Shown one piece after another: positions 1 through 64,000 of a stretch of 64,000 nt of DNA (its first letter is position 1; every line of letters begins with the position of its first letter). The stretch covers positions 434,001 through 498,000 of the forward strand of contig NZ_SNWW01000003.1 in the NCBI RefSeq assembly GCF_004362015.1, read 5' to 3'. The translations under genes were made by a program, and so were the position numbers. A model generated the notes under the pieces. It had not been told where the DNA came from and searched no databases. It saw only the letters and a list, made by a program, of their open reading frames with translations. Origin of the DNA: Flavobacterium chryseum (GTDB lineage Bacteria; Bacteroidota; Bacteroidia; Flavobacteriales; Flavobacteriaceae).

Positions 1-60
1 GAAAAGGAAACAGAAGTCAATAAAAAGGCTACGAAACAAAGTATTTTGTTCATTATAAAA
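1..60. other. Window edge, possible 3' end of an upstream gene
   Basis: The first 60 bases are A-rich and have stops in two forward frames (at 21-23 and 56-58). Either could be the last codons of a plus-strand gene lying outside the window. Too little is present to assign a product. Confidence 0.2.
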
Positions 61-62
61 AT

Positions 63-125
63 TTTGGAATTTGGACCCGGAGATAGAAAATTGGAATTTG
101 GAATTTGGAATTTGAAATTTAAAAA
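63..125 (-). repeat. AAATTCC heptamer repeat 3' of the GLPGLI gene
   Basis: On the plus strand there are three consecutive GGAATTT units (93-113) followed by GAAATTT (114-120), a clean 7-base period, with further GGAATTT at 66-72. Read on the minus strand, this is TTTAAATTTCAA followed by AAATTCC repeats lying immediately after the stop codon of the GLPGLI gene. The same order of elements follows the stop codons of rodA (34358-34404) and rpoD (51315-51378). Confidence 0.75.
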
Positions 126-128
126 GTT

Positions 129-1034
129 TTATCTTCCCATCATTGGCGGCGGTCCACCGGCGCGACCACGATTCATTTCTCTAAATTCTTCCATTTTTTT
201 AATTACGGTTTCGTCGTACTCTTTTTGAGAAATTACTTTTCCTTTTTTAGATGGTTTTATCTCGACTTTTTCTTTGGTATTCATAACAATTTTCGAACAT
301 AAAATAGTTGTTCTACCGTCGTTTACCTCTAAAATTAAACCTGGTAATCCCCAATAATTCTCCGGCCCTTGATTTACCGGAATTTCTGGCGTATACCAGG
401 CTATTATGGCAACTTCTTTTGGCATTTCAAAATTATCTTCAAAGTTGGTTTTTGTATCCCCCGAAGTTTTTTTGGCTTCATCCTTTTTGTCTTCGGGTTT
501 TTTATCGTCGTTGTTTTTAGGTCTGAAATTTCTAAAATCAGTTTTGCTGGCTTCTTTTACAGCAGTTGCTTTATAACAAGTGTAACCTCCAATTTGTTTG
601 GTTTCCTGTTCTAGTTTCCAGTTTAATTTTGGCAGAGAATCTACAACCAGAAACTCTTTTCCCATAAATTCTTTATCTACTGTATACGATTTGCTTTTTA
701 CATCTTTATAAAAAGTTCCGCCGCCGCCCATGAAAGAATTCATCATGACACGCATTCCGCCGCCTTGCTGTCCGGGAGTTTCTAATTTTTCTTCTTCTTT
801 ATAAATCGAAGCCGATTTATCAAAATTCAGAATAAAGGTTTTTTCGAGCATTTTTTTCATGCGCTCTTCCATGTTTTTCTGCATTTCGGGCGTGATATCA
901 CGGTTTCCTCGCATTCCTTCCAATTTTGGCGCTTGGGTTTTTGACTCGTAAACGGCCATTCCCTGAAAATCTTTTTGTGCTTGTGCCTGAGTAAAAGCAA
1001 GCATTAAAAGCAAATAATATGATAGTTTTTTCAT
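129..1034 (-). CDS. GLPGLI family exported protein
   Basis: A 301-residue exported protein of the GLPGLI family, which is named after the hexapeptide seen here at about residues 229-234 within the segment NYWGLPGLILEV. An N-terminal signal peptide (about residues 1-20, ending in AQAQ) predicts export to the periplasm or outer membrane. The middle is rich in Lys, Glu and Met, with a charged low-complexity stretch around residues 175-195, and the C-terminus ends in a Gly/Pro/Met-rich tail. Family members are common in Bacteroidota and often sit beside TonB receptors, but their molecular role is not known. Here it is a single gene facing away from its neighbour, with a heptamer repeat directly after the stop. 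Confidence 0.9.
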   Translation of the reverse strand: MKKLSYYLLLMLAFTQAQAQKDFQGMAVYESKTQAPKLEGMRGNRDITPEMQKNMEERMKKMLEKTFILNFDKSASIYKEEEKLETPGQQGGGMRVMMNSFMGGGGTFYKDVKSKSYTVDKEFMGKEFLVVDSLPKLNWKLEQETKQIGGYTCYKATAVKEASKTDFRNFRPKNNDDKKPEDKKDEAKKTSGDTKTNFEDNFEMPKEVAIIAWYTPEIPVNQGPENYWGLPGLILEVNDGRTTILCSKIVMNTKEKVEIKPSKKGKVISQKEYDETVIKKMEEFREMNRGRAGGPPPMMGR

Positions 1035-1268
1035 TTAGATAGTTTTTTAAATAAAGTAAGTCTTATAAACTTACACTCAAATGTATTATTAATTTTAAAA
1101 TCCTGAAAGTTAAATATATCAATACCGATAAGCTATAGACAAAATTGCTAATAAATTAGACTATTGCAGTTTACACTCTTTTAAACTACAAAATCGCTCT
1201 AAATAGGCAAATTGAATCATTCCTAACTTAGTTTTTTGTAATTTGGCTCATCAGAAAAACCCAATCTA

Positions 1269-2084
1269 ATGAGTAAAACAGTGCGCAAAATATTCTTCTT
1301 GTTTTTCATCGCCTGTTCTTTTTCAGCTGTTTTTGCACAAAATCAAAAAATAAGCGGAACTTCTCTTTCTCATTTTAACCTTGATGTTGATACATTTTTA
1401 GGTTATGATTCTTTTGGATATTCGTATCAAATTAAAAATAATGTCTTTACTAAAACCAAAGGAAATGAGGCCTTTGAATACAAAAGCATTTCATTAGGAA
1501 ACATTACTAAAGTCGATCTTCAAAATCCGCTTAAAATCGTATTGTATTATGACGATTTCAACACTGTTTTGTTACTGGACAATCAGTTAAATAAAATTAC
1601 AGAGATTAATTTTTCTCAAAATGCAATTCCAATTGTGGTAGATGCGATTGGAATGTCAACTCAAAACCAGTTATGGGTTTATAATGCTTTGAACCAGCAA
1701 ATAGGCCTTTTTGATTATTTAAAAAATGAATACAAAACGGTTTCTACGCCATTAACAGAAACGATTAAATATTATCAAACCGATTTTAATACTTTTTATT
1801 GGATTGATAAAAAGAATAATTGGTTCTCTTGTGATATTTTCGGAAAAACAACTTCGCTGGGAAAAGTTTCTGATTTTGACAGAATCGAAATTATTAACGC
1901 GCATCAATATATTTTTAGCAAGGATAATTTGCTGTATTTTAAAGACATTACTGACACAAACTCAACTACAATTTCTGAAATTGAAATTTTACAAAAAACC
2001 TTTGACAATTTCTGCTACAAAGACCAAATTTTATCTATTTTTACAACCAAGGAAATCACAAATTATAAAATCGTAACACCGTAA
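1269..2084 (+). CDS. Exported hypothetical protein upstream of deoxynucleoside kinase
   Basis: A 271-residue protein with a clear signal peptide (residues 1-23, basic N-region then a Phe-rich hydrophobic core ending FAQ). The rest is soluble, rich in Asn, Ile, Tyr and Phe, with repeated beta-strand-like segments such as LWVYNALNQQIGLFDY, suggesting a small beta-propeller-like fold; this is inference. No catalytic motif is visible. Its stop codon TAA overlaps the ATG of the kinase gene (TAATG), so the two are almost certainly translated from one mRNA. I do not recognise a characterised function. The pairing with the kinase may be transcriptional rather than functional. Confidence 0.8.
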   Translation: MSKTVRKIFFLFFIACSFSAVFAQNQKISGTSLSHFNLDVDTFLGYDSFGYSYQIKNNVFTKTKGNEAFEYKSISLGNITKVDLQNPLKIVLYYDDFNTVLLLDNQLNKITEINFSQNAIPIVVDAIGMSTQNQLWVYNALNQQIGLFDYLKNEYKTVSTPLTETIKYYQTDFNTFYWIDKKNNWFSCDIFGKTTSLGKVSDFDRIEIINAHQYIFSKDNLLYFKDITDTNSTTISEIEILQKTFDNFCYKDQILSIFTTKEITNYKIVTP

Positions 2085-2698
2085 TGCACATAGCAATAGC
2101 AGGAAATATAGGCGCAGGAAAGACTACTTTAACTAAATTATTAGCCAAACATTTTAAATGGGAGCCTCATTATGAAGATGTAGTAGATAATCCGTATTTA
2201 GATGATTTCTACCACCAAATGGAACGTTGGTCGTTTAATTTACAGATTTATTTCCTGAACAGTCGTTTTCGTCAGGTTTTGCAAATTCGCGAAAGCGGAA
2301 AAAAAATTGTTCAGGACAGAACGATTTATGAAGATGCTTATATTTTTGCTCCCAATTTATATTCTATGGGATTAATGACAAGCCGTGATTTCGAAAATTA
2401 TACTTCTCTTTTTGAATTGATGGAATCTTTGGTGAAAGCTCCAGATTTATTAATTTATTTAAGAAGTTCTATTCCGAATTTAGTAGGTCAGATTCACAAA
2501 CGCGGACGCGAGTATGAAAACTCAATTTCTATCGATTATTTGAGCCGTTTGAACGAAAGATACGAAGCTTGGGTTCAGACTTACAGCAAAGGGAAATTAT
2601 TGATTATTGATGTTGACAATATCAATTTCGTTGATAATCCGGAGGATTTAGGTAACATCATTAATAGAATTGATGCTGAATTGAATGGGTTGTTTTAG
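2084..2698 (+). CDS. Deoxynucleoside kinase
   Basis: A 204-residue cytosolic kinase of the deoxynucleoside kinase family (deoxyadenosine/deoxyguanosine kinase type), which phosphorylates salvaged deoxynucleosides using ATP. The P-loop GNIGAGKTT lies at residues 7-15. The DRT-type motif in VQDRTIYEDAY (near residue 85) carries the substrate-binding Arg-Glu region, and the basic lid segment HKRGREYE follows near residue 145. The length fits the bacterial family. The ATG overlaps the upstream stop, which fixes the start. A hairpin terminator follows. Which deoxynucleoside it prefers cannot be read from the sequence. Confidence 0.9.
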   Translation: MHIAIAGNIGAGKTTLTKLLAKHFKWEPHYEDVVDNPYLDDFYHQMERWSFNLQIYFLNSRFRQVLQIRESGKKIVQDRTIYEDAYIFAPNLYSMGLMTSRDFENYTSLFELMESLVKAPDLLIYLRSSIPNLVGQIHKRGREYENSISIDYLSRLNERYEAWVQTYSKGKLLIIDVDNINFVDNPEDLGNIINRIDAELNGLF

Positions 2699-2735
2699 AA
2701 ACACAGATTTCAATTTTCATTCAAAAAAATAATTC

Positions 2736-2765
2736 AAAAAGTCCAGATTATAATGGACTTTTTTT
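2736..2765 (+). terminator. Terminator after deoxynucleoside kinase
   Basis: A 10-bp perfect inverted repeat AAAAAGTCCA / TGGACTTTTT (2736-2745 and 2754-2763) with an 8-base loop and a T-run, 38 bases after the kinase stop codon. Confidence 0.85.
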
Positions 2766-2786
2766 ATTTTAAATCAATAATAAACC

Positions 2787-3089
2787 ATGATTTTTAAAAC
2801 TATTACCAAACCAAAAATATTTTTAATAAGCCTTGTATCATTAACTTTAGCAATTTATTTATCTTTCTCAATATTTGCTAAGAAAGCGTTTGAGGCTTAT
2901 TTTTGGATACCAATACTTATTTATTTAATGATTCAATATTATTTGTTTTACATAAGTAGAAAAACAGAAATTAGAAAAACAGCTTTAATTAATTTAATCA
3001 TTTCTTCTATTTTAGGTGTGTTTTTAACGCTCTTACTGTTATATTTTATAGCAATGCGTATGGTAATAGGATCAACAATGAAGGGTTAG
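2787..3089 (+). CDS. Small integral membrane protein, unknown function
   Basis: A 100-residue protein dominated by three predicted membrane segments (about residues 13-31, 36-55 and 65-92) with a short basic linker (ISRKTEIRKT) between the second and third. There are no Cys or other motifs pointing to a function. It lies between two strong terminators, so it is its own transcription unit and presumably real. Unrecognised beyond that. Confidence 0.6.
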   Translation: MIFKTITKPKIFLISLVSLTLAIYLSFSIFAKKAFEAYFWIPILIYLMIQYYLFYISRKTEIRKTALINLIISSILGVFLTLLLLYFIAMRMVIGSTMKG

Positions 3090-3121
3090 TATTAGGAATT
3101 AACAGCTTACTTAAATCCATA

Positions 3122-3160
3122 AAAAATGCCTCTATTATTTTAGAGGCATTTTTATTTTTT
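3122..3160 (+). terminator. Terminator after small membrane protein
   Basis: A 13-bp perfect stem AAAAATGCCTCTA / TAGAGGCATTTTT (3122-3134, 3141-3153) with a 6-base loop, followed by a T-rich tract. Confidence 0.85.
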
Positions 3161-3192
3161 TTTATTTTCTAATTTTCATATCCATATTAATA

Positions 3193-3219
3193 CCTAACAG
3201 GTTTTGCAAACCTGTTAGG
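3193..3219. repeat. REP-like palindrome CCTAACAGGTTT/AAACCTGTTAGG
   Basis: A 27-base element: 12-bp perfect inverted arms separated by TGC. It sits between the terminator of the 2787 gene and the 3' end of hppA (minus strand). It has no T-run of its own, so it is not a typical terminator. Its form is that of a REP-type extragenic palindrome. I saw only this copy in the window. Confidence 0.6.
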
Positions 3220-3244
3220 ATATTATATCCAAGAATAGCTAAAA

Positions 3245-5794
3245 TTACTTCGCAGCTTCAATTTTTGCTTTTACTTCTGCTTCGCTTCCTTCGTAAACTT
3301 CTGTCGTTGTTTTTCCATTTTCGGTTTTGGTTACAGTTCCTACGGTAACACCATTCGTTGTTGCTAAATTAACCTCAACACGGTTTTTATCGTATTTAGT
3401 CGTATCGAAACAATCTGTTTTTTGATGCGCATATTTTCCGTTTGCATCATAATGAGCCAGACATTTTGCAGTTTCTTCGGCTGTACAACCTTTTTCTTTG
3501 CACATTTGAATGCATTCTTCTTTGGTCATTGCTGATAAATCGCCACATTTAGAATTCATGCCGGCATGCATTTCAGTTTTAGCACAACAGGAACTTTTTT
3601 CAGAAATAAGTGAAGATGAATGTCCTTCTCCTAAAATTGGCGCAATCACCAATCCGATTAAACAAGTTAGTTTGATTAAAATATTCATTGATGGTCCTGA
3701 AGTATCTTTAAACGGATCTCCAACTGTATCTCCGGTTACAGCAGCTTTATGCGCATCTGAACCTTTGTACGTCATTTCTCCGTTGATTAAAACTCCTGCT
3801 TCAAAAGATTTTTTAGCATTATCCCAAGCTCCTCCGGCATTGTTTTGAAAAACAGCCCAAAGCACGCCTGAAACGGTAACTCCTGCCATATATCCGCCTA
3901 ACATTTCAGCAATTAATTGATTGTTATGACCGTAAACTAATTTCCCTAATAATACAATTGCAATTGGGAAACCAATAGTTAAAATTCCCGGAAGCATCAT
4001 TTCGCGTAAAGCGGCTTTTGTAGAAATTTCAACACATTTTCCGTATTCCGGTTTTCCGGTTCCTTCCATAATTCCAGGAATTTCTTTGAATTGACGACGA
4101 ACTTCGTACACCATATCCATAGCGGCTTTTCCAACAGAATTCATGGCCAAAGCCGAGAAAACTACAGGAATCATTCCTCCCACAAATAACATGGCTAAAA
4201 CCGGCGCTTTAAAAATATTGATTCCGTCGATTCCGGTAAAAGTTACATACGCTGCAAATAATGCTAATGAAGTTAAGGCCGCAGAAGCAATTGCAAAACC
4301 TTTTCCGGTTGCTGCCGTTGTATTTCCTACTGAATCTAAAATGTCAGTTCTTGTTCTTACTTCTTTTGGTAATTCACTCATTTCTGCAATTCCTCCGGCG
4401 TTATCAGAGATTGGTCCGAAAGCATCAATTGCCAATTGCATTGCTGTTGTCGCCATCATTGCTGAAGCAGCTAAAGCAACTCCATAAAATCCTGCTAACG
4501 CATATGAAATCCAGATTGCGGCAGCAAATAATAATACGGTTGGAAATGTAGAAATCATTCCTGTTGCTAAACCTGCAATTACATTTGTTCCTGCTCCTGT
4601 TGATGATTTTTGTACAATTGCCATTACGGGTTTTGTACCTAATCCTGTATAATATTCCGTTACTGATGAAATAGCACCACCAACAACCAATCCAACTAAA
4701 GTTGCGTAGAAAACACGCATTGATGAAATATCTTTAGAACCTTCGCCGAAAAAGCTCATTTGCATCGTTTCAGGCAACATATATTGTACTAAAAAGAAAC
4801 AGGCAATTGCAGTTAAAACAATCGAAACCCAGTTTCCTATATTTAATGCTTTTTGTACTTGTGCTTCTTTCGCGTTATCATCTGATATTTTTACCAAAGT
4901 CGTTCCGATAATTGAAAATAGAATTCCAAAACCGGCAATTGCCATTGGTAATAAAATTGGACCAATTCCGCCAAAAGCATCCTGAATGTTTCCGCCCATA
5001 TCTTTGATTACGTAGTTTCCTAAAACCATTGCAGCCAAAACTGTTGCTACATACGAACCAAATAAATCAGCTCCCATTCCTGCAACGTCTCCAACATTAT
5101 CTCCTACGTTATCTGCAATTGTTGCCGGATTACGAGGATCATCTTCCGGAATTCCTGCTTCGACTTTACCCACTAAATCTGCACCAACATCGGCAGCTTT
5201 TGTGTAAATTCCACCACCAACTCTGGCAAACAAAGCAATTGATTCCGCACCAAGCGAAAACCCGGCTAAAGTCTCTAAAACTTTGGTCATATCTTCAGAT
5301 GAAGTCCAGACTCCATTCATAAATATCTGAAAGAAAACAATAAAAAATCCTGTTAAGCCTAAAACAGCTAAGCCTGCAACACCTAAACCCATTACAGTTC
5401 CGCCTCCAAAAGAAACTTTTAAGGCTTGTGGCAAACTTGTGCGCGCTGCTTGTGTAGTTCTAACATTTGTTTTAGTGGCAATTTTCATTCCCATATTTCC
5501 AGCCAAAGCTGAAAAAAATGCGCCAAAAATAAATGCTACTACGATTAAAATATGTGTGGTTGGAACAATATAAGAAATTCCGGCTAAAACTATACTGGCA
5601 GCAATTACGAAAAAAGTCAGTAATCGGTATTCTGCTTTCAAGAAGGCGAGAGCCCCCTCGTAAATGTAATCCGAAATCTCTTTCATCTTGCCATCACCGG
5701 CATCTTGTTTTAAAACCCATGTTCTTTTTATTGCCATGAAAAGTAATCCTACAATTGCCATAACAATTGGCAAGTAAATCATAAATGCATTCAT
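3245..5794 (-). CDS. hppA: Membrane-bound ion-translocating pyrophosphatase with Cys-rich C-terminal tail
   Basis: A membrane-embedded pyrophosphatase that couples hydrolysis of PPi to pumping of H+ or Na+ out of the cytoplasm. The roughly 16-helix core occupies residues 1 to about 722. Substrate motifs include DNVGDNVGDVAGMGADLFGS, FGPISDNAGGIAEM and TGDTVGDPFKDTSGPSMN. The segment GNTTAATGKG has Ala where K+-independent enzymes have Lys, so it should be K+-dependent. Whether H+ or Na+ is pumped cannot be fixed from the sequence alone. Family proteins usually end soon after the last helix (ILIKLTCLIGLVIAPILG). This one continues for about 127 residues with eight cysteines and a Met/His-containing stretch. 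The C-terminus of this family is periplasmic, so the tail is probably outside. It lies downstream of ppa, separated by a terminator. Confidence 0.95.
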   Translation of the reverse strand: MNAFMIYLPIVMAIVGLLFMAIKRTWVLKQDAGDGKMKEISDYIYEGALAFLKAEYRLLTFFVIAASIVLAGISYIVPTTHILIVVAFIFGAFFSALAGNMGMKIATKTNVRTTQAARTSLPQALKVSFGGGTVMGLGVAGLAVLGLTGFFIVFFQIFMNGVWTSSEDMTKVLETLAGFSLGAESIALFARVGGGIYTKAADVGADLVGKVEAGIPEDDPRNPATIADNVGDNVGDVAGMGADLFGSYVATVLAAMVLGNYVIKDMGGNIQDAFGGIGPILLPMAIAGFGILFSIIGTTLVKISDDNAKEAQVQKALNIGNWVSIVLTAIACFFLVQYMLPETMQMSFFGEGSKDISSMRVFYATLVGLVVGGAISSVTEYYTGLGTKPVMAIVQKSSTGAGTNVIAGLATGMISTFPTVLLFAAAIWISYALAGFYGVALAASAMMATTAMQLAIDAFGPISDNAGGIAEMSELPKEVRTRTDILDSVGNTTAATGKGFAIASAALTSLALFAAYVTFTGIDGINIFKAPVLAMLFVGGMIPVVFSALAMNSVGKAAMDMVYEVRRQFKEIPGIMEGTGKPEYGKCVEISTKAALREMMLPGILTIGFPIAIVLLGKLVYGHNNQLIAEMLGGYMAGVTVSGVLWAVFQNNAGGAWDNAKKSFEAGVLINGEMTYKGSDAHKAAVTGDTVGDPFKDTSGPSMNILIKLTCLIGLVIAPILGEGHSSSLISEKSSCCAKTEMHAGMNSKCGDLSAMTKEECIQMCKEKGCTAEETAKCLAHYDANGKYAHQKTDCFDTTKYDKNRVEVNLATTNGVTVGTVTKTENGKTTTEVYEGSEAEVKAKIEAAK

Positions 5795-5850
5795 AATATT
5801 TTAATGGTTTTGGTTAATAGTCAATAAACTAACTAAACGAATTTAAACAA

Positions 5851-5885
5851 AAAAGCAATACTCCTAACGGAGTATTGCTTTTTTT
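5851..5885 (-). terminator. Terminator between ppa and hppA
   Basis: A 12-bp perfect stem AAGCAATACTCC / GGAGTATTGCTT (5853-5864, 5869-5880) with loop TAAC, flanked by A-run and T-run so it can act in both directions. It lies 20-odd bases after the ppa stop on the minus strand and separates the two pyrophosphatase genes into different transcripts. Confidence 0.85.
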
Positions 5886-5905
5886 ATAAAATATGAAGGC
5901 AAAAA

Positions 5906-6436
5906 TTATTTAATACTAAATAATCCTTCTGGTTTGTTCTCAATATCGTTAAAACGTTTAGTACACTCTGCAATAATTGCGAAAGCTTCGTTTACGTCTC
6001 CCCATCCTTCTACATCTACTTGTTTGTTTTCAAGATCTTTGTATACCTGAAAGAAGTGTTCGATTTCCTTTAATAAGTGTGCATTGATATCTGAAAGATC
6101 ATTTAGTGAATTCCAAATTGGATCTGAAACCGGTACACAAATAATTTTTTCGTCTGGTCCTTTGTCATCTGCCATATGGAAAACACCAATTGGTTTTACT
6201 TCGATAACACATCCAGGAAAAGTTGGTTCGTTTATTAAAACCAATACATCAAGAGGGTCACCGTCAAGAGCTAAAGTTTCAGGAATAAATCCGTAATCAG
6301 CAGGGTACATCATCGAAGAGAATAACATTCTGTCGAAACGCATTCTTTTGATTTCAAAATCGTACTCATATTTATTTCTGCTTCCTCTTGGTATTTCGAT
6401 TAATACATCGAAAGTCGTTAGTTTGTCTGCGGTCAT
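5906..6436 (-). CDS. ppa: Inorganic pyrophosphatase (soluble, family I)
   Basis: A 176-residue cytosolic enzyme that hydrolyses pyrophosphate to phosphate and so pulls biosynthetic reactions forward. The family I signature DGDPLDVLVL with three metal-binding Asp residues is at about residues 57-66; the upstream segment RMLFSSMMYPADYGFIPET matches the active-site Tyr/Glu region. The length is the usual one for bacterial family I. It is expressed separately from the membrane pyrophosphatase just downstream, giving the cell both a dissipative and an energy-conserving route for PPi in one locus. Confidence 0.95.
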   Translation of the reverse strand: MTADKLTTFDVLIEIPRGSRNKYEYDFEIKRMRFDRMLFSSMMYPADYGFIPETLALDGDPLDVLVLINEPTFPGCVIEVKPIGVFHMADDKGPDEKIICVPVSDPIWNSLNDLSDINAHLLKEIEHFFQVYKDLENKQVDVEGWGDVNEAFAIIAECTKRFNDIENKPEGLFSIK

Positions 6437-6469
6437 TTTCGTTTTTTATTATATCTATAATTTCGACTG

Positions 6470-6477
6470 CAAAAGTA
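6470..6477 (-). promoter_or_regulatory. -7 element of ppa promoter
   Basis: TACTTTTG on the minus strand matches the Bacteroidota -7 consensus TAnnTTTG, 34 bases before the ppa ATG. No clear -33 box was found at the usual spacing. Confidence 0.5.
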
Positions 6478-6547
6478 ACCAAACAATCCTTTTTTCACAA
6501 TAAAAAACTATAATAATCTACGTACTTTTCTTTTAAATAACAGACAG

Positions 6548-7147
6548 TTAATATGTAATTTTTCTATTTCGCTTATTTAGGTAATAATGCCAGAGTAAAT
6601 AGGTGGCATAAGAGCGATAAGGACTCCATTGTTCTGCATAAATTTCCATCTCTTGTTTGTCGTGAATATTAAGTAATTCTTTGATGGTATTGATGACAGC
6701 AATATCGCCAAGCGGAATTAAATCCGGTTCTTGTAAACAAAACATCAAGTAAATATCAATCGTCCAATTCCCTATTCCTTTCAATTTAATAAGCTCTTCG
6801 CGAACTTGTTTTGCTGATTTTGTGGCTAAACTTTCTATATCTAGATCTTTATTTAAAACAGCTTCTGCTAAGATTTTAATGTATTTTGTTTTTTGACGGC
6901 TGACACCAAGACTCCTATATTCTTCATCTGAGAGAATTACCATCGTTTCAGGATCGCAAGTTGTGTAAGCTTTTATTTTTAAGAATGTGGCTTTCGCCGA
7001 ATCTACAGAGACTTGCTGTTCAAGAATCAATAGTACCAAAGTTTCAAAACCTTGTGGACGTTTTGGAATTTGTGGTAATCCATATTTCTCAATAATTTCC
7101 TGAAATATTGGATTTTTGGTTGATAGAAAATCGATAGCTTCCTGCAT
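6548..7147 (-). CDS. DNA-3-methyladenine glycosylase-like HhH-GPD protein
   Basis: A 199-residue base-excision repair glycosylase of the HhH-GPD superfamily, AlkA-like, expected to remove alkylated purines. The helix-hairpin-helix motif LKGIGNWTID is at residues 122-131 and the catalytic Asp is D148 in the context PLGDIAV. There are no four-Cys iron-sulfur ligands at the C-terminus, which separates it from MutY/Nth. The N-terminal part (LILEQQVSVDSA) fits the family's Q-rich helix. It stands alone, with its own -7 element. Substrate range is inferred from the family. Confidence 0.85.
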   Translation of the reverse strand: MQEAIDFLSTKNPIFQEIIEKYGLPQIPKRPQGFETLVLLILEQQVSVDSAKATFLKIKAYTTCDPETMVILSDEEYRSLGVSRQKTKYIKILAEAVLNKDLDIESLATKSAKQVREELIKLKGIGNWTIDIYLMFCLQEPDLIPLGDIAVINTIKELLNIHDKQEMEIYAEQWSPYRSYATYLLWHYYLNKRNRKITY

Positions 7148-7169
7148 GGTTTATCTTTTAATTCTGATT

Positions 7170-7177
7170 CAAAATTA
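7170..7177 (-). promoter_or_regulatory. -7 element of glycosylase promoter
   Basis: TAATTTTG on the minus strand matches TAnnTTTG, 23 bases before the start codon. Confidence 0.4.
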
Positions 7178-7227
7178 AGAAAAATGAGATCAATTCTGGC
7201 AAAGATGCAGAGGCTCAAAGTTTTTTG

Positions 7228-7349
7228 CACGCAGATTTTGCAGATTTAAGCAGATTTTTTTAATTATTAAAATGTGATTTAATAGATAGCAAGAGCAGAA
7301 ACAATAATAACATCTGTGTTTATCTGTTTAAATCTGCAAAATCTGCGTG
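7228..7349. repeat. Pair of 28-base inverted repeats, GCAGATTT type
   Basis: The left arm (7228-7255) starts CACGCAGATTTTGCAGATTT; the right arm (7322-7349) is its reverse complement with one mismatch in 28. A 66-base AT-rich spacer with no coding sign separates them. Within each arm GCAGATTT recurs with a period near 10 bases. Together with the following terminator this accounts for the 300-base gap between the glycosylase and the DUF5686 gene. Confidence 0.85.
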
Positions 7350-7380
7350 AAAGTCTTCAATCTTCTTTTAATTAATATCG

Positions 7381-7421
7381 AAAAACGCCAAGCTGCAAGA
7401 AATTAACTTAGCGGCTTGGCG
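7381..7421 (-). terminator. Terminator after the DUF5686 gene
   Basis: An 11-bp stem CGCCAAGCTGC / GCGGCTTGGCG (7386-7396, 7411-7421, one G-U wobble) with a 14-base loop. The AAAAA at 7381-7385 becomes the U-run on the minus-strand transcript. Confidence 0.75.
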
Positions 7422-7447
7422 TCTTTGTGGCAATACTTTTAACCTTA

Positions 7448-9952
7448 TTAGAAATAGAATCCGAACGATCCTTTTACTGCAAATTTATTAGCATCCGGAG
7501 CGTTTAAATAACTTCCTCTCCAGGAGAAATCGATTCTGAAAACTTTGAATATATTACCAATTCCGGCATTGTATTCCCAGTATACATTTTCAGGTGCATT
7601 GTAAACCTGATCAGAAGCATTGATGGCTCTGTTTTCACTTGAAATAGTTCCGTAAACTCCTTTTACACCAACAAATTCTCTCCAATTTAGTTTTCTCATA
7701 AATGGAATTCTGGCAAATAACCTTCCTCCAAAATCATGATTCCATTGCAAAGTGGTATATTGATCTGTTATGAATTCGTAGAAATTTAAGTTACTAAACG
7801 TATTCTCAATCGTAAAATAAGTCTGGTTTCCTGGAATTACACTCATCAATCCTAACGGAATTGTACCAAAGGTTTTTCCGGTTTCCAAAATAATATTAGA
7901 TCTTCCTAAAGGTCCTATAATAATAGGCTGCTTATAGAATAATTGTATTTTTTCGTAAGCAAAATCACTTTGCATCACGCCTTTAATTCCATAACTGAAA
8001 TTAACAAAGAAATGACTGAACGGACTATCAACAAGATCGCGTTCTACACCAAAACCGATTGTTTTACGTTTTGGCATAATCTCGAACTGAACATTGGCTT
8101 CAAACTGTTTTACTTCGCTTGCAATAACACCTGCAGGATTTTCTGGCGTTGGCAAAGTCGTATAATAATCTAAGCTAAACGTTGGTGATGCTGATGCTAA
8201 TGTTCTATATGAAATACCGGCCTGAACCACAAAGTTTTTAATTGGCTCCATTTCTACAGAAACGTTGCTCAGGTTAATGTTGGTCAGTTTTCCGTTGCTT
8301 CCTGTTGTAAACAAGGCAGATGAAGCAAAACTTCGTCCTAAAATATCGTTTGTTGTTGTTAAACTGGCTCCAATTTGTTCGATGTCGCGCCTGTTTCCTC
8401 CAGAGATAATAAGGCGTTTTTGCTTATCAAGCATCCATTTTCCTGATACTCCGTATTTGAATTTATTATCATCAAAACCATACGCTGTATAAGCTTGTAC
8501 ACGCCAAGGATCATTTGGTCCAAAATAGGTTCTTCCTCCAACTCTTAATCGCAAACCTTCGACTTCGTTGTACCCAAATGTGGAAAAAATGGGTCCGTAA
8601 TCGAAGTTTTTAAATTCGACATAACCACTTCCTAAAATGGAAACTAAACTATAAAGCTGCTTAAATCTTTTGACGGTTTGCAAAGTGTCGAGCATTTTAT
8701 AAATCCCCTGCTCGTCTTTGTTGAGTTGTTCAAAACGATTCTCTTCCCAAAATTCATCCGGCCGTTCATAAACAGCGTTGTCTATAAAATTGACTTCTTC
8801 TTTATAAAACTTCTCCGGTTTTGGAATATTGAATTTATGATTTCTAAATAATGTAGTTCGTTTTCCGTAAACTCCTTTTGATTTTTCTTTTTTATTCAAA
8901 GCAAAATCAGACATCATATAATCTCTCGTTAACAGAAAAACAGAATCATTTTGTACTTCGAATTCCTGTTCGATATAAATATCTTTTACCCAGTTAATAT
9001 TGGCACTTTTGGTAACGCCCATATTAATTTTCTTGATGGCAAAAGTGGTATCATTTACCCAAAAATCTCCTTTAAAAGTCAATTCGTTTTTACGTCGCGG
9101 ATAAAAAACAATATTATAACACCATTTTTTATCGATGTAAGCACTGTCTTTCAGGACATAATTATAAACATCAATTCCTGTTCTTGAAAGCGGGCTTGTG
9201 AAACTTTTGTCAAAAAATTTAAGGTGATTGTCGTAAATATTATAATCTGAATAAAGATCTTTTACAAAGGCTAAAATCTGTTGATTACCGTTAAATCCAG
9301 ATGTTTTACTTCCGTTAAGGTTTTCTTTTACTTTCTTTAGTGTATTATCTCCGTAAACATCATAAACCGATTCGTTGATGAAAATTGGTAAATAGGTTTT
9401 TCCGGTAACATCAGATGTATCAACGTGATCAAACACAAACTCCATTCCTTTAAAGAGTTTATTTTTCATAAAAGCACTGTCAATCGTATTCATATCGAAT
9501 TCGACTTTTTCGTACTTCTGCATCTGATATTGATTGAATTGGTAAAGTCCGTTTTTACGTTTTCTTTCCCAAATTTTTCTCAAAATATCCAGTGCCGGAT
9601 TATTTTTCTTAGATGTTTTTCCAGTAAAAATTACAACTTCGTTTAATGCTTCGGCTTCGCCTAAAACAATTTTAAAATCGTAATTCACCGCTTTTTCTAA
9701 AGGAACTTCTCTATCTGAAAATCCTGCCGAAGTAACCAGCAAAGCAGTATAAGTATTTGGCGATTCAAGATAAAAACGACCGTCTTCGTTAGAAACTATT
9801 CCGGTATTTGAACCTTTAAAAACAACATTAGCAAATGGAACTGGCTGATTTGATTTATCCAAAACAATTCCGCTCACTTTAGTTTGTGCAGTAGCAATAT
9901 TTGCGAGCGCAAATACAAAAAATAGACTGAGTAAAATTACTTTTTTTATCAT
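7448..9952 (-). CDS. DUF5686 outer-membrane protein with carboxypeptidase-like regulatory domain
   Basis: An 834-residue exported protein. The signal peptide covers residues 1-22. It is followed by a carboxypeptidase-like regulatory (beta-sandwich) domain around residues 25-110, with the typical segments GIVLDKSNQPVPFANV and GIVSNEDGRF. The remainder is the DUF5686 region, rich in alternating aromatic and polar residues and ending in an aromatic residue (FGFYF), as in outer-membrane beta-barrels. There is no TonB plug domain, so it is not a classical receptor. The function of the family is not established; roles in surface assembly or transport are guesses. It follows pdhB on the same strand but after a terminator. 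Confidence 0.85.
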   Translation of the reverse strand: MIKKVILLSLFFVFALANIATAQTKVSGIVLDKSNQPVPFANVVFKGSNTGIVSNEDGRFYLESPNTYTALLVTSAGFSDREVPLEKAVNYDFKIVLGEAEALNEVVIFTGKTSKKNNPALDILRKIWERKRKNGLYQFNQYQMQKYEKVEFDMNTIDSAFMKNKLFKGMEFVFDHVDTSDVTGKTYLPIFINESVYDVYGDNTLKKVKENLNGSKTSGFNGNQQILAFVKDLYSDYNIYDNHLKFFDKSFTSPLSRTGIDVYNYVLKDSAYIDKKWCYNIVFYPRRKNELTFKGDFWVNDTTFAIKKINMGVTKSANINWVKDIYIEQEFEVQNDSVFLLTRDYMMSDFALNKKEKSKGVYGKRTTLFRNHKFNIPKPEKFYKEEVNFIDNAVYERPDEFWEENRFEQLNKDEQGIYKMLDTLQTVKRFKQLYSLVSILGSGYVEFKNFDYGPIFSTFGYNEVEGLRLRVGGRTYFGPNDPWRVQAYTAYGFDDNKFKYGVSGKWMLDKQKRLIISGGNRRDIEQIGASLTTTNDILGRSFASSALFTTGSNGKLTNINLSNVSVEMEPIKNFVVQAGISYRTLASASPTFSLDYYTTLPTPENPAGVIASEVKQFEANVQFEIMPKRKTIGFGVERDLVDSPFSHFFVNFSYGIKGVMQSDFAYEKIQLFYKQPIIIGPLGRSNIILETGKTFGTIPLGLMSVIPGNQTYFTIENTFSNLNFYEFITDQYTTLQWNHDFGGRLFARIPFMRKLNWREFVGVKGVYGTISSENRAINASDQVYNAPENVYWEYNAGIGNIFKVFRIDFSWRGSYLNAPDANKFAVKGSFGFYF

Positions 9953-9962
9953 CTGGCAAAAA

Positions 9963-9997
9963 AAAACTTCATCAATTAATATGACTGATGAAGTTTT
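9963..9997 (-). terminator. Terminator after pdhB
   Basis: A 12-bp perfect stem AAAACTTCATCA / TGATGAAGTTTT (9963-9974, 9986-9997) with an 11-base loop, just past the pdhB stop on the minus strand and preceded by an A-run that gives the U-tract. Confidence 0.85.
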
Positions 9998-10015
9998 ATA
10001 AGAATGTTTAATTTA

Positions 10016-10993
10016 CTATTTGTACATTACTTTCTTAACTGCTTTTACTACATCAGCTGCGTTTGGCAACCAGTCTTTTAGTAAAACAGGAGAGTAAGGC
10101 GCAGGTGTATCTGCAGTTGTAATACGTTGTATTGGCGCATCAAGAAAATCAAAAGCTTGTTCTTGTACGATATATGTTATTTCAGATGAAATACTTGCAA
10201 ATGGCCAGGCTTCTTCTAAAATTACCAAACGGTTTGTTTTTTTAACAGATTTAAGAATTGCTTCGTTATCCATAGGACGTACTGTTCTTAAATCGATAAT
10301 TTCACATGAAATTCCTTCTTTAGCTAATTCATCAGCTGCAATAAAAGCTTCTTTGATGATTTTTCCGAAAGAAACAATTGTAACATCTTTTCCTTCACGT
10401 TTAACATCAGCAACTCCTAATGGAATTGTGTATTCTCCGTCCGGAACTTCACCTTTGTCACCGTACATTTGCTCAGATTCCATAAAAATTACAGGATCAT
10501 TATCGCGAATTGCAGATTTCAAAAGTCCTTTTGCATCATAAGGAGTTGACGGTACAACAACTTTAAGACCCGGAGTATTTGCAAACCAGTTTTCTAAAGC
10601 TTGTGAGTGTGTTGCTCCTAATTGACCTGCAGAAGCAGTTGGTCCACGAAAAACGATTGGCACATTAAATTGTCCACCAGTCATTTGACGCATTTTAGCA
10701 GCATTATTTATAATTTGATCAATACCAACTAAACAGAAGTTGAATGTCATGTACTCTACAATAGGACGACAACCATTCATAGCTGATCCTACTGCAATTC
10801 CTGTAAAACCAAGCTCAGCAATTGGAGTATCGATTACTCTTTTTTCGCCAAATTCAGCAAGCATTCCTTTTGAAGCTTTGTATGCTCCGTTGTATTCTGC
10901 AACTTCTTCGCCCATTAAATATATGGATTCATCGTGACGCATTTCTTCGCTCATCGCTTCGCAAATGGCCTCTCTAAATTGTATTGTTCTCAT
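10016..10993 (-). CDS. pdhB: Pyruvate dehydrogenase E1 component, beta subunit
   Basis: A 325-residue beta subunit of the thiamine-diphosphate-dependent E1 enzyme, which with the alpha subunit decarboxylates pyruvate and acetylates the E2 lipoyl domain. Characteristic segments are MRTIQFREAICEAMSEEMR at the start, the pyrimidine-binding part (IYLMGEEVAEYNGAYK, with the ThDP-activating Glu region), and the C-terminal transketolase segment DLRTVRPMDNEAILKSVKKT. The length is standard. The alpha and E2 genes are not adjacent, so the complex is encoded at split loci. A branched-chain oxoacid E1 beta is the main alternative, less likely from the overall sequence. Confidence 0.88.
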   Translation of the reverse strand: MRTIQFREAICEAMSEEMRHDESIYLMGEEVAEYNGAYKASKGMLAEFGEKRVIDTPIAELGFTGIAVGSAMNGCRPIVEYMTFNFCLVGIDQIINNAAKMRQMTGGQFNVPIVFRGPTASAGQLGATHSQALENWFANTPGLKVVVPSTPYDAKGLLKSAIRDNDPVIFMESEQMYGDKGEVPDGEYTIPLGVADVKREGKDVTIVSFGKIIKEAFIAADELAKEGISCEIIDLRTVRPMDNEAILKSVKKTNRLVILEEAWPFASISSEITYIVQEQAFDFLDAPIQRITTADTPAPYSPVLLKDWLPNAADVVKAVKKVMYK

Positions 10994-11024
10994 ATTTATA
11001 TTGTATGTTGAATTTTCTGAAGAG

Positions 11025-11032
11025 CAAAAATA
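11025..11032 (-). promoter_or_regulatory. -7 element of pdhB promoter
   Basis: TATTTTTG on the minus strand, about 31 bases upstream of the pdhB ATG, matches TAnnTTTG. Confidence 0.5.
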
Positions 11033-11171
11033 AATATTTTAAATAACTTAAAAGCATAAATTGAATTTAAAATCACATGAACTTCTTTCCTGATTTGGTT
11101 TTTAACTTTTTAAATTTTATTGTACAGTTTACGAAATCGATATAATACCCGATTTGTGACATAAAAATCAT

Positions 11172-11201
11172 TTTACACAAATTCAGCTTTATTTGTGTAA
11201 A
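11172..11201. promoter_or_regulatory. Perfect 11-bp inverted repeat, possible operator
   Basis: TTTACACAAAT (11172-11182) and ATTTGTGTAAA (11191-11201) are perfect complements around an 8-base loop. No T-run follows, and it is far from either gene's end, so a terminator is unlikely. It could be a binding site for a dimeric regulator. Confidence 0.4.
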
Positions 11202-11442
11202 TCTAAAATTTAGTAGAATTGTCTTTCAAAATAAAACAACTTTAGACACAGCGTAAATAATCTCAACTTTAAGTCCTACATGACTATTCTGAAATTGCAA
11301 ATTCCTTAAGGATCAATAGAAATGACTGCATTTTCACTTTTAAATCACGATAAAAAGACTTCAAAAATTCATAATCTTCGAAAACGTAATAGTTTTTAAA
11401 AAATATTATGCATGCATAGTATATTATTCCGATTTTAATTTC

Positions 11443-11450
11443 TAAATTTG
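11443..11450 (+). promoter_or_regulatory. -7 element of etfB promoter
   Basis: TAAATTTG matches TAnnTTTG, 33 bases before the etfB ATG. Confidence 0.5.
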
Positions 11451-11483
11451 TAAAAGAATATTATAAATATAAAATATATACTT

Positions 11484-12230
11484 ATGAAAATATTAGTTTG
11501 CATCAGTCATGTACCTGATACTACTTCAAAAATCAACTTCTCCAATGGTGATTCAGAATTCGACACCAATGGTGTACAATATGTGATTAATCCTAATGAT
11601 GAGTTTGGTTTAACTCGTGCTATTTGGTTTCAGGAACAACAAGGCGCTACTGTAACTGTAGTAAATGTTGGAGGTCCTGATACTGAGCCAACTTTGCGTA
11701 AAGCATTGGCAATTGGTGCAAATGAAGCAATTCGTGTAAATGCTAATCCTACTGATGGTTTTTTCGTTGCAAAACAATTGGCTGAAGTAATTAAAACCGG
11801 TGGTTACGATCTTGTAATTGCAGGAAAAGAGTCTTTAGATTATAATGGAGGAATGGTTCCTGGAATGATTGCAGGAATTTTAGGTTCTAACTTTTTAAAC
11901 TCTTGTACAAGTGTTACTGTTGAAGGAAACAATGTAAAAGCGGTTCGTGAAATTGATGGTGGAAAAGAAACGGTAAGTACTACTTTACCTTTAATTATTG
12001 GTGGACAAAAAGGTCTTGTTGAAGAAAAAGATTTACGTATCCCGAACATGAGAGGAATCATGACAGCAAGAACTAAAGCTTTAACAATTCTAGAGCCGGT
12101 TGATGCTCCTGTAAATACAAAAGCAGTGAAATTTGAAAAACCTGCTCCAAAATCAGCAGTGAAATTAATTTCTCCTGATAATTTAGATGAGTTAATTAAT
12201 TTATTACACAACGAAGCGAAAGTGATTTAA
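11484..12230 (+). CDS. etfB: Electron transfer flavoprotein subunit beta
   Basis: A 248-residue small subunit of electron transfer flavoprotein. With EtfA it accepts electrons from acyl-CoA dehydrogenases and other flavoenzymes and passes them towards the quinone pool. The start MKILVCISHVPDTTSKI and the segment NPNDEFGLTRAIWFQEQQGA are typical of the beta chain, as is the AMP-site region VIAGKESLDYNGGMVPGMI. Length is standard. It is the first gene of an etfBA pair, but 161 bases of repeat sequence separate the two, unusual for subunits of a heterodimer. Confidence 0.95.
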   Translation: MKILVCISHVPDTTSKINFSNGDSEFDTNGVQYVINPNDEFGLTRAIWFQEQQGATVTVVNVGGPDTEPTLRKALAIGANEAIRVNANPTDGFFVAKQLAEVIKTGGYDLVIAGKESLDYNGGMVPGMIAGILGSNFLNSCTSVTVEGNNVKAVREIDGGKETVSTTLPLIIGGQKGLVEEKDLRIPNMRGIMTARTKALTILEPVDAPVNTKAVKFEKPAPKSAVKLISPDNLDELINLLHNEAKVI

Positions 12231-12391
12231 GATTGTAGTCCCGAATTCTCGGGATAGATTTTAGATTGCAGATTGTGCAATACGAAATCTAAAACCAACA
12301 TTTGATTCACTTCAAAATCTAAAATCAATAATCATTTTAGATTTCAATTTTAAAAAAATCTGAAATCTAAAATCTAAAATCTAAAATTATT
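12231..12391. repeat. AAATCTA heptamer repeats between etfB and etfA
   Basis: Directly after the etfB stop lie a TCCCGA/TCGGGA palindrome (12239-12254) and several copies of TTTAGAT and its complement ATCTAAA. Units at 12315-12325 and 12334-12344 form a perfect 11-bp hairpin with an 8-base loop. From about 12358 to 12387 the units AAATCTG, AAATCTA, AAATCTA, AAATCTA follow each other with a strict 7-base period and stop just before the etfA ATG at 12392. The whole intergenic segment is made of this repeat. Confidence 0.8.
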
Positions 12392-13360
12392 ATGTCATTA
12401 TTAATATATGCAGAATCTGCAGAAGGAAAATTTAAAAAAGTAGCTTTTGAATTAGCTTCATATGCTAAAAAAGTAGCTGAAACATTAGGAACAACAGTTA
12501 CGGCTGTAACTGTAAACATTAGCGACGTAAGCGAATTATCTAAATACGGAGTTGATAAAGTATTAAAAGTTACAAACGATAAATTAGCAGGTTTTACCGC
12601 TAAGGCTTACGCCGATGTTATCAAACAAGCTGCTGAAAAAGAAGGAACAAAAGTTGTTTTGCTTTCTTCTACAACAGATAGTATTTATCTTTCATCATTG
12701 GTTGCTGTGGCTTTAAATGCTGGTTTTGCATCTAACGTTGTTGGATTACCATTAAGCACTTCTCCTTTTCAGGTAAAAAGAAATGCTTTCTCAAACAAAG
12801 CTTTCAATATTACTGAAATTAGTACAGATGTAAAAGTTCTTGGTTTGGCTAAAAACTCTTACGGAATTTTCGAAAGTGCAGGATCTGCAACCGTAGAAGA
12901 TTTTAATCCATCAATTGGAGACAATGATTTTGGTGTTAAAGTAGAATCTGTAGAAAAAGTATCAGGAAAAGTATCTATCGCTGATGCTGATGTTGTAGTT
13001 TCTGGCGGACGTGGTTTAAAAGGACCGGAAAACTGGGGATTAGTTGAAGATTTAGCAGCTGTTTTAGGCGCTGCAACTGCTTGTTCTAAACCAGTTTCAG
13101 ATTTAGGATGGAGACCTCACAGCGAGCACGTTGGACAAACAGGAAAACCTGTTGCGACCAACTTGTATATTGCTATTGGTATTTCCGGAGCTATTCAGCA
13201 TATTGCAGGAATCAACTCATCAAAAGTAAAAGTAGTTATCAACAGTGATGCTGAAGCGCCTTTCTTTAAAGTTGCTGATTACGGTATTGTTGGAGATGCA
13301 TTTGAAATTGTTCCTAAATTAACAGAGAAATTAAAAGCTTTCAAAGCACAACATTCTTAA
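12392..13360 (+). CDS. etfA: Electron transfer flavoprotein subunit alpha
   Basis: A 322-residue large subunit of ETF, carrying FAD. The C-terminal FAD-binding domain shows GGRGLKGPENWGLVEDLA, the segment KPVSDLGWRPHSEHVGQTGK and the signature LYIAIGISGAIQHIAGINSS near residues 255-275. The N-terminal domain provides the interface to EtfB. The length is typical. It shares direction with etfB and probably the same transcript, reading through the heptamer-repeat spacer, and a terminator follows. Confidence 0.95.
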   Translation: MSLLIYAESAEGKFKKVAFELASYAKKVAETLGTTVTAVTVNISDVSELSKYGVDKVLKVTNDKLAGFTAKAYADVIKQAAEKEGTKVVLLSSTTDSIYLSSLVAVALNAGFASNVVGLPLSTSPFQVKRNAFSNKAFNITEISTDVKVLGLAKNSYGIFESAGSATVEDFNPSIGDNDFGVKVESVEKVSGKVSIADADVVVSGGRGLKGPENWGLVEDLAAVLGAATACSKPVSDLGWRPHSEHVGQTGKPVATNLYIAIGISGAIQHIAGINSSKVKVVINSDAEAPFFKVADYGIVGDAFEIVPKLTEKLKAFKAQHS

Positions 13361-13384
13361 TTTAGAAATCTCTATAAAAATATA

Positions 13385-13432
13385 GCTGCCTAAAAACAAG
13401 ATAATCGTATCTTTGCTTTAGGTGGCTTTTTT
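13385..13432 (+). terminator. Terminator after etfA
   Basis: GCTGCCTAAA / TTTAGGTGGC (13385-13394, 13417-13426), eight Watson-Crick plus two wobble pairs, followed by a six-T run. Confidence 0.7.
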
Positions 13433-13524
13433 GTTCCATATTTTTTGATTAAAATTGCACCTTTATTTTTTAATTAAAAAAAGTACTAAAATGTGGCATT
13501 AACTGCCCTTTTTTACCCATATAT

Positions 13525-14148
13525 ATGAGTCTAGTAAAATTATCCATAAAAGGAATATCATACAGCCAAACTCAAAATGGCGCTTATGCCTTAATTTTGA
13601 ATGAAGTTGATGGCGAAAGAAAACTGCCAATCGTTATTGGCGCTTTTGAAGCTCAGTCAATTGCTATTGCCCTGGAAAAAGAGATAAAACCTCCTCGCCC
13701 GTTAACGCATGATTTGTTCAAAAACTTTGCAGAACGATTTGATATTGTTGTTAAACAAGTCATTATTCACAAACTTGTTGACGGCGTTTTCTATTCAAGT
13801 TTAATTTGCGAAAGAGATAAAATCGAAGAAATTATCGACGCCAGAACTTCTGATGCGATTGCATTGGCATTACGATTTAATGCTCCAATTTTTACTTATA
13901 AAAATATTTTAGATAAAGCTGGTATTTATTTAAAATCAAACACTGCCGAAACAGATCAGGGTTCTCAGGAAATTGATGATGTACTTTCGAACCCGGAAAC
14001 TTTTGGCCGTGAAGAAGAAACAAATCAATCCGGAGATGTGTATGCCAAACATAGTTTAGAAGAACTGAATGATCTTTTAGATCAGGCCGTTTCTCAGGAA
14101 GATTATGAAAAAGCAGCAAAAATCAGAGACGAAATCTCGAAAAGATAA
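13525..14148 (+). CDS. Bifunctional nuclease (DUF151) domain protein with C-terminal UVR motif
   Basis: A 207-residue cytosolic protein. Residues 1-135 form the DUF151/bifunctional nuclease domain, with LPIVIGAFEAQSIAIAL and DARTSDAIALALRF as recognisable segments. A variable acidic linker follows. Residues about 176-206 (SLEELNDLLDQAVSQEDYEK and on) form a UVR-type coiled hairpin, as found in UvrB, UvrC and McsA. The domain pair is widespread in Bacteroidota. Nuclease activity is reported for plant DUF151 members; the bacterial role is unsettled, and the UVR motif suggests partner binding. It is followed by repeat sequence and thyA. Confidence 0.85.
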   Translation: MSLVKLSIKGISYSQTQNGAYALILNEVDGERKLPIVIGAFEAQSIAIALEKEIKPPRPLTHDLFKNFAERFDIVVKQVIIHKLVDGVFYSSLICERDKIEEIIDARTSDAIALALRFNAPIFTYKNILDKAGIYLKSNTAETDQGSQEIDDVLSNPETFGREEETNQSGDVYAKHSLEELNDLLDQAVSQEDYEKAAKIRDEISKR

Positions 14149-14264
14149 TTTTAAGGCTGTAAGCCATAAGCTTTAGGCTGTAAGCTTAAAGCGAAAAATA
14201 TTAAAAACAAGCTATGAGCCTTAGGAAAAAGCCTAAAGCTTAAAGCCTAAAGCTTAAAGCAGTC
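14149..14264. repeat. AAGCTTA/AAGCCTA heptamer repeats before thyA
   Basis: The gap between the DUF151 gene and thyA consists of AAGC-based units. AAGCTTTAGGC (14168-14178) is the exact complement of GCCTAAAGCTT, which occurs at 14231-14241 and 14245-14255. The right-hand copies run TAAAGCT, TAAAGCC, TAAAGCT, TAAAGC with a 7-base period and end four bases before the thyA ATG. This has the same design as the AAATCTA and AAATTCC elements but a different unit. Confidence 0.8.
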
Positions 14265-15116
14265 ATGAAGCAATACTTAGATTTAGTAAAACACGTTTTA
14301 GAAAACGGGAACCAAAAAGGAGACCGAACCGGAACTGGAACAAAAAGTGTTTTTGGTTACCAAATGCGTTTTGATTTAAGTGAAGGTTTCCCGATGGTTA
14401 CGACCAAAAAATTACACCTGAAATCTATTATTTACGAGTTGCTTTGGTTTTTAAAAGGCGACACCAATATCAAATATCTTAAGGAAAACGGAGTGAAGAT
14501 TTGGGATGCCTGGGCAGACTCTAATGGAGATTTAGGCCCGGTCTACGGACATCAATGGCGTAACTGGAACAGTGAAGAAATTGATCAGATTTCTGAATTG
14601 ATAACGGAGCTAAAAACAAATCCGAATAGCCGGAGAATGCTGGTTTCTGCATGGAATCCATCGGTTTTACCGGATACCAAAAAATCATTTGAAGAAAACG
14701 TTGCCAATAATAAAGCTGCATTGCCTCCTTGCCATGCTTTTTTTCAGTTTTATGTAACAAGCCCGGATCTTGAAAAAGGCGAAACAAAAGGAAAATTATC
14801 TTGCCAGTTGTACCAGCGTAGTGCTGATATATTTTTGGGAGTTCCTTTTAATATTGCTTCTTACGCACTTTTAACAATGATGATTGCTCAGGTTTGCGAT
14901 TTAGAATATGGTGAATTTATTCACACTTTTGGAGATGCACACATTTACAACAATCATTTTGAACAATTAGAATTGCAATTAACGCGTGAACCAAAACCAT
15001 TACCAAAAATGATTTTAAATCCAGCGATTAAAAACATTTTCGATTTTGATTATAACGATTTTACACTTTTAGATTATGAACCGCATGCCGGCATAAAAGG
15101 AAGTGTTGCTGTATAA
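14265..15116 (+). CDS. thyA: Thymidylate synthase
   Basis: A 283-residue enzyme that methylates dUMP to dTMP with methylene-tetrahydrofolate, yielding dihydrofolate. The dUMP phosphate-binding Arg is in [13 protein letters not shown] (from residue 20). The catalytic Cys is C156 in [11 protein letters not shown], and [18 protein letters not shown] and GDAHIYNNH are the conserved downstream segments. It is about 20 residues longer than the E. coli enzyme, mainly from a stretch before the catalytic Cys and one just after it ([12 protein letters not shown]). folA, which recycles the dihydrofolate product, lies 0.9 kb downstream on the same strand. Confidence 0.97.
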
Positions 15117-15124
15117 AAAAACAT

Positions 15125-15160
15125 AAAAAATCCGCTGAAAGTTTTTAGCGGATTTTTTTA
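15125..15160 (+). terminator. Terminator between thyA and CBM48 gene
   Basis: A 12-bp perfect stem AAAAAATCCGCT / AGCGGATTTTTT (15125-15136, 15147-15158) with a 10-base loop. It ends at the 3' end of the convergent CBM48-like gene, so it likely serves both. Confidence 0.85.
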
Positions 15161-15454
15161 TACGACTAAAACACTATTTTCACTTCCTGCAAAATCATTC
15201 CATTTGTATGAATCTGCCTCAGGATCGTTAACATAACTTCCGTCAATTATATATTTAAATTCATAAATAGCATCTTTAACCAAGTCATAAGTCGCTTTAA
15301 AAGTTCCGTTTTTTAATTTACTTAAGGTTCCTTCCTCGGCATTCCAATTGTTAAAATCTCCAACAACAGCGGCCGAATTTGCATCTTTAGCTTCTACTGA
15401 AAATGTAACTTTACAAACTGGCTTAGTTTTAATGAATTGTTTCTTTAAAGACAT
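15158..15454 (-). CDS. Isoamylase early-set / CBM48-like domain protein
   Basis: A 98-residue protein consisting almost entirely of one glycogen-recognition-like (AMPK beta/CBM48) immunoglobulin fold. Conserved segments are VTFSVEAKDANSAAVVGDFN, the following NW, and YEFKYIIDGSYVNDPEAD. No signal peptide is visible, so it is probably cytosolic. Stand-alone CBM48 proteins are common in flavobacteria; they may bind alpha-glucans or act as protein-interaction modules, but this is inference. It converges on thyA. Confidence 0.8.
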   Translation of the reverse strand: MSLKKQFIKTKPVCKVTFSVEAKDANSAAVVGDFNNWNAEEGTLSKLKNGTFKATYDLVKDAIYEFKYIIDGSYVNDPEADSYKWNDFAGSENSVLVV

Positions 15455-15695
15455 AACTATTTAATTTTTAGATTTATACAATAAAATTACAGAATAATTC
15501 CTACAGTTAGATATCAAAGTAATCGATTTATGATAATAGCAAAAAGGCAACACTAATTTCGTTTTATCAATAATTAAACGGCCTAAAAATTTTACATTTC
15601 AAATTCAAAACTCTTTCCAAAGCAAATATTGTGATTCTAAAATAGTATGATTTCAAAATAAATTCTAACTTTATAAAATCATTATTTTAGATCTT

Positions 15696-16043
15696 ATGGA
15701 AAAAGAAGTGCACGAACAATACGAATATGCCCGAAGAAGATTAAGACAAAAAAAAATATTATATTTTCACTTTGTGTTTTTTCTTATTGGGAGTTTATTC
15801 TTATTTATTGCAAATAAATTTTTTGGATTTGGCGTTAGTGCCACTGAGCCAAATTGGTGCATATGGGCCATAACAATATGGTTCTTTATCTTTATTTTAC
15901 ACTTTATAAAAGTTTATATTACAGATAGATTTATGAATAAAAGGTGGGAAAGAGAACAAATTGACAGACTTGTTGCTTTACAGCAAAAAAGAATAAGTCA
16001 ATTAGAATCAAAAGTAAATGAAGATACTGATAATAAAATTTAG
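15696..16043 (+). CDS. 2TM domain-containing membrane protein
   Basis: A 115-residue protein with two predicted membrane helices (about residues 22-42 and 53-74) between a basic N-terminal stretch (EYARRRLRQKKI) and a charged C-terminal helix (RFMNKRWEREQIDRLVALQQ). This is the layout of the Bacteroidota 2TM domain family, in which the domain also occurs fused to LytTR regulators. Its function is unknown. It ends 12 bases before folA and is probably co-transcribed with it. Confidence 0.75.
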   Translation: MEKEVHEQYEYARRRLRQKKILYFHFVFFLIGSLFLFIANKFFGFGVSATEPNWCIWAITIWFFIFILHFIKVYITDRFMNKRWEREQIDRLVALQQKRISQLESKVNEDTDNKI

Positions 16044-16055
16044 TTTTAGATTACC

Positions 16056-16538
16056 ATGATTATAATGATAGCGGCTGTTGCCGAAAACAATGCGCTTGGA
16101 AAAAACAATGAATTGGTTTGGCATTTACCAAATGATTTTAAAAGATTTAAATCACTTACAACCAATCATCATATTATAATGGGAAGAAAAACTTTTGAAA
16201 GTTTTCCTAAACCTTTACCAAACAGAGTTCACGTTGTGATAACGCGCCAGACTGATTATAATCCCGAAGGCTGTATTGTAGTAGACAGTATTGAAAAAGC
16301 TATTGCTGTATGTCCTGAAGATGAAGATTCTTATATTATTGGCGGTGGTGAAATTTACAATTTGGCTTTACCTTATTCAGATATTATCGAAATCACGAAA
16401 GTGCACCATACTTTTGAAGCGGATACTTTTTTTCCGGAAATTAATAAAAATGAATGGCAGCTGGTAGAATCTGAAGAAAACTTTAAAGACGAAAAACATC
16501 TTTACGATTATACTTATGAAACTTACATAAAGTTATAA
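16056..16538 (+). CDS. folA: Dihydrofolate reductase
   Basis: A 160-residue NADPH-dependent reductase that regenerates tetrahydrofolate from the dihydrofolate made by ThyA. The N-terminal MIIMIAAVAENNALGKNNEL, then VWHLPNDFKRFK, which carries the substrate-binding Asp (D27-equivalent), IIMGRKTFESFPKPLPNR (NADPH site) and IIGGGEIYNLALPY are all as in the family. The length is standard. A terminator follows directly. Confidence 0.95.
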   Translation: MIIMIAAVAENNALGKNNELVWHLPNDFKRFKSLTTNHHIIMGRKTFESFPKPLPNRVHVVITRQTDYNPEGCIVVDSIEKAIAVCPEDEDSYIIGGGEIYNLALPYSDIIEITKVHHTFEADTFFPEINKNEWQLVESEENFKDEKHLYDYTYETYIKL

Positions 16539-16545
16539 AACAAAA

Positions 16546-16570
16546 AACATCCTCAAAAGAGGATGTTCTT
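16546..16570 (+). terminator. Terminator after folA
   Basis: A 9-bp perfect stem AACATCCTC / GAGGATGTT (16546-16554, 16559-16567) with an AAAA loop, 8 bases after the folA stop. The T-run is weak. Confidence 0.65.
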
Positions 16571-16702
16571 AGTAAAAATGATTTCTAGCTTAGGACTTAT
16601 TCAAGAAATAGTTTTAGTAACATGAACTAAAAGCTACAATCGTTATAAACAACTGAACTTAAAGCTATAATATTAATTCTTTTGAGAGACATCTCAAAAA
16701 AA

Positions 16703-16738
16703 GCCTTTAATACCAAATACCACGAAGGTATTAAAGGC
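16703..16738. repeat. 12-bp inverted repeat in the folA-menG gap
   Basis: GCCTTTAATACC (16703-16714) and GGTATTAAAGGC (16727-16738) are perfect complements with a 12-base loop, flanked by A-runs on both sides. A smaller hairpin TTGAGA/TCTCAA lies at 16682-16697. A minus-strand terminator is one reading, though no gene ends here on that strand. Confidence 0.5.
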
Positions 16739-16960
16739 AAAAAAATTAAAATTTCCAAAAACAAATTTAATCCTAAGAACGTATTTTGCACTTTAAAAAT
16801 AGTATTGAATATCACTACAACACTTTTAAAACTACTTTCAAGAACAAATGAAATACCAGCGCAAAAAAGCATTCATTTGATTTGAGTCCTAAAGCCGCTA
16901 TCAATCATTAAAATTTTAAATATTAACAAGACAAAATTGATTAAAAAATTCAACTGTTAC

Positions 16961-17006
16961 AATACCCACTTTCCGTGATTTTTTTAAAATACCCGTTTTC
17001 CGTGAT
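16961..17006. promoter_or_regulatory. Tandem 19-base direct repeats upstream of menG
   Basis: AATACCCACTTTCCGTGAT (16961-16979) and AATACCCGTTTTCCGTGAT (16988-17006) match at 17 of 19 positions, with starts 27 bases apart. They lie about 90-137 bases before the menG -7 element, a position that fits an upstream regulator-binding array. Confidence 0.5.
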
Positions 17007-17097
17007 AACTTAAAAACAAACCGGGATCAAAAAAATATTTTCTAAAACATTTGATTTACAATTTAAAAAACCCAATTACAGTTAAGTCAGATTGTAT

Positions 17098-17105
17098 TAT
17101 ATTTG
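17098..17105 (+). promoter_or_regulatory. -7 element of menG promoter
   Basis: TATATTTG matches TAnnTTTG 16 bases before the ATG at 17121. It overlaps the earlier in-frame TTG at 17103, which argues that translation starts at 17121. Confidence 0.6.
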
Positions 17106-17120
17106 CGTAAATTAAAAGTA

Positions 17121-17852
17121 ATGAGCGAAAAAGTAACTCCGTATAAAGATTCAGCATTAGGCAAAAAAGAACAAGTTGCCCAAATGTTTGATACTATCTC
17201 TGGAAACTATGATAATTTAAACCGTGTAATTTCATTTGGAATTGACATTAAATGGCGTAAAAAAGTATTAAAAATAGTTTCTGATGCAAAACCAAAAATT
17301 ATTCTTGACATTGCAACAGGAACAGGCGATTTGGCTATTTTAATGGCACAAACAAATGCTCAAAAAATTATTGGTTTAGATATTTCTGCAGGAATGCTTG
17401 AAGTTGGAAAAAAGAAAATTGAAGAAAGAAAACTATCCAATGTTATTGAAATGGTTTTAGGAGATTCTGAAAATATGCCTTTTGAAGATAATTATTTTGA
17501 CGCTATAACGGTAGGTTTTGGTGTTCGAAATTTTGAGAATTTAGAAAAGGGGTTTTCTGAAATTTTAAGGGTTTTAAAGCCAAATGGTGTTTTTGTAATT
17601 TTAGAAACTTCGGTTCCGGACAAAACGCCGTATAAACAAGGTTATAGATTTTATACCAAAAATATACTTCCAATTATAGGAAAATTGTTCTCTAAAGATA
17701 ATTCAGCTTACGGATATTTGTCTGAATCTGCTGCTGTTTTTCCATATGGAGAAGCTTTAAACAATATTTTGCGAAAAATTGGGTTTATAGATGTTGTGGC
17801 TATGCCTCAAACTTTTGGAGTTGCAACCATTTATTCTGCTTCTAAAAAATAG
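17121..17852 (+). CDS. menG: Demethylmenaquinone methyltransferase
   Basis: A 243-residue SAM-dependent methyltransferase (UbiE/MenG family) that performs the last step of menaquinone synthesis. In Bacteroidota, which use menaquinone, this is the expected role. SAM motif I is [14 protein letters not shown] near residue 60. Other family segments are [35 protein letters not shown] and [19 protein letters not shown] chose the ATG at 17121 ([11 protein letters not shown]) over an in-frame TTG at 17103, which falls inside the promoter element. Only one base separates its stop from sprT, so the two are co-transcribed. Confidence 0.93.
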
Positions 17853-17853
17853 T

Positions 17854-18573
17854 ATGAAAAAAACAGTAATCTTACTTTTATTAGTCTTAACGACAAACGG
17901 ATATTCGCAATTTGCTAAAAACATGTTTAGCAAGGATCCTATTATTAATCTCGAAAACTGGCAAAAACAACGCCTTTATTTTGGCTATTATTTAGGCTTT
18001 AATAATTTCGACTTTAAATTTGATTACAAAACTCCAATAGCTCAAGATATTCAGGTTAAAAAAACTACTGGCTTTAATGTTGGTGTTGTTGCTGATTTAA
18101 GATTGCAGGAATATATTAATTTACGTTTTGAACCAGGTTTATATTACACAAAACGTGATTTATATTATCCTGAATTATTTGAGCAAGGCGAAAGTTCTTA
18201 CTTGAGAGAAGTAAGCAGTACTTATATTCATTTTCCTTTATTATTAAAATTCTCCTCTCTTCGAACAGGAAACATTCGTCCGTATTTAGTTGGAGGAATG
18301 TCGACTACGCTAAATTTATCCGCGAACTCAAAATCTAAAGATGATAATTTTGAAGGAAAGTTTAGAGTAAAACCGTGGACTGCAGCTTACGAACTTGGTT
18401 TTGGAATCGATATTTTCTCAGAATATTTTATTTTCTCTCCTTCCATCAGAGGAATGTTTGGTATTACGGATGAATTAATTCGTGATAATCCCGCAAATGG
18501 GCCTAGTGCATGGACAGATAATATTGATTCTATGAAATCGAGAGCGATTTTAATAAATTTCACTTTCCATTAA
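17854..18573 (+). CDS. sprT: Type IX secretion / gliding protein SprT (PorT family)
   Basis: A 239-residue outer-membrane protein with a signal peptide (residues 1-19, ending NGYSQ) and a run of amphipathic beta-strands typical of an eight-stranded PorT-like barrel. Segments such as LYFGYYLGFNNFDFKFDYK and FEPGLYYTKRDLYY and the terminal Phe-Thr-Phe-His fit. PorT (SprT in Flavobacterium johnsoniae) is needed for type IX secretion in Bacteroidota. The context next to menG, with tamL nearby, matches what I recall for flavobacterial sprT. The start is at 17854 (MKKTV); an upstream in-frame ATG lies within menG. Assignment rests on family resemblance and neighbourhood, so a generic porin-like protein remains possible. 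Confidence 0.75.
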   Translation: MKKTVILLLLVLTTNGYSQFAKNMFSKDPIINLENWQKQRLYFGYYLGFNNFDFKFDYKTPIAQDIQVKKTTGFNVGVVADLRLQEYINLRFEPGLYYTKRDLYYPELFEQGESSYLREVSSTYIHFPLLLKFSSLRTGNIRPYLVGGMSTTLNLSANSKSKDDNFEGKFRVKPWTAAYELGFGIDIFSEYFIFSPSIRGMFGITDELIRDNPANGPSAWTDNIDSMKSRAILINFTFH

Positions 18574-18582
18574 AACAAATTC

Positions 18583-19311
18583 TTAACTATTTCGTTTAAA
18601 TTCACTAAGAATAATTGCTGTTGCAGTAGCTACATTCAAACTTTCTGTTTTTTGTAGCTCTCCAAACCTTGGAATTGTGAGTCGGCTTGTGACCATCTTT
18701 TCAATCTCTGCCGAAATACCATTGGCTTCATTACCCATAATAATGATTCCACTTTGAGGCAAATTCGATTGATAAATGTTTTCTCCGTTCATAAAAGTTC
18801 CAAACACCGGTAATTCTGTTTGAGCGATAAAAGCTTTCAAATCGACATAATTTACATTTACTCTGGTGATCGATCCCATAGTGGCCTGAACTACTTTTGG
18901 ATTATAAATATCAACGGTTTCGTTAGAACAAATAATTTGTTTAATACCAAACCAGTCGCAAAGGCGTAAAATCGTTCCCAGATTTCCGGGGTCACGAATA
19001 TCGTCTAACGCTAAAATTAAGCCGGAGTCGATTATTTCATTTTCGGATGGAATTTTAAAAACCGCCAAACAGGAATTTGGAGTTGTTAAAGCACTTATTT
19101 TTTTAAGGTCCTGCTCATAAATAAGCGTTCGTTTTGAGGAATGAACAGTTTCAAAATCATTTTGCGTTGAATATAAATGTTCTAATTCAAAATTGGATTG
19201 CAACAGTTCTTGAATTACCTTTACTCCTTCGGCAAAAAAGAGTTGATTTGCAAAACGTTGCTTTTTTTGATGTAAACCTGTTATAAGCTTTATTTGGTTT
19301 TTACTAACCAT
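18583..19311 (-). CDS. SPOUT (TrmH/SpoU-type) RNA 2'-O-methyltransferase
   Basis: A 242-residue RNA methyltransferase of the TrmH/RlmB group. The N-terminal part (residues 1-90) is the substrate-binding domain. The C-terminal knot shows the three SPOUT motifs: LDDIRDPGNLGTILRLCDWF with the catalytic Arg, IIMGNEANGIS, and IPRFGELQKTESLNVATATA. Exact target (rRNA or tRNA nucleotide) cannot be told. It converges on sprT and is divergent from tamL, with 37 bases between the two starts. Confidence 0.88.
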   Translation of the reverse strand: MVSKNQIKLITGLHQKKQRFANQLFFAEGVKVIQELLQSNFELEHLYSTQNDFETVHSSKRTLIYEQDLKKISALTTPNSCLAVFKIPSENEIIDSGLILALDDIRDPGNLGTILRLCDWFGIKQIICSNETVDIYNPKVVQATMGSITRVNVNYVDLKAFIAQTELPVFGTFMNGENIYQSNLPQSGIIIMGNEANGISAEIEKMVTSRLTIPRFGELQKTESLNVATATAIILSEFKRNS

Positions 19312-19320
19312 AAAATAATG

Positions 19321-19328
19321 TACTTTTG
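19321..19328 (+). promoter_or_regulatory. -7 element of tamL promoter
   Basis: TACTTTTG matches TAnnTTTG, 20 bases before the TTG start at 19349, and leaves no room for a longer reading frame start. Confidence 0.55.
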
Positions 19329-19348
19329 AATTAAATATTTAAAAACAC

Positions 19349-21904
19349 TTGAAAAAGAATTCCACAAAAATAGTAGCATTTATTCTAATAGCAATATTTA
19401 TTTCTGCTTGTGATGCCGTAAAAAGAGTTCCGGATGGAAAAAACCTTCTTGTTAAAAATAATATTCTTGTAAATGGCAAGTCTTCAAACGACGAAATTGC
19501 ATCAAACCAAATGTATCAAAAACCTAATGGTACTCTATTAGGGTACAAATTACGTTTGAATATGTACAATTTAGCGAATTTAAATCCCGATTCTACTTAT
19601 CAGGCAAAATTTAAAAATAATCCGGGCTTATACGAGCGTCAGGCTAAAATATTATCTGCAAAACAGGTCGACCGACTTGGACAGTCTTTTTTATATAAAG
19701 GAATTCATGAGTTTTTAAAAAATACAGGGGAACCTCCTGTAATTGTTGATACTGTAAAGACACAAAAATCTTTAGTGCGTTTAAAATTCTATTATTTTAA
19801 TAATGGTTACTTTAATGTAAAAACAGATTATACTATTGATAGTATTGCCAGAAAAAAAGCGCAGGTAAACTACAACATTACCACCGGGCCTGGTTATAAA
19901 TTAGATTCAATTAAAACGAACATTCTAACTCCGGCTCTGGATTCATTGTATAAAACGAATAATGAGCCTTCTCTTTTAAAATCCGGAAATCAATTTAAAA
20001 CTTCTGATTTTGAAGAAGAAAAAGCCCGTATTACCACTTATTTCAGAAATCACGGTGCTTACTTTTTTCAACCAACTTATATCAATTATAATATTGATAC
20101 GATTGGTAAACAACACAAAGCTGATGTAACTTTAATTATCAACAACAATAATATTCAGGAAAGAGATTCAAGCCGTACAGAACCTTTTAAATTGTATAAA
20201 ATTAGCGATGTAAATATCTATACTGATTATTCGCCTACGAATGCAAAAGCAAAAATTAACGATAGCACAACATATAAAAACTTTAATTTATACAGTTATA
20301 AAACCTTAAAATATAAGCCGCGTGCTATTACTGACGCCATTTTTATTACAAAAGGAAGTACTTTTTCAGATACTCGTACAACACTTTCGTCACGATATTT
20401 AAATAATTTAAAGATTTTCAATTATCCCTCAATACAATATGAAGTCGATAAAAGAGATTCAAAGGCAGAGTCTTTAATCGCTAATGTTTATCTAACGCCA
20501 AGGAAAAAATATAGCTTTGGTGCTTCTTTAGATTTAACGCATTCGAACATTCAGGATTTTGGAATTGGAGCCAGCGTTTCTGAAACAATTCGAAATGTTT
20601 TTAACAGAGCTGAAACGTTAGAAATTTCAGCACGTATGAATATTGGTTCTTCAAAAGATATGGCCAATCCTAATGATAATTTCTTTAATGTTTCGGAATA
20701 TGGAGTTGATACAAAACTTAATTTCCCGAGAATTTTAATGCCTTTTGGAACTGAAAAAATTATTCCAAAAAGAATGATTCCTTCTACCAGTATTGCTGCA
20801 GGTTTCTCTAAGCAACGAAATATTGGTTTAGATAAAGAAAATTTTACGGGTGGAATTTCTTATAATTGGTCTCCAAAACGTCGTAATACTGTAAAACTTG
20901 ATTTATTGAATGCGCAATTTGTACGCAACTTAAATCCTAACAATTATTTTAGAGTTTATAGTTCTTCATACAATGAATTAAATAATATTGCAGGAACTTA
21001 TAATACTACTCCAACCAATATTGATTCAAATGGAAATTTGATCATTTCTGAAGGAACAACGGGTTTTACTAATGATGTATTAAACGGAAACACTGTATTA
21101 ACTCCAGGGAATCCGGAATACAGAGATGTTGAAAGCATCGAGGAACGAAGAGTTCGATTAACAGAAAATGACTTTATTTTAGCAACTAGTTATACTTTTA
21201 CGACAACAACAAAAAAAGATCTTGCCGATAATACTTTTTATCAATTTAAAACAAAAATAGAATCTGCAGGAACTTTATTATCAGCCATTTCAAATGTCGC
21301 AAATCTGCCTAAAAACACAAAAGGCAATTATGAAATATTCAGCTTAGAATATTCTGAATATATAAAAACAGAATTCGATTATATCAAACATTGGGATTTT
21401 GGCAAAGAAAAAGTTTTAGCTTTTAGAAGCTTTTTTGGAATCGCTATTCCTTTTGGAAATTCAGATTATATTCCGTTTTCACGAAGTTATTATTCTGGAG
21501 GTTCAAATGATAACCGTGCTTGGCAGCCTTATTCATTAGGTCCCGGAAGTACCGATGCGATGAACGATTTTAATGAGGCCAATATGAAGATTGCATTGAG
21601 TGCAGAATTTCGATTTAAAATTTTTGGCGATGTTAAAGGAGCTATCTTTGCAGATGCCGGAAATATATGGAATGTGCTCGATAATGTGATTGACACGAAA
21701 GCAAAATTTGACAACGTAAACGATTTAGCTGAAATTGCTTTGGGTTCCGGATTTGGTTTACGATACGATTTAAGCTTTTTTGTAATTCGATTAGATTTGG
21801 GCTTCAAGACATATAATCCGGCACATGAGGAGGGAGATAGATGGTTTAAAGAATACAATTTTGGTCACTCGGTTTTAAATTTTGGAATAAATTATCCGTT
21901 CTAA
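19349..21904 (+). CDS. tamL: TamA/BamA-like outer-membrane lipoprotein (TamL)
   Basis: An 851-residue Omp85-superfamily protein with a lipoprotein signal (lipobox ending ISAC, Cys near residue 20). POTRA-like repeats occupy roughly residues 25-390 (for instance LVRLKFYYFNNGYFNVKTDY and ITTYFRNHGAYFFQPTYI). The C-terminal barrel has the late motif IRLDLGFKTYNPAHE and ends in Phe. Flavobacteria carry a TamA-like lipoprotein called TamL, and this fits it: a barrel assembly or envelope-transport factor anchored by an N-terminal lipid, unlike the non-lipidated TamA of proteobacteria. The start is TTG, supported by the promoter position. The stop overlaps an ATG that is not the fbaA start. Confidence 0.85.
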   Translation: MKKNSTKIVAFILIAIFISACDAVKRVPDGKNLLVKNNILVNGKSSNDEIASNQMYQKPNGTLLGYKLRLNMYNLANLNPDSTYQAKFKNNPGLYERQAKILSAKQVDRLGQSFLYKGIHEFLKNTGEPPVIVDTVKTQKSLVRLKFYYFNNGYFNVKTDYTIDSIARKKAQVNYNITTGPGYKLDSIKTNILTPALDSLYKTNNEPSLLKSGNQFKTSDFEEEKARITTYFRNHGAYFFQPTYINYNIDTIGKQHKADVTLIINNNNIQERDSSRTEPFKLYKISDVNIYTDYSPTNAKAKINDSTTYKNFNLYSYKTLKYKPRAITDAIFITKGSTFSDTRTTLSSRYLNNLKIFNYPSIQYEVDKRDSKAESLIANVYLTPRKKYSFGASLDLTHSNIQDFGIGASVSETIRNVFNRAETLEISARMNIGSSKDMANPNDNFFNVSEYGVDTKLNFPRILMPFGTEKIIPKRMIPSTSIAAGFSKQRNIGLDKENFTGGISYNWSPKRRNTVKLDLLNAQFVRNLNPNNYFRVYSSSYNELNNIAGTYNTTPTNIDSNGNLIISEGTTGFTNDVLNGNTVLTPGNPEYRDVESIEERRVRLTENDFILATSYTFTTTTKKDLADNTFYQFKTKIESAGTLLSAISNVANLPKNTKGNYEIFSLEYSEYIKTEFDYIKHWDFGKEKVLAFRSFFGIAIPFGNSDYIPFSRSYYSGGSNDNRAWQPYSLGPGSTDAMNDFNEANMKIALSAEFRFKIFGDVKGAIFADAGNIWNVLDNVIDTKAKFDNVNDLAEIALGSGFGLRYDLSFFVIRLDLGFKTYNPAHEEGDRWFKEYNFGHSVLNFGINYPF

Positions 21905-21918
21905 TGCTAATTAATTCT

Positions 21919-21926
21919 TATTTTTG
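21919..21926 (+). promoter_or_regulatory. -7 element of fbaA promoter
   Basis: TATTTTTG matches TAnnTTTG, 38 bases before the ATG at 21964. It lies downstream of the ATG at 21904, so that earlier in-frame start is not used from this promoter. Confidence 0.6.
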
Positions 21927-21963
21927 CAACCTAAAAACTAAAAACAACTATAAAAAAATTACA

Positions 21964-23031
21964 ATGGCACACAACATTAAACCCGGAGTAGCTACAGGAG
22001 ATCAAGTTCAGGAGATTTTTAATTATGCGAAAGAAAAAGGTTTTGCTTTACCAGCCGTAAACGTTACTGGTTCAAGCACAATCAATGGAGTACTTGAAAC
22101 TGCAGCAAAACTAAACGCGCCAGTTATTATTCAATTTTCAAACGGAGGAGCACAATTTAACGCTGGAAAAGGATTATCTAACGCTAATGAAAAATCAGCA
22201 ATCGCTGGTGGAATCGCAGGAGCAAAACATATTCACACTTTAGCAGAAGCTTATGGTGCAACTGTAATTTTGCATACTGACCACTGTGCAAAAAAATTAT
22301 TGCCTTGGATTGATGGTTTGTTAGATGCATCTGAAAAACATTTTGCAGAAACAGGAAAACCATTATTCAGTTCTCATATGATCGATTTGTCTGAGGAGCC
22401 AATCGAAGAAAACATCGAGATCTGTAAAGAGTATTTAGCGAGAATGAGTAAAATGGGTATGACATTAGAAATCGAGCTTGGTATTACAGGTGGTGAAGAA
22501 GATGGTGTTGATAACTCTGATGTTGATAGCTCAAAATTATATACACAGCCAGAAGAAGTAGCTTATGCTTACGAAGAATTATCTAAAATAAGCCCTAAAT
22601 TTACTATCGCTGCTGCATTTGGAAACGTTCACGGTGTTTACAAACCAGGAAACGTAAAATTGACTCCAAAAATCTTAAAAAATTCTCAGGATTTCGTTCA
22701 AAACAAATTCAAAACTGGTCCAAACCCGGTAGATTTCGTTTTCCACGGAGGTTCAGGTTCTACACTTGAAGAAATCAGAGAAGGAATTAGCTACGGAGTT
22801 ATCAAAATGAATATTGATACAGATTTACAATTTGCATATACTGAAGGAATTCGTGATTATATGGTTAAAAACATTGACTATTTAAAAACACAAATTGGTA
22901 ACCCAGAAGGTGCCGAAGTTCCTAACAAAAAATATTATGACCCAAGAAAATGGGTACGTGAAAGCGAAGTGACATTCAATACAAGACTTGAGCAAGCTTT
23001 TGCAGACTTGAATAACGTAAACACACTATAA
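21964..23031 (+). CDS. fbaA: Fructose-bisphosphate aldolase, class II
   Basis: A 355-residue zinc-dependent aldolase that splits fructose 1,6-bisphosphate in glycolysis and joins trioses in gluconeogenesis. The zinc-site segment ATVILHTDHCAKKLLPW holds the metal and catalytic residues, and further features are GITGGEEDGVDNSDVD, AAFGNVHGVYKPGNVKL with the zinc His, and DFVFHGGSGSTLEEI for phosphate binding. The length matches the long (E. coli FbaA-like) type. The start MAHNIKPGV was chosen from the promoter and family length. A heptamer-repeat spacer leads into accD. Confidence 0.96.
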   Translation: MAHNIKPGVATGDQVQEIFNYAKEKGFALPAVNVTGSSTINGVLETAAKLNAPVIIQFSNGGAQFNAGKGLSNANEKSAIAGGIAGAKHIHTLAEAYGATVILHTDHCAKKLLPWIDGLLDASEKHFAETGKPLFSSHMIDLSEEPIEENIEICKEYLARMSKMGMTLEIELGITGGEEDGVDNSDVDSSKLYTQPEEVAYAYEELSKISPKFTIAAAFGNVHGVYKPGNVKLTPKILKNSQDFVQNKFKTGPNPVDFVFHGGSGSTLEEIREGISYGVIKMNIDTDLQFAYTEGIRDYMVKNIDYLKTQIGNPEGAEVPNKKYYDPRKWVRESEVTFNTRLEQAFADLNNVNTL

Positions 23032-23114
23032 ATTTTAGATTACTGATTTCAGATTTTAGATTCCTTGAAGTCTAAAATCTGAAGTCTACAGTCTAAAATC
23101 TAAAATCTAAAAAA
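23032..23114. repeat. AAATCTA heptamer repeats between fbaA and accD
   Basis: Starting at the fbaA stop, the spacer carries TTTTAGATT units then the complementary series. TTCAGATTTTAGA (23048-23060) and TCTAAAATCTGAA (23071-23083) form a 13-bp perfect stem with a 10-base loop. The right side continues as AAGTCTA, CAGTCTA, AAATCTA, AAATCTA with a 7-base period right up to the accD ATG at 23115. This is the same family as the etfB-etfA spacer. Confidence 0.8.
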
Positions 23115-23969
23115 ATGGCTTGGTTTAAAAGACAGGAAAAAGGGATTACGACCGCTACAGAAGATAAAATGGACGTTCCGAAAGGATTGTGGTACAAATC
23201 TCCTACTGGAAAAATTATTGACGCTGACGAATTAGCCAGAAACTTATTTGTTAGTCCTGAAGATGATTTTCACGTTCGAATTGGAAGCGCAACCTATTTT
23301 GAAATTTTATTCGACAACAACGAATTTGTTGAGTTAGATAAAAACATGACATCAAAAGATCCTTTGCATTTTGTGGATACAAAAAAATATGCAGAACGAT
23401 TGAAAGATGTAATGGAAAAAACTCATCTTAAAGACGCTGTACGTACGGGAGTTGGAAAATCTAAAGGAAAAGAACTTGTAATTTGCTGTATGGATTTCGC
23501 CTTTATTGGTGGGTCTATGGGAGCTGTTGTAGGTGAAAAAATCGCAAGAGGTATTGATCATGCGATCAAAAACAAGCTTCCTTTTGTAATGATTTCTAAA
23601 TCCGGAGGAGCTCGTATGATGGAAGCTGCTTATTCGTTAATGCAATTAGCAAAAACATCTGTAAAATTAGCGCAACTTGCAGAAGCTGGCTTACCATACA
23701 TTTCTTTATGTACAGACCCAACTACTGGAGGAACTACTGCATCTTACGCAATGTTAGGAGACATTAATATCTCTGAGCCGGGTGCTTTGATTGGTTTCGC
23801 TGGTCCTCGTGTTGTTCGTGATACTACAGGAAAAGATTTACCTGAAGGTTTTCAAACTGCTGAGTTTCTTTTAGAGCACGGTTTCCTAGATTTTATTACG
23901 CCTAGAAAAGATTTAAAAGACAAGATCAACTTATATATTGATTTGATTCAGAATAGCAATATTAGATAG
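23115..23969 (+). CDS. accD: Acetyl-CoA carboxylase carboxyltransferase subunit beta, zinc ligands absent
   Basis: A 284-residue beta subunit of the carboxyltransferase that makes malonyl-CoA for fatty acid synthesis together with AccA. The crotonase-like core is well conserved: [52 protein letters not shown] and [20 protein letters not shown]. In the usual family the N-terminus carries a four-Cys zinc ribbon. Here the four positions are Ser29, Gly32, Ser47 and Asp50 (KSPTG and VSPEDD), so zinc cannot bind there, although spacing and flanking residues (PKGLWYK before, FHVRIG after) are kept. It is probably co-transcribed with fbaA. Confidence 0.95.
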
Positions 23970-23991
23970 TTTTAAACTTCTAAAAACACAT

Positions 23992-24026
23992 AAAATCCCA
24001 TTCGCTTCGGCTAATGGGATTTTTTT
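23992..24026 (+). terminator. Terminator after accD
   Basis: An 11-bp perfect stem AAAATCCCATT / AATGGGATTTT (23992-24002, 24013-24023) with a 10-base loop and a run of T. Confidence 0.85.
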
Positions 24027-24052
24027 ATATCTTTATTTTAAATCTATACTTT

Positions 24053-24688
24053 ATGACGAGAATTTTATTGCTTTCCATGATTTTGCTCTTTTTAAATTGT
24101 TCTAAGAAACAAGAAATAGAAAAAAACACACCTTACATAATTTCTCAAAAAACACACAAAGTAATTTATGGTGACACAATTCTGTCACCTCCACCAATTC
24201 CTGGATGGCTTGTTTATGGAACAGATACATTTATCATCAACTCCGATTCTACAGCTTATTATTTCCAAAATAAAGAAATAGGATTTATATGCGGAACACC
24301 AAATGCAGATACAATTCCATATTTTAGTAATTTACAATCAAGAGACTTAATAGTAATATCAAACAAAAACATCTATGATTTTATAAAATTAAATTATAGT
24401 AATGATTTTCGAAATGCGACTTTTATTGCATCACAATCGGACACAATAAATTCTAAATTTTTTTTCGATTTGTATAAATCTTTAAAAAAATTTGAAAGAG
24501 ATCGAGATTTTGTTTGTATAAGGAGAACAACGCAAGAAGAAGATACCGTTATTTATTATAAAAGAAATAATAAATATTACAATTCCACCGATATCAAATG
24601 GGACAAAACAAGAATTAAATTCCCCGAACATTTAGAATTTGTAAAAGAAAAGAATAAAACAAAACCCCAAAGAGAAAACTTAAATTAA
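24053..24688 (+). CDS. Hypothetical lipoprotein
   Basis: A 211-residue protein starting MTRILLLSMILLFLNCSKKQ, a lipoprotein signal with the lipidated Cys at residue 16. I chose the ATG at 24053 because the upstream in-frame start lies in the accD terminator. The mature part is soluble, rich in Lys, Asn, Thr and aromatic residues. I recognise no domain. Its last four bases overlap the 3' end of the convergent cupin gene. Confidence 0.65.
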   Translation: MTRILLLSMILLFLNCSKKQEIEKNTPYIISQKTHKVIYGDTILSPPPIPGWLVYGTDTFIINSDSTAYYFQNKEIGFICGTPNADTIPYFSNLQSRDLIVISNKNIYDFIKLNYSNDFRNATFIASQSDTINSKFFFDLYKSLKKFERDRDFVCIRRTTQEEDTVIYYKRNNKYYNSTDIKWDKTRIKFPEHLEFVKEKNKTKPQRENLN

Positions 24689-25569
24689 TTTTTAGGCCTG
24701 TTATTTTTCAATTCTTTTTCTGCTATTCTAAAAGCTAGTTTCTCGCGCCATTTAGCATAACGTTCTCTAAAAACAATTTTTATAGCACTGTCTACTGCAC
24801 CATGCATGAATAAACTCCAAACGCTGGCCATTTTTCGGGTTATAGATGAATCCCATGCACGAAGACTCAGAGAGAAAGATCCATCAATGTAGCGCATCCA
24901 ATGCCACATTCCGGTTGGCATAAATAAGGTGTCGCCGTGTTCCAGAAAAACCTCATAACCTTCAACACCTTTTAGAGCAGGAAATTTTTCAAAATCCGGA
25001 TTGGTAACATCGTAATCTTCTAAAGCATAAGTGGTATTTGGAACGCAGTAAAGCCTTTTTTTCCATTTATTATCAAATAATATAATATGTTTTTTTCCTC
25101 CAAAATGCATGTGAAAAAGATGTGGCAAATCGATATCATAATGTAAAAAGGTAATAGCTTTGGATCCTCCAAAAAACATAGCAGGCATACTTTCTATAAA
25201 ACCGCCCATTAAATCTTTTGGAATTATAACATCATTGACCAATTCTGGTCTGTGTTTAAAAAGATTGAAGAAAAAAATACGCAATTGTGTTGGCTCTCTT
25301 TTTATTAGATCGAGATAATCGCCAAATTTCATAGTGGCAATAGAGGCATTGATTATTTTTTTTGGATCTGCTTTAGAATTGTCAACCAGTTTTACCTCAA
25401 TATCTCCTGCAATTTGCTTGAAATAATCGGTAGACCATTTTTCTCGCGCAGGCCAATCTTTGGTTAATCCTTTTATAATTAGAGGCTTTCTTTTATCTAA
25501 ATAATTCTTTTTAAAATCTTCTCTAGAAATAGACTCAACAACATCGACAGGTTTTAGAATAAAGCTCAT
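24685..25569 (-). CDS. Cupin-like (JmjC-type) domain protein
   Basis: A 294-residue protein of the cupin_8/JmjC-like family of Fe(II)/2-oxoglutarate-dependent oxygenases. The metal motif appears as LHYDID (His-x-Asp), with the distal His in LFMPTGMWHWMRY. The neighbouring segment HIILFDNKWKKRLY and the N-terminal PLIIKGLTKDWPAREKWSTD are typical of the family. Members hydroxylate proteins or small molecules; the substrate here is unknown. No signal peptide is present, so it is cytosolic. The 3' end overlaps the convergent lipoprotein gene by 4 bases. Confidence 0.85.
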   Translation of the reverse strand: MSFILKPVDVVESISREDFKKNYLDKRKPLIIKGLTKDWPAREKWSTDYFKQIAGDIEVKLVDNSKADPKKIINASIATMKFGDYLDLIKREPTQLRIFFFNLFKHRPELVNDVIIPKDLMGGFIESMPAMFFGGSKAITFLHYDIDLPHLFHMHFGGKKHIILFDNKWKKRLYCVPNTTYALEDYDVTNPDFEKFPALKGVEGYEVFLEHGDTLFMPTGMWHWMRYIDGSFSLSLRAWDSSITRKMASVWSLFMHGAVDSAIKIVFRERYAKWREKLAFRIAEKELKNNRPKN

Positions 25570-25662
25570 TTATCTATTAATTTAAATTGTCTGGCTTATC
25601 AAAAATATCCAATTATTTCTAGCCTTCAAAATTTAAAGTAAAATATTACAATGCAATATATA

Positions 25663-26910
25663 CTACATTCCTGTTCGAATAGCTTCGACCGGATCCAGAT
25701 TGGCAGCTGAAATCGCAGGCAAAATTCCTGAAATTAATCCGATAAGGGCAGCCAGAGTTGTTCCTAAAATTATGTTTCCCAGACTTAATACAAATTCAAA
25801 ATCAAGGACTTTTGTTAAGATAAGGGCAATTCCCCAAACCATTAACAAACCGATAATTCCGCCAATAACAGAAAGGATTATGGCTTCAAACAAAAACTGG
25901 AATAAAATAAAACGATTTTTTGCTCCTAAAGATTTTTGAATTCCGATTAAATTAGTTCTTTCTTTTACCGAAACGAACATAATATTAGCGATTCCAAATC
26001 CTCCAACTAAAAGAGAAAATCCACTAATAATCCATCCTACAACATTCATCTGGCCTAAAATTCCATCGATAAAATCAGTAAAACCAGAAAGTACATTTAT
26101 AAAAAAGTTATCCATCTCTCCTGCTTTCATTCCACGAATGGCTCGCAATTTTTGTGCTACTTCAGCTTTGTATGCTTCCATATCAATACCTTTTACCGGT
26201 TTTAAAACAATAACCGGCGTCATGGCGTCACTGTCACCGTACATTCTTCGTAAAAAATTAGCCGGGAAATAGACCGAAGTATCATTACTGTCTCCAAAAA
26301 AACCTGCTCCTTGCTTTTTCATTACTCCAATAACAGTAAAGCGTTGTCCATATAAACGGATACTTTTGCCGATAGGATCGCCTGACCCAAAAAGTCCGTC
26401 GGCAATATCATATCCTAAAACAATTACCGGAGTTCCTGAATTTGATTCTGATTCATTATAAAATCTTCCTTTATCAAAACTTAATCCGTCGATATCTACC
26501 ATTTCAAAAGAAGACGGAACCATATTTACGTCGGCAACGGTTTTCGAATCGTATTTTAAACTTTCTCTATTTACGAAAAGCTGATACCCTACTTGTTCTG
26601 TATTGTTTAGTGAGTTTTTTAAGTTGATGTATTCGTCGTATTTTACATTCGGAAACTGCTCTCTTTTCCATTGTGGAATTTCAGATGGCCCGAAGCAATA
26701 TTTCATTAAATAAATTGTATTTTTATCTAAACTGCTCAGATCTTTAGAAATTTTTCGGTCTAAAGAATCAACAGCGGCCAATACAGCAATAATTGAAAAA
26801 ATACCAATTGTAACGCCCAATAATGATAATAAGGTTCGTAACTTATTATTTCGCAAAGCGTTTATGGCAAAGCTCAAACTTTCTTTTAATAATCGGAGAT
26901 AAAGAAGCAT
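25663..26910 (-). CDS. ABC transporter permease, MacB/FtsX type
   Basis: A 415-residue inner-membrane protein with the MacB layout: one N-terminal helix (LRTLLSLLGVTIGIFSIIAV, about residues 25-45), a large periplasmic domain (about 46-285) and three C-terminal helices ending in the FtsX signature around DPVEAIRTGM. Such permeases work with an ATPase subunit in lipoprotein release, peptide or drug export, or mechanotransmission. No ATPase gene is adjacent here, so its partner must be elsewhere. It is divergent from purH. Confidence 0.88.
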   Translation of the reverse strand: MLLYLRLLKESLSFAINALRNNKLRTLLSLLGVTIGIFSIIAVLAAVDSLDRKISKDLSSLDKNTIYLMKYCFGPSEIPQWKREQFPNVKYDEYINLKNSLNNTEQVGYQLFVNRESLKYDSKTVADVNMVPSSFEMVDIDGLSFDKGRFYNESESNSGTPVIVLGYDIADGLFGSGDPIGKSIRLYGQRFTVIGVMKKQGAGFFGDSNDTSVYFPANFLRRMYGDSDAMTPVIVLKPVKGIDMEAYKAEVAQKLRAIRGMKAGEMDNFFINVLSGFTDFIDGILGQMNVVGWIISGFSLLVGGFGIANIMFVSVKERTNLIGIQKSLGAKNRFILFQFLFEAIILSVIGGIIGLLMVWGIALILTKVLDFEFVLSLGNIILGTTLAALIGLISGILPAISAANLDPVEAIRTGM

Positions 26911-27042
26911 ATGATAGTATTTTTCAATAAAGTAAAATTCAATAAATTAAAATCAAAAACCTAATAAAAGTTAACTTACTCATCAGTAGATTTTTTTACT
27001 ATAATGTTACACTAATTTCTTTAAAATAATATTTAAAAAAAC

Positions 27043-27050
27043 TACTTTTG
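27043..27050 (+). promoter_or_regulatory. -7 element of purH promoter
   Basis: TACTTTTG matches TAnnTTTG 24 bases before the ATG at 27075. The earlier in-frame TTG (27048) is inside this element, which supports the ATG as the start. Confidence 0.6.
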
Positions 27051-27074
27051 CAGTCTGAAAATCATAACTACACA

Positions 27075-28601
27075 ATGAGCACAACTAAAACAATACAATC
27101 AGCATTAATATCAGTTTTTTCGAAAGATGGACTAGAGCCAATCGTTAGAAAATTACACGAACAAAATGTTACACTTTACTCAACCGGAGGAACTGAAGAT
27201 TTTATAAAAAATCTTGGAATTCCTGTGGTTCCTGTTGAAGATATTACTTCTTTTCCTGAAATTCTTGGTGGAAGAGTAAAAACATTACACCCGAAAATTT
27301 TTGGCGGAATTTTAAATCGTCAGGATAATGAAAGTGATGTTCAGCAAATGAAGGAATTTGATATTCCGCAGATTGATTTGGTAATTGTTGATTTGTATCC
27401 GTTTGAAAAAACGGTTGCTTCTGGTGCCAGCGAACAAGATATTATTGAGAAAATTGATATTGGCGGAATTTCATTAATTCGTGCCGGTGCAAAAAACTTC
27501 AAAGACACTGTAATTGTAGCTTCGGTTAACGAATACAGCTTGCTTCTCGACTTGATTACAGAGCAAAATGGCGCAACAACTCTTGAAAACAGAAGATTGT
27601 TTGCTACTAAAGCTTTTCATGTTTCTTCTCACTACGATGGCGCTATTTTTAATTATTTCAACACAGACGAAACAATTTACAAAGAGAGTATTGCAGGTGG
27701 CCAGGTTTTACGATATGGAGAAAATCCTCACCAAAAAGGATTCTTTTTTGGAGATTTTGATGCCATGTTCAAAAAAGTTCACGGAAAAGAATTATCATAC
27801 AATAATCTTTTAGATGTTGATGCAGCCGTTAATTTAATTAATGAGTTTAAAACTGACGGACCAACATTTGCAATTTTAAAACACAACAATGCTTGTGGTT
27901 TAGCTTCAAGAAAAACAATTAGCGAAGCTTATTTAGCTGCTTTGGCTTGTGATCCAACATCTGCCTTTGGTGGAGTTTTGATTGCAAACACAAAAATTGA
28001 TTTGGCTACAGCACAGGAAATCAATAAGTTATTTTGTGAAGTAGTAATTGCACCGAGTTATGATGATGATGCAATTGAAGTCTTGCAGGAAAAGAAAAAT
28101 AGAATTATATTAGTTCAGAATGAAGTTGAATTACCATCGAGACAAGTAAGAACATGTCTTAATGGTTTGTTAATTCAGGACAGAAACAATATTACAGATA
28201 ATAAAGAGCATTTAAAGACCGTTACTATCACAGAGCCTACCGCTCAGGAAATAGAGGATTTAATATTTGCTTCAAAAATTTGTAAAAACACCAAATCAAA
28301 TACGATTGTTTTTGCAAAAAACGGAACATTAATTTCATCAGGTACTGGCCAGACATCAAGAGTTGATGCTTTGGTACAAGCTGTAGATAAAGCTAAAGCT
28401 TTTGGATTTGATTTAACAGGCGCTTCGATGGCAAGTGATGCATTTTTCCCATTTCCGGATTGTGTTGAATTAGCCAAAAAAGTAGGAATTACCGCAGTAA
28501 TTCAGCCAGGAGGATCAATAAAAGATGAATTAAGCATAAATTATTGCAATGAAAATAATCTTGCAATGGTATTTACAGGAACACGTCATTTTAAACATTA
28601 A
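27075..28601 (+). CDS. purH: Bifunctional AICAR transformylase / IMP cyclohydrolase
   Basis: A 508-residue enzyme for the last two steps of purine synthesis: formylation of AICAR and ring closure to IMP. The N-terminal MGS-like cyclohydrolase domain (residues 1 to about 190) includes LYSTGGTEDFIKNLGIPV and GGRVKTLHPKIFGGIL. The C-terminal transformylase shows RYGENPHQKGFFFGD, LKHNNACGLASRKT with the catalytic Lys-His, and DAFFPFPDCVELAKK. The length is standard. The leader just before ATG is AACTACACA, a motif shared with rpe and pnp leaders. Confidence 0.97.
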   Translation: MSTTKTIQSALISVFSKDGLEPIVRKLHEQNVTLYSTGGTEDFIKNLGIPVVPVEDITSFPEILGGRVKTLHPKIFGGILNRQDNESDVQQMKEFDIPQIDLVIVDLYPFEKTVASGASEQDIIEKIDIGGISLIRAGAKNFKDTVIVASVNEYSLLLDLITEQNGATTLENRRLFATKAFHVSSHYDGAIFNYFNTDETIYKESIAGGQVLRYGENPHQKGFFFGDFDAMFKKVHGKELSYNNLLDVDAAVNLINEFKTDGPTFAILKHNNACGLASRKTISEAYLAALACDPTSAFGGVLIANTKIDLATAQEINKLFCEVVIAPSYDDDAIEVLQEKKNRIILVQNEVELPSRQVRTCLNGLLIQDRNNITDNKEHLKTVTITEPTAQEIEDLIFASKICKNTKSNTIVFAKNGTLISSGTGQTSRVDALVQAVDKAKAFGFDLTGASMASDAFFPFPDCVELAKKVGITAVIQPGGSIKDELSINYCNENNLAMVFTGTRHFKH

Positions 28602-28607
28602 TTTGTT

Positions 28608-28615
28608 TAACTTTG
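28608..28615 (+). promoter_or_regulatory. -7 element of mreB promoter
   Basis: TAACTTTG matches TAnnTTTG, 40 bases before the mreB ATG and only 7 bases after the purH stop. Confidence 0.5.
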
Positions 28616-28655
28616 TTCAAAATAATTTTTAACATTTTAAACCCCTAAAAAACTT

Positions 28656-29684
28656 ATGGGATTTTTTGATTTCATGACCGAGGATATTGCGATAGACCTT
28701 GGTACCGCAAACACTTTAATCATACATAATGATAAAGTTGTTATTGATAGTCCGTCGATCGTTGCACGTGATAGAATATCAGGCAAAATCATTGCTGTTG
28801 GTAAGGAAGCTAACATGATGCAGGGTAAGACACATGAAAACATCAAGACCATAAGGCCATTGAAAGATGGTGTAATTGCAGATTTTGATGCTTCAGAAAA
28901 AATGATCAATATGTTCATTAAAAGTATTCCGGCATTGAAAAAAAGAATGTTTACTCCGGCATTACGCATGGTAGTATGTATTCCGTCTGGTATTACTGAG
29001 GTGGAGATGAGAGCTGTAAAGGAATCTTGTGAAAGAGTAAACGGAAAAGAAGTTTACTTAATCCATGAACCAATGGCAGCAGCAATTGGTATCGGTATCG
29101 ATATTATGCAGCCAAAAGGTAACATGATTGTTGATATTGGAGGTGGTACTACTGAAATTGCCGTTATTGCATTAGGTGGAATTGTATGTGATAAATCTGT
29201 AAAAATTGCAGGTGACGTTTTCACAAATGATATCGTTTATTACATGCGTACACAACACAATTTATTTGTTGGAGAAAGTACTGCAGAAAAAATAAAAATT
29301 CAAATTGGAGCCGCTATCGAAGATTTAGATGGTCCTCCGGAAGATATGTCAGTTCAGGGTAGAGATTTACTTACTGGTAAACCAAAACAAGTTGATGTTT
29401 CTTATAGAGAAATTGCTAAAGCATTAGACAAATCGATTCAGCGTATTGAAGATGCTGTAATGGAAACTTTATCTCAAACTCCTCCTGAATTAGCAGCTGA
29501 TATTTACAATACAGGTATTTATCTTGCTGGTGGTGGATCGATGTTAAGAGGTTTAGACAAACGTATTTCGCAAAAAACTGATTTACCGGTTTACATCGCT
29601 GAAGATCCTTTAAGAGCTGTTGTTCGTGGAACTGGAATGGCGCTTAAAAATATTGCAAAATTTAAAAGTATCTTAATCAAATAA
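28656..29684 (+). CDS. mreB: Rod shape-determining actin homologue MreB
   Basis: A 342-residue bacterial actin that forms membrane-bound filaments directing side-wall peptidoglycan synthesis. The N-terminal MGFFDFMTEDIAIDLGTANT holds the membrane-binding residues and phosphate 1 loop; further nucleotide motifs are MIVDIGGGTTEIAVIALGG and IYLAGGGSMLRGLDKRI. The length is typical. It leads the elongasome gene set, but a strong hairpin after it (29710-29746) can reduce transcription into mreC. Confidence 0.97.
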   Translation: MGFFDFMTEDIAIDLGTANTLIIHNDKVVIDSPSIVARDRISGKIIAVGKEANMMQGKTHENIKTIRPLKDGVIADFDASEKMINMFIKSIPALKKRMFTPALRMVVCIPSGITEVEMRAVKESCERVNGKEVYLIHEPMAAAIGIGIDIMQPKGNMIVDIGGGTTEIAVIALGGIVCDKSVKIAGDVFTNDIVYYMRTQHNLFVGESTAEKIKIQIGAAIEDLDGPPEDMSVQGRDLLTGKPKQVDVSYREIAKALDKSIQRIEDAVMETLSQTPPELAADIYNTGIYLAGGGSMLRGLDKRISQKTDLPVYIAEDPLRAVVRGTGMALKNIAKFKSILIK

Positions 29685-29709
29685 GATTCAAAATAACAAT
29701 CTATATTTT

Positions 29710-29751
29710 TTTATTAGAGTTGAATTGAAGCATTCAACTCTAATAAATTTT
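29710..29751 (+). terminator. Terminator or attenuator between mreB and mreC
   Basis: A 14-bp perfect stem TTATTAGAGTTGAA / TTCAACTCTAATAA (29711-29724, 29733-29746) with an 8-base loop, followed by a short T stretch. It sits inside the mre gene set, so incomplete termination would set a higher level of MreB than of MreC, MreD, PBP2 and RodA. Confidence 0.65.
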
Positions 29752-29794
29752 GAAACCAAAAGCATATCCTGAAACAAAATAACCCGAACAAGAA

Positions 29795-30625
29795 ATGCAG
29801 CAAATTTTTAATTTCATTATAAGAAACAGTAATCGATTGCTGTTTTTGCTGCTTTTAGGTATTTCGTTGGTCCTCACAATTCAATCTCATTCATTTCACA
29901 GAAGCAGAGTAATCAATTCCGCCAATTTTTTAAGCGGAGGTGTTTATGAAAGAATCAATCGTGTAAACGAATATTTGAATTTAAGAACTCAAAATGACGA
30001 ACTGGTACTTGAAAATGCAAGATTAAAAAGTCTTTTGTTTAATAAGGAAGACACCACAAAAATACCGTTAGCTGATAGTATAAAAGGAGTAAAACCGGCT
30101 GATATCATTGTTTCAAAAGTTATTCATAATTCGTATAGCACACATGAGAACTATATCACTTTAAATTCCGGATCAAAAGAGGGAGTTAAACAGGATATGG
30201 GAGTAATTAATAGTTTAGGTATTATTGGTGTTGTTGACAATACATCAAAAAACTACTCGACTGTGGTTAGTATTTTGAATATGAAATCTCAGATTAATGC
30301 AAAAATCAAAAAATCAAATCACTTTGGTTCATTAACCTGGGACGGAAAAAGCACAGGATTTGTACAGTTAGAAGATGTACCTAGATTAGCTTCTATCAAA
30401 AAAGGAGACACAATCGTTACCGGAGGACAATCTGTAATTTTTCCTGAAGGAATAAACATTGGAACGGTAGATGTTGTATACAAAAAGGAAAATACTAGTT
30501 TTTATGTTATAAAAGTTAAGCTATTTAACGATATGACCAACTTAGGACATGTATATATTATTAAGAGTAAGGACAGAGATGAACTTATTAATCTAGAAAA
30601 CAAAAGCAAGAAAAAAGATGAGTAG
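29795..30625 (+). CDS. mreC: Rod shape-determining protein MreC
   Basis: A 276-residue bitopic protein: one membrane helix (about residues 13-29), a periplasmic coiled coil (about 55-90, NRVNEYLNLRTQNDELVLEN) and the double beta-barrel MreC domain, with NSLGIIGVVDNTSKNYSTVV and VTGGQSVIFPEGINIGTV as conserved parts. It links MreB to PBP2 and activates it. Its 3' end overlaps mreD by 8 bases. Confidence 0.94.
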   Translation: MQQIFNFIIRNSNRLLFLLLLGISLVLTIQSHSFHRSRVINSANFLSGGVYERINRVNEYLNLRTQNDELVLENARLKSLLFNKEDTTKIPLADSIKGVKPADIIVSKVIHNSYSTHENYITLNSGSKEGVKQDMGVINSLGIIGVVDNTSKNYSTVVSILNMKSQINAKIKKSNHFGSLTWDGKSTGFVQLEDVPRLASIKKGDTIVTGGQSVIFPEGINIGTVDVVYKKENTSFYVIKVKLFNDMTNLGHVYIIKSKDRDELINLENKSKKKDE

Positions 30626-31124
30626 CGCTTTGTTAGTAAATATTTTTCGATTCATTATGTTGCTGGCAATTCAGGTTGTTATTTTCAATAATATGAATTT
30701 TTTAGGGTACATAAGTCCCTTCCCATATATCTTGTACATTATTTTGTATCCTGTAAACAGTAACAGATCAGGATTAATTATCTCTAGTTTTTTACTTGGG
30801 CTTACAATGGATATGTTTTGCAATTCCGGGGGAATTCACGCAACAGCCTGTGTTATTTTAGCTTATTATCGACCTTATATTTTTAAATTCTCTTTTGGAT
30901 TGAGTTACGAATATCAAACTATTAAATTGAACGAATCACTTACACCTGAAAGATTTTCATTTATTCTAGTGTCTGTTTTACTTCATCACATTATACTTTT
31001 TGTACTTGAAGCTTTTCAGTTTAAATTTATCTGGGATGTTCTGTTACGAACTTTATTTAGTTCGATCTTTACGATAATCATTTCAATCATAATAATATAT
31101 CTTATTAAGCCTAATAGAAGATGA
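30618..31124 (+). CDS. mreD: Rod shape-determining protein MreD
   Basis: A 168-residue integral membrane protein with five or six predicted helices and a typical MreD segment (FLLGLTMDMFCNSGGIHATA). It is a poorly conserved elongasome subunit that associates with MreC. Identity is supported mainly by position between mreC and the PBP2 gene, with overlaps on both sides (8 bases with mreC, ATGA with mrdA). Confidence 0.9.
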   Translation: MSSALLVNIFRFIMLLAIQVVIFNNMNFLGYISPFPYILYIILYPVNSNRSGLIISSFLLGLTMDMFCNSGGIHATACVILAYYRPYIFKFSFGLSYEYQTIKLNESLTPERFSFILVSVLLHHIILFVLEAFQFKFIWDVLLRTLFSSIFTIIISIIIIYLIKPNRR

Positions 31125-33103
31125 GAAAAGTTTTGCTGCCCTCTTTAATTATTATTGCAGCATCTTTGCTAGTGATGAGGATCTTTTATTTGCAAATTAT
31201 TGATGATTCATTCAAATTAAAATCAGAAAATAATGCAATAAAAAAAGCATACGACTACCCTGAAAGAGGATACATATACGACAGAAATGGTAAATTATTG
31301 GTAGCTAATCAGGCTTCTTATGATATCATGGTTATTCCGCGAGAAATCAAGAAAGACCTAAACGTTACTGAATTCTGCAATTTACTAAGCATTACTCCGG
31401 AAGAATATCATAAAAGAATTGCAAAAGCTAAAGTGTATAGCCCCAGATTGCCGTCTGTTTTTCTAGCACAGTTAAACAAATCAGAATTTGCTGCTTTTCA
31501 GGAAAAAATCAGAAAATATGAAGGTTTCTATTTTCAAAAAAGATCGCTTCGTGATTATGAAGTAGATTATGGAGCCAATATTTTTGGTTTTATAACGCAG
31601 GTAACCGAAAAATTAATTGAAAAAAATCCTTACTATAATAGTGGAGATTTAATTGGAAAACAAGGTGTTGAAGAAAGCTACGAAGAAGTTTTACGCGGAA
31701 TAAAAGGGGTAAAATACATTCAGAAAGATAAATACAACAGAGAAATCGGTTCTTATAAAGACGGAAAATACGATACTATTGCCGTTGCCGGGGAAGATAT
31801 CAATTTAACGATTGATGCTGAACTTCAAAAGTATGGGGAGGAATTGATGATTAATAAAAGAGGAGGAATTGTTGCAATTGAGCCTAAATCAGGTGAAATT
31901 TTGGCATTAGTAACTGCTCCATCATACGATCCAGGAATTTTAGTTGGAAGGCAAAGGTCGAAAAATTACACGCTTTTATATCACGATTCTATTGCAAAAC
32001 CATTATACGACAGAGGACTTCTGGCGGAATATCCTCCAGGTTCGCCATTTAAAATTTTAACTGGTTTAGTTGCTTTGCAGGAAGGTGTTATCGATGAACA
32101 AACTACCTTTATGTGTCACCATGGATTTAGTTATGGTAGAGGTCGTTTTATGAAATGTCACGGTTTTGGCCCACACCAATTACATAATGGTATATATAAC
32201 TCTTGTAACACTTATTTTGCACAGTCTTATATGCTAACCATTAACAAATATGGCGATCCGGGGAAAGCAGTAGATGTATGGAGTAATCACGTAAAAAGTT
32301 TTGGTTTAGGTCAATTTATGGGATACGATTTACCAACTGGTAAAAAAGGAAATATTCCAACCTCTAAAACATACAAAAAAATATATCCTAACGGCGGCTG
32401 GAGAAGTACTACAATTGTGTCAAATGCGATTGGTCAGGGAGAGGTTTTAATGACTCCAATTCAGCTAGCTAATATGATGGCGACAGTTGCTAATCAGGGT
32501 TATTATTATACACCTCATATCATTAAAAAGATTGAAGGCAAGAAAATAGATGCTAAATTTACAACGAAGCACGAAACCACCATTGACAAAAAACATTTCC
32601 CGCCAGTGATTAGTGGTTTGTTCGATGTTTATAATAAAGGTACCGCTTATGCTCTTAGAGTAGAAGGTATTGATATATGCGGAAAAACCGGTACCGCTGA
32701 AAATTATGCAAAAATTGGCGGCGTTAGAACAAAATTAAAAGATCACTCGATTTTTGTTGCTTTTGCTCCAAAAGATAATCCAAAAATTGCTATTGCAATT
32801 ATGATTGAAAATGGAGGTTTTGGTGCCACTGTTGCGGGACCAATTGCGAGTTTGATGATCGAGAAATATCTAAGGAAAAAAATTACAAGAACCGATTTAG
32901 AAGTGCATGTTTTAAACAAAAGCTTAGTGAGCGAATATGCTAAATTAGGAGGAATGAATGATGCAAGTGCTATCGAATCGACGCCAAAAGATTCTGTTTT
33001 AAAAGCTAAAATTATTGTTCCGAAAGTACCAATAAAATCGAAAACTGAAACACCTAAAACAGAAGTTAAAAAAACAACCGTAGACACTACTAAAAAGAAC
33101 TAA
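31121..33103 (+). CDS. mrdA: Penicillin-binding protein 2 (elongation transpeptidase)
   Basis: A 660-residue class B PBP that cross-links peptidoglycan during elongation, partnered with RodA. One N-terminal membrane anchor (about residues 4-24) is followed by the pedestal domain and the transpeptidase. Catalytic motifs are SPFK in EYPPGSPFKILTG (the active Ser), SCN in YNSCNTYF, and KTG in CGKTGTAEN. The C-terminus ends in a Lys/Thr/Pro-rich tail. Its ATG overlaps the mreD stop and rodA follows after 15 bases, so the operon is tight. Confidence 0.95.
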   Translation: MRKVLLPSLIIIAASLLVMRIFYLQIIDDSFKLKSENNAIKKAYDYPERGYIYDRNGKLLVANQASYDIMVIPREIKKDLNVTEFCNLLSITPEEYHKRIAKAKVYSPRLPSVFLAQLNKSEFAAFQEKIRKYEGFYFQKRSLRDYEVDYGANIFGFITQVTEKLIEKNPYYNSGDLIGKQGVEESYEEVLRGIKGVKYIQKDKYNREIGSYKDGKYDTIAVAGEDINLTIDAELQKYGEELMINKRGGIVAIEPKSGEILALVTAPSYDPGILVGRQRSKNYTLLYHDSIAKPLYDRGLLAEYPPGSPFKILTGLVALQEGVIDEQTTFMCHHGFSYGRGRFMKCHGFGPHQLHNGIYNSCNTYFAQSYMLTINKYGDPGKAVDVWSNHVKSFGLGQFMGYDLPTGKKGNIPTSKTYKKIYPNGGWRSTTIVSNAIGQGEVLMTPIQLANMMATVANQGYYYTPHIIKKIEGKKIDAKFTTKHETTIDKKHFPPVISGLFDVYNKGTAYALRVEGIDICGKTGTAENYAKIGGVRTKLKDHSIFVAFAPKDNPKIAIAIMIENGGFGATVAGPIASLMIEKYLRKKITRTDLEVHVLNKSLVSEYAKLGGMNDASAIESTPKDSVLKAKIIVPKVPIKSKTETPKTEVKKTTVDTTKKN

Positions 33104-33118
33104 CAAGGATTATTTCAA

Positions 33119-34354
33119 ATGAAAAATCAAAGTGTAAAAAATAATATTGATTGGATAAGTGTCTTTATCTACATTGCCTTAGTAACCCTGGGGTGGTTAA
33201 ATATTTATTCTTCTTCATTATTATCAACTGATGGAACATATCAGAAACAATTAATCTTTATAGGATGTACTATTCCTCTAATTTTTGTTGTTCTATTTGT
33301 AGACGGTAAATTTTATGAAAAATACGCGAGTATTATTTTTGGAGTTGCATTATTATCTTTAGCCGGTTTGTTTCTTTTCGGAAAAACAATTGCAGGCCAG
33401 AGATGTTGGTATGCTATTGGGAGTTTTACAATTCAGCCATCTGAATTCGCAAAAGCGGCAACATCATTAGCATTAGCAAAATACCTAAGTGATACCCAAA
33501 TTAATTTAAAAGAAACAAACAGACAAATTCAGGCATTAGCCATTGTCTTTTTGCCCGTTATATTGATTCTACCTCAACCTGACCCGGGAAGTGCATTAAT
33601 CTACAGTATTTTTATTGTGGTTCTGTTTAGAGAAGGATTGCCTGCATGGTATGTCTGGACAGGTTTTTTTACAATACTATTATTTGTATTAACGCTGATT
33701 TTAGAACCTTACGTGGTAATATTAATAGCTCTGGGAGTTTTAATTATTATACATTTTAAAGGCAGGGTAGTCGATCGAAATTTACTTTTAAGTGCCATAA
33801 TTTTGGCATTAATTTCTGGTTTTGTTTTCTCTGTAGATTATGTTTTTGATAATGTTTTCAAGCAACACCATCGAGATCGTTTCAATATCTTATTAGGAAA
33901 GAGTGTCGACATGAAAGGTATTGGATATAATACGAATCAATCTGAAATTGCAATTGGATCTGGTGGCTGGATAGGAAAAGGTTTTCTGGAAGGTACTCAA
34001 ACCAAAGGAGGTTTTGTTCCTGAGCAACATACCGATTATATTTTTACAACTGTTGGTGAAGAATGGGGCTTTGCCGGTTCACTCGTTGTAATACTTCTTT
34101 TTGTTGGATTACTTTTGAGGGTAATTTATTTGGCCGAAAGGCAAAAAACAAAATTCAGCAGGGTTTATGGTTATTGCGTAGCGGGAATTCTATTTACACA
34201 CTTTTTTGTAAACATTGCAATGGTAGTTGGAATTTTTCCAACAATTGGCGTTCCTCTGCCCTTCTTCTCTTATGGAGGTTCAGGACTCTGGGGATTCACA
34301 ATTTTGTTGTTTATCTTCTTAAAAATGGATGCGAATAAGGTAAATGAATGGTAG
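33119..34354 (+). CDS. rodA: Rod shape-determining protein RodA (SEDS glycosyltransferase)
   Basis: A 411-residue polytopic SEDS-family protein with about ten helices that polymerises lipid II into glycan strands as the partner of PBP2. Typical segments are QRCWYAIGSFTIQPSEFAKA, LPQPDPGSALIYS with the conserved Asp region, GFVPEQHTDYIFTTVGEEWG and GVPLPFFSYGGSGLWGF. The length is usual for RodA. Position after mrdA and the sequence distinguish it from FtsW. It ends the operon; a heptamer repeat and a terminator follow. Confidence 0.95.
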   Translation: MKNQSVKNNIDWISVFIYIALVTLGWLNIYSSSLLSTDGTYQKQLIFIGCTIPLIFVVLFVDGKFYEKYASIIFGVALLSLAGLFLFGKTIAGQRCWYAIGSFTIQPSEFAKAATSLALAKYLSDTQINLKETNRQIQALAIVFLPVILILPQPDPGSALIYSIFIVVLFREGLPAWYVWTGFFTILLFVLTLILEPYVVILIALGVLIIIHFKGRVVDRNLLLSAIILALISGFVFSVDYVFDNVFKQHHRDRFNILLGKSVDMKGIGYNTNQSEIAIGSGGWIGKGFLEGTQTKGGFVPEQHTDYIFTTVGEEWGFAGSLVVILLFVGLLLRVIYLAERQKTKFSRVYGYCVAGILFTHFFVNIAMVVGIFPTIGVPLPFFSYGGSGLWGFTILLFIFLKMDANKVNEW

Positions 34355-34357
34355 ATG

Positions 34358-34404
34358 TTTAAATTTCAATCTTCTCAAGCCTCAGAATAAATTCCAAATT
34401 CCAA
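34358..34404 (+). repeat. AAATTCC heptamer repeat 3' of rodA
   Basis: TTTAAATTTCAAT (34358-34370), four bases after the rodA stop, is followed by two AAATTCC units (34389-34402). The same TTTAAATTTCAAT plus AAATTCC order follows rpoD (51315-51349) and, in reverse, the GLPGLI gene (63-125). Confidence 0.65.
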
Positions 34405-34415
34405 TTTTGATATAT

Positions 34416-34450
34416 AAAAAAATCCAAGTCATAACAGCTTGGATTTTTTT
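34416..34450 (+). terminator. Terminator of the mre-mrdA-rodA operon
   Basis: A 13-bp perfect stem AAAAAAATCCAAG / CTTGGATTTTTTT (34416-34428, 34438-34450) with a 9-base loop. Confidence 0.88.
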
Positions 34451-34530
34451 ATGAACTTACTTTTATCGAATAATTTCATTATTCTGTGTACATTTAAATA
34501 ACCCATATTGAAAGAATATTTCTTATAAAG

Positions 34531-34565
34531 AAAAAGTCCGAAGTTTAAAACTTCGGACTTTTTTT
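34531..34565 (-). terminator. Bidirectional terminator after the DedA gene
   Basis: AAAAAGTCCGAAGTTT (34531-34546) and its exact complement (34548-34563) form a near-continuous palindrome with A-run and T-run at its ends. It lies 16 bases past the DedA stop on the minus strand. Confidence 0.85.
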
Positions 34566-34580
34566 AATGTATTTTAATCT

Positions 34581-35261
34581 TTATATTTTTTCAACTGGTC
34601 TTTTCTTTAACAGTTTAAGTAAAACCGGGAATGTAGAAATGACAACAATAATTATAATAATATATTCGATGTGTTCTTTTAAATCAATTCCTTGTTTCAG
34701 AAATACTCCATATAAATAATGTCCTGAAAAAATTAATATGAAAGACCATAAAAATGAACTTAAAATATTAAAGAACATAAATTTCTTTTTGTCCATAGAA
34801 ACTATTCCTGCAATAATTGGGGCAAAGGTTCTGAAAATTGGCAGAAACCGTGCATAAATAATTGCTTTTCCACCATACTTTTCAAAGAAATCTTTTGATT
34901 GTAACAGGTATTTCTTTTTAAACCAGAAAGTATCTTCTTTTTTAAACAAGTAATATCCGCTTTTGGCTCCAAACCAGTACCCGGTCATATTTCCTAAAAC
35001 ACCCATAATTGCTACCAAAATGGAAAGTATAAAAACATTTAGAAAATCATTTGGAATATGAATCACATTTTGAATTAAGTCACGACTGTAGATACCTGCC
35101 AAAAAAAGCAAACTATCTCCCGGTAGAAAAAAACCTGCAAAAAGTCCAGTTTCTGCGAAAATTATAAACAGAACAATATACAAACCAATTTGAAAACCTC
35201 CAATACTTAAAGTAATATAAAATTCGGGATTAATTAATTGGGTCCAATCAAAATTATTCAT
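34581..35261 (-). CDS. DedA family membrane protein
   Basis: A 226-residue integral membrane protein of the DedA/VTT family, thought to act as lipid scramblases or flippases for polyprenyl phosphate or phosphatidylethanolamine. Conserved segments are FAETGLFAGFFLPGDSLLFL near residue 35, with the membrane-embedded acidic residue, and YARFLPIFRTFAPIIAGIV near residue 137, with the essential Arg residues. Five or so helices are predicted. It is monocistronic and converges on rodA. The lipid carried is not predictable from sequence. Confidence 0.9.
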   Translation of the reverse strand: MNNFDWTQLINPEFYITLSIGGFQIGLYIVLFIIFAETGLFAGFFLPGDSLLFLAGIYSRDLIQNVIHIPNDFLNVFILSILVAIMGVLGNMTGYWFGAKSGYYLFKKEDTFWFKKKYLLQSKDFFEKYGGKAIIYARFLPIFRTFAPIIAGIVSMDKKKFMFFNILSSFLWSFILIFSGHYLYGVFLKQGIDLKEHIEYIIIIIVVISTFPVLLKLLKKRPVEKI

Positions 35262-35395
35262 AAAATGGTTTGGTTACATTTATAGTGTGTGAAAGTAACA
35301 ATAATTTACCTTAACCACAATAAAATACGGTTTTTTAAAGATAAATTAACTATTCAAAAAAGACTGGGACACTAAAATACGAGCTAAAAAAACAG

Positions 35396-35734
35396 CTATC
35401 TCTCATACTTACAACACGTATGCAAATTGTTATAATCTTCCTCTGAGGCTTTTACCTCTTTGGTGTCATGACCTACTTTTGCAATGGCTTTATTTAAATC
35501 AGACGGAGAACATTTTTCTTCATTCAATATTACAGTCAGTTGATGAGAACTAATATCCCAATTTGCCATTTTTACACCCGGAACTCCAAAAGCAGCTTTT
35601 TCTATACGCTTTTTGCACTGCTCACAATTCCCATTTACTTCGGTTGTATATTTTAAATTCTTATTTTTTTTACTCTGAGCCTGAGCTGAAAATCCTAAAA
35701 AAGTGATTATTATTACTAAAATTATATTTTTCAT
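35396..35734 (-). CDS. Exported heavy-metal-associated (HMA) domain protein
   Basis: A 112-residue protein with a signal peptide (residues 1-20) and an HMA-type ferredoxin-like fold. The metal-binding motif is GNCEQC with Cys37 and Cys40. A further Cys (C75) and a terminal Cys pair (C107, C108) are unusual and could add ligands. It should bind Cu(I) or a similar soft metal in the periplasm. It lies 41 bases downstream of the TonB receptor on the same strand and is likely co-expressed. Confidence 0.85.
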   Translation of the reverse strand: MKNIILVIIITFLGFSAQAQSKKNKNLKYTTEVNGNCEQCKKRIEKAAFGVPGVKMANWDISSHQLTVILNEEKCSPSDLNKAIAKVGHDTKEVKASEEDYNNLHTCCKYER

Positions 35735-35775
35735 TTTGTTTATCTTTTATTGTTATTGAAATTGATTTTTTATTT

Positions 35776-37782
35776 CTACTTTATTTTAAATCGCAGTCCG
35801 GCGTAATACATTTGTCCAAAAATTGGAGCATAAGCTACCGAAGCATCAAAGTTAGTCCCAAATGGATTATCGGCTCCTAAAATAGCTTTTTCTTGTTTGT
35901 AATTTCCGATATTTTCTCCGCCAATATAAACCTCAAATACTGGAGAGAAAACCCTTGTAACCTGAACATTCATAATAGCATAGGAAGGTGAAAATTCCGG
36001 AAACTGATCCTGAACAGGATTTGAAGCCGTATAGGGTAATTGCTGTTCTCCAGACCAATTAAACGTATAATCAAACTTCCATTGTTTGTTGTCATTTAAA
36101 TTGGTTTCATATTCAAGATTTCCTAAAAAACGATGTTTCGCCTGCAACGGACGCTGGAAAGTTCCTCTTAAATAATCGGTTTGAATATCATAATATTTAT
36201 ACGCTGTTCTTAAATTCAAATTATGAATTAGCTCGTAATTAAACTCTACTTGCAAGCTGTTTGCAAACGAATTTCCTTTTAAATTATAAAACAAAACTTG
36301 CTGCGGACTTTGCATTACATCAACAACGGCCTGATTTTGAAAATCGGTTCTGTAAACATCAAAACCTGCTTCAGCGTTTTTATTAAAAATTCTAAATTTT
36401 TGAGAAAAGCTAATTCCGTAATTCCATGCAATTTCAGGATTCAATCCATAAATTTTTCCGCTATTGTCTAAAATTGAAAAAGTTCTTGAACTCGCAAAAA
36501 GCTGTTGATTCTCTGCAAAAATATTAGCAGATCTTTTTCCTCTTCCGGCAGAGAAACGAAGAACCCCATCTTTCCACGGATTGTAACGTACATGCAAACG
36601 CGGTGTTGCAAAAAATCCTAATCTATTATGATTATCGACTCTTCCGCCTAATATTACACTAAAATTATCGGTATTATCGTAAGTGTATTCAAAAAATGCT
36701 CCAACAGAATTATCAATTCTACTGTAATCATTTACATTCACAAATTCCTGATATTGATCGTAGGTAAAATTTAATCCTGTGGTAAATTTATGCTTGGTAT
36801 TATTGATAATCGAGTTGAAAATTAAATTCGAATAATAGCTGTTCTGCTTAATATTATACTGGTTTAAACCAAAATACGACTCCTGATTATGGCTGTTAAA
36901 GGCATTTTGAAAACCAATACTTTGATATGGCATATCTTTAAAAACATATCCGATTTTAGTAGAAACTTCAAAACGTTCGGTATTAATTTCTGAACCCCAA
37001 TGATTGGTTGTTCCGCGATCGATGTCTTTATCAAAATCAACTTCACCGGTTTGTTTTTTATCATTCATATATCTGAAATTAATAAAACTCACCAAACCAC
37101 TTTCGGGATCATAATATTGATATCGGTTTAGAACATTAATTTGTTTTCCTAAAGGATTATCCAGAAATCCGTCTTTGTTCATGTCATTCTTCGCCACGCG
37201 TGTATTACCGTGAACAAACAAACTAGTTGCCCATTTATCTGATATTTTTTTATTGAAATGTGTGTTCAATTCAAAACGGGAATCAGTAGATCCGTAAGCA
37301 TTTAGAAAAAACGGAATATCACTTAAAGGTTTTAAAAGTTCTGTATTTATTTGTCCTGAAATACTTTCGTAACCATTGATAACGCTTCCCGCACCTTTTG
37401 TAATTTGAACACTTTCTATCCAGGTTCCCGGCGTAAAGGACAAACCGTAAGCTTGAGAAGCGCCACGAACCGAAGGAATATTTTCTTCGGTAATCATTAA
37501 ATACGGACTTGTTAGTCCCAACATTTTTATTTGTTTCGTTCCTGTTAAAGCATCAGAAAAATTGACGTCTATTGATGGATTTGTTTCGAAACTTTCGGCA
37601 AGGTTGCAACACGCCGCTTTGAGCAATTCTTTGCTTGTAATTAAAGTCGTATTTGAGGTTAGTGTATAGGATTTTTTAAGTCCTTTTTGCTTTTTTGTAA
37701 CTTTTACTTCCTCGAGATCTTCTTGCGAAAACGCAGATACAGAAAGCAAAAGCATAACAAAAAGTGCTATATTTTTTTGCAT
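35776..37782 (-). CDS. TonB-dependent receptor, probably metal-related
   Basis: A 668-residue outer-membrane receptor with a signal peptide (residues 1-19), a plug domain beginning around residue 45 and a beta-barrel ending FKIK. There is no carboxypeptidase-like N-domain, unlike SusC-type receptors. The plug contains an unusual vicinal Cys pair in KAACCNLAESFETNPSIDV near residue 57. Placement between an HMA protein and a HYC_CC_PP protein, both Cys-rich, suggests uptake or sensing of copper or another soft metal. The substrate is inferred from context only. Confidence 0.9.
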   Translation of the reverse strand: MQKNIALFVMLLLSVSAFSQEDLEEVKVTKKQKGLKKSYTLTSNTTLITSKELLKAACCNLAESFETNPSIDVNFSDALTGTKQIKMLGLTSPYLMITEENIPSVRGASQAYGLSFTPGTWIESVQITKGAGSVINGYESISGQINTELLKPLSDIPFFLNAYGSTDSRFELNTHFNKKISDKWATSLFVHGNTRVAKNDMNKDGFLDNPLGKQINVLNRYQYYDPESGLVSFINFRYMNDKKQTGEVDFDKDIDRGTTNHWGSEINTERFEVSTKIGYVFKDMPYQSIGFQNAFNSHNQESYFGLNQYNIKQNSYYSNLIFNSIINNTKHKFTTGLNFTYDQYQEFVNVNDYSRIDNSVGAFFEYTYDNTDNFSVILGGRVDNHNRLGFFATPRLHVRYNPWKDGVLRFSAGRGKRSANIFAENQQLFASSRTFSILDNSGKIYGLNPEIAWNYGISFSQKFRIFNKNAEAGFDVYRTDFQNQAVVDVMQSPQQVLFYNLKGNSFANSLQVEFNYELIHNLNLRTAYKYYDIQTDYLRGTFQRPLQAKHRFLGNLEYETNLNDNKQWKFDYTFNWSGEQQLPYTASNPVQDQFPEFSPSYAIMNVQVTRVFSPVFEVYIGGENIGNYKQEKAILGADNPFGTNFDASVAYAPIFGQMYYAGLRFKIK

Positions 37783-37885
37783 AAAAAATTGATTTAAATG
37801 TTATTTAGCATTATCTAAAGTTTCACAAATAAGAAACATCAAATAGTAATGCAAGTCATGACCGACTTGACTCTAAACATTAAAA

Positions 37886-38284
37886 TCAGGAGTAAAAAAT
37901 ATATTGGTGATATAATTTAAATAAAGGAGGCGCATTCGCATCTGAATAATACGAAGTGATTTGATTGCTTTTGAAATTTGGAATTGATAAAAAAGCAATT
38001 GGCTTGAATTCCTGAATTACTGCAGGAAAAGCAATTTGAAAAAAGAATATTTTAAAGGTAGCATCATCAGATTTTTTTTCAAAATGAACTACTTTATCTT
38101 TGCAACAAGATGATTTTTTTTCAGATGCGCCACAACATTTTTTTTCGGGCGCTACAGCAGAAGTTGTATTTAAAGAAACAGAAGCAATTTTACCTCCGCA
38201 ATAATGCACATCAAAAGCAAACCCAATGTTGGAAACCAACAATAGGAACGCTAAAAATAATCCGGTGCACTTTCTTAACTTCAT
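37886..38284 (-). CDS. HYC_CC_PP family protein
   Basis: A 132-residue exported protein showing the features that give the family its name: His-Tyr-Cys at residues 27-29 right after the signal peptide, Cys-Cys pairs at 50-51 and 60-61 separated by a Lys/Ser-rich linker, and Pro-Pro at 119-120 in DANAPPLF. The Cys and His content points to metal binding. It lies about 100 bases upstream of the TonB receptor on the same strand and probably forms one unit with it and the HMA protein. Confidence 0.85.
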   Translation of the reverse strand: MKLRKCTGLFLAFLLLVSNIGFAFDVHYCGGKIASVSLNTTSAVAPEKKCCGASEKKSSCCKDKVVHFEKKSDDATFKIFFFQIAFPAVIQEFKPIAFLSIPNFKSNQITSYYSDANAPPLFKLYHQYIFYS

Positions 38285-38329
38285 ATTGCAAAACTATTTA
38301 AAAGACTTGAGAAAAGATTTAATAAAATG

Positions 38330-38776
38330 TTATTTTTTGATATTTTGCTGCTGGTAATAAAATGCGGGAATAAAAAGCAAGACAAATATGGGCTGAATAA
38401 TAAATCTTCTTACATAGAAAAGAAGCCAGCTTCCGTCTGGATAATAATTAAGAATTGCAAAAAACATTCCTAAAAGCAATATTAAAAAAAATAGGTAGAG
38501 AAAAACACTAAACTTAACAATATCTATATCCTGAAACAAGGAATAAATCAATATTACTGAGAGGATTGTATTTAAAAAATACCGAAATAAAAGCCCTCCA
38601 AAGAGTTTTAAAATATCAACTTTGGGAAAAGGCAGACTTTTAAATTCCGAATCAAAATAAGTTATAAGAGGATCATAAAACAGTTGACTTTCAAAAGCTC
38701 TAATAATGGCAAAACACAATACAACTATAATTGTAATGGTGATTTTTAGCTTATTCTCCCCTATTTTATTTAGCAT
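38330..38776 (-). CDS. Exosortase F-associated membrane protein
   Basis: A 148-residue membrane protein with four predicted helices (starting at about residues 11, 50, 86 and 125). It overlaps the 3' end of the exosortase gene by 11 bases. Small membrane proteins at this position are known as exosortase F-associated proteins in flavobacteria. Identification relies on the tight linkage and hydrophobic layout. Its role, perhaps as a partner of the exosortase, is unknown. Confidence 0.75.
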   Translation of the reverse strand: MLNKIGENKLKITITIIVVLCFAIIRAFESQLFYDPLITYFDSEFKSLPFPKVDILKLFGGLLFRYFLNTILSVILIYSLFQDIDIVKFSVFLYLFFLILLLGMFFAILNYYPDGSWLLFYVRRFIIQPIFVLLFIPAFYYQQQNIKK

Positions 38777-39302
38777 ATTTTGAAAATTTATTCACCCAGA
38801 TAATCCACAAGAGGAAAACCAATCCGTAAATAATTAATGGAAACAGAACTCCATGTAAAATATGTTCTTTTTCAGGAAAATGAAATAACAGAATCGTTAA
38901 GGAAGCAACTCGAATAATATTCATGATATATATAACAAGAACTCCAAATAGAATAAAAGCTAAAGTTGTTTTGATTTTTCCGGAAAAAGCAACAACAAAA
39001 GAAATAAATAGAATAATTACACTTACAGCATTACAGCCTTCAATAATTCTAAGAATATACTTTTTATTATACCAAACCTCCAGATAGGGATTTGAAATGT
39101 TTTTGAAAATTTTGATATCACAATTAAAGAAATGCATCAACTGATAGACATTATGGCCAACAATATTCGTTATTCCATCAACATCATTTATTTCAAAACT
39201 ATTTAGATAGTATTTATAAACCACTGTAAGTAAGATGTAAGCAGCAAAAAAAGTGCTTATAAAAATAAGAAATGGCTTAAATTGTAGTAAATATTTTTTC
39301 AA
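38766..39302 (-). CDS. xrtF: Exosortase family protein XrtF
   Basis: A 178-residue polytopic membrane protein of the exosortase/archaeosortase family, cysteine transpeptidases that cut sorting signals of exported proteins. The catalytic triad is visible: Cys90 in RIIEGCNAVSVI, Arg131 in NIIRVASL and His150 in HILHGVLFP, each inside or near a membrane helix. The size is at the short end of the family, as for XrtF. The gene downstream is the XrtF-associated protein. No protein with a PEP-CTERM-like tail was recognised in the window, so its substrate is elsewhere or unknown. Confidence 0.85.
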   Translation of the reverse strand: MKKYLLQFKPFLIFISTFFAAYILLTVVYKYYLNSFEINDVDGITNIVGHNVYQLMHFFNCDIKIFKNISNPYLEVWYNKKYILRIIEGCNAVSVIILFISFVVAFSGKIKTTLAFILFGVLVIYIMNIIRVASLTILLFHFPEKEHILHGVLFPLIIYGLVFLLWIIWVNKFSKYAK

Positions 39303-39348
39303 TGGAATTTTTTTTCAAATTTATGTATTTTTTGAGTTCAGCTTTAAA

Positions 39349-39356
39349 TACTTTTG
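39349..39356 (+). promoter_or_regulatory. -7 element of GAF gene promoter
   Basis: TACTTTTG matches TAnnTTTG, 18 bases before the ATG at 39374. Confidence 0.5.
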
Positions 39357-39373
39357 TATAAAATTTTTATATT

Positions 39374-39829
39374 ATGACATTTCAGGAATTACAACCAAAA
39401 ATAACTGCTATTGTAGCTGATAATAATCTAGTTAGAGACGAAAAATTACTAGCTATTTGCCAATTACTAAATGAAAACGTTGAATATTATAACTGGGTTG
39501 GATTTTATTTCGCCAATCACGAAAACAAAACTTTGCATTTAGGCCCTTATGTAGGTGCTGAAACTGATCATACTGTTATTCCGTTTGGAAAAGGAATATG
39601 TGGGCAGGTTGCAGAAAGTAATGCCAATTTTGTAGTGCCTGACGTTGCTGCTCAGGACAATTATATCGCTTGTAGTTTTACCGTAAAATCTGAAATCGTA
39701 GTGCCATTATTTGTAAACGGCGTAAATATTGGTCAAATTGATATTGACAGCCATGTTATAGATCCTTTTACAGAATCTGATGAAAGGTTTTTAGAATTTG
39801 TAAATGAAGAAGTTGCTAAACTGTACTAA
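39374..39829 (+). CDS. GAF domain protein, free methionine-(R)-sulfoxide reductase type
   Basis: A 151-residue single-domain GAF protein resembling free Met-(R)-sulfoxide reductase (MsrC/YebR). Features are YNWVGFYFANHENKTLHLGP, GKGICGQVAES with Cys76, and NYIACSFTVKSEIVVPLF with Cys100. Cys100 aligns with the catalytic Cys of the E. coli enzyme and Cys76 with one of the two others; the third, resolving, Cys is missing, as in shorter family members. It would reduce free oxidised methionine using thioredoxin. Confidence 0.8.
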   Translation: MTFQELQPKITAIVADNNLVRDEKLLAICQLLNENVEYYNWVGFYFANHENKTLHLGPYVGAETDHTVIPFGKGICGQVAESNANFVVPDVAAQDNYIACSFTVKSEIVVPLFVNGVNIGQIDIDSHVIDPFTESDERFLEFVNEEVAKLY

Positions 39830-39859
39830 AAATAATACATTAGCGTAATTTTTTTATTT

Positions 39860-40816
39860 ATGAAATTCATTTTACAAGTATTCATTTTTTTGACAATTTC
39901 GACAAAATTGTTTTCTCAGACGCCTGCAACTATTGATAAGGTTATTTTTTTAGATTCATCATGGGTTGAAACCACTGCAGATGATTACAAATATATTAGA
40001 GTTATTGAGAACTATTATACTGATAGAAAATCCTATATATTTAAAGATTATTTCAAATCTAAAAAATTACAGATGATTGGTGCTTCATCAGATAGGGACA
40101 TTTTAAGACAAGAAGGTCAATTTGTTTATTACTATGAAAACGGCAATAAAAAATCAACCGTTAATTATTCGAATTATAAAAAGAAAGGCAGAGAGTTTAA
40201 TTGGTATGAAAACGGCAATATAAAGTCTGAACTTGAATATTTTGAGAATAAAAAAGGAGAAGTTGAATGTAAAACCAATAATTACTGGAATGTTCAAAAT
40301 GAACAAAAAGTAAAAGATGGAAATGGCGATTATGAAATTGTAAATGAATATCAAAAAGAAAGTGGGAAAGTTAAAAATGGACTTCCGGATGGTATTTGGA
40401 GTGGAAAAATTTTAAAAAGCAAAACTACTTTTACCGAGAATTATGAAAATGGCAAATTAATTTCCGGAATAAGTAAAGACTCTTTAAACATTGAATATCC
40501 GTATACTATTGTTAGCCAAGCTCCCAGCCCCAAAAAGGGAATAAATTCTTTTTACAGCTATGTTGCTAAATCAATGAATATTCCGGCAGATGTCAGAAAT
40601 AAAATATCTGGAAAAATATATTTGACCTTTATAGTTGATAAGGACGGCACTTTAGTCGAACCTAAGATAGTAAAAGGTATTGGATATGGTTTAGACGAAA
40701 ATGCAATTCGCTTAATTAAAGAAGCGAAAAAATGGAATCCCGGAATAAGAAGAGGACTTCCGGTAAGAGTTCTATATTCATTGCCTATAACGATAGCCTC
40801 AAATAGTACTTTTTAA
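39860..40816 (+). CDS. Exported TonB C-terminal domain protein with MORN-like repeats
   Basis: A 318-residue protein with a cleavable signal peptide (residues 1-19, ending LFSQ). The middle carries MORN/YwqK-like repeats, YYYENGNKKSTVNYSNY and FNWYENGNIKSELEYFEN, around residues 90-135. The C-terminal 100 residues form a TonB-type domain: ISGKIYLTFIVDKDGTLVEP and GYGLDENAIRLIKEAKKWNP. Classical TonB is anchored by an uncleaved helix and needs it for energy coupling. Here the N-terminus looks like a cleaved signal, so it may not act as an energy transducer. Confidence 0.8.
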   Translation: MKFILQVFIFLTISTKLFSQTPATIDKVIFLDSSWVETTADDYKYIRVIENYYTDRKSYIFKDYFKSKKLQMIGASSDRDILRQEGQFVYYYENGNKKSTVNYSNYKKKGREFNWYENGNIKSELEYFENKKGEVECKTNNYWNVQNEQKVKDGNGDYEIVNEYQKESGKVKNGLPDGIWSGKILKSKTTFTENYENGKLISGISKDSLNIEYPYTIVSQAPSPKKGINSFYSYVAKSMNIPADVRNKISGKIYLTFIVDKDGTLVEPKIVKGIGYGLDENAIRLIKEAKKWNPGIRRGLPVRVLYSLPITIASNSTF

Positions 40817-40920
40817 TAAAAATTAAATCACGAATACACTAAAAAAAGATTATTTTTAGCTTAAATTGTTGAATCTATAAATTTTTCAATCTTTAAATTT
40901 ATTTTTTCAGAAAAAAGATG

Positions 40921-40928
40921 TATTTTTG
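40921..40928 (+). promoter_or_regulatory. -7 element of rpsO promoter
   Basis: TATTTTTG followed by CACCC matches TAnnTTTG, 56 bases before the rpsO ATG. Confidence 0.55.
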
Positions 40929-40983
40929 CACCCGTCTTACAAAAGATGTACGACATACATAAAAATCATTAAATAATATTGGA

Positions 40984-41250
40984 ATGTATTTAACTAAAGG
41001 AAAGAAAGAAGAGATTTTTGCTCAACACGGTGAAGCAACAAACACTGGAAAAGCTGAAGCTCAAATCGCATTGTTTACTTACAGAATTAGTCACTTAACT
41101 GAGCACTTGAAAAAAAATCGTCATGATTATAACACAGAGCGTTCATTAGTACTGTTAGTAGGTAAAAGAAGATCGTTGTTAGATTACTTGAAAAAGAAAG
41201 AGATCAACAGATATCGTGAGATTATCAAAGTATTGAATATCAGAAAATAA
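40984..41250 (+). CDS. rpsO: 30S ribosomal protein S15
   Basis: An 88-residue primary binding protein of 16S rRNA, helical throughout. Recognisable parts are GEATNTGKAEAQIALFTYRI, the loop HLTEHLKKNRHDY and LLVGKRRSLLDYLKK. The length is standard. It precedes pnp as in many bacteria, but a terminator lies between. Confidence 0.97.
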   Translation: MYLTKGKKEEIFAQHGEATNTGKAEAQIALFTYRISHLTEHLKKNRHDYNTERSLVLLVGKRRSLLDYLKKKEINRYREIIKVLNIRK

Positions 41251-41259
41251 TCAATATAG

Positions 41260-41290
41260 AAAAGAGGTGCGAGAGTGCCTCTTTTTGTTT
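41260..41290 (+). terminator. Terminator between rpsO and pnp
   Basis: AAAAGAGG / CCTCTTTT (41260-41267, 41278-41285) with three further inner pairs (two wobble) closing a GAGA tetraloop, then a T-run. It starts 10 bases after the rpsO stop. Confidence 0.8.
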
Positions 41291-41347
41291 TTACAGATTA
41301 TATATATTACAAGCGTTTTTAAAAAGAAAAAAAGTTTGGTTTTTCAT

Positions 41348-41402
41348 TGGGTTTTAGATTAACAACAACTACACACAACAACTACAACACAACTAAAACC
41401 CA
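41348..41402 (+). promoter_or_regulatory. Hairpin in the pnp 5' leader
   Basis: TGGGTTTTAG (41348-41357) and CTAAAACCCA (41393-41402) are perfect complements enclosing a 35-base loop made almost only of A and C with the repeated motif AACAACTACA. The hairpin ends 26 bases before the pnp ATG. In E. coli a leader hairpin of pnp is the site of autoregulation through RNase III and PNPase; a comparable role here is inference. Confidence 0.5.
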
Positions 41403-41428
41403 TTGTATAACCAATAAGGAAAAAATTT

Positions 41429-43564
41429 ATGATTCCACAATTATTTGTAGAAAGTATCGATTTAGGTGATGGCAGAAGCATCACAATCGAGACAGGACGT
41501 TTAGCTAAACAAGCTGATGGTTCTGTAGTAGTAAGAATTGGCAAAACTGTTATTTTAGGAACAGTTGTATCATCAAGAAAAGCAAGTCCGGGTATTGATT
41601 TTTTACCATTGACTGTAGATTATCGCGAAAAATTTGCGGCAGCAGGTCGTTTTCCTGGTGGTTTCTTCAAAAGAGAAGCTCGCCCAAGTGATAGCGAAGT
41701 ATTAACAATGAGATTAGTTGACCGTGTTTTACGTCCGCTTTTCCCAAGTGATTATCACGCAGAAGTTCAGGTTATGATTCAGTTAATGTCTCATGATGAT
41801 GAAGTTATGCCGGATGCACTAGCAGGATTAGCCGCTTCGGCAGCACTTGCTTTGTCTGACATTCCTTTTGAAACTTTAATTTCTGAAGCCAGAGTTGGAA
41901 GAATTGACGGTAAATTTATCATCAATCCATCTCGTGCACAATTAGAGTTATCAGATATTGATATGATGATTGGAGCTTCAACTGATTCTATCGCAATGGT
42001 AGAAGGAGAAATGAAAGAAATCTCAGAAGCTGAAATGTTAGAAGCAATTAAATTTGCTCACGAACATATTAAAGTACAAATTGCTGCTCAGGAAAGACTG
42101 GCAGCTGCTTTTGGAAAAAAAGAAGTTCGTACTTATGAAACTGAAAAAACAGATGATGCTATTTACGCAAAAGTAAAAGCAGCAGCTTATGATAAAATTT
42201 ACGCTATTGCAAGCAAAGGTTCAGCTAAACACGAACGTTCTGCTGCATTTGATGCTGTGAAAGAAGAAGTACGCGCCTTATTTACAGAAGAAGAATTGGC
42301 AGAAAACGGCGATTTAGTTGCTAAATATTTCTACAAAACCAATAAAGAAGCTGTTCGTAATGTAACTTTAGATTTAGGAACTCGTCTTGATGGAAGAAAA
42401 ACTACAGAAATCAGACCAATCTGGTGTGAAGTAGATTATTTACCATCTGTTCACGGTTCGGCATTGTTTACACGTGGAGAAACTCAAGCTTTGGCAACAG
42501 CAACTTTAGGAACTTCCAGAGAAGCTAACCAAATTGATTCACCATCTGAACAAGGAGAAGAAAAATTCTATCTGCATTACAACTTCCCTCCTTTTTCTAC
42601 AGGAGAAGCTCGTCCGTTAAGAGGAACTTCAAGAAGAGAAGTTGGTCACGGAAATCTTGCACAAAGAGCGTTAAAGAATATGATTCCTGCTGAAAATCCA
42701 TACACTATCAGAGTTGTTTCTGAAGTATTAGAATCAAATGGTTCATCTTCTATGGCTACAGTTTGTGCTGGTACATTAGCTTTGATGGATGCCGGTATTC
42801 AAATGATTCGTCCAGTTTCTGGAATTGCAATGGGATTAATTACTGATGGTGATCGTTTCGCAGTTTTATCTGATATTTTAGGTGATGAAGATCATTTAGG
42901 AGATATGGATTTCAAAGTAACAGGAACTTCAGAAGGTATCACAGCTTGTCAAATGGATATCAAAATTGACGGATTGAAATACGAAATCATGGAACAAGCT
43001 TTGGCTCAGGCTCGTGATGGACGTTTGCATATTTTAGGAAAATTACTTGAAACTCTTGCAAAACCAAATGCAGATGTTAAAGCACATTCTCCAAAAATCA
43101 TTACCAGAACTATTCCTGGAAACTTTATTGGAGCATTAATTGGACCTGGTGGAAAAGTAATTCAGGAGTTACAAAAAGCTACTGGAACTACTATCGTAAT
43201 CAATGAAGTAAACGAAGAAGGTGTAATCGAAATCTTAGGTACAGATCCTGCTGGAATTGAAGCGGTATTGGCAAAAATCCAATCTATCACTTTCAAACCT
43301 CAAATGGGAGAAGCATACGAAGTTAAAGTAATTAAAATGCTTGACTTTGGAGCCGTAGTAGAATATACTTCTGCGCCAGGTAATGAAGTTTTATTACACG
43401 TTTCTGAATTAGCTTGGGAGCGCACTGAAAATGTAACTGATGTTGTAAACATGGGTGATGTATTTGAAGTGAAATACTTAGGTGTTGATCCTAAAACCAA
43501 AAAAGAAAAAGTGTCAAGAAAAGCACTTTTACAAAGACCTCCACGTGAGGATAAAAAAGAGTAA
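41429..43564 (+). CDS. pnp: Polyribonucleotide nucleotidyltransferase (PNPase)
   Basis: A 711-residue 3'-5' phosphorolytic exoribonuclease, a trimer active in mRNA decay. Two RNase PH domains are separated by a helical domain: the first starts with [20 protein letters not shown] and [19 protein letters not shown]; the second has [39 protein letters not shown] and [16 protein letters not shown] with the catalytic Asp residues. A KH domain ([20 protein letters not shown]) and an S1 domain ([20 protein letters not shown]) follow. The length is standard. Confidence 0.98.
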
Positions 43565-43597
43565 TCAGATCTTAGTTTACTAAAGGTTTATTCATAG

Positions 43598-43633
43598 AAA
43601 ACCCCAATTCATTTATTTGAATTGGGGTTTTTC
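43598..43633 (+). terminator. Terminator after pnp
   Basis: A 14-bp perfect stem AAAACCCCAATTCA / TGAATTGGGGTTTT (43598-43611, 43618-43631) with a 6-base loop and T-run. Confidence 0.9.
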
Positions 43634-43699
43634 GTTTAAAAGAATAGCAATAATATTACATTTTAACACATTAACAGAAATTTTATAACATTTTTTTGA

Positions 43700-43707
43700 T
43701 ACTTTTG
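43700..43707 (+). promoter_or_regulatory. -7 element upstream of the surface gene cluster
   Basis: TACTTTTG matches TAnnTTTG, 38 bases before the TTG start at 43745. It would drive the four-gene run to 50305. Confidence 0.55.
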
Positions 43708-43744
43708 AAATTACCAAAACAAAACATTAAAACCACATATTCTT

Positions 43745-44515
43745 TTGAAAAATTATCAAAAAAAATCTGCATTCTTTATTTTATTTGGATTATTCATAAA
43801 CATTTACTCTACCCGTAGCCAAACAAACAATGATGTCGCTTTATACAGTTGGTTTGATAAAGCTGTTGGCAAAGAAAACCTAGAACTTTATAATGGACCA
43901 CGTCATATAAACTTTTACAGAACATTTGACAAGAGTCATAGTTATTACCTCACAGAAGATTACAGCAATGGCAATGTTAACTATCAAGGTCAAAATTATT
44001 ATAACCTAAAACTCAAATACGATGTTAATAATGATATTTTAGTTTTGAAATCTGTTGGTGAATACGACTATTTGGGCATTAATCTAATCAAAGAAAAAAC
44101 TGCTTCTTTTACGCTTCGTAATAAAAAATTCATTAATATAGAAATTAATAATCCTGAACATCCCGCCTTTATGAGCGGTTATTATCAGGAAATTATTTTT
44201 TCGAAAAACAACGCACTTTATATAAAACATCATAAAAGAAGAGAAAAAGTTATTGATGCTCAAAAAAATTCCGATGTAAATAATACCTATTCATCAGATG
44301 AATTTAAAGAAAAAAACGAATTTGTACTGATGTACAAAAATGAGTATTATAAGATAACCTCAAAAAGTGATGTTATCAAAATTTTTCCCGAGTATAAAAG
44401 TCAAATAAAAAAATATTATAACAATAACAGTCAATTAGAGGAATCGGATAATAAAATTTTTATTGAAAATTTAATAAAAGAAATAAATAATCTTCTTCCT
44501 AATGTATCTAATTAA
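43745..44515 (+). CDS. Exported hypothetical protein, first gene of the receptor cluster
   Basis: A 256-residue protein with a TTG start and a signal peptide (about residues 1-26, MKNYQKKSAFFILFGLF then ending STRSQ). The mature part is soluble and unusually rich in Asn, Lys and Tyr. I recognise no domain. Its stop lies one base before the ATG of the TonB receptor gene (44517), so translation of the two is probably linked and it likely belongs to the same surface system. Confidence 0.65.
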   Translation: MKNYQKKSAFFILFGLFINIYSTRSQTNNDVALYSWFDKAVGKENLELYNGPRHINFYRTFDKSHSYYLTEDYSNGNVNYQGQNYYNLKLKYDVNNDILVLKSVGEYDYLGINLIKEKTASFTLRNKKFINIEINNPEHPAFMSGYYQEIIFSKNNALYIKHHKRREKVIDAQKNSDVNNTYSSDEFKEKNEFVLMYKNEYYKITSKSDVIKIFPEYKSQIKKYYNNNSQLEESDNKIFIENLIKEINNLLPNVSN

Positions 44516-44516
44516 A

Positions 44517-47291
44517 ATGAGAAAAATTATACTCACCCTGTTTTTATTAACTTTTCATGCATTATCTTTTAGTCAGGAAAAAACAAATAAAATATCTATC
44601 GAATTTAATAATGCTAATCTAAAAACAGCATTAGAAAACATTGAAAAATCAACAGATTATAAATTTTACTTTGATCAGAATTGGTTTAATGCTAATCCTG
44701 TTGTAATTAATAAAAGTTATAATAATGTTTCTGTTGAAGATCTATTGAATAGTCTTTTCGAAAAAACTGATTTCAACTATTTTATTTCTGATAAAAAAAT
44801 CATTTTAACGAAAAACAGTATAATTTATGATTCGTTACCCAGCGATTATTTTGAAACTTCAACAATTTCTCAAAATACTAAAACAGAGAATAAAACTTCA
44901 GCAAAGCCTTTGTTCAAACAACAATATGATACTATAAGTAATAATGTCTCTTCAAACGTAATCTTCATTGGAAAAGAAAAAAAGACAGGAGAATCAAGAT
45001 CATACACTATTTCAGGTATTATAAAAAATAAAAAAACAAACAAAGCGCTATCTAATGTAAGCATCAAGGCACGTAACAAAAACACAAGCACTACTACTAA
45101 TGATGAAGGTTATTACACCATTGAAGTACCGTATGGCCTTAATTATATTGAAGTAGAATCAATAAATCATAAAAAAGATGTAGAAGCTGTAATGGTTTAT
45201 GATAGTGGTAAATTAGACGTAAGCCTTTATGAAAACATCAATGAATTAGATGAAGTAATTATAAAGAAAAATGCAGATAAAAATGTCAAAAATGTTATTG
45301 CTGGAGTCTCCAGTATTGATGTTGAGGGCATAAAAAACATTCCTTTAGTGCTTGGTGAAAGAGATATTTTTAGAGTAGCCACAACTTTACCAGGAATAAA
45401 AACTACCGGAGAAGGTTCTGCTGGATTTAATGTTAGAGGAGGAAAAGACGATCAAAATCTAATACTTTTAGATAATGCTGTTCTATACAACACCTCTCAT
45501 TTTCTAGGTTTTTTCTCTGCTGTTAATCCTTATACAACAAGCAAAGTTGATATTTATAAAGGTAGTATTCCTGCAAGATTTGGAGGGAGATTATCATCTG
45601 TTTTTGACATTACAACAAAAAATGGTAATCCGGAAAAATTTTCCGGAGAAGGCGGAATTGGATCTGTAACCAGCAATCTTTCTATTGGAACTCCAATAAT
45701 AAAAAACAAATCAAGTTTATTAGTTGGCGTAAGAACTACCTATTCTGAATGGATTTTAAAAAGTCTAAAAGATGAATCTTTAAAAAATAGTGAGGCAGCT
45801 TTTTTCGATGGAATTTTAAAATACAATCACAAAATAAGCGCTAATAATAATATTGAATCTACAGTATATTATAGTAAGGATCGCTTTAGTATCTCTTCAG
45901 ATTCTGTTTATAAATATAGTAATGCGTTAGTTTCATTAAAATGGAATCATTCCTTTAATAATAAAAGCAAAGCAGATGTAATATTTACAAATAGTGAGTA
46001 TAAATTTAATATTGATTACGATAATGGGGGGTTAAATTCTTTTGATTACGGATATAAATTAAACGAAACTCAATTTATTATAAACGGGAATTACTCGCTT
46101 AATAATAAACATTCTTTTAATTATGGGGTTTCAAGCAAACTTTACAACGTTTCTCCAGGCTATCTTAATCCTAAAAGCCCTGAGTCAACCATAATTCCCA
46201 TAAAAATAGATGATGAAAAGGCTTTAGAATCTGCTGTTTATCTTGCAGACAATTACACTTTAAGTGAGAAAATATTAATTAGCCTTGGATTACGTTATTC
46301 AACATTTTCGGCTTTAGGTGAATCTACTCAAAGATTTTATGAAAGTAATGCCCCAATTAATGACAACACAGTAATTGGCAGCCAGCATTATAAAAAAAAT
46401 GAAGTTATCAAGACGTATGGAGGTTTCGAACCAAGAATAGCAATGCGTTATTTGTTTACTGATGATTTCTCTGTAAAAGCGAGTTATGATAAAACGTACC
46501 AATACATTCATTTACTAACCAATAACACTACCCAATCGCCTACAGATTCATGGAAGTTATCTGACCTGAATATTGCCCCACAAAATGCACAACAATATTC
46601 ATTAGGTTTTTATAAAAACCTGAATAACGACAATATAGAATTAAGCATTGAAGGCTACTACAAAAAATCTGACAATATTCTGGATTATAAAGTTGGATCT
46701 GAATTACTATTAAAGGAAAATACAGAAACACAGTTATTACAAGGTGAAGGAAAAGCTTATGGAGTAGAATTATTGCTTAAAAAAAATGCCGGAAGACTTA
46801 ATGGTTGGTTAGGATATACTTATTCACGTACTTTTATAAAATCAGACAGCCCATTTAATGAAGAAAAAGTTAATAATGGCAACTATTTTCCAACAAACTT
46901 TGATAAGCCTCATGAAGTTAGCGCTGTAATGAATTATAAATTTACAAAAAGATATAGCATATCAAGTAATTTTGTTTATCAATCAGGAAGACCAATAACC
47001 TACCCTATTGGTAGTTATGTTTACAATGGCCTGGAATACACAGTTTATAGTGATCGAAACAAATTTAGAATTCCCGATTATTACAGACTGGATATAGGCT
47101 TTAATATCGAAGGAAATCACAAAATTAAAAAGTTATCACACAGCTTTTGGAATATATCAATCTATAACCTGTTAGGAAGAAACAATCCGTATTCTATCTT
47201 TTTTGTTACAACAAATGGGGAGATAAAAGCATACAAAACATCTATATTTTCGGTGCCAATTCCAACTATAACTTACAATGTCAAATTTTAA
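44517..47291 (+). CDS. TonB-dependent receptor with N-terminal STN domain
   Basis: A 924-residue outer-membrane receptor. After a signal peptide (MRKIILTLFLLTFHALSFSQ) comes an STN domain (about residues 25-95, ISIEFNNANLKTALENIEKS). A carboxypeptidase-like domain follows (about 160-245, YTISGIIKNKKTNKALSNVS), then the plug (GEGSAGFNVRGGKDDQNLIL) and a large beta-barrel. STN domains usually relay a signal to an anti-sigma factor, but no FecR/sigma pair is adjacent. I start at 44517, as the upstream in-frame ATG lies in the preceding gene. The DUF4249 lipoprotein and MG2-like protein follow closely. Substrate is unknown. Confidence 0.92.
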   Translation: MRKIILTLFLLTFHALSFSQEKTNKISIEFNNANLKTALENIEKSTDYKFYFDQNWFNANPVVINKSYNNVSVEDLLNSLFEKTDFNYFISDKKIILTKNSIIYDSLPSDYFETSTISQNTKTENKTSAKPLFKQQYDTISNNVSSNVIFIGKEKKTGESRSYTISGIIKNKKTNKALSNVSIKARNKNTSTTTNDEGYYTIEVPYGLNYIEVESINHKKDVEAVMVYDSGKLDVSLYENINELDEVIIKKNADKNVKNVIAGVSSIDVEGIKNIPLVLGERDIFRVATTLPGIKTTGEGSAGFNVRGGKDDQNLILLDNAVLYNTSHFLGFFSAVNPYTTSKVDIYKGSIPARFGGRLSSVFDITTKNGNPEKFSGEGGIGSVTSNLSIGTPIIKNKSSLLVGVRTTYSEWILKSLKDESLKNSEAAFFDGILKYNHKISANNNIESTVYYSKDRFSISSDSVYKYSNALVSLKWNHSFNNKSKADVIFTNSEYKFNIDYDNGGLNSFDYGYKLNETQFIINGNYSLNNKHSFNYGVSSKLYNVSPGYLNPKSPESTIIPIKIDDEKALESAVYLADNYTLSEKILISLGLRYSTFSALGESTQRFYESNAPINDNTVIGSQHYKKNEVIKTYGGFEPRIAMRYLFTDDFSVKASYDKTYQYIHLLTNNTTQSPTDSWKLSDLNIAPQNAQQYSLGFYKNLNNDNIELSIEGYYKKSDNILDYKVGSELLLKENTETQLLQGEGKAYGVELLLKKNAGRLNGWLGYTYSRTFIKSDSPFNEEKVNNGNYFPTNFDKPHEVSAVMNYKFTKRYSISSNFVYQSGRPITYPIGSYVYNGLEYTVYSDRNKFRIPDYYRLDIGFNIEGNHKIKKLSHSFWNISIYNLLGRNNPYSIFFVTTNGEIKAYKTSIFSVPIPTITYNVKF

Positions 47292-47303
47292 TAATCAAAA
47301 CAA

Positions 47304-48527
47304 ATGGAATTCCTAATCCGACATATCAGACTTTTATATAAGACATCCGCTTTACTACTTTTTTGTTTTTCTATAGGTGGTTGTACAGAGCAATATGTTT
47401 TTCAAACAAATTCTACATTTGAAAGTATTCTTGTAGTGCAGGCAAAAATTACAAATGAATTAAAAAAACAGGAAATAAAAATTACCCGATCATATCGGCT
47501 TGAAGAAAATGCACCACCTTTTGAAAAAGGAGCAATTGTTTATGTAACGGATAGTGAAAATAATACTTATGAATTTGAAGCAGAAGATTTTTCCGGTCTT
47601 TATGTTTCAAAAAATCCTTTTCAGGCAGTTCCTGGAAGATCATATCAATTAAACATTACTACTATAGATGGAAAATCATATTCCTCATCATCTGAAACTT
47701 TAACGACTGTTAATGAGATTAACGTGGAGCCAAAAATTGAAACTATAGATGGAAATAAAGGAGTACAAATTGTTGTGAGCAGTTATGATCCAAATGCAAA
47801 ATCACAATTTTACAGGTACGAATATGAAGAAACATATAAAATAATATCGCCTTACTGGACACCAAATAAACTCATAGTAGACCCTAATGATCTTAGTCAA
47901 ACGCCAAATTTTTTAAGAGTTCCCAGAAATAAGGAAACAAGAATTTGCTACTCTACAAAAAAATCAGACGATATAATCTTATTAAGTACAGTAGGGTTAA
48001 GTGAAGATCGTATCAATCTGCCAATACGATTTATAGATATCAAAAACCCTATTATCGGTGAGCGATATAGTATTTTAGTACGCCAATATGTTCAAAATTT
48101 AGAATCGTACACTTTTTACAAAACATTAAAAAGCCTTTCTACATCTACAAGTTTGTTCTCACAAGTTCAACCAGGATTTAATTATGGAAATTTAAAATCA
48201 ACTGATAATCCAAACGAAAAAATAATTGGTTATTTTGAAGTATCATCTATTTCTTCAAAAAGGATTTTCTTTAATTTTAGAGACATATTTACTACTGACA
48301 CTAATTTCCCTCCGTTTTTTGTTGATTGTACACCAATCGAGCTAGGGAACTGCTGGGTTCAGGGTTGCGCAGGATACACAATTCTTGCTTTAGTACAATC
48401 ACCTGTACCTGAACTAGTATATTATTCCGATAGAGACAATTTGTCAACAATTATATTTGTTCCATCGCCTTGTGGTGACTGTACTTCATTTTCATCTAAC
48501 ATTAAACCTTTATTTTGGATAGATTAA
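47304..48527 (+). CDS. DUF4249 domain lipoprotein
   Basis: A 407-residue outer-membrane-type lipoprotein; the lipobox Cys is at residue 27 in FSIGGCTEQY, giving a longer than usual signal peptide. The DUF4249 region begins LVVQAKITNELKKQEIKITR and includes NKETRICYSTKKSDDIILL. The C-terminal part is Cys-rich (CTPIELGNCWVQGCAGYT, SPCGDC). DUF4249 proteins typically sit right after a TonB receptor, in the place SusD takes in glycan systems, so a substrate-capturing role is plausible but not shown. It overlaps the next gene by 13 bases. Confidence 0.88.
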   Translation: MEFLIRHIRLLYKTSALLLFCFSIGGCTEQYVFQTNSTFESILVVQAKITNELKKQEIKITRSYRLEENAPPFEKGAIVYVTDSENNTYEFEAEDFSGLYVSKNPFQAVPGRSYQLNITTIDGKSYSSSSETLTTVNEINVEPKIETIDGNKGVQIVVSSYDPNAKSQFYRYEYEETYKIISPYWTPNKLIVDPNDLSQTPNFLRVPRNKETRICYSTKKSDDIILLSTVGLSEDRINLPIRFIDIKNPIIGERYSILVRQYVQNLESYTFYKTLKSLSTSTSLFSQVQPGFNYGNLKSTDNPNEKIIGYFEVSSISSKRIFFNFRDIFTTDTNFPPFFVDCTPIELGNCWVQGCAGYTILALVQSPVPELVYYSDRDNLSTIIFVPSPCGDCTSFSSNIKPLFWID

Positions 48528-50305
48528 AAAAAATAACCAGTATAATAATGCTAATAGCAATTCACACATTAGCTATAGCACAAAATAGTTTATCAAACAG
48601 AAATGAAACTATAAGTAAATCTACGAATGAAAGTATTTTTATTCATTTAAACAATACAACATTAATTGTTGGCGAAACGCTACACTGCAAATTATATAGC
48701 TTAAACCCAGCAAACAACACTTTCAGTAAAATTAGTAAAATTGCATATGTAGATCTTGTTAATAATGATAACCAGATTATTTTCACTAATAAAATTTATC
48801 TGGATAACGGAAAAGGACAAGGTGATTTCTTTATCCCAACAACAATTGAGACAGGTAACTACAAACTTATAGCTTATACAAATTGGATGCTAAATAAAAT
48901 TGACAACAGAGTCAATTTAACTGATATCATAATAATTAACCCATACATTGCTAATAAAAAAATAATCTCTTCTAAAGATTCTCAGCTACAAAAGAATCAA
49001 TCGGAAACTTCTGAAAATAATTCAATTCCTGAAAATTTGGCTAAAACCGAGAGTTTTGTATTAGAAGTTAATAAAAAAATATTTTACGAAAGAGAACAAG
49101 TTTTCTTAAAAATAAAAACACTAATTTCTGAGAATTTCAAAGGAAGTTATTCTATTTCTGTAAAGAAAATTGATAATTTGCCATTAAAAAAACAGCTGAA
49201 TTCTTCTGAATTTTTAAAACTTCAATCTACAAAGGAGTCATTAAACGCAATAAAAGATTCGATCACGTTTCTTCCTGAACTTCGGGGCGAAATACTATCA
49301 GGTACTATTACAAATACTAAAAATCCAAAAGAGGTTGCTGGTAAAAGTGTAGCATTATCATTACCTGGTAAAGATTTTGCATTTAAAATTGCTAAAACAA
49401 ACCAGTTTGGAAGATTTATCTTTATTCTGGATAAAGATCCAAACTTTACTAACGCCACTTTTCAGGTCTTTGAAATTGATAAAAATGACTATAAAATAGA
49501 GATTGACAAAAACAAAGGTTATAATAATTTGTCAGAGTTAAAAATCACTTATGAAATTAATCTAACTGCTGATTATAAAAACAGTATAGAGCAAAGATCA
49601 ATAGCAAATCAAATAGAGAATGCCTATTACTCTCTAAAAAAAGACAGCTTAGCGACTAATTTAAAAGCAATCCCATTTTACCAGCCTTTGGCAAAAGAAT
49701 ACATATTAGGCGATTATACAATGTTTCCCAGCCTAAAAGAGACAATCACAGAAGTTCTAAAAGAAATTTACTACCGTGAAAAAGACAATAATTACTTTTT
49801 AGGTGTTAGGGATATAAATTATGATATGAATTATTTTTCTGAACCAGCATTGGTTTTAGTTGATGGGTTATTAATTCAGAATGTCAACGAATTATTTAGT
49901 TACAAAACAGAAAACATATATAAAGTTAGTGTTGTTCCGGGCATCTATTTTTATGGACCAAAAGCTTTTAACGGAATTATAAACTTTACGACCAAAAACA
50001 ATGATTATATAACTTCAGCCACGGGAGATTATATTTTAAAAACAGAAATACAAAGACCTCAGAATACAATAGTGGCATTTAAACAAGATTATACAGATAA
50101 AAATAAATATGAAAGAATTCCGGATTATAGATATCAATTGCTTTGGCAACCGGAAATATCTTTGGAGAATCAAGAAACTACAATTTCTTTCTTTACTTCT
50201 GACATTTCAGGAACATTCGAAATAAGTTTAGAAGGATTTACAAATAATGGAACTCCAGTTTCTTTAAAAGAAACTTTTGAAGTAAAAGATTCAATTTCAA
50301 ATTAA
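48515..50305 (+). CDS. Exported protein with MG2-like and plug-like segments
   Basis: A 596-residue protein. The TTG at 48515 gives a proper signal peptide (MDRLKKITSIIMLIAIHTLA then IAQ); an ATG at 48548 would leave almost no basic N-region. Residues about 35-135 resemble the MG2 macroglobulin-type domain (IFIHLNNTTLIVGETLHCKL, GNYKLIAYTNWMLN). A later segment, ALVLVDGLLIQNVNELFSY plus GPKAFNGIINFTTKN, resembles a TonB plug domain without a barrel after it. Similar proteins follow DUF4249 genes in other flavobacteria as far as I recall. Function unknown. Confidence 0.7.
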   Translation: MDRLKKITSIIMLIAIHTLAIAQNSLSNRNETISKSTNESIFIHLNNTTLIVGETLHCKLYSLNPANNTFSKISKIAYVDLVNNDNQIIFTNKIYLDNGKGQGDFFIPTTIETGNYKLIAYTNWMLNKIDNRVNLTDIIIINPYIANKKIISSKDSQLQKNQSETSENNSIPENLAKTESFVLEVNKKIFYEREQVFLKIKTLISENFKGSYSISVKKIDNLPLKKQLNSSEFLKLQSTKESLNAIKDSITFLPELRGEILSGTITNTKNPKEVAGKSVALSLPGKDFAFKIAKTNQFGRFIFILDKDPNFTNATFQVFEIDKNDYKIEIDKNKGYNNLSELKITYEINLTADYKNSIEQRSIANQIENAYYSLKKDSLATNLKAIPFYQPLAKEYILGDYTMFPSLKETITEVLKEIYYREKDNNYFLGVRDINYDMNYFSEPALVLVDGLLIQNVNELFSYKTENIYKVSVVPGIYFYGPKAFNGIINFTTKNNDYITSATGDYILKTEIQRPQNTIVAFKQDYTDKNKYERIPDYRYQLLWQPEISLENQETTISFFTSDISGTFEISLEGFTNNGTPVSLKETFEVKDSISN

Positions 50306-50324
50306 TAAAGCAATTAATTGTACT

Positions 50325-50370
50325 AAAAATTCCCGTTTCAAAAAAAATGAAACGGGAATTTTTATTTTTT
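50325..50370 (+). terminator. Terminator of the receptor cluster
   Basis: A 16-bp perfect stem AAAAATTCCCGTTTCA / TGAAACGGGAATTTTT (50325-50340, 50348-50363) with an A7 loop and a long T-run. Confidence 0.92.
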
Positions 50371-50447
50371 TTTCAAAATGTTGTAACTTTTTCGTAACTC
50401 TTTACGTATAACCATTTGTACACTTTAAAAAATAAGGAGACAATACA

Positions 50448-51311
50448 ATGAGACAACTTAAAATCACCAAGCAGGTAACTAATCGTGAAACTGCATCGTT
50501 AGATAAATATCTACAAGAAATCGGAAAAGTTGACCTAATTACCGCTGATGAAGAGGTAGAATTAGCACAAAGAATAAAGGCTGGTGATCAAAGAGCTTTA
50601 GAAAAACTTACAAAAGCCAACCTACGTTTCGTAGTATCGGTTGCTAAACAATATCAAAATCAAGGATTAACGCTTCCTGATTTAATTAACGAAGGAAACT
50701 TAGGTTTAATTAAAGCGGCTCAACGTTTTGATGAAACTCGTGGTTTCAAATTTATCTCTTATGCAGTTTGGTGGATTCGTCAATCGATCTTACAAGCGCT
50801 TGCAGAACAATCACGTATCGTTCGTTTACCATTAAATAAAATTGGTTCTATCAATAAAATCAACAAAATGTATGCTTTGTTAGAGCAATCTAACGAACGC
50901 CCACCTTCTGCTGAAGAAATTGCAAAGGAACTTGATATGACTGTTAATGACGTAAAAGAGTCAATGAAAAACTCTGGTCGTCACTTATCTATGGATGCAC
51001 CTCTTGTTGAAGGTGAAGATTCTAACCTTTACGACGTTTTACGTTCTGGTGAATCTCCAAACCCGGACAGAGAATTAATTCACGAATCATTACGTACTGA
51101 AATTGAGCGTTCATTAGAGACATTAACTCCAAGAGAGGCAGATGTTGTTCGTTTGTATTTTGGTCTTGGAGATCAACACCCAATGACTTTAGAAGAAATT
51201 GGAGAAACTTTCGACCTAACCCGTGAGCGTGTTCGTCAGATTAAAGAAAAAGCAATCCGCAGATTAAAACATACTTCAAGAAGTAAAATTCTTAAAACTT
51301 ATTTAGGATAA
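50448..51311 (+). CDS. rpoD: Primary RNA polymerase sigma factor
   Basis: A 287-residue sigma-70 of the short Bacteroidota type. Region 1.1 and the large non-conserved insert are absent. Region 1.2 starts at [20 protein letters not shown]; region 2 has [20 protein letters not shown] and [17 protein letters not shown]; region 3 [13 protein letters not shown]; region 4.2 the helix-turn-helix [20 protein letters not shown]. This sigma recognises the TAnnTTTG -7 element seen throughout the window. A heptamer-repeat hairpin follows the stop. Confidence 0.96.
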
Positions 51312-51314
51312 AAA

Positions 51315-51378
51315 TTTAAATTTCAATATATTTAAATTCCAAATTCCAACTTTTATTGGAATTTGGAATTTTTCAACT
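51315..51378 (+). repeat. AAATTCC heptamer inverted repeat 3' of rpoD
   Basis: TTTAAATTTCAAT (51315-51327) is followed by AAATTCCAAATTCCAA (51334-51349), loop CTTTTA, and the exact complement (51356-51371), giving a 16-bp perfect stem followed by a short T-run. It can act as a terminator for rpoD but is built from the same 7-base units as the elements after rodA and the GLPGLI gene. Confidence 0.8.
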
Positions 51379-51436
51379 TTGGAATTTTACCGTAAACAAC
51401 AGTTTGATTGACTGTTCGTTTTTTGATTGATGATTG

Positions 51437-51466
51437 AAACTCCGGCTGATTACCGGAGTTTTTTAT
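51437..51466 (+). terminator. Second terminator downstream of rpoD
   Basis: A 9-bp perfect stem AAACTCCGG / CCGGAGTTT (51437-51445, 51453-51461) with a 7-base loop and T-run. Confidence 0.8.
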
Positions 51467-51610
51467 TGGAGTTTTTTGAACCATTAAGGCATTAATTTTC
51501 ATCAAGCAACTTCTTAATTAACTGAAAAGCAAGTTAATTTAGCATCCAAAACTTTACTTTCTTAATCTCTTAATGGTTCGAAAAAATTTCATTTTAAACA
51601 AACTAAAATC

Positions 51611-51618
51611 TACCTTTG
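51611..51618 (+). promoter_or_regulatory. -7 element of rpe promoter
   Basis: TACCTTTG matches TAnnTTTG, 24 bases before the ATG at 51643. The upstream in-frame TTG at 51616 lies within it, so the ATG is the start. Confidence 0.6.
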
Positions 51619-51642
51619 CAAAAAATAACACAACTACACACA

Positions 51643-52305
51643 ATGAAGAATACACTTATTGCTCCTTCTGTTCTTGCAGCTGATTTTGCGAATTTACAAC
51701 GTGATATCGAAATGATTAATAACAGCGATGCTGATTGGTTTCATATCGATATTATGGATGGAGTATTTGTTCCGAATATTTCTTTTGGAATGCCAGTTCT
51801 AGAAGCTATTTCAAGACATGCTAAAAAAACAATTGATGTACATTTAATGATTGTTGATCCGGACAGGTACATTAAAACTTTTGCCGATTTAGGAGCAAAT
51901 ATCTTAAGCGTTCATTACGAAGCCTGTACACACTTGCACAGAACTTTACAAGCTATTAAAGCTGAAGGAATGAAAGCTGGAGTGGCGATTAACCCTCATA
52001 CTAATATCGATTTATTAGAAGATGTGATTAATGACATTGACTTAGTTTGTATTATGAGTGTAAATCCTGGTTTTGGAGGACAATTATTTATCGAAAACAC
52101 TTACGATAAAGTTAAAAAACTAAAAGCTTTAATTACACGTAAAAATGCTTCAACTATTATTGAAATTGACGGCGGTGTAACCAACAAAAATGCAAAACAA
52201 TTAGTAGAAGCCGGTGCAGATGTTTTGGTAGCAGGAAGCTTTGTATTTAAAGCCGAAAACCCAACGCAAACTATTGCCGATTTAAAAGTCCTTACTACTT
52301 TTTAA
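51643..52305 (+). CDS. rpe: Ribulose-phosphate 3-epimerase
   Basis: A 220-residue TIM-barrel metalloenzyme that interconverts ribulose 5-phosphate and xylulose 5-phosphate in the pentose phosphate pathway. Signature segments are APSVLAADFANLQRD, DWFHIDIMDGVFVPNISFG with metal ligands, VDVHLMI-like IDVHLMIVDPDRYI, MSVNPGFGGQLF and IEIDGGVTNKNAKQLVEAGA. The length is typical. Its last 24 bases overlap the convergent nuclease gene. Confidence 0.96.
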   Translation: MKNTLIAPSVLAADFANLQRDIEMINNSDADWFHIDIMDGVFVPNISFGMPVLEAISRHAKKTIDVHLMIVDPDRYIKTFADLGANILSVHYEACTHLHRTLQAIKAEGMKAGVAINPHTNIDLLEDVINDIDLVCIMSVNPGFGGQLFIENTYDKVKKLKALITRKNASTIIEIDGGVTNKNAKQLVEAGADVLVAGSFVFKAENPTQTIADLKVLTTF

Positions 52306-53058
52306 ATTTTTTAAATTCGGAAAGAAATCAATTCCGGTCATTTTTTCTAAAGTTTCAATAGAAACTACGAAATCATAAATTGACTTATCACTATCTTCAT
52401 TCGGAACCAAAAAGGCGATTGCTTTATGTTCTTTCCCAGATTTGGCTAAAATAATTTTATAAAAATATTTAGGAACAGATACTTTTTCTGTTCCTATTTT
52501 TTTATCCGAATCTTTCAAAATTCCTCCAGTTACGACATAAATATCATTGTACTTTTCAGCCCAATAACGCGTTTTTTGTTCAACTCTATTCCAGATTCCG
52601 CTATTAAAATCATGTTTTTGAGGAGAAATATTTGATGTGTAAAAAGTATCATTATAAGCTTCTTTATCAAACTCCATATCACCCGCCGGGCAAAGATGGC
52701 CTTTATCATAACCTGATTTTTTATAATTTCTCCAATCGGCAGAACCTGTAGTTACTTTTGGATCTTCAATAAAATAAGGTCTTTTAAAATCATTGTTTTT
52801 CAAATACGCTGCCTTCAATTCATACGCAACCCATTCTGCCTGCTCGAACTTTTCATAATAAGAAAGTGTATAATATTTATGCTTAACGATTTGCTTAGTA
52901 GTTGATGTAGGCAAATAAGCAAAAGTATACAACGAATCTGTATTTTGATTTGACACAAATTGAGCTTCCTGTTCTTTTACGACTTCCTTTTTCTCAACTT
53001 CATTTTTGCAGGAAAAGAACAGCACACTTACAAATATTAATACAAAACTCTTCATCAT
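52282..53058 (-). CDS. DNA/RNA non-specific endonuclease, lipoprotein
   Basis: A 258-residue beta-beta-alpha-metal nuclease of the NUC1/EndA family with a lipoprotein signal (Cys17 in VLFFSCKNEV). The catalytic motif is GYDKGHLCPAGDM with His121; most members have DRGH, here DKGH. The metal-site helix is NSGIWNRVEQKTR, with Asn157 and Glu160. As a lipoprotein it would act on extracellular or periplasmic nucleic acid, for nutrient salvage or defence against foreign DNA; the role is inferred. Converges on rpe with a 24-base overlap. Confidence 0.9.
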   Translation of the reverse strand: MMKSFVLIFVSVLFFSCKNEVEKKEVVKEQEAQFVSNQNTDSLYTFAYLPTSTTKQIVKHKYYTLSYYEKFEQAEWVAYELKAAYLKNNDFKRPYFIEDPKVTTGSADWRNYKKSGYDKGHLCPAGDMEFDKEAYNDTFYTSNISPQKHDFNSGIWNRVEQKTRYWAEKYNDIYVVTGGILKDSDKKIGTEKVSVPKYFYKIILAKSGKEHKAIAFLVPNEDSDKSIYDFVVSIETLEKMTGIDFFPNLKNLKSSKDF

Positions 53059-53080
53059 ATTATTTTTAACTTAAATCCAT

Positions 53081-53118
53081 AAAAAAACGCTCCGTAAATA
53101 TAAAACTTTCGGAGCGTT
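53081..53118 (-). terminator. Terminator after the tail-specific protease gene
   Basis: A 9-bp perfect stem AACGCTCCG / CGGAGCGTT (53086-53094, 53110-53118) with a 15-base loop; the A7 at 53081-53087 gives the U-run on the minus strand. Confidence 0.75.
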
Positions 53119-53145
53119 CAAATAACAAATTAATTTTCTGAGAAA

Positions 53146-55332
53146 TTAAGATTTTACTAATTTATCTTTTTTCATTTTTGATGGAGCGCCTTTAGCACCA
53201 TTACCTGTTGATTGCAAATCATCTAAAACATTCAATGCTTCTTCAACATATACATCCTTAGATAATGCCTGGTGCCAAGCTTCTCTTTTTTCTTTTAAAG
53301 TAGCGTCATTTTTAATTTCAAGCTCTTCATAAGGCAAAGATTTAAAAACCAAATTATTTTTATAATCTGAAATTGGTTTGTATTTTTTACCTTCATTTTC
53401 AACTTGTTCCTGAGTTGCTTTAAAACTATTGATATTTAAACTATAAGTATTCTCTTTATTCTTAACATCAATCCATTTTGCATTATCTTCAATTAATTTA
53501 AATTGAGGACTTTGAGCAATTCTTGTTGTACTATTTGCAATTGCCTGATTAAATTTTTGATTTCCGTTCCAAGTATTATAATCAGCCTGATCAATTTTAT
53601 CCCAGGGCATTGCATTGTCAATATCACGTTCTCCCATTTTTAAGTAAGCATAACGATCCGGCATAACAACATCACTATGAACTCCTTCTAATTGAGTTGA
53701 ACCTCCGTTGATTCTGTAAAACTTTTGACCTGTAATTTTCAAAGCTCCTAAATCGCCATAATTTGTATTACGAACAAACTGATTTAAATCCAGAACATTT
53801 TGAACAGTTCCTTTTCCATAAGTTTGTTTACTTCCAATGATAATTCCACGTTTGTAATCCTGAATTGCAGCAGCCAAAATTTCTGAAGCCGAAGCAGAGA
53901 AACTGTTAACCATAATTACTAACGGTCCATCCCACTCGATTTTTTTATCTTTATCGTATAAAACTTCTTTCTTTTTTCCTGCTGATTTTACCTGAACAAT
54001 TGGTCCTTCTTCGATAAATAAACCAGCAATATCAACAACAGTAGATAAAGATCCACCACCATCATCACGAACATCAAGTACAATTCCGTTAATGTCTTCT
54101 TTTTTCAATCTCTCTACTTCAAGAGCGATATCTTTTCCGGCATCACGACCATCTTTATTTTCAAAATCAATATAAAATTTAGGCAAATAGATTACACCGT
54201 ATTTCAATCCATTTTTTTCTACAATACTAGATTTAGCATAGGTTTCTTCAATTTCAACAACATCTCTTATTATCGAAATAACTTTAATGCTTCCGTCAAC
54301 TTTTTTAACGGTAAGTTTTACTTCAGTTCCTTTATGTCCTTTAATTTTTTTCACAACATCATCCAAACGCATACCTACAACATCTACAGGCTCTTCGTTT
54401 CCTTGTGCTACTTTCAAAATTAAATCTCCGGCCTCAAGTTGTTTTCCTTTCCATGCTGGTCCGCCTGAAATTAATTCATCAATTTGAGTAAAATCATTTT
54501 TCTTAGTTAATCTTGCACCAATACCTTCTAATTTTCCACTGATATTTACATCAAAACGATCTTTTTCCTCTGGAGCAAAATAACTTGTATGCGGATCAAA
54601 ACGTGTCATAATAGAATTCACGTACACAGAAAACCAATCTTCTTTATTTAAATCTTTAATAAGACTAAAGTTATCGTCTAAAGATTTTAACGAACTATCA
54701 CGAGTTTCTTTTTCAAGATCCTCAAACGATTTTACTTTATAAGCAGGATCTGTTTTCTTTTTATCTTCTTCTAACTTTTGTTTTGTTACTAACGAAGAAA
54801 GAGTAGACAATTTAATTTGCTTTCTCCATCTTTCATTAATTTCTGTTAGATTTTTTGCATAAGGAATTGCATCATAATCGGCATTAAAAGTCTCATCAAC
54901 ATTGTAGTTGAAAGGTTGCGCTAAAATAGTTTTATAGCGTTTTTTGCTTTCTTCCATACGTTTCATCAATCTTGTATAAGTAAGATTGAAGAATGTCAAA
55001 TCCTTATTCAAAAACTGATCATCTAACTGCAATTCATATTGCTTAAATTCATCAATATCTGATTGCAAAAAGAATCTTTTTGAAGGATCAAGTGCATCGA
55101 TATAATCTTTAAAAATTCCTTTCGAAAAGTCATCATTTATTTCAGCCGGACTGTAGTGTCCTTTTTCAATAACAAATGCAAGCAATTCTAAAAGTGTTTT
55201 ATCTCTGTTTGGGTCCGGATCATCCTGTTTATCAGCGTTTATTTTAAAAGCAAATAAGGTTAAAGACAAGCATAATACGGCTATAAGTATTTTATAATTT
55301 CTTTTCATAAATTTAATAATAGCATTCATCAA
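53146..55332 (-). CDS. prc: Carboxy-terminal processing (tail-specific) protease
   Basis: A 728-residue periplasmic serine protease of family S41, Prc/Tsp type. A signal peptide or anchor lies around residues 10-33. The N-terminal helical domain follows, then a PDZ domain (about 250-345, GIGARLTKKNDFTQIDELIS, GPAWKGKQLEAGDLILKVAQ). The catalytic Ser is in MVNSFSASASEILAAAIQDY and the Lys in SKQTYGKGTVQNV. The C-terminal DUF3340 region completes the family layout. It degrades or processes periplasmic proteins from their C-termini. Two possible starts (residue 1 or the Met at 9) differ only slightly. Confidence 0.92.
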   Translation of the reverse strand: MMNAIIKFMKRNYKILIAVLCLSLTLFAFKINADKQDDPDPNRDKTLLELLAFVIEKGHYSPAEINDDFSKGIFKDYIDALDPSKRFFLQSDIDEFKQYELQLDDQFLNKDLTFFNLTYTRLMKRMEESKKRYKTILAQPFNYNVDETFNADYDAIPYAKNLTEINERWRKQIKLSTLSSLVTKQKLEEDKKKTDPAYKVKSFEDLEKETRDSSLKSLDDNFSLIKDLNKEDWFSVYVNSIMTRFDPHTSYFAPEEKDRFDVNISGKLEGIGARLTKKNDFTQIDELISGGPAWKGKQLEAGDLILKVAQGNEEPVDVVGMRLDDVVKKIKGHKGTEVKLTVKKVDGSIKVISIIRDVVEIEETYAKSSIVEKNGLKYGVIYLPKFYIDFENKDGRDAGKDIALEVERLKKEDINGIVLDVRDDGGGSLSTVVDIAGLFIEEGPIVQVKSAGKKKEVLYDKDKKIEWDGPLVIMVNSFSASASEILAAAIQDYKRGIIIGSKQTYGKGTVQNVLDLNQFVRNTNYGDLGALKITGQKFYRINGGSTQLEGVHSDVVMPDRYAYLKMGERDIDNAMPWDKIDQADYNTWNGNQKFNQAIANSTTRIAQSPQFKLIEDNAKWIDVKNKENTYSLNINSFKATQEQVENEGKKYKPISDYKNNLVFKSLPYEELEIKNDATLKEKREAWHQALSKDVYVEEALNVLDDLQSTGNGAKGAPSKMKKDKLVKS

Positions 55333-55488
55333 TTTTTTAATCTAAGTTACGGTAAAAACTAAGCCAGTAAAGCCAAGTTCACTATAATTTTTTGTTAAAG
55401 ATATAAAAATGTTTGAAGTACCAAAGACAACTTAAGTTAAGTTGACAAATTTTATTTTATTTGTTAGTATTCTACCAAAATCTGTTAT

Positions 55489-55496
55489 TACATTTG
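55489..55496 (+). promoter_or_regulatory. -7 element of surE promoter
   Basis: TACATTTG matches TAnnTTTG, 50 bases before the surE ATG. Confidence 0.5.
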
Positions 55497-55545
55497 CTTT
55501 TATAAAGCTGCCAAAACAGTCATGAAACGGCACTATTTTTAAATT

Positions 55546-56325
55546 ATGGAAAAAGAAAAACCACTTATATTAGTTACCAATGACGATGGTATTCTGGCGC
55601 CCGGAATCAGAGCTTTGATAAGCGTTATGGAAACCATTGGAGATGTGATTGTTGTAGCTCCGGACAAACCTCAAAGTGCCATGGGACATGCCATTACCAT
55701 CAACAATACTTTGTATCTGGATAAAATTTCGAAAGAAGAAGATCCTATTGCTGAATATAGCTGTTCCGGAACTCCCGTTGATTGTGTAAAACTGGCTGTA
55801 AATGAAATTTTAAAAAGAAAGCCTGACTTATGTGTTTCAGGCGTTAACCACGGATCTAATTCTTCTATAAACGTAATTTATTCCGGAACCATGAGCGCTG
55901 CCGTTGAAGCAGGAATTGAGGGAATTCCGGCCATTGGTTTTTCATTATTAGATTATGACTGGAATGCCGATTTTGAGCCTATAAAATCTTTCATTAAAAA
56001 AATTACGCTGGAAACGCTTGACAATAAACTACCTAAAGGCGTAGTTCTAAATGTCAATTTTCCGAAGCTAAAAGAAAATGAAATTAAGGGGATAAAAATT
56101 TGTCGTCAGGCAAAAGCCTATTATGCTCAAAAATTTGATAAACGACAAACTCCTTTTGGTAAAGATTATTATTGGCTTACCGGAAAATTCGTCAACGAAG
56201 ATCAGGGAGAAGATACTGATGAATGGGCTTTAGAAAATGGCTATATTTCTATAGTTCCCGTACAATTTGATTTAACAGCACATCATACTATGCAACAACT
56301 TAATACCTGGAAATTAAATGGATAA
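55546..56325 (+). CDS. surE: 5'/3'-nucleotidase SurE
   Basis: A 259-residue metal-dependent nucleoside monophosphatase linked to stationary-phase survival. Conserved segments: LVTNDDGILAPGIRALISVM with the metal Asp-Asp pair, VVAPDKPQSAMGHAIT, CSGTPVDCVKLAV and SGVNHGSNSSINVIYSGTMS. The length is standard. Its 3' end overlaps the small membrane protein gene by 8 bases, starting a five-gene plus-strand run to comEC. Confidence 0.95.
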   Translation: MEKEKPLILVTNDDGILAPGIRALISVMETIGDVIVVAPDKPQSAMGHAITINNTLYLDKISKEEDPIAEYSCSGTPVDCVKLAVNEILKRKPDLCVSGVNHGSNSSINVIYSGTMSAAVEAGIEGIPAIGFSLLDYDWNADFEPIKSFIKKITLETLDNKLPKGVVLNVNFPKLKENEIKGIKICRQAKAYYAQKFDKRQTPFGKDYYWLTGKFVNEDQGEDTDEWALENGYISIVPVQFDLTAHHTMQQLNTWKLNG

Positions 56326-56590
56326 AAAAGATTTAATTATTGGTTTTTTTATCGGAATTTTTACTTCGATGCTTGGAAGTTATTTATTCATTACGCTGTT
56401 TACGCCTTTTGATGTTTCGACAGGACTTCAAACCATTAGACAATATGGATATTTAGGAAAAGTAATTACTTTGGGTACTGTTTTAGACTTGGTTGTTTTT
56501 ACAATTCTTTTAAAAATGAACAAAGAATTTATGGCAAGAGGTGTTATTTTGGCTGTGATTATTTTGGCTATTTCGACTTTGTTTATTTAA
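56318..56590 (+). CDS. Small membrane protein between surE and lpxB
   Basis: A 90-residue protein with three predicted helices (about residues 5-27, 47-65 and 70-89) and a short loop (FDVSTGLQTIRQYG). No known motif. It overlaps surE, so it is co-translated; it precedes lpxB, which has its own -7 element. Unrecognised. Confidence 0.65.
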   Translation: MDKKDLIIGFFIGIFTSMLGSYLFITLFTPFDVSTGLQTIRQYGYLGKVITLGTVLDLVVFTILLKMNKEFMARGVILAVIILAISTLFI

Positions 56591-56594
56591 ATCT

Positions 56595-56602
56595 TATCTT
56601 TG
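56595..56602 (+). promoter_or_regulatory. -7 element of lpxB promoter
   Basis: TATCTTTG matches TAnnTTTG, 56 bases before the lpxB ATG. Confidence 0.5.
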
Positions 56603-56657
56603 CATTGCAAAAAAATGTTGTGTTTGAAAATGGAAACACACTTTCAAAAAAATCGAT

Positions 56658-57773
56658 ATGAAATATTACATTATAGCCGGCGAAGCCTCTGGAGATTTAC
56701 ATGGTTCAAATTTAATGAAAGCATTGTATGAAGAAGATCCTCAAGCCGAAATTAGATTTTGGGGTGGTGATTTGATGCAAAAAACCGGAGGAACTTTAGT
56801 AAAACACTATCGTGAACTGGCTTTTATGGGTTTTGTTGAAGTTATTTTTAATCTGAAAACTATTTTAAGCAATATTACTTTTTGCAAAAAAGACATTAGT
56901 GAATTCAAACCGGATGTTTTAATTTTTATTGATTATCCGGGATTTAATATGCGCATTGCAAAATGGGCTAAAGCTTTAGATTATAAAACTCATTATTATA
57001 TTTCTCCTCAAATCTGGGCTTGGAAAGAAAACAGAATTAAGGCTATTAAACAAGATATTGATAAGATGTTTGTGATTTTGCCTTTTGAAAAAGGTTTTTA
57101 CGAAGATAAACATCATTTTCCTGTAGATTTTGTTGGACATCCGTTAATTGATGCCATTCAAAATCAGCCTCCATTTGATGAAAGCACTTTTAGAAAAGAA
57201 AATCAATTGGGCGAAAAACCAATTATTGCTGTTTTACCGGGAAGCCGTAAGCAGGAAATCACAAAAATGCTTAGTGTCATGCTTAGTGTTGTTGATGATT
57301 TTCAGGATTATGAATTTGTAATCGCCGGTGCACCGAGTCAGGATTTTGAGTTTTATCAGCAATTTATCAGTAATAAAAACATCAAATTTGTTTCGAATAA
57401 AACGTATGATTTACTTCGCTCTTCAAAAGCGGCTTTAGTAACATCCGGAACTGCAACTTTAGAAACGGCTCTTTTTAAAGTTCCCGAAGTTGTTTGCTAT
57501 AAAGGAAGTTGGGCTTCATACCAAATCGCAAAACGTATTATTACTTTAAAATACATTTCGCTTGTCAATTTAATTATGGATCAGGAAGTTGTAACTGAAT
57601 TAATTCAGGATGACTGCAATACAAAACGCATTAAAGAAGAATTGCAAAAATTACTAAAACCGGATTATCGTGAAAAACTGTTGAAAAATTATGATATCTT
57701 AGAGCAGAAATTGGGCGGCGTTGGAGCCAGTAAAAAAACTGCAAAACTTATCGTTGCCGATTTAAACCCTTAA
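56658..57773 (+). CDS. lpxB: Lipid-A-disaccharide synthase
   Basis: A 371-residue GT-B glycosyltransferase (family GT19) that joins lipid X and UDP-diacylglucosamine to the lipid A disaccharide at the inner membrane. Signature parts are IAGEASGDLHGSNLMKAL, FIDYPGFNMRIAKWAK, YYISPQIWAWKENRIKAIK, VGHPLIDAI and VLPGSRKQEITKML. The length is usual. It points to a Gram-negative envelope. Confidence 0.96.
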   Translation: MKYYIIAGEASGDLHGSNLMKALYEEDPQAEIRFWGGDLMQKTGGTLVKHYRELAFMGFVEVIFNLKTILSNITFCKKDISEFKPDVLIFIDYPGFNMRIAKWAKALDYKTHYYISPQIWAWKENRIKAIKQDIDKMFVILPFEKGFYEDKHHFPVDFVGHPLIDAIQNQPPFDESTFRKENQLGEKPIIAVLPGSRKQEITKMLSVMLSVVDDFQDYEFVIAGAPSQDFEFYQQFISNKNIKFVSNKTYDLLRSSKAALVTSGTATLETALFKVPEVVCYKGSWASYQIAKRIITLKYISLVNLIMDQEVVTELIQDDCNTKRIKEELQKLLKPDYREKLLKNYDILEQKLGGVGASKKTAKLIVADLNP

Positions 57774-57782
57774 ATTTTAGCT

Positions 57783-58265
57783 TTGACGAAGATTCTCTCT
57801 TTATTGTTTATTGTTACACTATTTGCTTATTGTAAATCAAGTTCAGTTGCAACAAACAAAAATGGATCTAAAGAAAATAAATCAATTATTAAAAATTTAA
57901 TTGAAAAAGCAACCGACAATATTGGCGTGCCTTATAAAGCTGGAGGAACAACCAGAAATGGTTTTGATTGCTCCGGTCTGGTATTCACCACTTTTGAATC
58001 TGAAAATATAAACCTTCCCAGACCTTCCTACGATCAGGCTAAAATTGGAAAAATAATTAAATTTGATGAGGCCAAAAAAGGCGATTTAATTTTCTTTAAA
58101 ACCAATAAAAGCAATCGAATTAATCACGTTGGTTTAATTACTGAAGTAAATTCTGATGAGATAAAATTTGTGCACTCTTCAACTTCAAAAGGCGTAATCA
58201 TTTCGTCTACAAAAGAATTATATTATCATGATTCATTTGTGCAAATCAACAGAATTATCGAGTAA
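57783..58265 (+). CDS. NlpC/P60 family (C40) peptidase, lipoprotein
   Basis: A 160-residue cell-wall hydrolase. The TTG start gives a lipoprotein signal with Cys17 (LFAYCKSS). The papain-like catalytic residues are Cys63 in NGFDCSGLVF, His115 in RINHVGLIT and His131 in FVHSST. Enzymes of this type cleave gamma-D-Glu to meso-diaminopimelate bonds. It is 9 bases after lpxB, in the same unit. Confidence 0.9.
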   Translation: MTKILSLLFIVTLFAYCKSSSVATNKNGSKENKSIIKNLIEKATDNIGVPYKAGGTTRNGFDCSGLVFTTFESENINLPRPSYDQAKIGKIIKFDEAKKGDLIFFKTNKSNRINHVGLITEVNSDEIKFVHSSTSKGVIISSTKELYYHDSFVQINRIIE

Positions 58266-58317
58266 TATTATTTAATAAAATATTATTTTTCTTACAAATT
58301 TTTAATACTTTTAACTC

Positions 58318-60354
58318 ATGAAAGTATTAGATTTCCCTTTGATTAAAATTACGATTGGCTTTATTTTGGGCATTTTGGTTTGTTATTACTGGCAGCCAAC
58401 AATTCAGATTAGTTCAATTGCTTTAATTATTAGCCTTTTACTCCTTTCGATCTTATATTTTCTTTCTAAAAAGAACAAAAAACTAAATTCTGTTTTCGGA
58501 ATAATTACCTATTTCACCTCATTTTTCATTGGCATTATCAGCTTATTAATTAATACCGATTCTCTTCAAAAATCAAATTATTTACATTTCAAAAACGCTT
58601 TCGAAAAACCACATTTTATTACGTGTACATTACGCGAAAAAATAAAAGGCAATGATTATAATGATCGTTTTGTCGCCATTATTAATAGTATTGATAACGA
58701 GAATTATAATGGAAAAATTATCGTAAACATACAGAAACAGAAATCGGCGAATCCACTTATAACAGGAAACGTAATTCGGGTAAAAACAGCATTGCAAGCC
58801 AGTAGTTCTGCCAAAAATCCATATCAATTTGATTATGGCAAATACCTGTCTAACAAACAAATATATGCGCAAATTTACACTACGCAATCAGAGATTAGAG
58901 TAAACCGAAAAATCAAAAAAGACATTTGGTTTTATGCTTCGCGCTTAAATACAAGAATCGTTACAAATCTTGAAAAAGCTAATTTTAACAGAGCCGAAAT
59001 GCATGTTGCAATGGCATTAATTTTAGGGCAGCAGCAAGATATTTCTGCAGATATTATTCAGGACTACCAATATTCAGGAGCAACACATGTTTTATCTGTT
59101 TCCGGGCTGCATGTTGGCTTTATTATGCTGTTTATTCTTTTTATTTTAAAACCAATCCCTAATACCAGAAAAGGTTCTTTTATAAAATTAATGGCGATTT
59201 TAATCTCTTTAGGTTTATTTGCGATTGTGTCCGGACTTTCTCCACCGGTTTTGCGTTCTGTAGTTATGTTTTCATTTTTGGCCATTGGCAATCATTTACG
59301 CAGAAGCACTAATACTTATCATACTTTATTGGTTTCCGTTTTACTGATATTACTTTTCGAACCTTATTTTTTATTTGATGTCGGATTTCAGCTGAGTTAT
59401 ATCGCCTTATTTTCAATTCTCTGGCTTCAGCCATTATTAAAAAACATCTGTGATCCAAAAAATAAGATTGTAAATTATATATGGGAAGCTTTAACCGTTT
59501 CATTTGCCGCTCAAATAGGCACTTTCCCTATCTGTTTGTATTACTTTCATCAGTTTCCCGGACTCTTCTTTGTAACCAATATTTTAATTTTACCAGTCTT
59601 ATCTTTTATAATGATAGCCGGAATTATTGTTATGGTGATTTCTGTTTTTCATAGTTGTCCTGTATTTATCGTTGTCATTTTTGAAAAAAGCATTTATCTT
59701 TTAAATCTAATAATACATTATGTAGCTTCATTTCAATCATTTGTAATAAGAGATATTAGTTTCAATTTTTACTATTTAGTAACTTTTTATCTGTTGACTA
59801 TAGCAACTATAGTTTGGCTCAAAAATCCAAATTATAACAAATTACTAATCGTTCTGATCACAATAATTCTAGTACAAATTTCATTTATTTTCACAAAAAA
59901 GGAAATTGAAAATCAACAGGAATTAATTGTTTTTAATGCAAAGAAAAAAACAATTATTACAGAGAGAACTGGAAGAAATATTGCGCTTTTTACAAATGAC
60001 AGTCTCTTAAAAAATGGATCAAAAAACGGAATCTTCGATGCTTATTTAGTTGGGAATTTTGGGCATTTAAAAGCAATTAATCCAATCAAAAACACGTTAT
60101 TTTTTAATAATAAAAGAATTCTTCTCATAGATAGCAGCGGCGTTTATCCAAAAAAAATTCAATCGAATATTATTGTACTTACACAATCGCCAAAAATAAA
60201 TTTAGATCGTTTATTGGAAGAAGTAAATCCAAAAGTAGTTGTCGCAGATGCCACTAATTCCTATTCTTTTCAAAAATATTGGGAAGCCAGTTGTCTGAAA
60301 AAAAATATCCCTTTTCATTCTATTCGCGAAAAAGGATATTTTAAATTAAACTAA
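58318..60354 (+). CDS. comEC: ComEC/Rec2 family protein with degenerate C-terminal domain
   Basis: A 678-residue polytopic membrane protein related to ComEC, the channel for single-stranded DNA in natural transformation. It has the N-terminal DUF4131 region with an OB-like part (residues about 25-190). The competence domain follows: YQYSGATHVLSVSGLHVGFI, GLSPPVLRSVVMFSFLAIG and LSYIALFSILWLQPLL. ComEC usually ends with a metallo-beta-lactamase domain carrying a His-rich metal motif. Here the last 130 residues keep the fold's outline (NIIVLTQSPKINLDRLLEEV, PKVVVADATNS) but the metal-binding His residues are absent. Confidence 0.88.
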   Translation: MKVLDFPLIKITIGFILGILVCYYWQPTIQISSIALIISLLLLSILYFLSKKNKKLNSVFGIITYFTSFFIGIISLLINTDSLQKSNYLHFKNAFEKPHFITCTLREKIKGNDYNDRFVAIINSIDNENYNGKIIVNIQKQKSANPLITGNVIRVKTALQASSSAKNPYQFDYGKYLSNKQIYAQIYTTQSEIRVNRKIKKDIWFYASRLNTRIVTNLEKANFNRAEMHVAMALILGQQQDISADIIQDYQYSGATHVLSVSGLHVGFIMLFILFILKPIPNTRKGSFIKLMAILISLGLFAIVSGLSPPVLRSVVMFSFLAIGNHLRRSTNTYHTLLVSVLLILLFEPYFLFDVGFQLSYIALFSILWLQPLLKNICDPKNKIVNYIWEALTVSFAAQIGTFPICLYYFHQFPGLFFVTNILILPVLSFIMIAGIIVMVISVFHSCPVFIVVIFEKSIYLLNLIIHYVASFQSFVIRDISFNFYYLVTFYLLTIATIVWLKNPNYNKLLIVLITIILVQISFIFTKKEIENQQELIVFNAKKKTIITERTGRNIALFTNDSLLKNGSKNGIFDAYLVGNFGHLKAINPIKNTLFFNNKRILLIDSSGVYPKKIQSNIIVLTQSPKINLDRLLEEVNPKVVVADATNSYSFQKYWEASCLKKNIPFHSIREKGYFKLN

Positions 60355-60365
60355 GAAATTGAAAT

Positions 60366-60815
60366 TTATTCAGGATTTAAAAGTAAATCAGATTCATATA
60401 TCCAGGACTTTACGGTTCCGGACTTATAGCCAAGTTTTCCTAATGAACTGAAATTGGTTTTTCCTTTTCTAATAGATGCAGTGGCGTAACAAACCTGGGG
60501 TAGTTCATCGATTCCAAAAGCATTTTTTAAAGAAAGATTTTGATCTCTAACACTCTCAGATACCGTAGGATCCGACAAGTCTAGTTTTACCAGAACAACA
60601 TTTTTAGCCGACCAGGATTCAAAATCAGAAGTTTTAAATATTTCATTCTGAATTTTATCTGCTGTTTCTTTTGTCGTAAAAAAGATAAGCAACGGTTTTC
60701 TCTGATCATTACTAAGTGCTATTGCAGTACTCATGTCTGTATTCCAGACCAAGTTTTGAGATTCAACAAATAATGAACCTAAAAAAAATAGTAGGATAAG
60801 TAGTTTTTTGGTCAT
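60366..60815 (-). CDS. Exported thioredoxin-fold protein without CxxC (paralog 3)
   Basis: A 149-residue exported thioredoxin-like protein. The signal peptide MTKKLLILLFFLGSLFVES fixes the start at 60815 rather than at an upstream in-frame ATG. It is clearly a paralog of the next two genes. Where the active paralog has DWCGWC, this one reads FTTKETADKIQNEIF, three residues shorter and with no Cys. The cis-Pro loop is ELPQVCYA, so Pro is kept and a Cys is added three residues later. It cannot act as a CxxC oxidoreductase; binding or structural roles are possible. Confidence 0.82.
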   Translation of the reverse strand: MTKKLLILLFFLGSLFVESQNLVWNTDMSTAIALSNDQRKPLLIFFTTKETADKIQNEIFKTSDFESWSAKNVVLVKLDLSDPTVSESVRDQNLSLKNAFGIDELPQVCYATASIRKGKTNFSSLGKLGYKSGTVKSWIYESDLLLNPE

Positions 60816-61014
60816 AATAGAAGATTTGGTTAATATTTTGAACCAATTTAACATAATAACACTAAAAAACAAGATTCAATGAGTTAAAAAAGTAAACAAA
60901 ACTCAATAAAAGTAGATTTGATATTTTAAGTAAAAAAAAATATGATAATGAAAATAAATATTGCCTTTAAATATCAAAACGATTGGTAATGAATGCTTGA
61001 TAATTTAAAAAAAT

Positions 61015-61045
61015 ATCCCTTTTCATACAATTGCTGAAAAGGGAT
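61015..61045 (-). terminator. Terminator after thioredoxin paralog 2
   Basis: An 11-bp perfect stem ATCCCTTTTCA / TGAAAAGGGAT (61015-61025, 61035-61045) with a 9-base loop, about 40 bases past the stop of the 61084 gene on the minus strand; an A-run on the left gives the U-tract. Confidence 0.75.
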
Positions 61046-61083
61046 CCTACAAATTAAACTAAGAAACTTAATTTAAATTTTAG

Positions 61084-61542
61084 TTATTCGCTTTCTACAG
61101 GATGTAAAATCGCGTTTGATTCATTAATCCAGGATTTTGCACCACCTGGTTTATAGGAAAGTTTGCCTAAAGCGCTAAAAGTTGTTTTGTTTTTCCTAAC
61201 AGAAGCACTTGCAAAACAAACTTCGGGCAATTCGACAACACCAAAGGCATCTTTTAGCCGTACATTTTGTTCTTTATCACTATCAGAAGCATTAATATCA
61301 GATAAGTCCAATTTCACCAATATAACATTGTCACGTGACCACACGGCAAAATCTGGTGTTTTAAAGATTTCATTTTGAAGATTGTCAGCTACACCTGAGG
61401 AGGTGAATAAGATCAACATCGGTTTTCTTTGTTCGTTACTTATTGCGATAGCATCAGTCATATTTGTTCTCCAAACTAGATTTTGAGCATGCAACAGGTA
61501 TGAACCAAAAAAAACAAGTAGGATAAGTAATTTTTTAGTCAT
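61084..61542 (-). CDS. Exported thioredoxin-fold protein without CxxC (paralog 2)
   Basis: A 152-residue exported protein, signal peptide about residues 1-19 (ending LLHAQ). Strongly similar to paralog 3 through the segment LVWRTNMTDAIAISNEQRKP. The active-site stretch is FTSSGVADNLQNEIF, again three residues shorter than in the CxxC paralog and without Cys. The cis-Pro loop is ELPEVCFA. The shared deletion and shared Cys in the cis-Pro loop indicate that paralogs 2 and 3 come from one already degenerate copy. It has its own terminator. Confidence 0.82.
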   Translation of the reverse strand: MTKKLLILLVFFGSYLLHAQNLVWRTNMTDAIAISNEQRKPMLILFTSSGVADNLQNEIFKTPDFAVWSRDNVILVKLDLSDINASDSDKEQNVRLKDAFGVVELPEVCFASASVRKNKTTFSALGKLSYKPGGAKSWINESNAILHPVESE

Positions 61543-61705
61543 ATCAATTTGGTTGGTTAGATTAGCACGACTAAATTAACATAATATTTTAATTTTACAA
61601 GTTTTATTAATATAAAAAATAAATTATATGTTTTTTTATCACCAATAAAATATCAAAATAATAATTACCAAATATATAATTGAAAACTTTTTCTTACCTA
61701 ACAAA

Positions 61706-61740
61706 AAAACTCCTTACATTGCTGTAAGGAGTTTTAGATA
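61706..61740 (-). terminator. Terminator after thioredoxin paralog 1
   Basis: A 13-bp perfect stem AAAACTCCTTACA / TGTAAGGAGTTTT (61706-61718, 61723-61735) with a TTGC loop, 30 bases past the stop of the 61765 gene on the minus strand. Confidence 0.88.
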
Positions 61741-61764
61741 TATTTAATTAAAAATGTCTTTTAT

Positions 61765-62238
61765 TTAGGATTTTTTAGGATGAACAATTCCTTCAGCTAC
61801 TGCTAACCAAGCAGATGGACCACCAGCAACATATCCCGTCTGACCCAGACCTTTAAAGTTAATTTTTCCATCTTTAGATTCGGCACTGGTAAAAAACACC
61901 GTTGGAAAACCCTGAATACCAAAAGCTTGTTGCAATTCATTATTCTGGCTTTTTATTTCAGGAGCCTGAGGAGTTCTTCTAGGATAATCTAATTCCACCA
62001 AAATAACGTTGTCTGATGCCCATTTTTGAAATTCAGTTGTTTTCAGAACTTCATTTTGCAAACGAATACACCATCCGCACCAATCACTTCCTGTAAAAAA
62101 CATCAGCATTGGTTTATTTTCTTTATTACTTACCGTAATTGCTTCTTTTACATCAGTATACCATTTTAACTCTTGTGCTTGCGAAGCAAAGGCGCCAGCG
62201 ATAAACAAGGCGATTAAAAATATTTTTTTCATGGTCAT
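61765..62238 (-). CDS. Exported thioredoxin family protein with CGWC site (paralog 1)
   Basis: A 157-residue periplasmic thioredoxin-like protein with a signal peptide (about residues 1-22). The redox site is Cys54-Gly-Trp-Cys57 in GSDWCGWCIRL and the cis-Pro is P112 in GFPTVFF. The CGWC site with a following long helix (LQNEVLKTTEFQKWA) resembles the DUF255/DsbD-gamma-like group; it may reduce or isomerise disulfides in exported proteins. It is the functional ancestor-like member of the three tandem paralogs. Confidence 0.9.
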   Translation of the reverse strand: MTMKKIFLIALFIAGAFASQAQELKWYTDVKEAITVSNKENKPMLMFFTGSDWCGWCIRLQNEVLKTTEFQKWASDNVILVELDYPRRTPQAPEIKSQNNELQQAFGIQGFPTVFFTSAESKDGKINFKGLGQTGYVAGGPSAWLAVAEGIVHPKKS

Positions 62239-62284
62239 TTTAATTTTTTACAAAGCTAAACAAAATTTAAATCGCAAAATGTAT

Positions 62285-63769
62285 CTATTTTACTTCTTGC
62301 ATTAATTTTTTTATCAAAGGCGTAGTTACAATCAAAACAATACCTGCAATTAAAGAATATAATGCCAATTGATAATATCCATCTGTGTAAGCAATAAGTT
62401 TAGACATTAAAGTTGTTCCGGTATTTGCATTCGACATTTCTGAACCAAGTTTTCCTGCAGCAAATTGCCCGAAGGCACTTGATAAAAACCAAAGCCCCAT
62501 CATCATACCAAATAATCTTTTTGGTGATAATTTTGTAATTACAGACATTCCAATTGGTCCAATACATAATTCACCAAGTGTATACAACAAGTAACCCAGG
62601 GCAAATACATTTAGAGAACTTAATCCTTTTTCATCAATAAAAAATCTGGCGCTATAAAAAATAAAGAAACCAGCGGCTAACAATATAAAAGAGAATCCGA
62701 ATTTAATAACGGTATTAGGTTCGATTTTTCTTTTGTAAAGAAAGATCCATAACAATCCAACTAAAGGGCTAAAAATAATAACATACAATGAATTTATACT
62801 ATTATTAACCACATTTGGATCTATGTGAAAAAAAAACAGCTTATTTGTTAAGTTATCTTTTGCAAACAACGACAAAGAACCACCTGATTGCTCAGAGATT
62901 GCCATAAACATGAAATATCCGAAGATAAATACAAAGGCTGCCAAAAGTTTATATTGTTGTTTTCTATCTTCTATTCTCAATAATTCAAACAAAAAGTATA
63001 CTAATGCCGCAACACCAATTGAATACATAAAATACTCCGTAAAATCAGAATTTATAACCATGATATAAACCAATGGAATTACTAAAAATGATCCTACATA
63101 AACGGCTATTTCATAAAGGTTACGTTTTTTAGGAGTATGATTTTCTAAAGGAGAATTTCCTATTGGTGCTAAATGTTTTTTTGTTAAAAGAAAAGTAACA
63201 ACACCAATAATCATAACAATTGCTGCAGAAAGAAAACATAAACTCCAGGAATAATTTTTTCCTAAATAAATAGGAATAGCGCCTCCCAGCATTCCGCCTA
63301 TATTAATTCCGGCGTAAAATAATCCATAACCAGCGTCACGTCTTCCGTCTTTTTCATGATATAATTCACCAACCATTGACGAAACGTTAGGTTTAAAAAA
63401 GCCGGTTCCAATAATAGAAAGTGTTATTCCGTAATAAAAGAAATCATGCGGATTTGCAGCAATAAGTAAATTACCTAAAATCATCACGATTCCTCCAAAA
63501 AGAAGTGACTTTTTAAATCCTAAAATTTTATCTGCAAAAATTCCTCCAATAAAAGTAAAAGCATAAACAAATGCCTGAATAGCTCCATATTGAAGATTTG
63601 CTTTTCCTTCGAGCAAACCTAATTGGTCTACCATAAAAAAAGCTAAAACCCCTCTCATTCCATAAAAGCAAAAACGCTCCCACATTTCAACTAAAAATAA
63701 ATACCACAACTGTTTTGGATATTTACCTTTAAAATTTTGAATTTCCTCTAAAGCTGTATTGTTTTCCAT
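62285..63769 (-). CDS. POT family peptide:H+ symporter
   Basis: A 494-residue MFS transporter of the proton-dependent oligopeptide family, with about 14 helices. The ExxERFxYYG-type motif is seen as EMWERFCFYGMRGVLAFFMV near residue 30, and the family segment GYGLFYAGINIGGMLGGAIP near residue 150. It imports di- and tripeptides. I place the start at 63769 (MENNTALEE), because an upstream ATG at 63784 would overlap the preceding gene's end. It follows a second transporter of the same family. Confidence 0.92.
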   Translation of the reverse strand: MENNTALEEIQNFKGKYPKQLWYLFLVEMWERFCFYGMRGVLAFFMVDQLGLLEGKANLQYGAIQAFVYAFTFIGGIFADKILGFKKSLLFGGIVMILGNLLIAANPHDFFYYGITLSIIGTGFFKPNVSSMVGELYHEKDGRRDAGYGLFYAGINIGGMLGGAIPIYLGKNYSWSLCFLSAAIVMIIGVVTFLLTKKHLAPIGNSPLENHTPKKRNLYEIAVYVGSFLVIPLVYIMVINSDFTEYFMYSIGVAALVYFLFELLRIEDRKQQYKLLAAFVFIFGYFMFMAISEQSGGSLSLFAKDNLTNKLFFFHIDPNVVNNSINSLYVIIFSPLVGLLWIFLYKRKIEPNTVIKFGFSFILLAAGFFIFYSARFFIDEKGLSSLNVFALGYLLYTLGELCIGPIGMSVITKLSPKRLFGMMMGLWFLSSAFGQFAAGKLGSEMSNANTGTTLMSKLIAYTDGYYQLALYSLIAGIVLIVTTPLIKKLMQEVK

Positions 63770-63770
63770 A

Positions 63771-64000
63771 TTATCTAACACCATGCATCATTTTTTTCAA
63801 GAATGGAGTCAACGCAAATAAGACAATTGCTGCGATACCAGTAAGAACAACAAAAACCATAAAAAACTCGTATAGATTATGAATTTCGAATCCGGCAAAA
63901 AAGTGATTATGTGCACTAATTTGGTGTTGCTCTAAAAGCGATAATTGCTCTGCTGTTGGTGTTATTTTATGATCTAAAACTGCCTGAAGATCAATTCCTA
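63771..64000 (-). CDS. Second POT family peptide transporter (3' end only)
   Basis: Reading the minus strand from the window end gives an open frame of 76 codons that stops at TAA (63771-63773). It ends in a hydrophobic helix (EFFMVFVVLTGIAAIVLFAL), then TPFLKKMMHGVR, very like the C-terminus of the downstream POT transporter (TPLIKKLMQEVK). A soluble loop (ITPTAEQLSLLEQHQISAHN) precedes the helix. The N-terminal part is outside the window. The stop lies one base before the next gene's start at 63769, so the two are a tandem duplicate operon. Confidence 0.8.
   Translation of the reverse strand, partial: GIDLQAVLDHKITPTAEQLSLLEQHQISAHNHFFAGFEIHNLYEFFMVFVVLTGIAAIVLFALTPFLKKMMHGVR

Follow-up and report, generated by a model that had tools for sequence, protein, structure and literature searches.

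What does the heptamer AAATTCC do behind the stop codons of Flavobacterium chryseum? In the window, by which we mean the whole stretch of 64,000 nucleotides that was analysed here, short arrays of this unit follow directly after three genes, and a reading made from the sequence alone had proposed a 3'-UTR element with a role in termination, mRNA stability or mobility. We examined the three gene ends, the distribution of the repeat in the genome and its counterparts in related and unrelated bacteria. The repeat is a real, dispersed and polar palindrome of heptamers located at gene ends; our best reading is that its two-armed form is a bidirectional terminator of low GC content and that its one-armed form is debris or a precursor.

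AAATTCC arrays at the ends of rpoD, rodA and a Porph_ging gene

The three sites were present as described, with a head of the sequence TTTAAATTTCAA located 3' of rpoD, of rodA and of a gene on the minus strand, and with the array in the same orientation relative to the upstream gene each time. Pfam domains identified the genes as rpoD (Sigma70 r1.2, r2, r3 and r4), rodA (FTSW_RODA_SPOVE) and a member of the Porph_ging family, which we take to be the gene called GLPGLI in the sequence-only reading. The open reading frames of rpoD and rodA end at positions 51311 and 34354, and TTTAAATTTCAA starts at 51315 and 34358, respectively, leaving a gap of 3 nt in both cases; the Porph_ging frame on the minus strand ends at position 129 and is followed by TTTAAATTTCAA at 123-112, after a gap of 5 nt. 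The only window match at Rfam gathering scores was an S15-Flavobacteria ribosomal protein leader (40921-40986, plus strand, 68.1 bits). The features at the three gene ends are as follows:

51315..51326, plus strand: diverged heptamer at the outer edge, TTTAAATTTCAA, 3' of the rpoD stop codon; its AAATTTCAA pairs with the downstream TTTGGAATTT in the fold
51334..51349, plus strand: 5' arm after rpoD, two AAATTCC units followed by AA (sequence and fold)
51356..51371, plus strand: 3' arm after rpoD, TTGGAATTTGGAATTT, perfect complement of the 5' arm, with a loop of 6 nt (sequence and fold)
51381..51387, plus strand: outer GGAATTT after rpoD, partner of the diverged head in the fold
51398..51424, plus strand: hairpin with T-run downstream of the rpoD slot, present in 26 of 30 rpoD orthologues whatever the content of the slot
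51440..51464, plus strand: second terminator-like hairpin after rpoD, CTCCGGCTGATTACCGGAG with T-run
34358..34369, plus strand: TTTAAATTTCAA after the rodA stop codon
34389..34404, plus strand: one arm only, AAATTCCAAATTCCAA, 3' of rodA; not paired in the fold
34416..34450, plus strand: canonical terminator-like hairpin, 3' of the rodA copy
93..123, minus strand: TTTAAATTTCAA with a triple AAATTCC array, 3' of the GLPGLI gene; no fold
66..72, minus strand: additional AAATTCC, 3' of the triple array of the GLPGLI gene

The perfect stem of 16 bp that had been noted after rpoD was confirmed, with AAATTCCAAATTCCAA at 51334-51349 paired to TTGGAATTTGGAATTT at 51356-51371. At this site, the outermost unit is AAATTTC in place of AAATTCC, and its partner in the fold is the last GGAATTT. 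A hairpin formed by these arms was found only in the rpoD copy and is thus not a property of all three sites: the double after rodA was 0% paired in the fold, and no fold was obtained for the GLPGLI copy (z=+0.54).

The head had been taken for a constant part of the element. We rejected TTTAAATTTCAA as a fixed head, since it occurs near chance on its own and the whole genome has only 6 places where it is found 30 nt or less from AAATTCC (8 overlapping matches, compared to 0 for a reversed control), of which 3 are the sites in this window. Alone, it is not enriched in the window, with 12 matches at up to one mismatch as compared to 9.9 expected, and contig C3 contains 7 exact matches versus 2.4-3.6 expected. 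TTTAAATTTCAA is a diverged outermost heptamer of the array, and its AAATTTCAA is also found in the rpoD slot of five relatives (G008, G015, G042, G057 and G060).

Abundance and placement in the genome

The exact double of the heptamer, AAATTCCAAATTCC, is present in 78 copies in the 5.0-Mb genome (41 forward and 37 reverse), as compared to a single copy of the reversed control, and AAATTCCAAA was found 8 times in the window versus 1.8 times expected, a number reached in none of 100 shuffles. In contig C3, which was analysed in full (571 kb, 33% GC, about 11% intergenic by our own gene calls), all 17 exact doubles are intergenic, and five control heptamers, when doubled, have no copies. The intergenic share is 27 of 28 for doubles with at most one mismatch and 38 of 62 with at most two. 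A variant unit, AAATCCCAAATTCC, was identified in 22 copies (control 0); it was observed as perfect AAATCCCAAATTCCAA...TTGGAATTTGGGATTT arms with A- and T-runs, and in a near-canonical form that consists of an A-run, TCCC, AAATTCC, AA, the loop, TT, GGAATTT, GGGA and a T-run. The full form of the element is AAATTYCAA, about 5-9 nt, AAATTCCAAATTCCAA, a variable loop, TTGGAATTTGGAATTT, about 5-9 nt and TTGGAATTT, with AAATCCC/GGGATTT as the variant unit.

Placement was studied for 61 of the 78 AAATTCCAAATTCC matches, which form 41 clusters and represent all matches in contigs C1, C2 and C3 as well as stretches of C4, C7, C8 and C9 picked for holding matches. No cluster was located inside a gene. 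Nineteen were found between convergent genes, 21 between co-directional genes and only one between divergent genes, while convergent and divergent spacers account for 12% and 24% of the intergenic bases in C3 (P=6e-8 and P=2e-4, respectively); within C3 alone, 3 of 12 clusters are convergent (P=0.17). Forty clusters have a stop codon as neighbour. Their median distance to the nearest stop is 22 nt and the stop-proximal arm is AAATTCC in 32, the eight exceptions being located 19, 19, 40, 49, 54, 126, 138 and 270 nt from the stop. All 14 two-armed clusters (exact doubles in both orientations) run AAATTCC...GGAATTT. The association with stop codons that the sequence-only reading had proposed thus held for the sampled clusters of this genome, both in the avoidance of genes and in the orientation of the stop-proximal arm: the element lies about 20 nt after stops, mostly at convergent or co-directional gene ends.

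Part of this pattern could arise without any function in the transcript. The AAATTCC arrays may be a selfish or neutral repeat that owes its spread to slippage and template switching, or else to a mobile process, and that survives only where it is harmless, namely 3' of genes, with the hairpins as a by-product. In co-directional spacers, the mean relative position of the clusters from the stop is 0.30 (P=3e-4 compared to a uniform distribution), but their median distance becomes unremarkable if the 60 nt before start codons are forbidden (P=0.125). Promoter avoidance remains an adequate null model for the co-directional spacers, and avoidance of these 60 nt could explain the positions on a neutral account. 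Neutral survival does not, however, predict the fixed polarity of the two-armed clusters, nor the lack of exact doubles in the genes of C3, given that AAATTCC arrays, as read from the unit, contain no stop codon in any frame. We regard this explanation as a serious one, although we give it clearly less than an even chance.

Evidence for and against a role in termination

We consider it slightly more probable than an even bet, at roughly 0.55, that these strand-symmetric hairpins built from heptamers are bidirectional intrinsic terminators of low GC content where they have two arms, and half-copies elsewhere. The sequence itself is a member of a dispersed family of strand-symmetric AAATTCC palindromes. 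With both arms in place, the transcript is predicted to form an A/U-rich hairpin of 14-16 bp with a U-rich 3' edge, and this two-armed form would terminate transcription in both directions. Copies with a single arm, for example at rodA and the GLPGLI gene, would be half-built or decayed and without terminator function, and the copy after rpoD would at most be an extra terminator, located upstream of two others.

The folds and the composition of the flanks are consistent with such a role. The mean z-score for fold stability was -3.8, with values below -2 for 28 of 40 segments, which may include nearby hairpins. Across 32 strand-sites, to which each convergent copy contributes both of its strands, T makes up 61% of the 8 nt that follow the 3' arm (0.365 in C3 intergenic DNA), and A makes up 56% of the 8 nt that precede the 5' arm (36-37% in spacers). 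The T-tail after the 3' arm is no stronger than the A-run on the opposite side: in the eight co-directional rows, T after the 3' arm and A before the 5' arm both account for 37 of 64 positions, and there is therefore no sense-side tail. At rpoD, the T-tail is weak (TTCAACTT). Among the 32 copies with AAATTCC first, a partner arm could not be recognised in 13, and in 9 less than half of the double is paired; the existence of single-armed copies is also expected for a neutral repeat.

Spacers between convergent genes, which were scanned with a simple terminator rule of our own, provide the main support for this reading. In the 19 that carry the element, a terminator-like hairpin containing AAATTCC or AAATCCC was found in 13, another terminator in 6 and none in 3, whereas the 46 spacers without a double contained another terminator in 33 cases, one with these units in 3 and none in 10. 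Other terminators are thus less frequent where the element is present (6/19 versus 33/46, P=0.005), also if only spacers of at most 250 nt are considered (4/15 versus 23/36, P=0.03). The same tendency was observed in relatives under a slightly looser hairpin rule that included the variant unit (1/4 versus 57/70, P=0.03), with only four spacers carrying the element. Such a replacement of other terminators is not predicted for a selfish or neutral repeat. At rpoD and rodA, on the other hand, other terminator-like hairpins follow the element, which is therefore not needed there.

Selection on the RNA was sought in the relative stability of the two strands, with a negative outcome. In 43 co-directional hairpins, several of which are orthologous to each other, the sense strand was no more stable than the antisense strand (22 lower, 21 higher, P=0.34), and this symmetry is in line with a neutral origin. 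In the rpoD slot, none of the 20 predicted pairs had changed on both sides among 9 sequences. An excess of G.U over A.C pairs in co-directional copies (32 versus 18) was disregarded because many arms were in the wrong register. Of the roles suggested in the sequence-only reading, termination is favoured by the convergent excess, the T-rich tails and the smaller number of other terminators; the more stable sense strand that an mRNA-specific role would predict was not found, and recent mobility is not supported, as described below.

In summary, the AAATTCC element resembles bidirectional intrinsic (Rho-independent) terminators in that a stable hairpin follows the stop codon, with A-rich sequence before and T-rich (U-rich in the RNA) sequence after it, and in the excess between convergent genes with fewer other terminators where the element is present; the arms at rodA and the GLPGLI gene form no such hairpin. 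It differs from them in its stem, which has a low GC content and is assembled from repeats of a single dispersed 7-nt sequence, and in the many AAATTCC-first copies that lack a recognisable second arm (13/32).

Related repeats and variation of slots between species

AAATTCC belongs to a larger class of intergenic repeats with units of 7 nt (and 8 nt). In the C3 spacers, 8-mers were repeated at a lag of 7 nt in 158 overlapping windows, as compared to 2.2 expected from five simulations under a third-order Markov model. Lags of 14 and 21 were also raised, as was a second series at 8, 16, 24 and 32; the period-8 series was observed beside the period-7 series in the C3 spacers (L041-L069). The 42 exact period-7 stretches in these spacers are composed of 18 units, with AAATTCC in 13 and AAAATCT in 9, and the others in one or two each. 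That many different heptamers are repeated within shared spacers counts in favour of the neutral account. In the window, other heptamers fill the following sites:

12355..12387, plus strand: intergenic array of the heptamer AAAATCT, in a slot that is AAACTTG-type in other species
14228..14260, plus strand: AAAGCCT/AAAGCTT heptamer array in an intergenic slot, with other fillings in other species
23066..23112, plus strand: AAAATCT heptamer palindrome in a slot with AAACCTG or CTGAACA types elsewhere

The co-directional spacers that contain them (12231-12391, 14149-14264 and 23032-23114) consist largely of palindromes of other heptamers, and 4-9 nt separate the end of the arrays from the next start codon. 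These families may therefore act on translation rather than on termination. A second palindrome, of the TGTCATTTCGACCGAAGGGAGAAATCAC type, was seen nested in or beside AAATTCC arms at two loci (L055, ~18354-18534; L060, ~18356-18500).

The gene rpoD was found in 59 of 61 genomes searched, and we compared the slot behind it in 30 genomes, including the one that contains the window. AAATTCC arms were identified in 9 genomes, AAACTTG/AAACATG palindromes in 3, a mixture of both in one (G017) and AAAGTCC-type units in 2; almost nothing was left in two genomes (G048 and G013), and the remaining 13 had other sequence or lacked the module. The hairpin module that follows the slot was present in 26 of the 30. 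The unit also varies between species in the slots at 54-128, 12231, 14149, 23032 and 34355, and among the seven slots orthologous to that of the GLPGLI gene an exact period-7 array was found only in G006, made from another unit. Since one slot often carries palindromes of different units across species, the sequence can be replaced while slot and hairpin shape persist.

On a tree of 10 species, inferred from 34 window genes, the contents of the four slots scored imply 4, 3, 4 and 4 changes, compared to a minimum of 2, 1, 2 and 2, with states assigned by eye and G008 left out at 14149. This variation is also expected for neutral repeats, and recombination that exchanged alleles between species could account for the homoplasy, with no need for a special process. 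Turnover of slots is not fast everywhere. The species G006 and G057, with 92% identical window genes, differ in the content of the rpoD slot and share its flanks. When 20 sites from G006 were fetched, 9 could be mapped in the stretches taken from G057 and 11 were not found there; 7 of the 9 mapped sites were occupied in both species, which lends no support to recent mobility.

We tentatively suggest that gene ends in Flavobacterium and other Bacteroidota hold lasting slots with interchangeable palindromes, drawn from families of 7-nt and 8-nt units (AAATTCC, AAAATCT, AAACYTG, AAAGCYT, AAAGTCC and CTGAACA) that might be swapped by a heptamer-copying process which keeps the polarity relative to the gene; we think that this is possible, with the odds rather against it.

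Mobile elements and recognition sites

Extragenic palindromes behind genes bring to mind REP elements, which are linked to a RAYT transposase, and two matches to the Y1_Tnp family were identified in the genome. If the AAATTCC element were of this kind, it should have been mobilised by such a Y1 transposase. The palindromic repeat that flanks the stronger match (L031) is a different one, GTCCCGTAGGGAC, no AAATTCC arms were present among the inverted repeats found at either locus (L031 and L032), and the loops vary among the copies compared. No link between the AAATTCC element and a transposase was found at these two loci, and we rejected an origin from a RAYT/REP system, which we consider very improbable, on the basis of the other palindrome carried at L031. 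The RAYT-like Y1_Tnp gene with its own GTCCCGTAGGGAC repeat (L031, ~1200-1500, in the region of G000:C11:103897) represents a separate REP-like family. The REP palindromes of 20-40 bp are characterised by a GTAG or CGTC tag at one end, according to the parts of PMC3733652 consulted; neither tag is present in the AAATTCC unit or in the arms AAATTCCAAATTCCAA and TTGGAATTTGGAATTT, and the copies share only the heptamers. The two have in common that they are dispersed extragenic palindromes near genes. As for signs of transposon-like insertion, the rpoD slots in G048 and G013 are almost empty, and no target duplication was seen by eye in the pair G040/G048.

Alternatively, the heptamer might be the target of a DNA-binding or DNA-uptake protein, comparable to the neisserial DNA uptake sequence (DUS), with the hairpin being secondary. 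The heptamer is indeed the part that recurs between the dispersed copies, and the passages of PMC2397512 available to us describe the DUS as a short dispersed motif of which inverted pairs form terminators, much like the inverted AAATTCC pairs at gene ends. A recognition function of this type nevertheless appears improbable, if a little less so than an origin as REP elements: the genome contains only 78 exact doubles, many other heptamers are repeated in the same manner, so that several motifs exist in parallel, and exact doubles do not occur in the C3 genes. Neisserial genomes contain about 2000 DUS copies each, far more than the number of AAATTCC copies.

AAATTCC clusters in other genomes

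The AAATTCC double is present in 86 of 121 genomes of the genus, with at least 20 copies in 26, of which 22 have a size of at least 4.6 Mb. One genome (G016) has a single AAATTCC double and 46 doubles of the reversed unit CCTTAAA, and in another (G097) all 20 AAATTCC doubles share one orientation and perhaps form one long array. In the phylum, the AAATTCC triple was identified in 18 of 395 genomes and the reversed control triple in 9. The case for a special status of AAATTCC in the phylum is accordingly weak, and these numbers argue that it is one amplified unit among several.

We also analysed at least 115 stretches from named genomes, all of which were chosen for a triple repeat, with 122 clusters among the matches listed. 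Among the 115 listed, a Flavobacterium contig gave the best match (80-87%), which fits the genus, as do the S15-Flavobacteria leader and the GC content of C3. With a crude caller of the longest open reading frames, 45 of the 122 listed clusters were placed inside frames (13/70 in Bacteroidota and 32/52 in other groups); the evidence for a strict avoidance of genes therefore comes from the genome studied here. Nine loci on contigs of candidate phyla (L086, L092, L095, L114, L116, L134, L142, L143 and L147) carry AAATTCC arrays within open frames of at least 636 nt, as called by this crude method. The polarity was also seen in other genomes: among the matches listed, AAATTCC came first in 38 of 47 clusters at most 60 nt from a stop codon, in 34 of the 38 that are intergenic and located in Bacteroidota (4 opposite), and 7 of 8 two-armed clusters read AAATTCC...GGAATTT, with one reversed.

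Relation to known repeats and implications

Tandem 7-nt units that are over-represented between genes are known from other bacteria, with TAACTGA (PMC4679880) and GGGAATC and GGGGA(C/T)T (PMC4692102) as examples, and both papers, in the parts consulted, cite the long simple sequence repeats of Mrazek. As far as these parts describe them, such repeats share with AAATTCC the 7-nt unit, the short and mainly intergenic arrays and a patchy taxonomic range. Carriers of TAACTGA include Bacteroidetes, and in the genome studied the repeats are mainly direct and located just upstream of start codons, according to the same parts of PMC4679880. In contrast to TAACTGA as described there, AAATTCC is a different unit that forms two-armed, inverted arrays after stop codons, and several families of units replace one another in each slot. 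The sections of a 2025 survey that we consulted report two Flavobacterium genomes rich in candidate palindromes (PMC12306157), which may include AAATTCC elements unnoticed. A literature search, judged by titles and with thin coverage of subscription journals, recovered no paper on AAATTCC repeats, and the passages of PMC9723704 at hand do not treat such repeats.

If gene ends in this group indeed hold lasting slots with interchangeable palindromes, part of the intergenic DNA would be a turnover system of modular gene-end hairpins rather than noise. Slots in which the same gene is followed by different units would then provide natural paired experiments on what termination needs in low-GC Bacteroidota. 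They would also offer a route to the process that spreads short repeat units, a question left open in the parts of PMC4679880 and PMC4692102 that we consulted.
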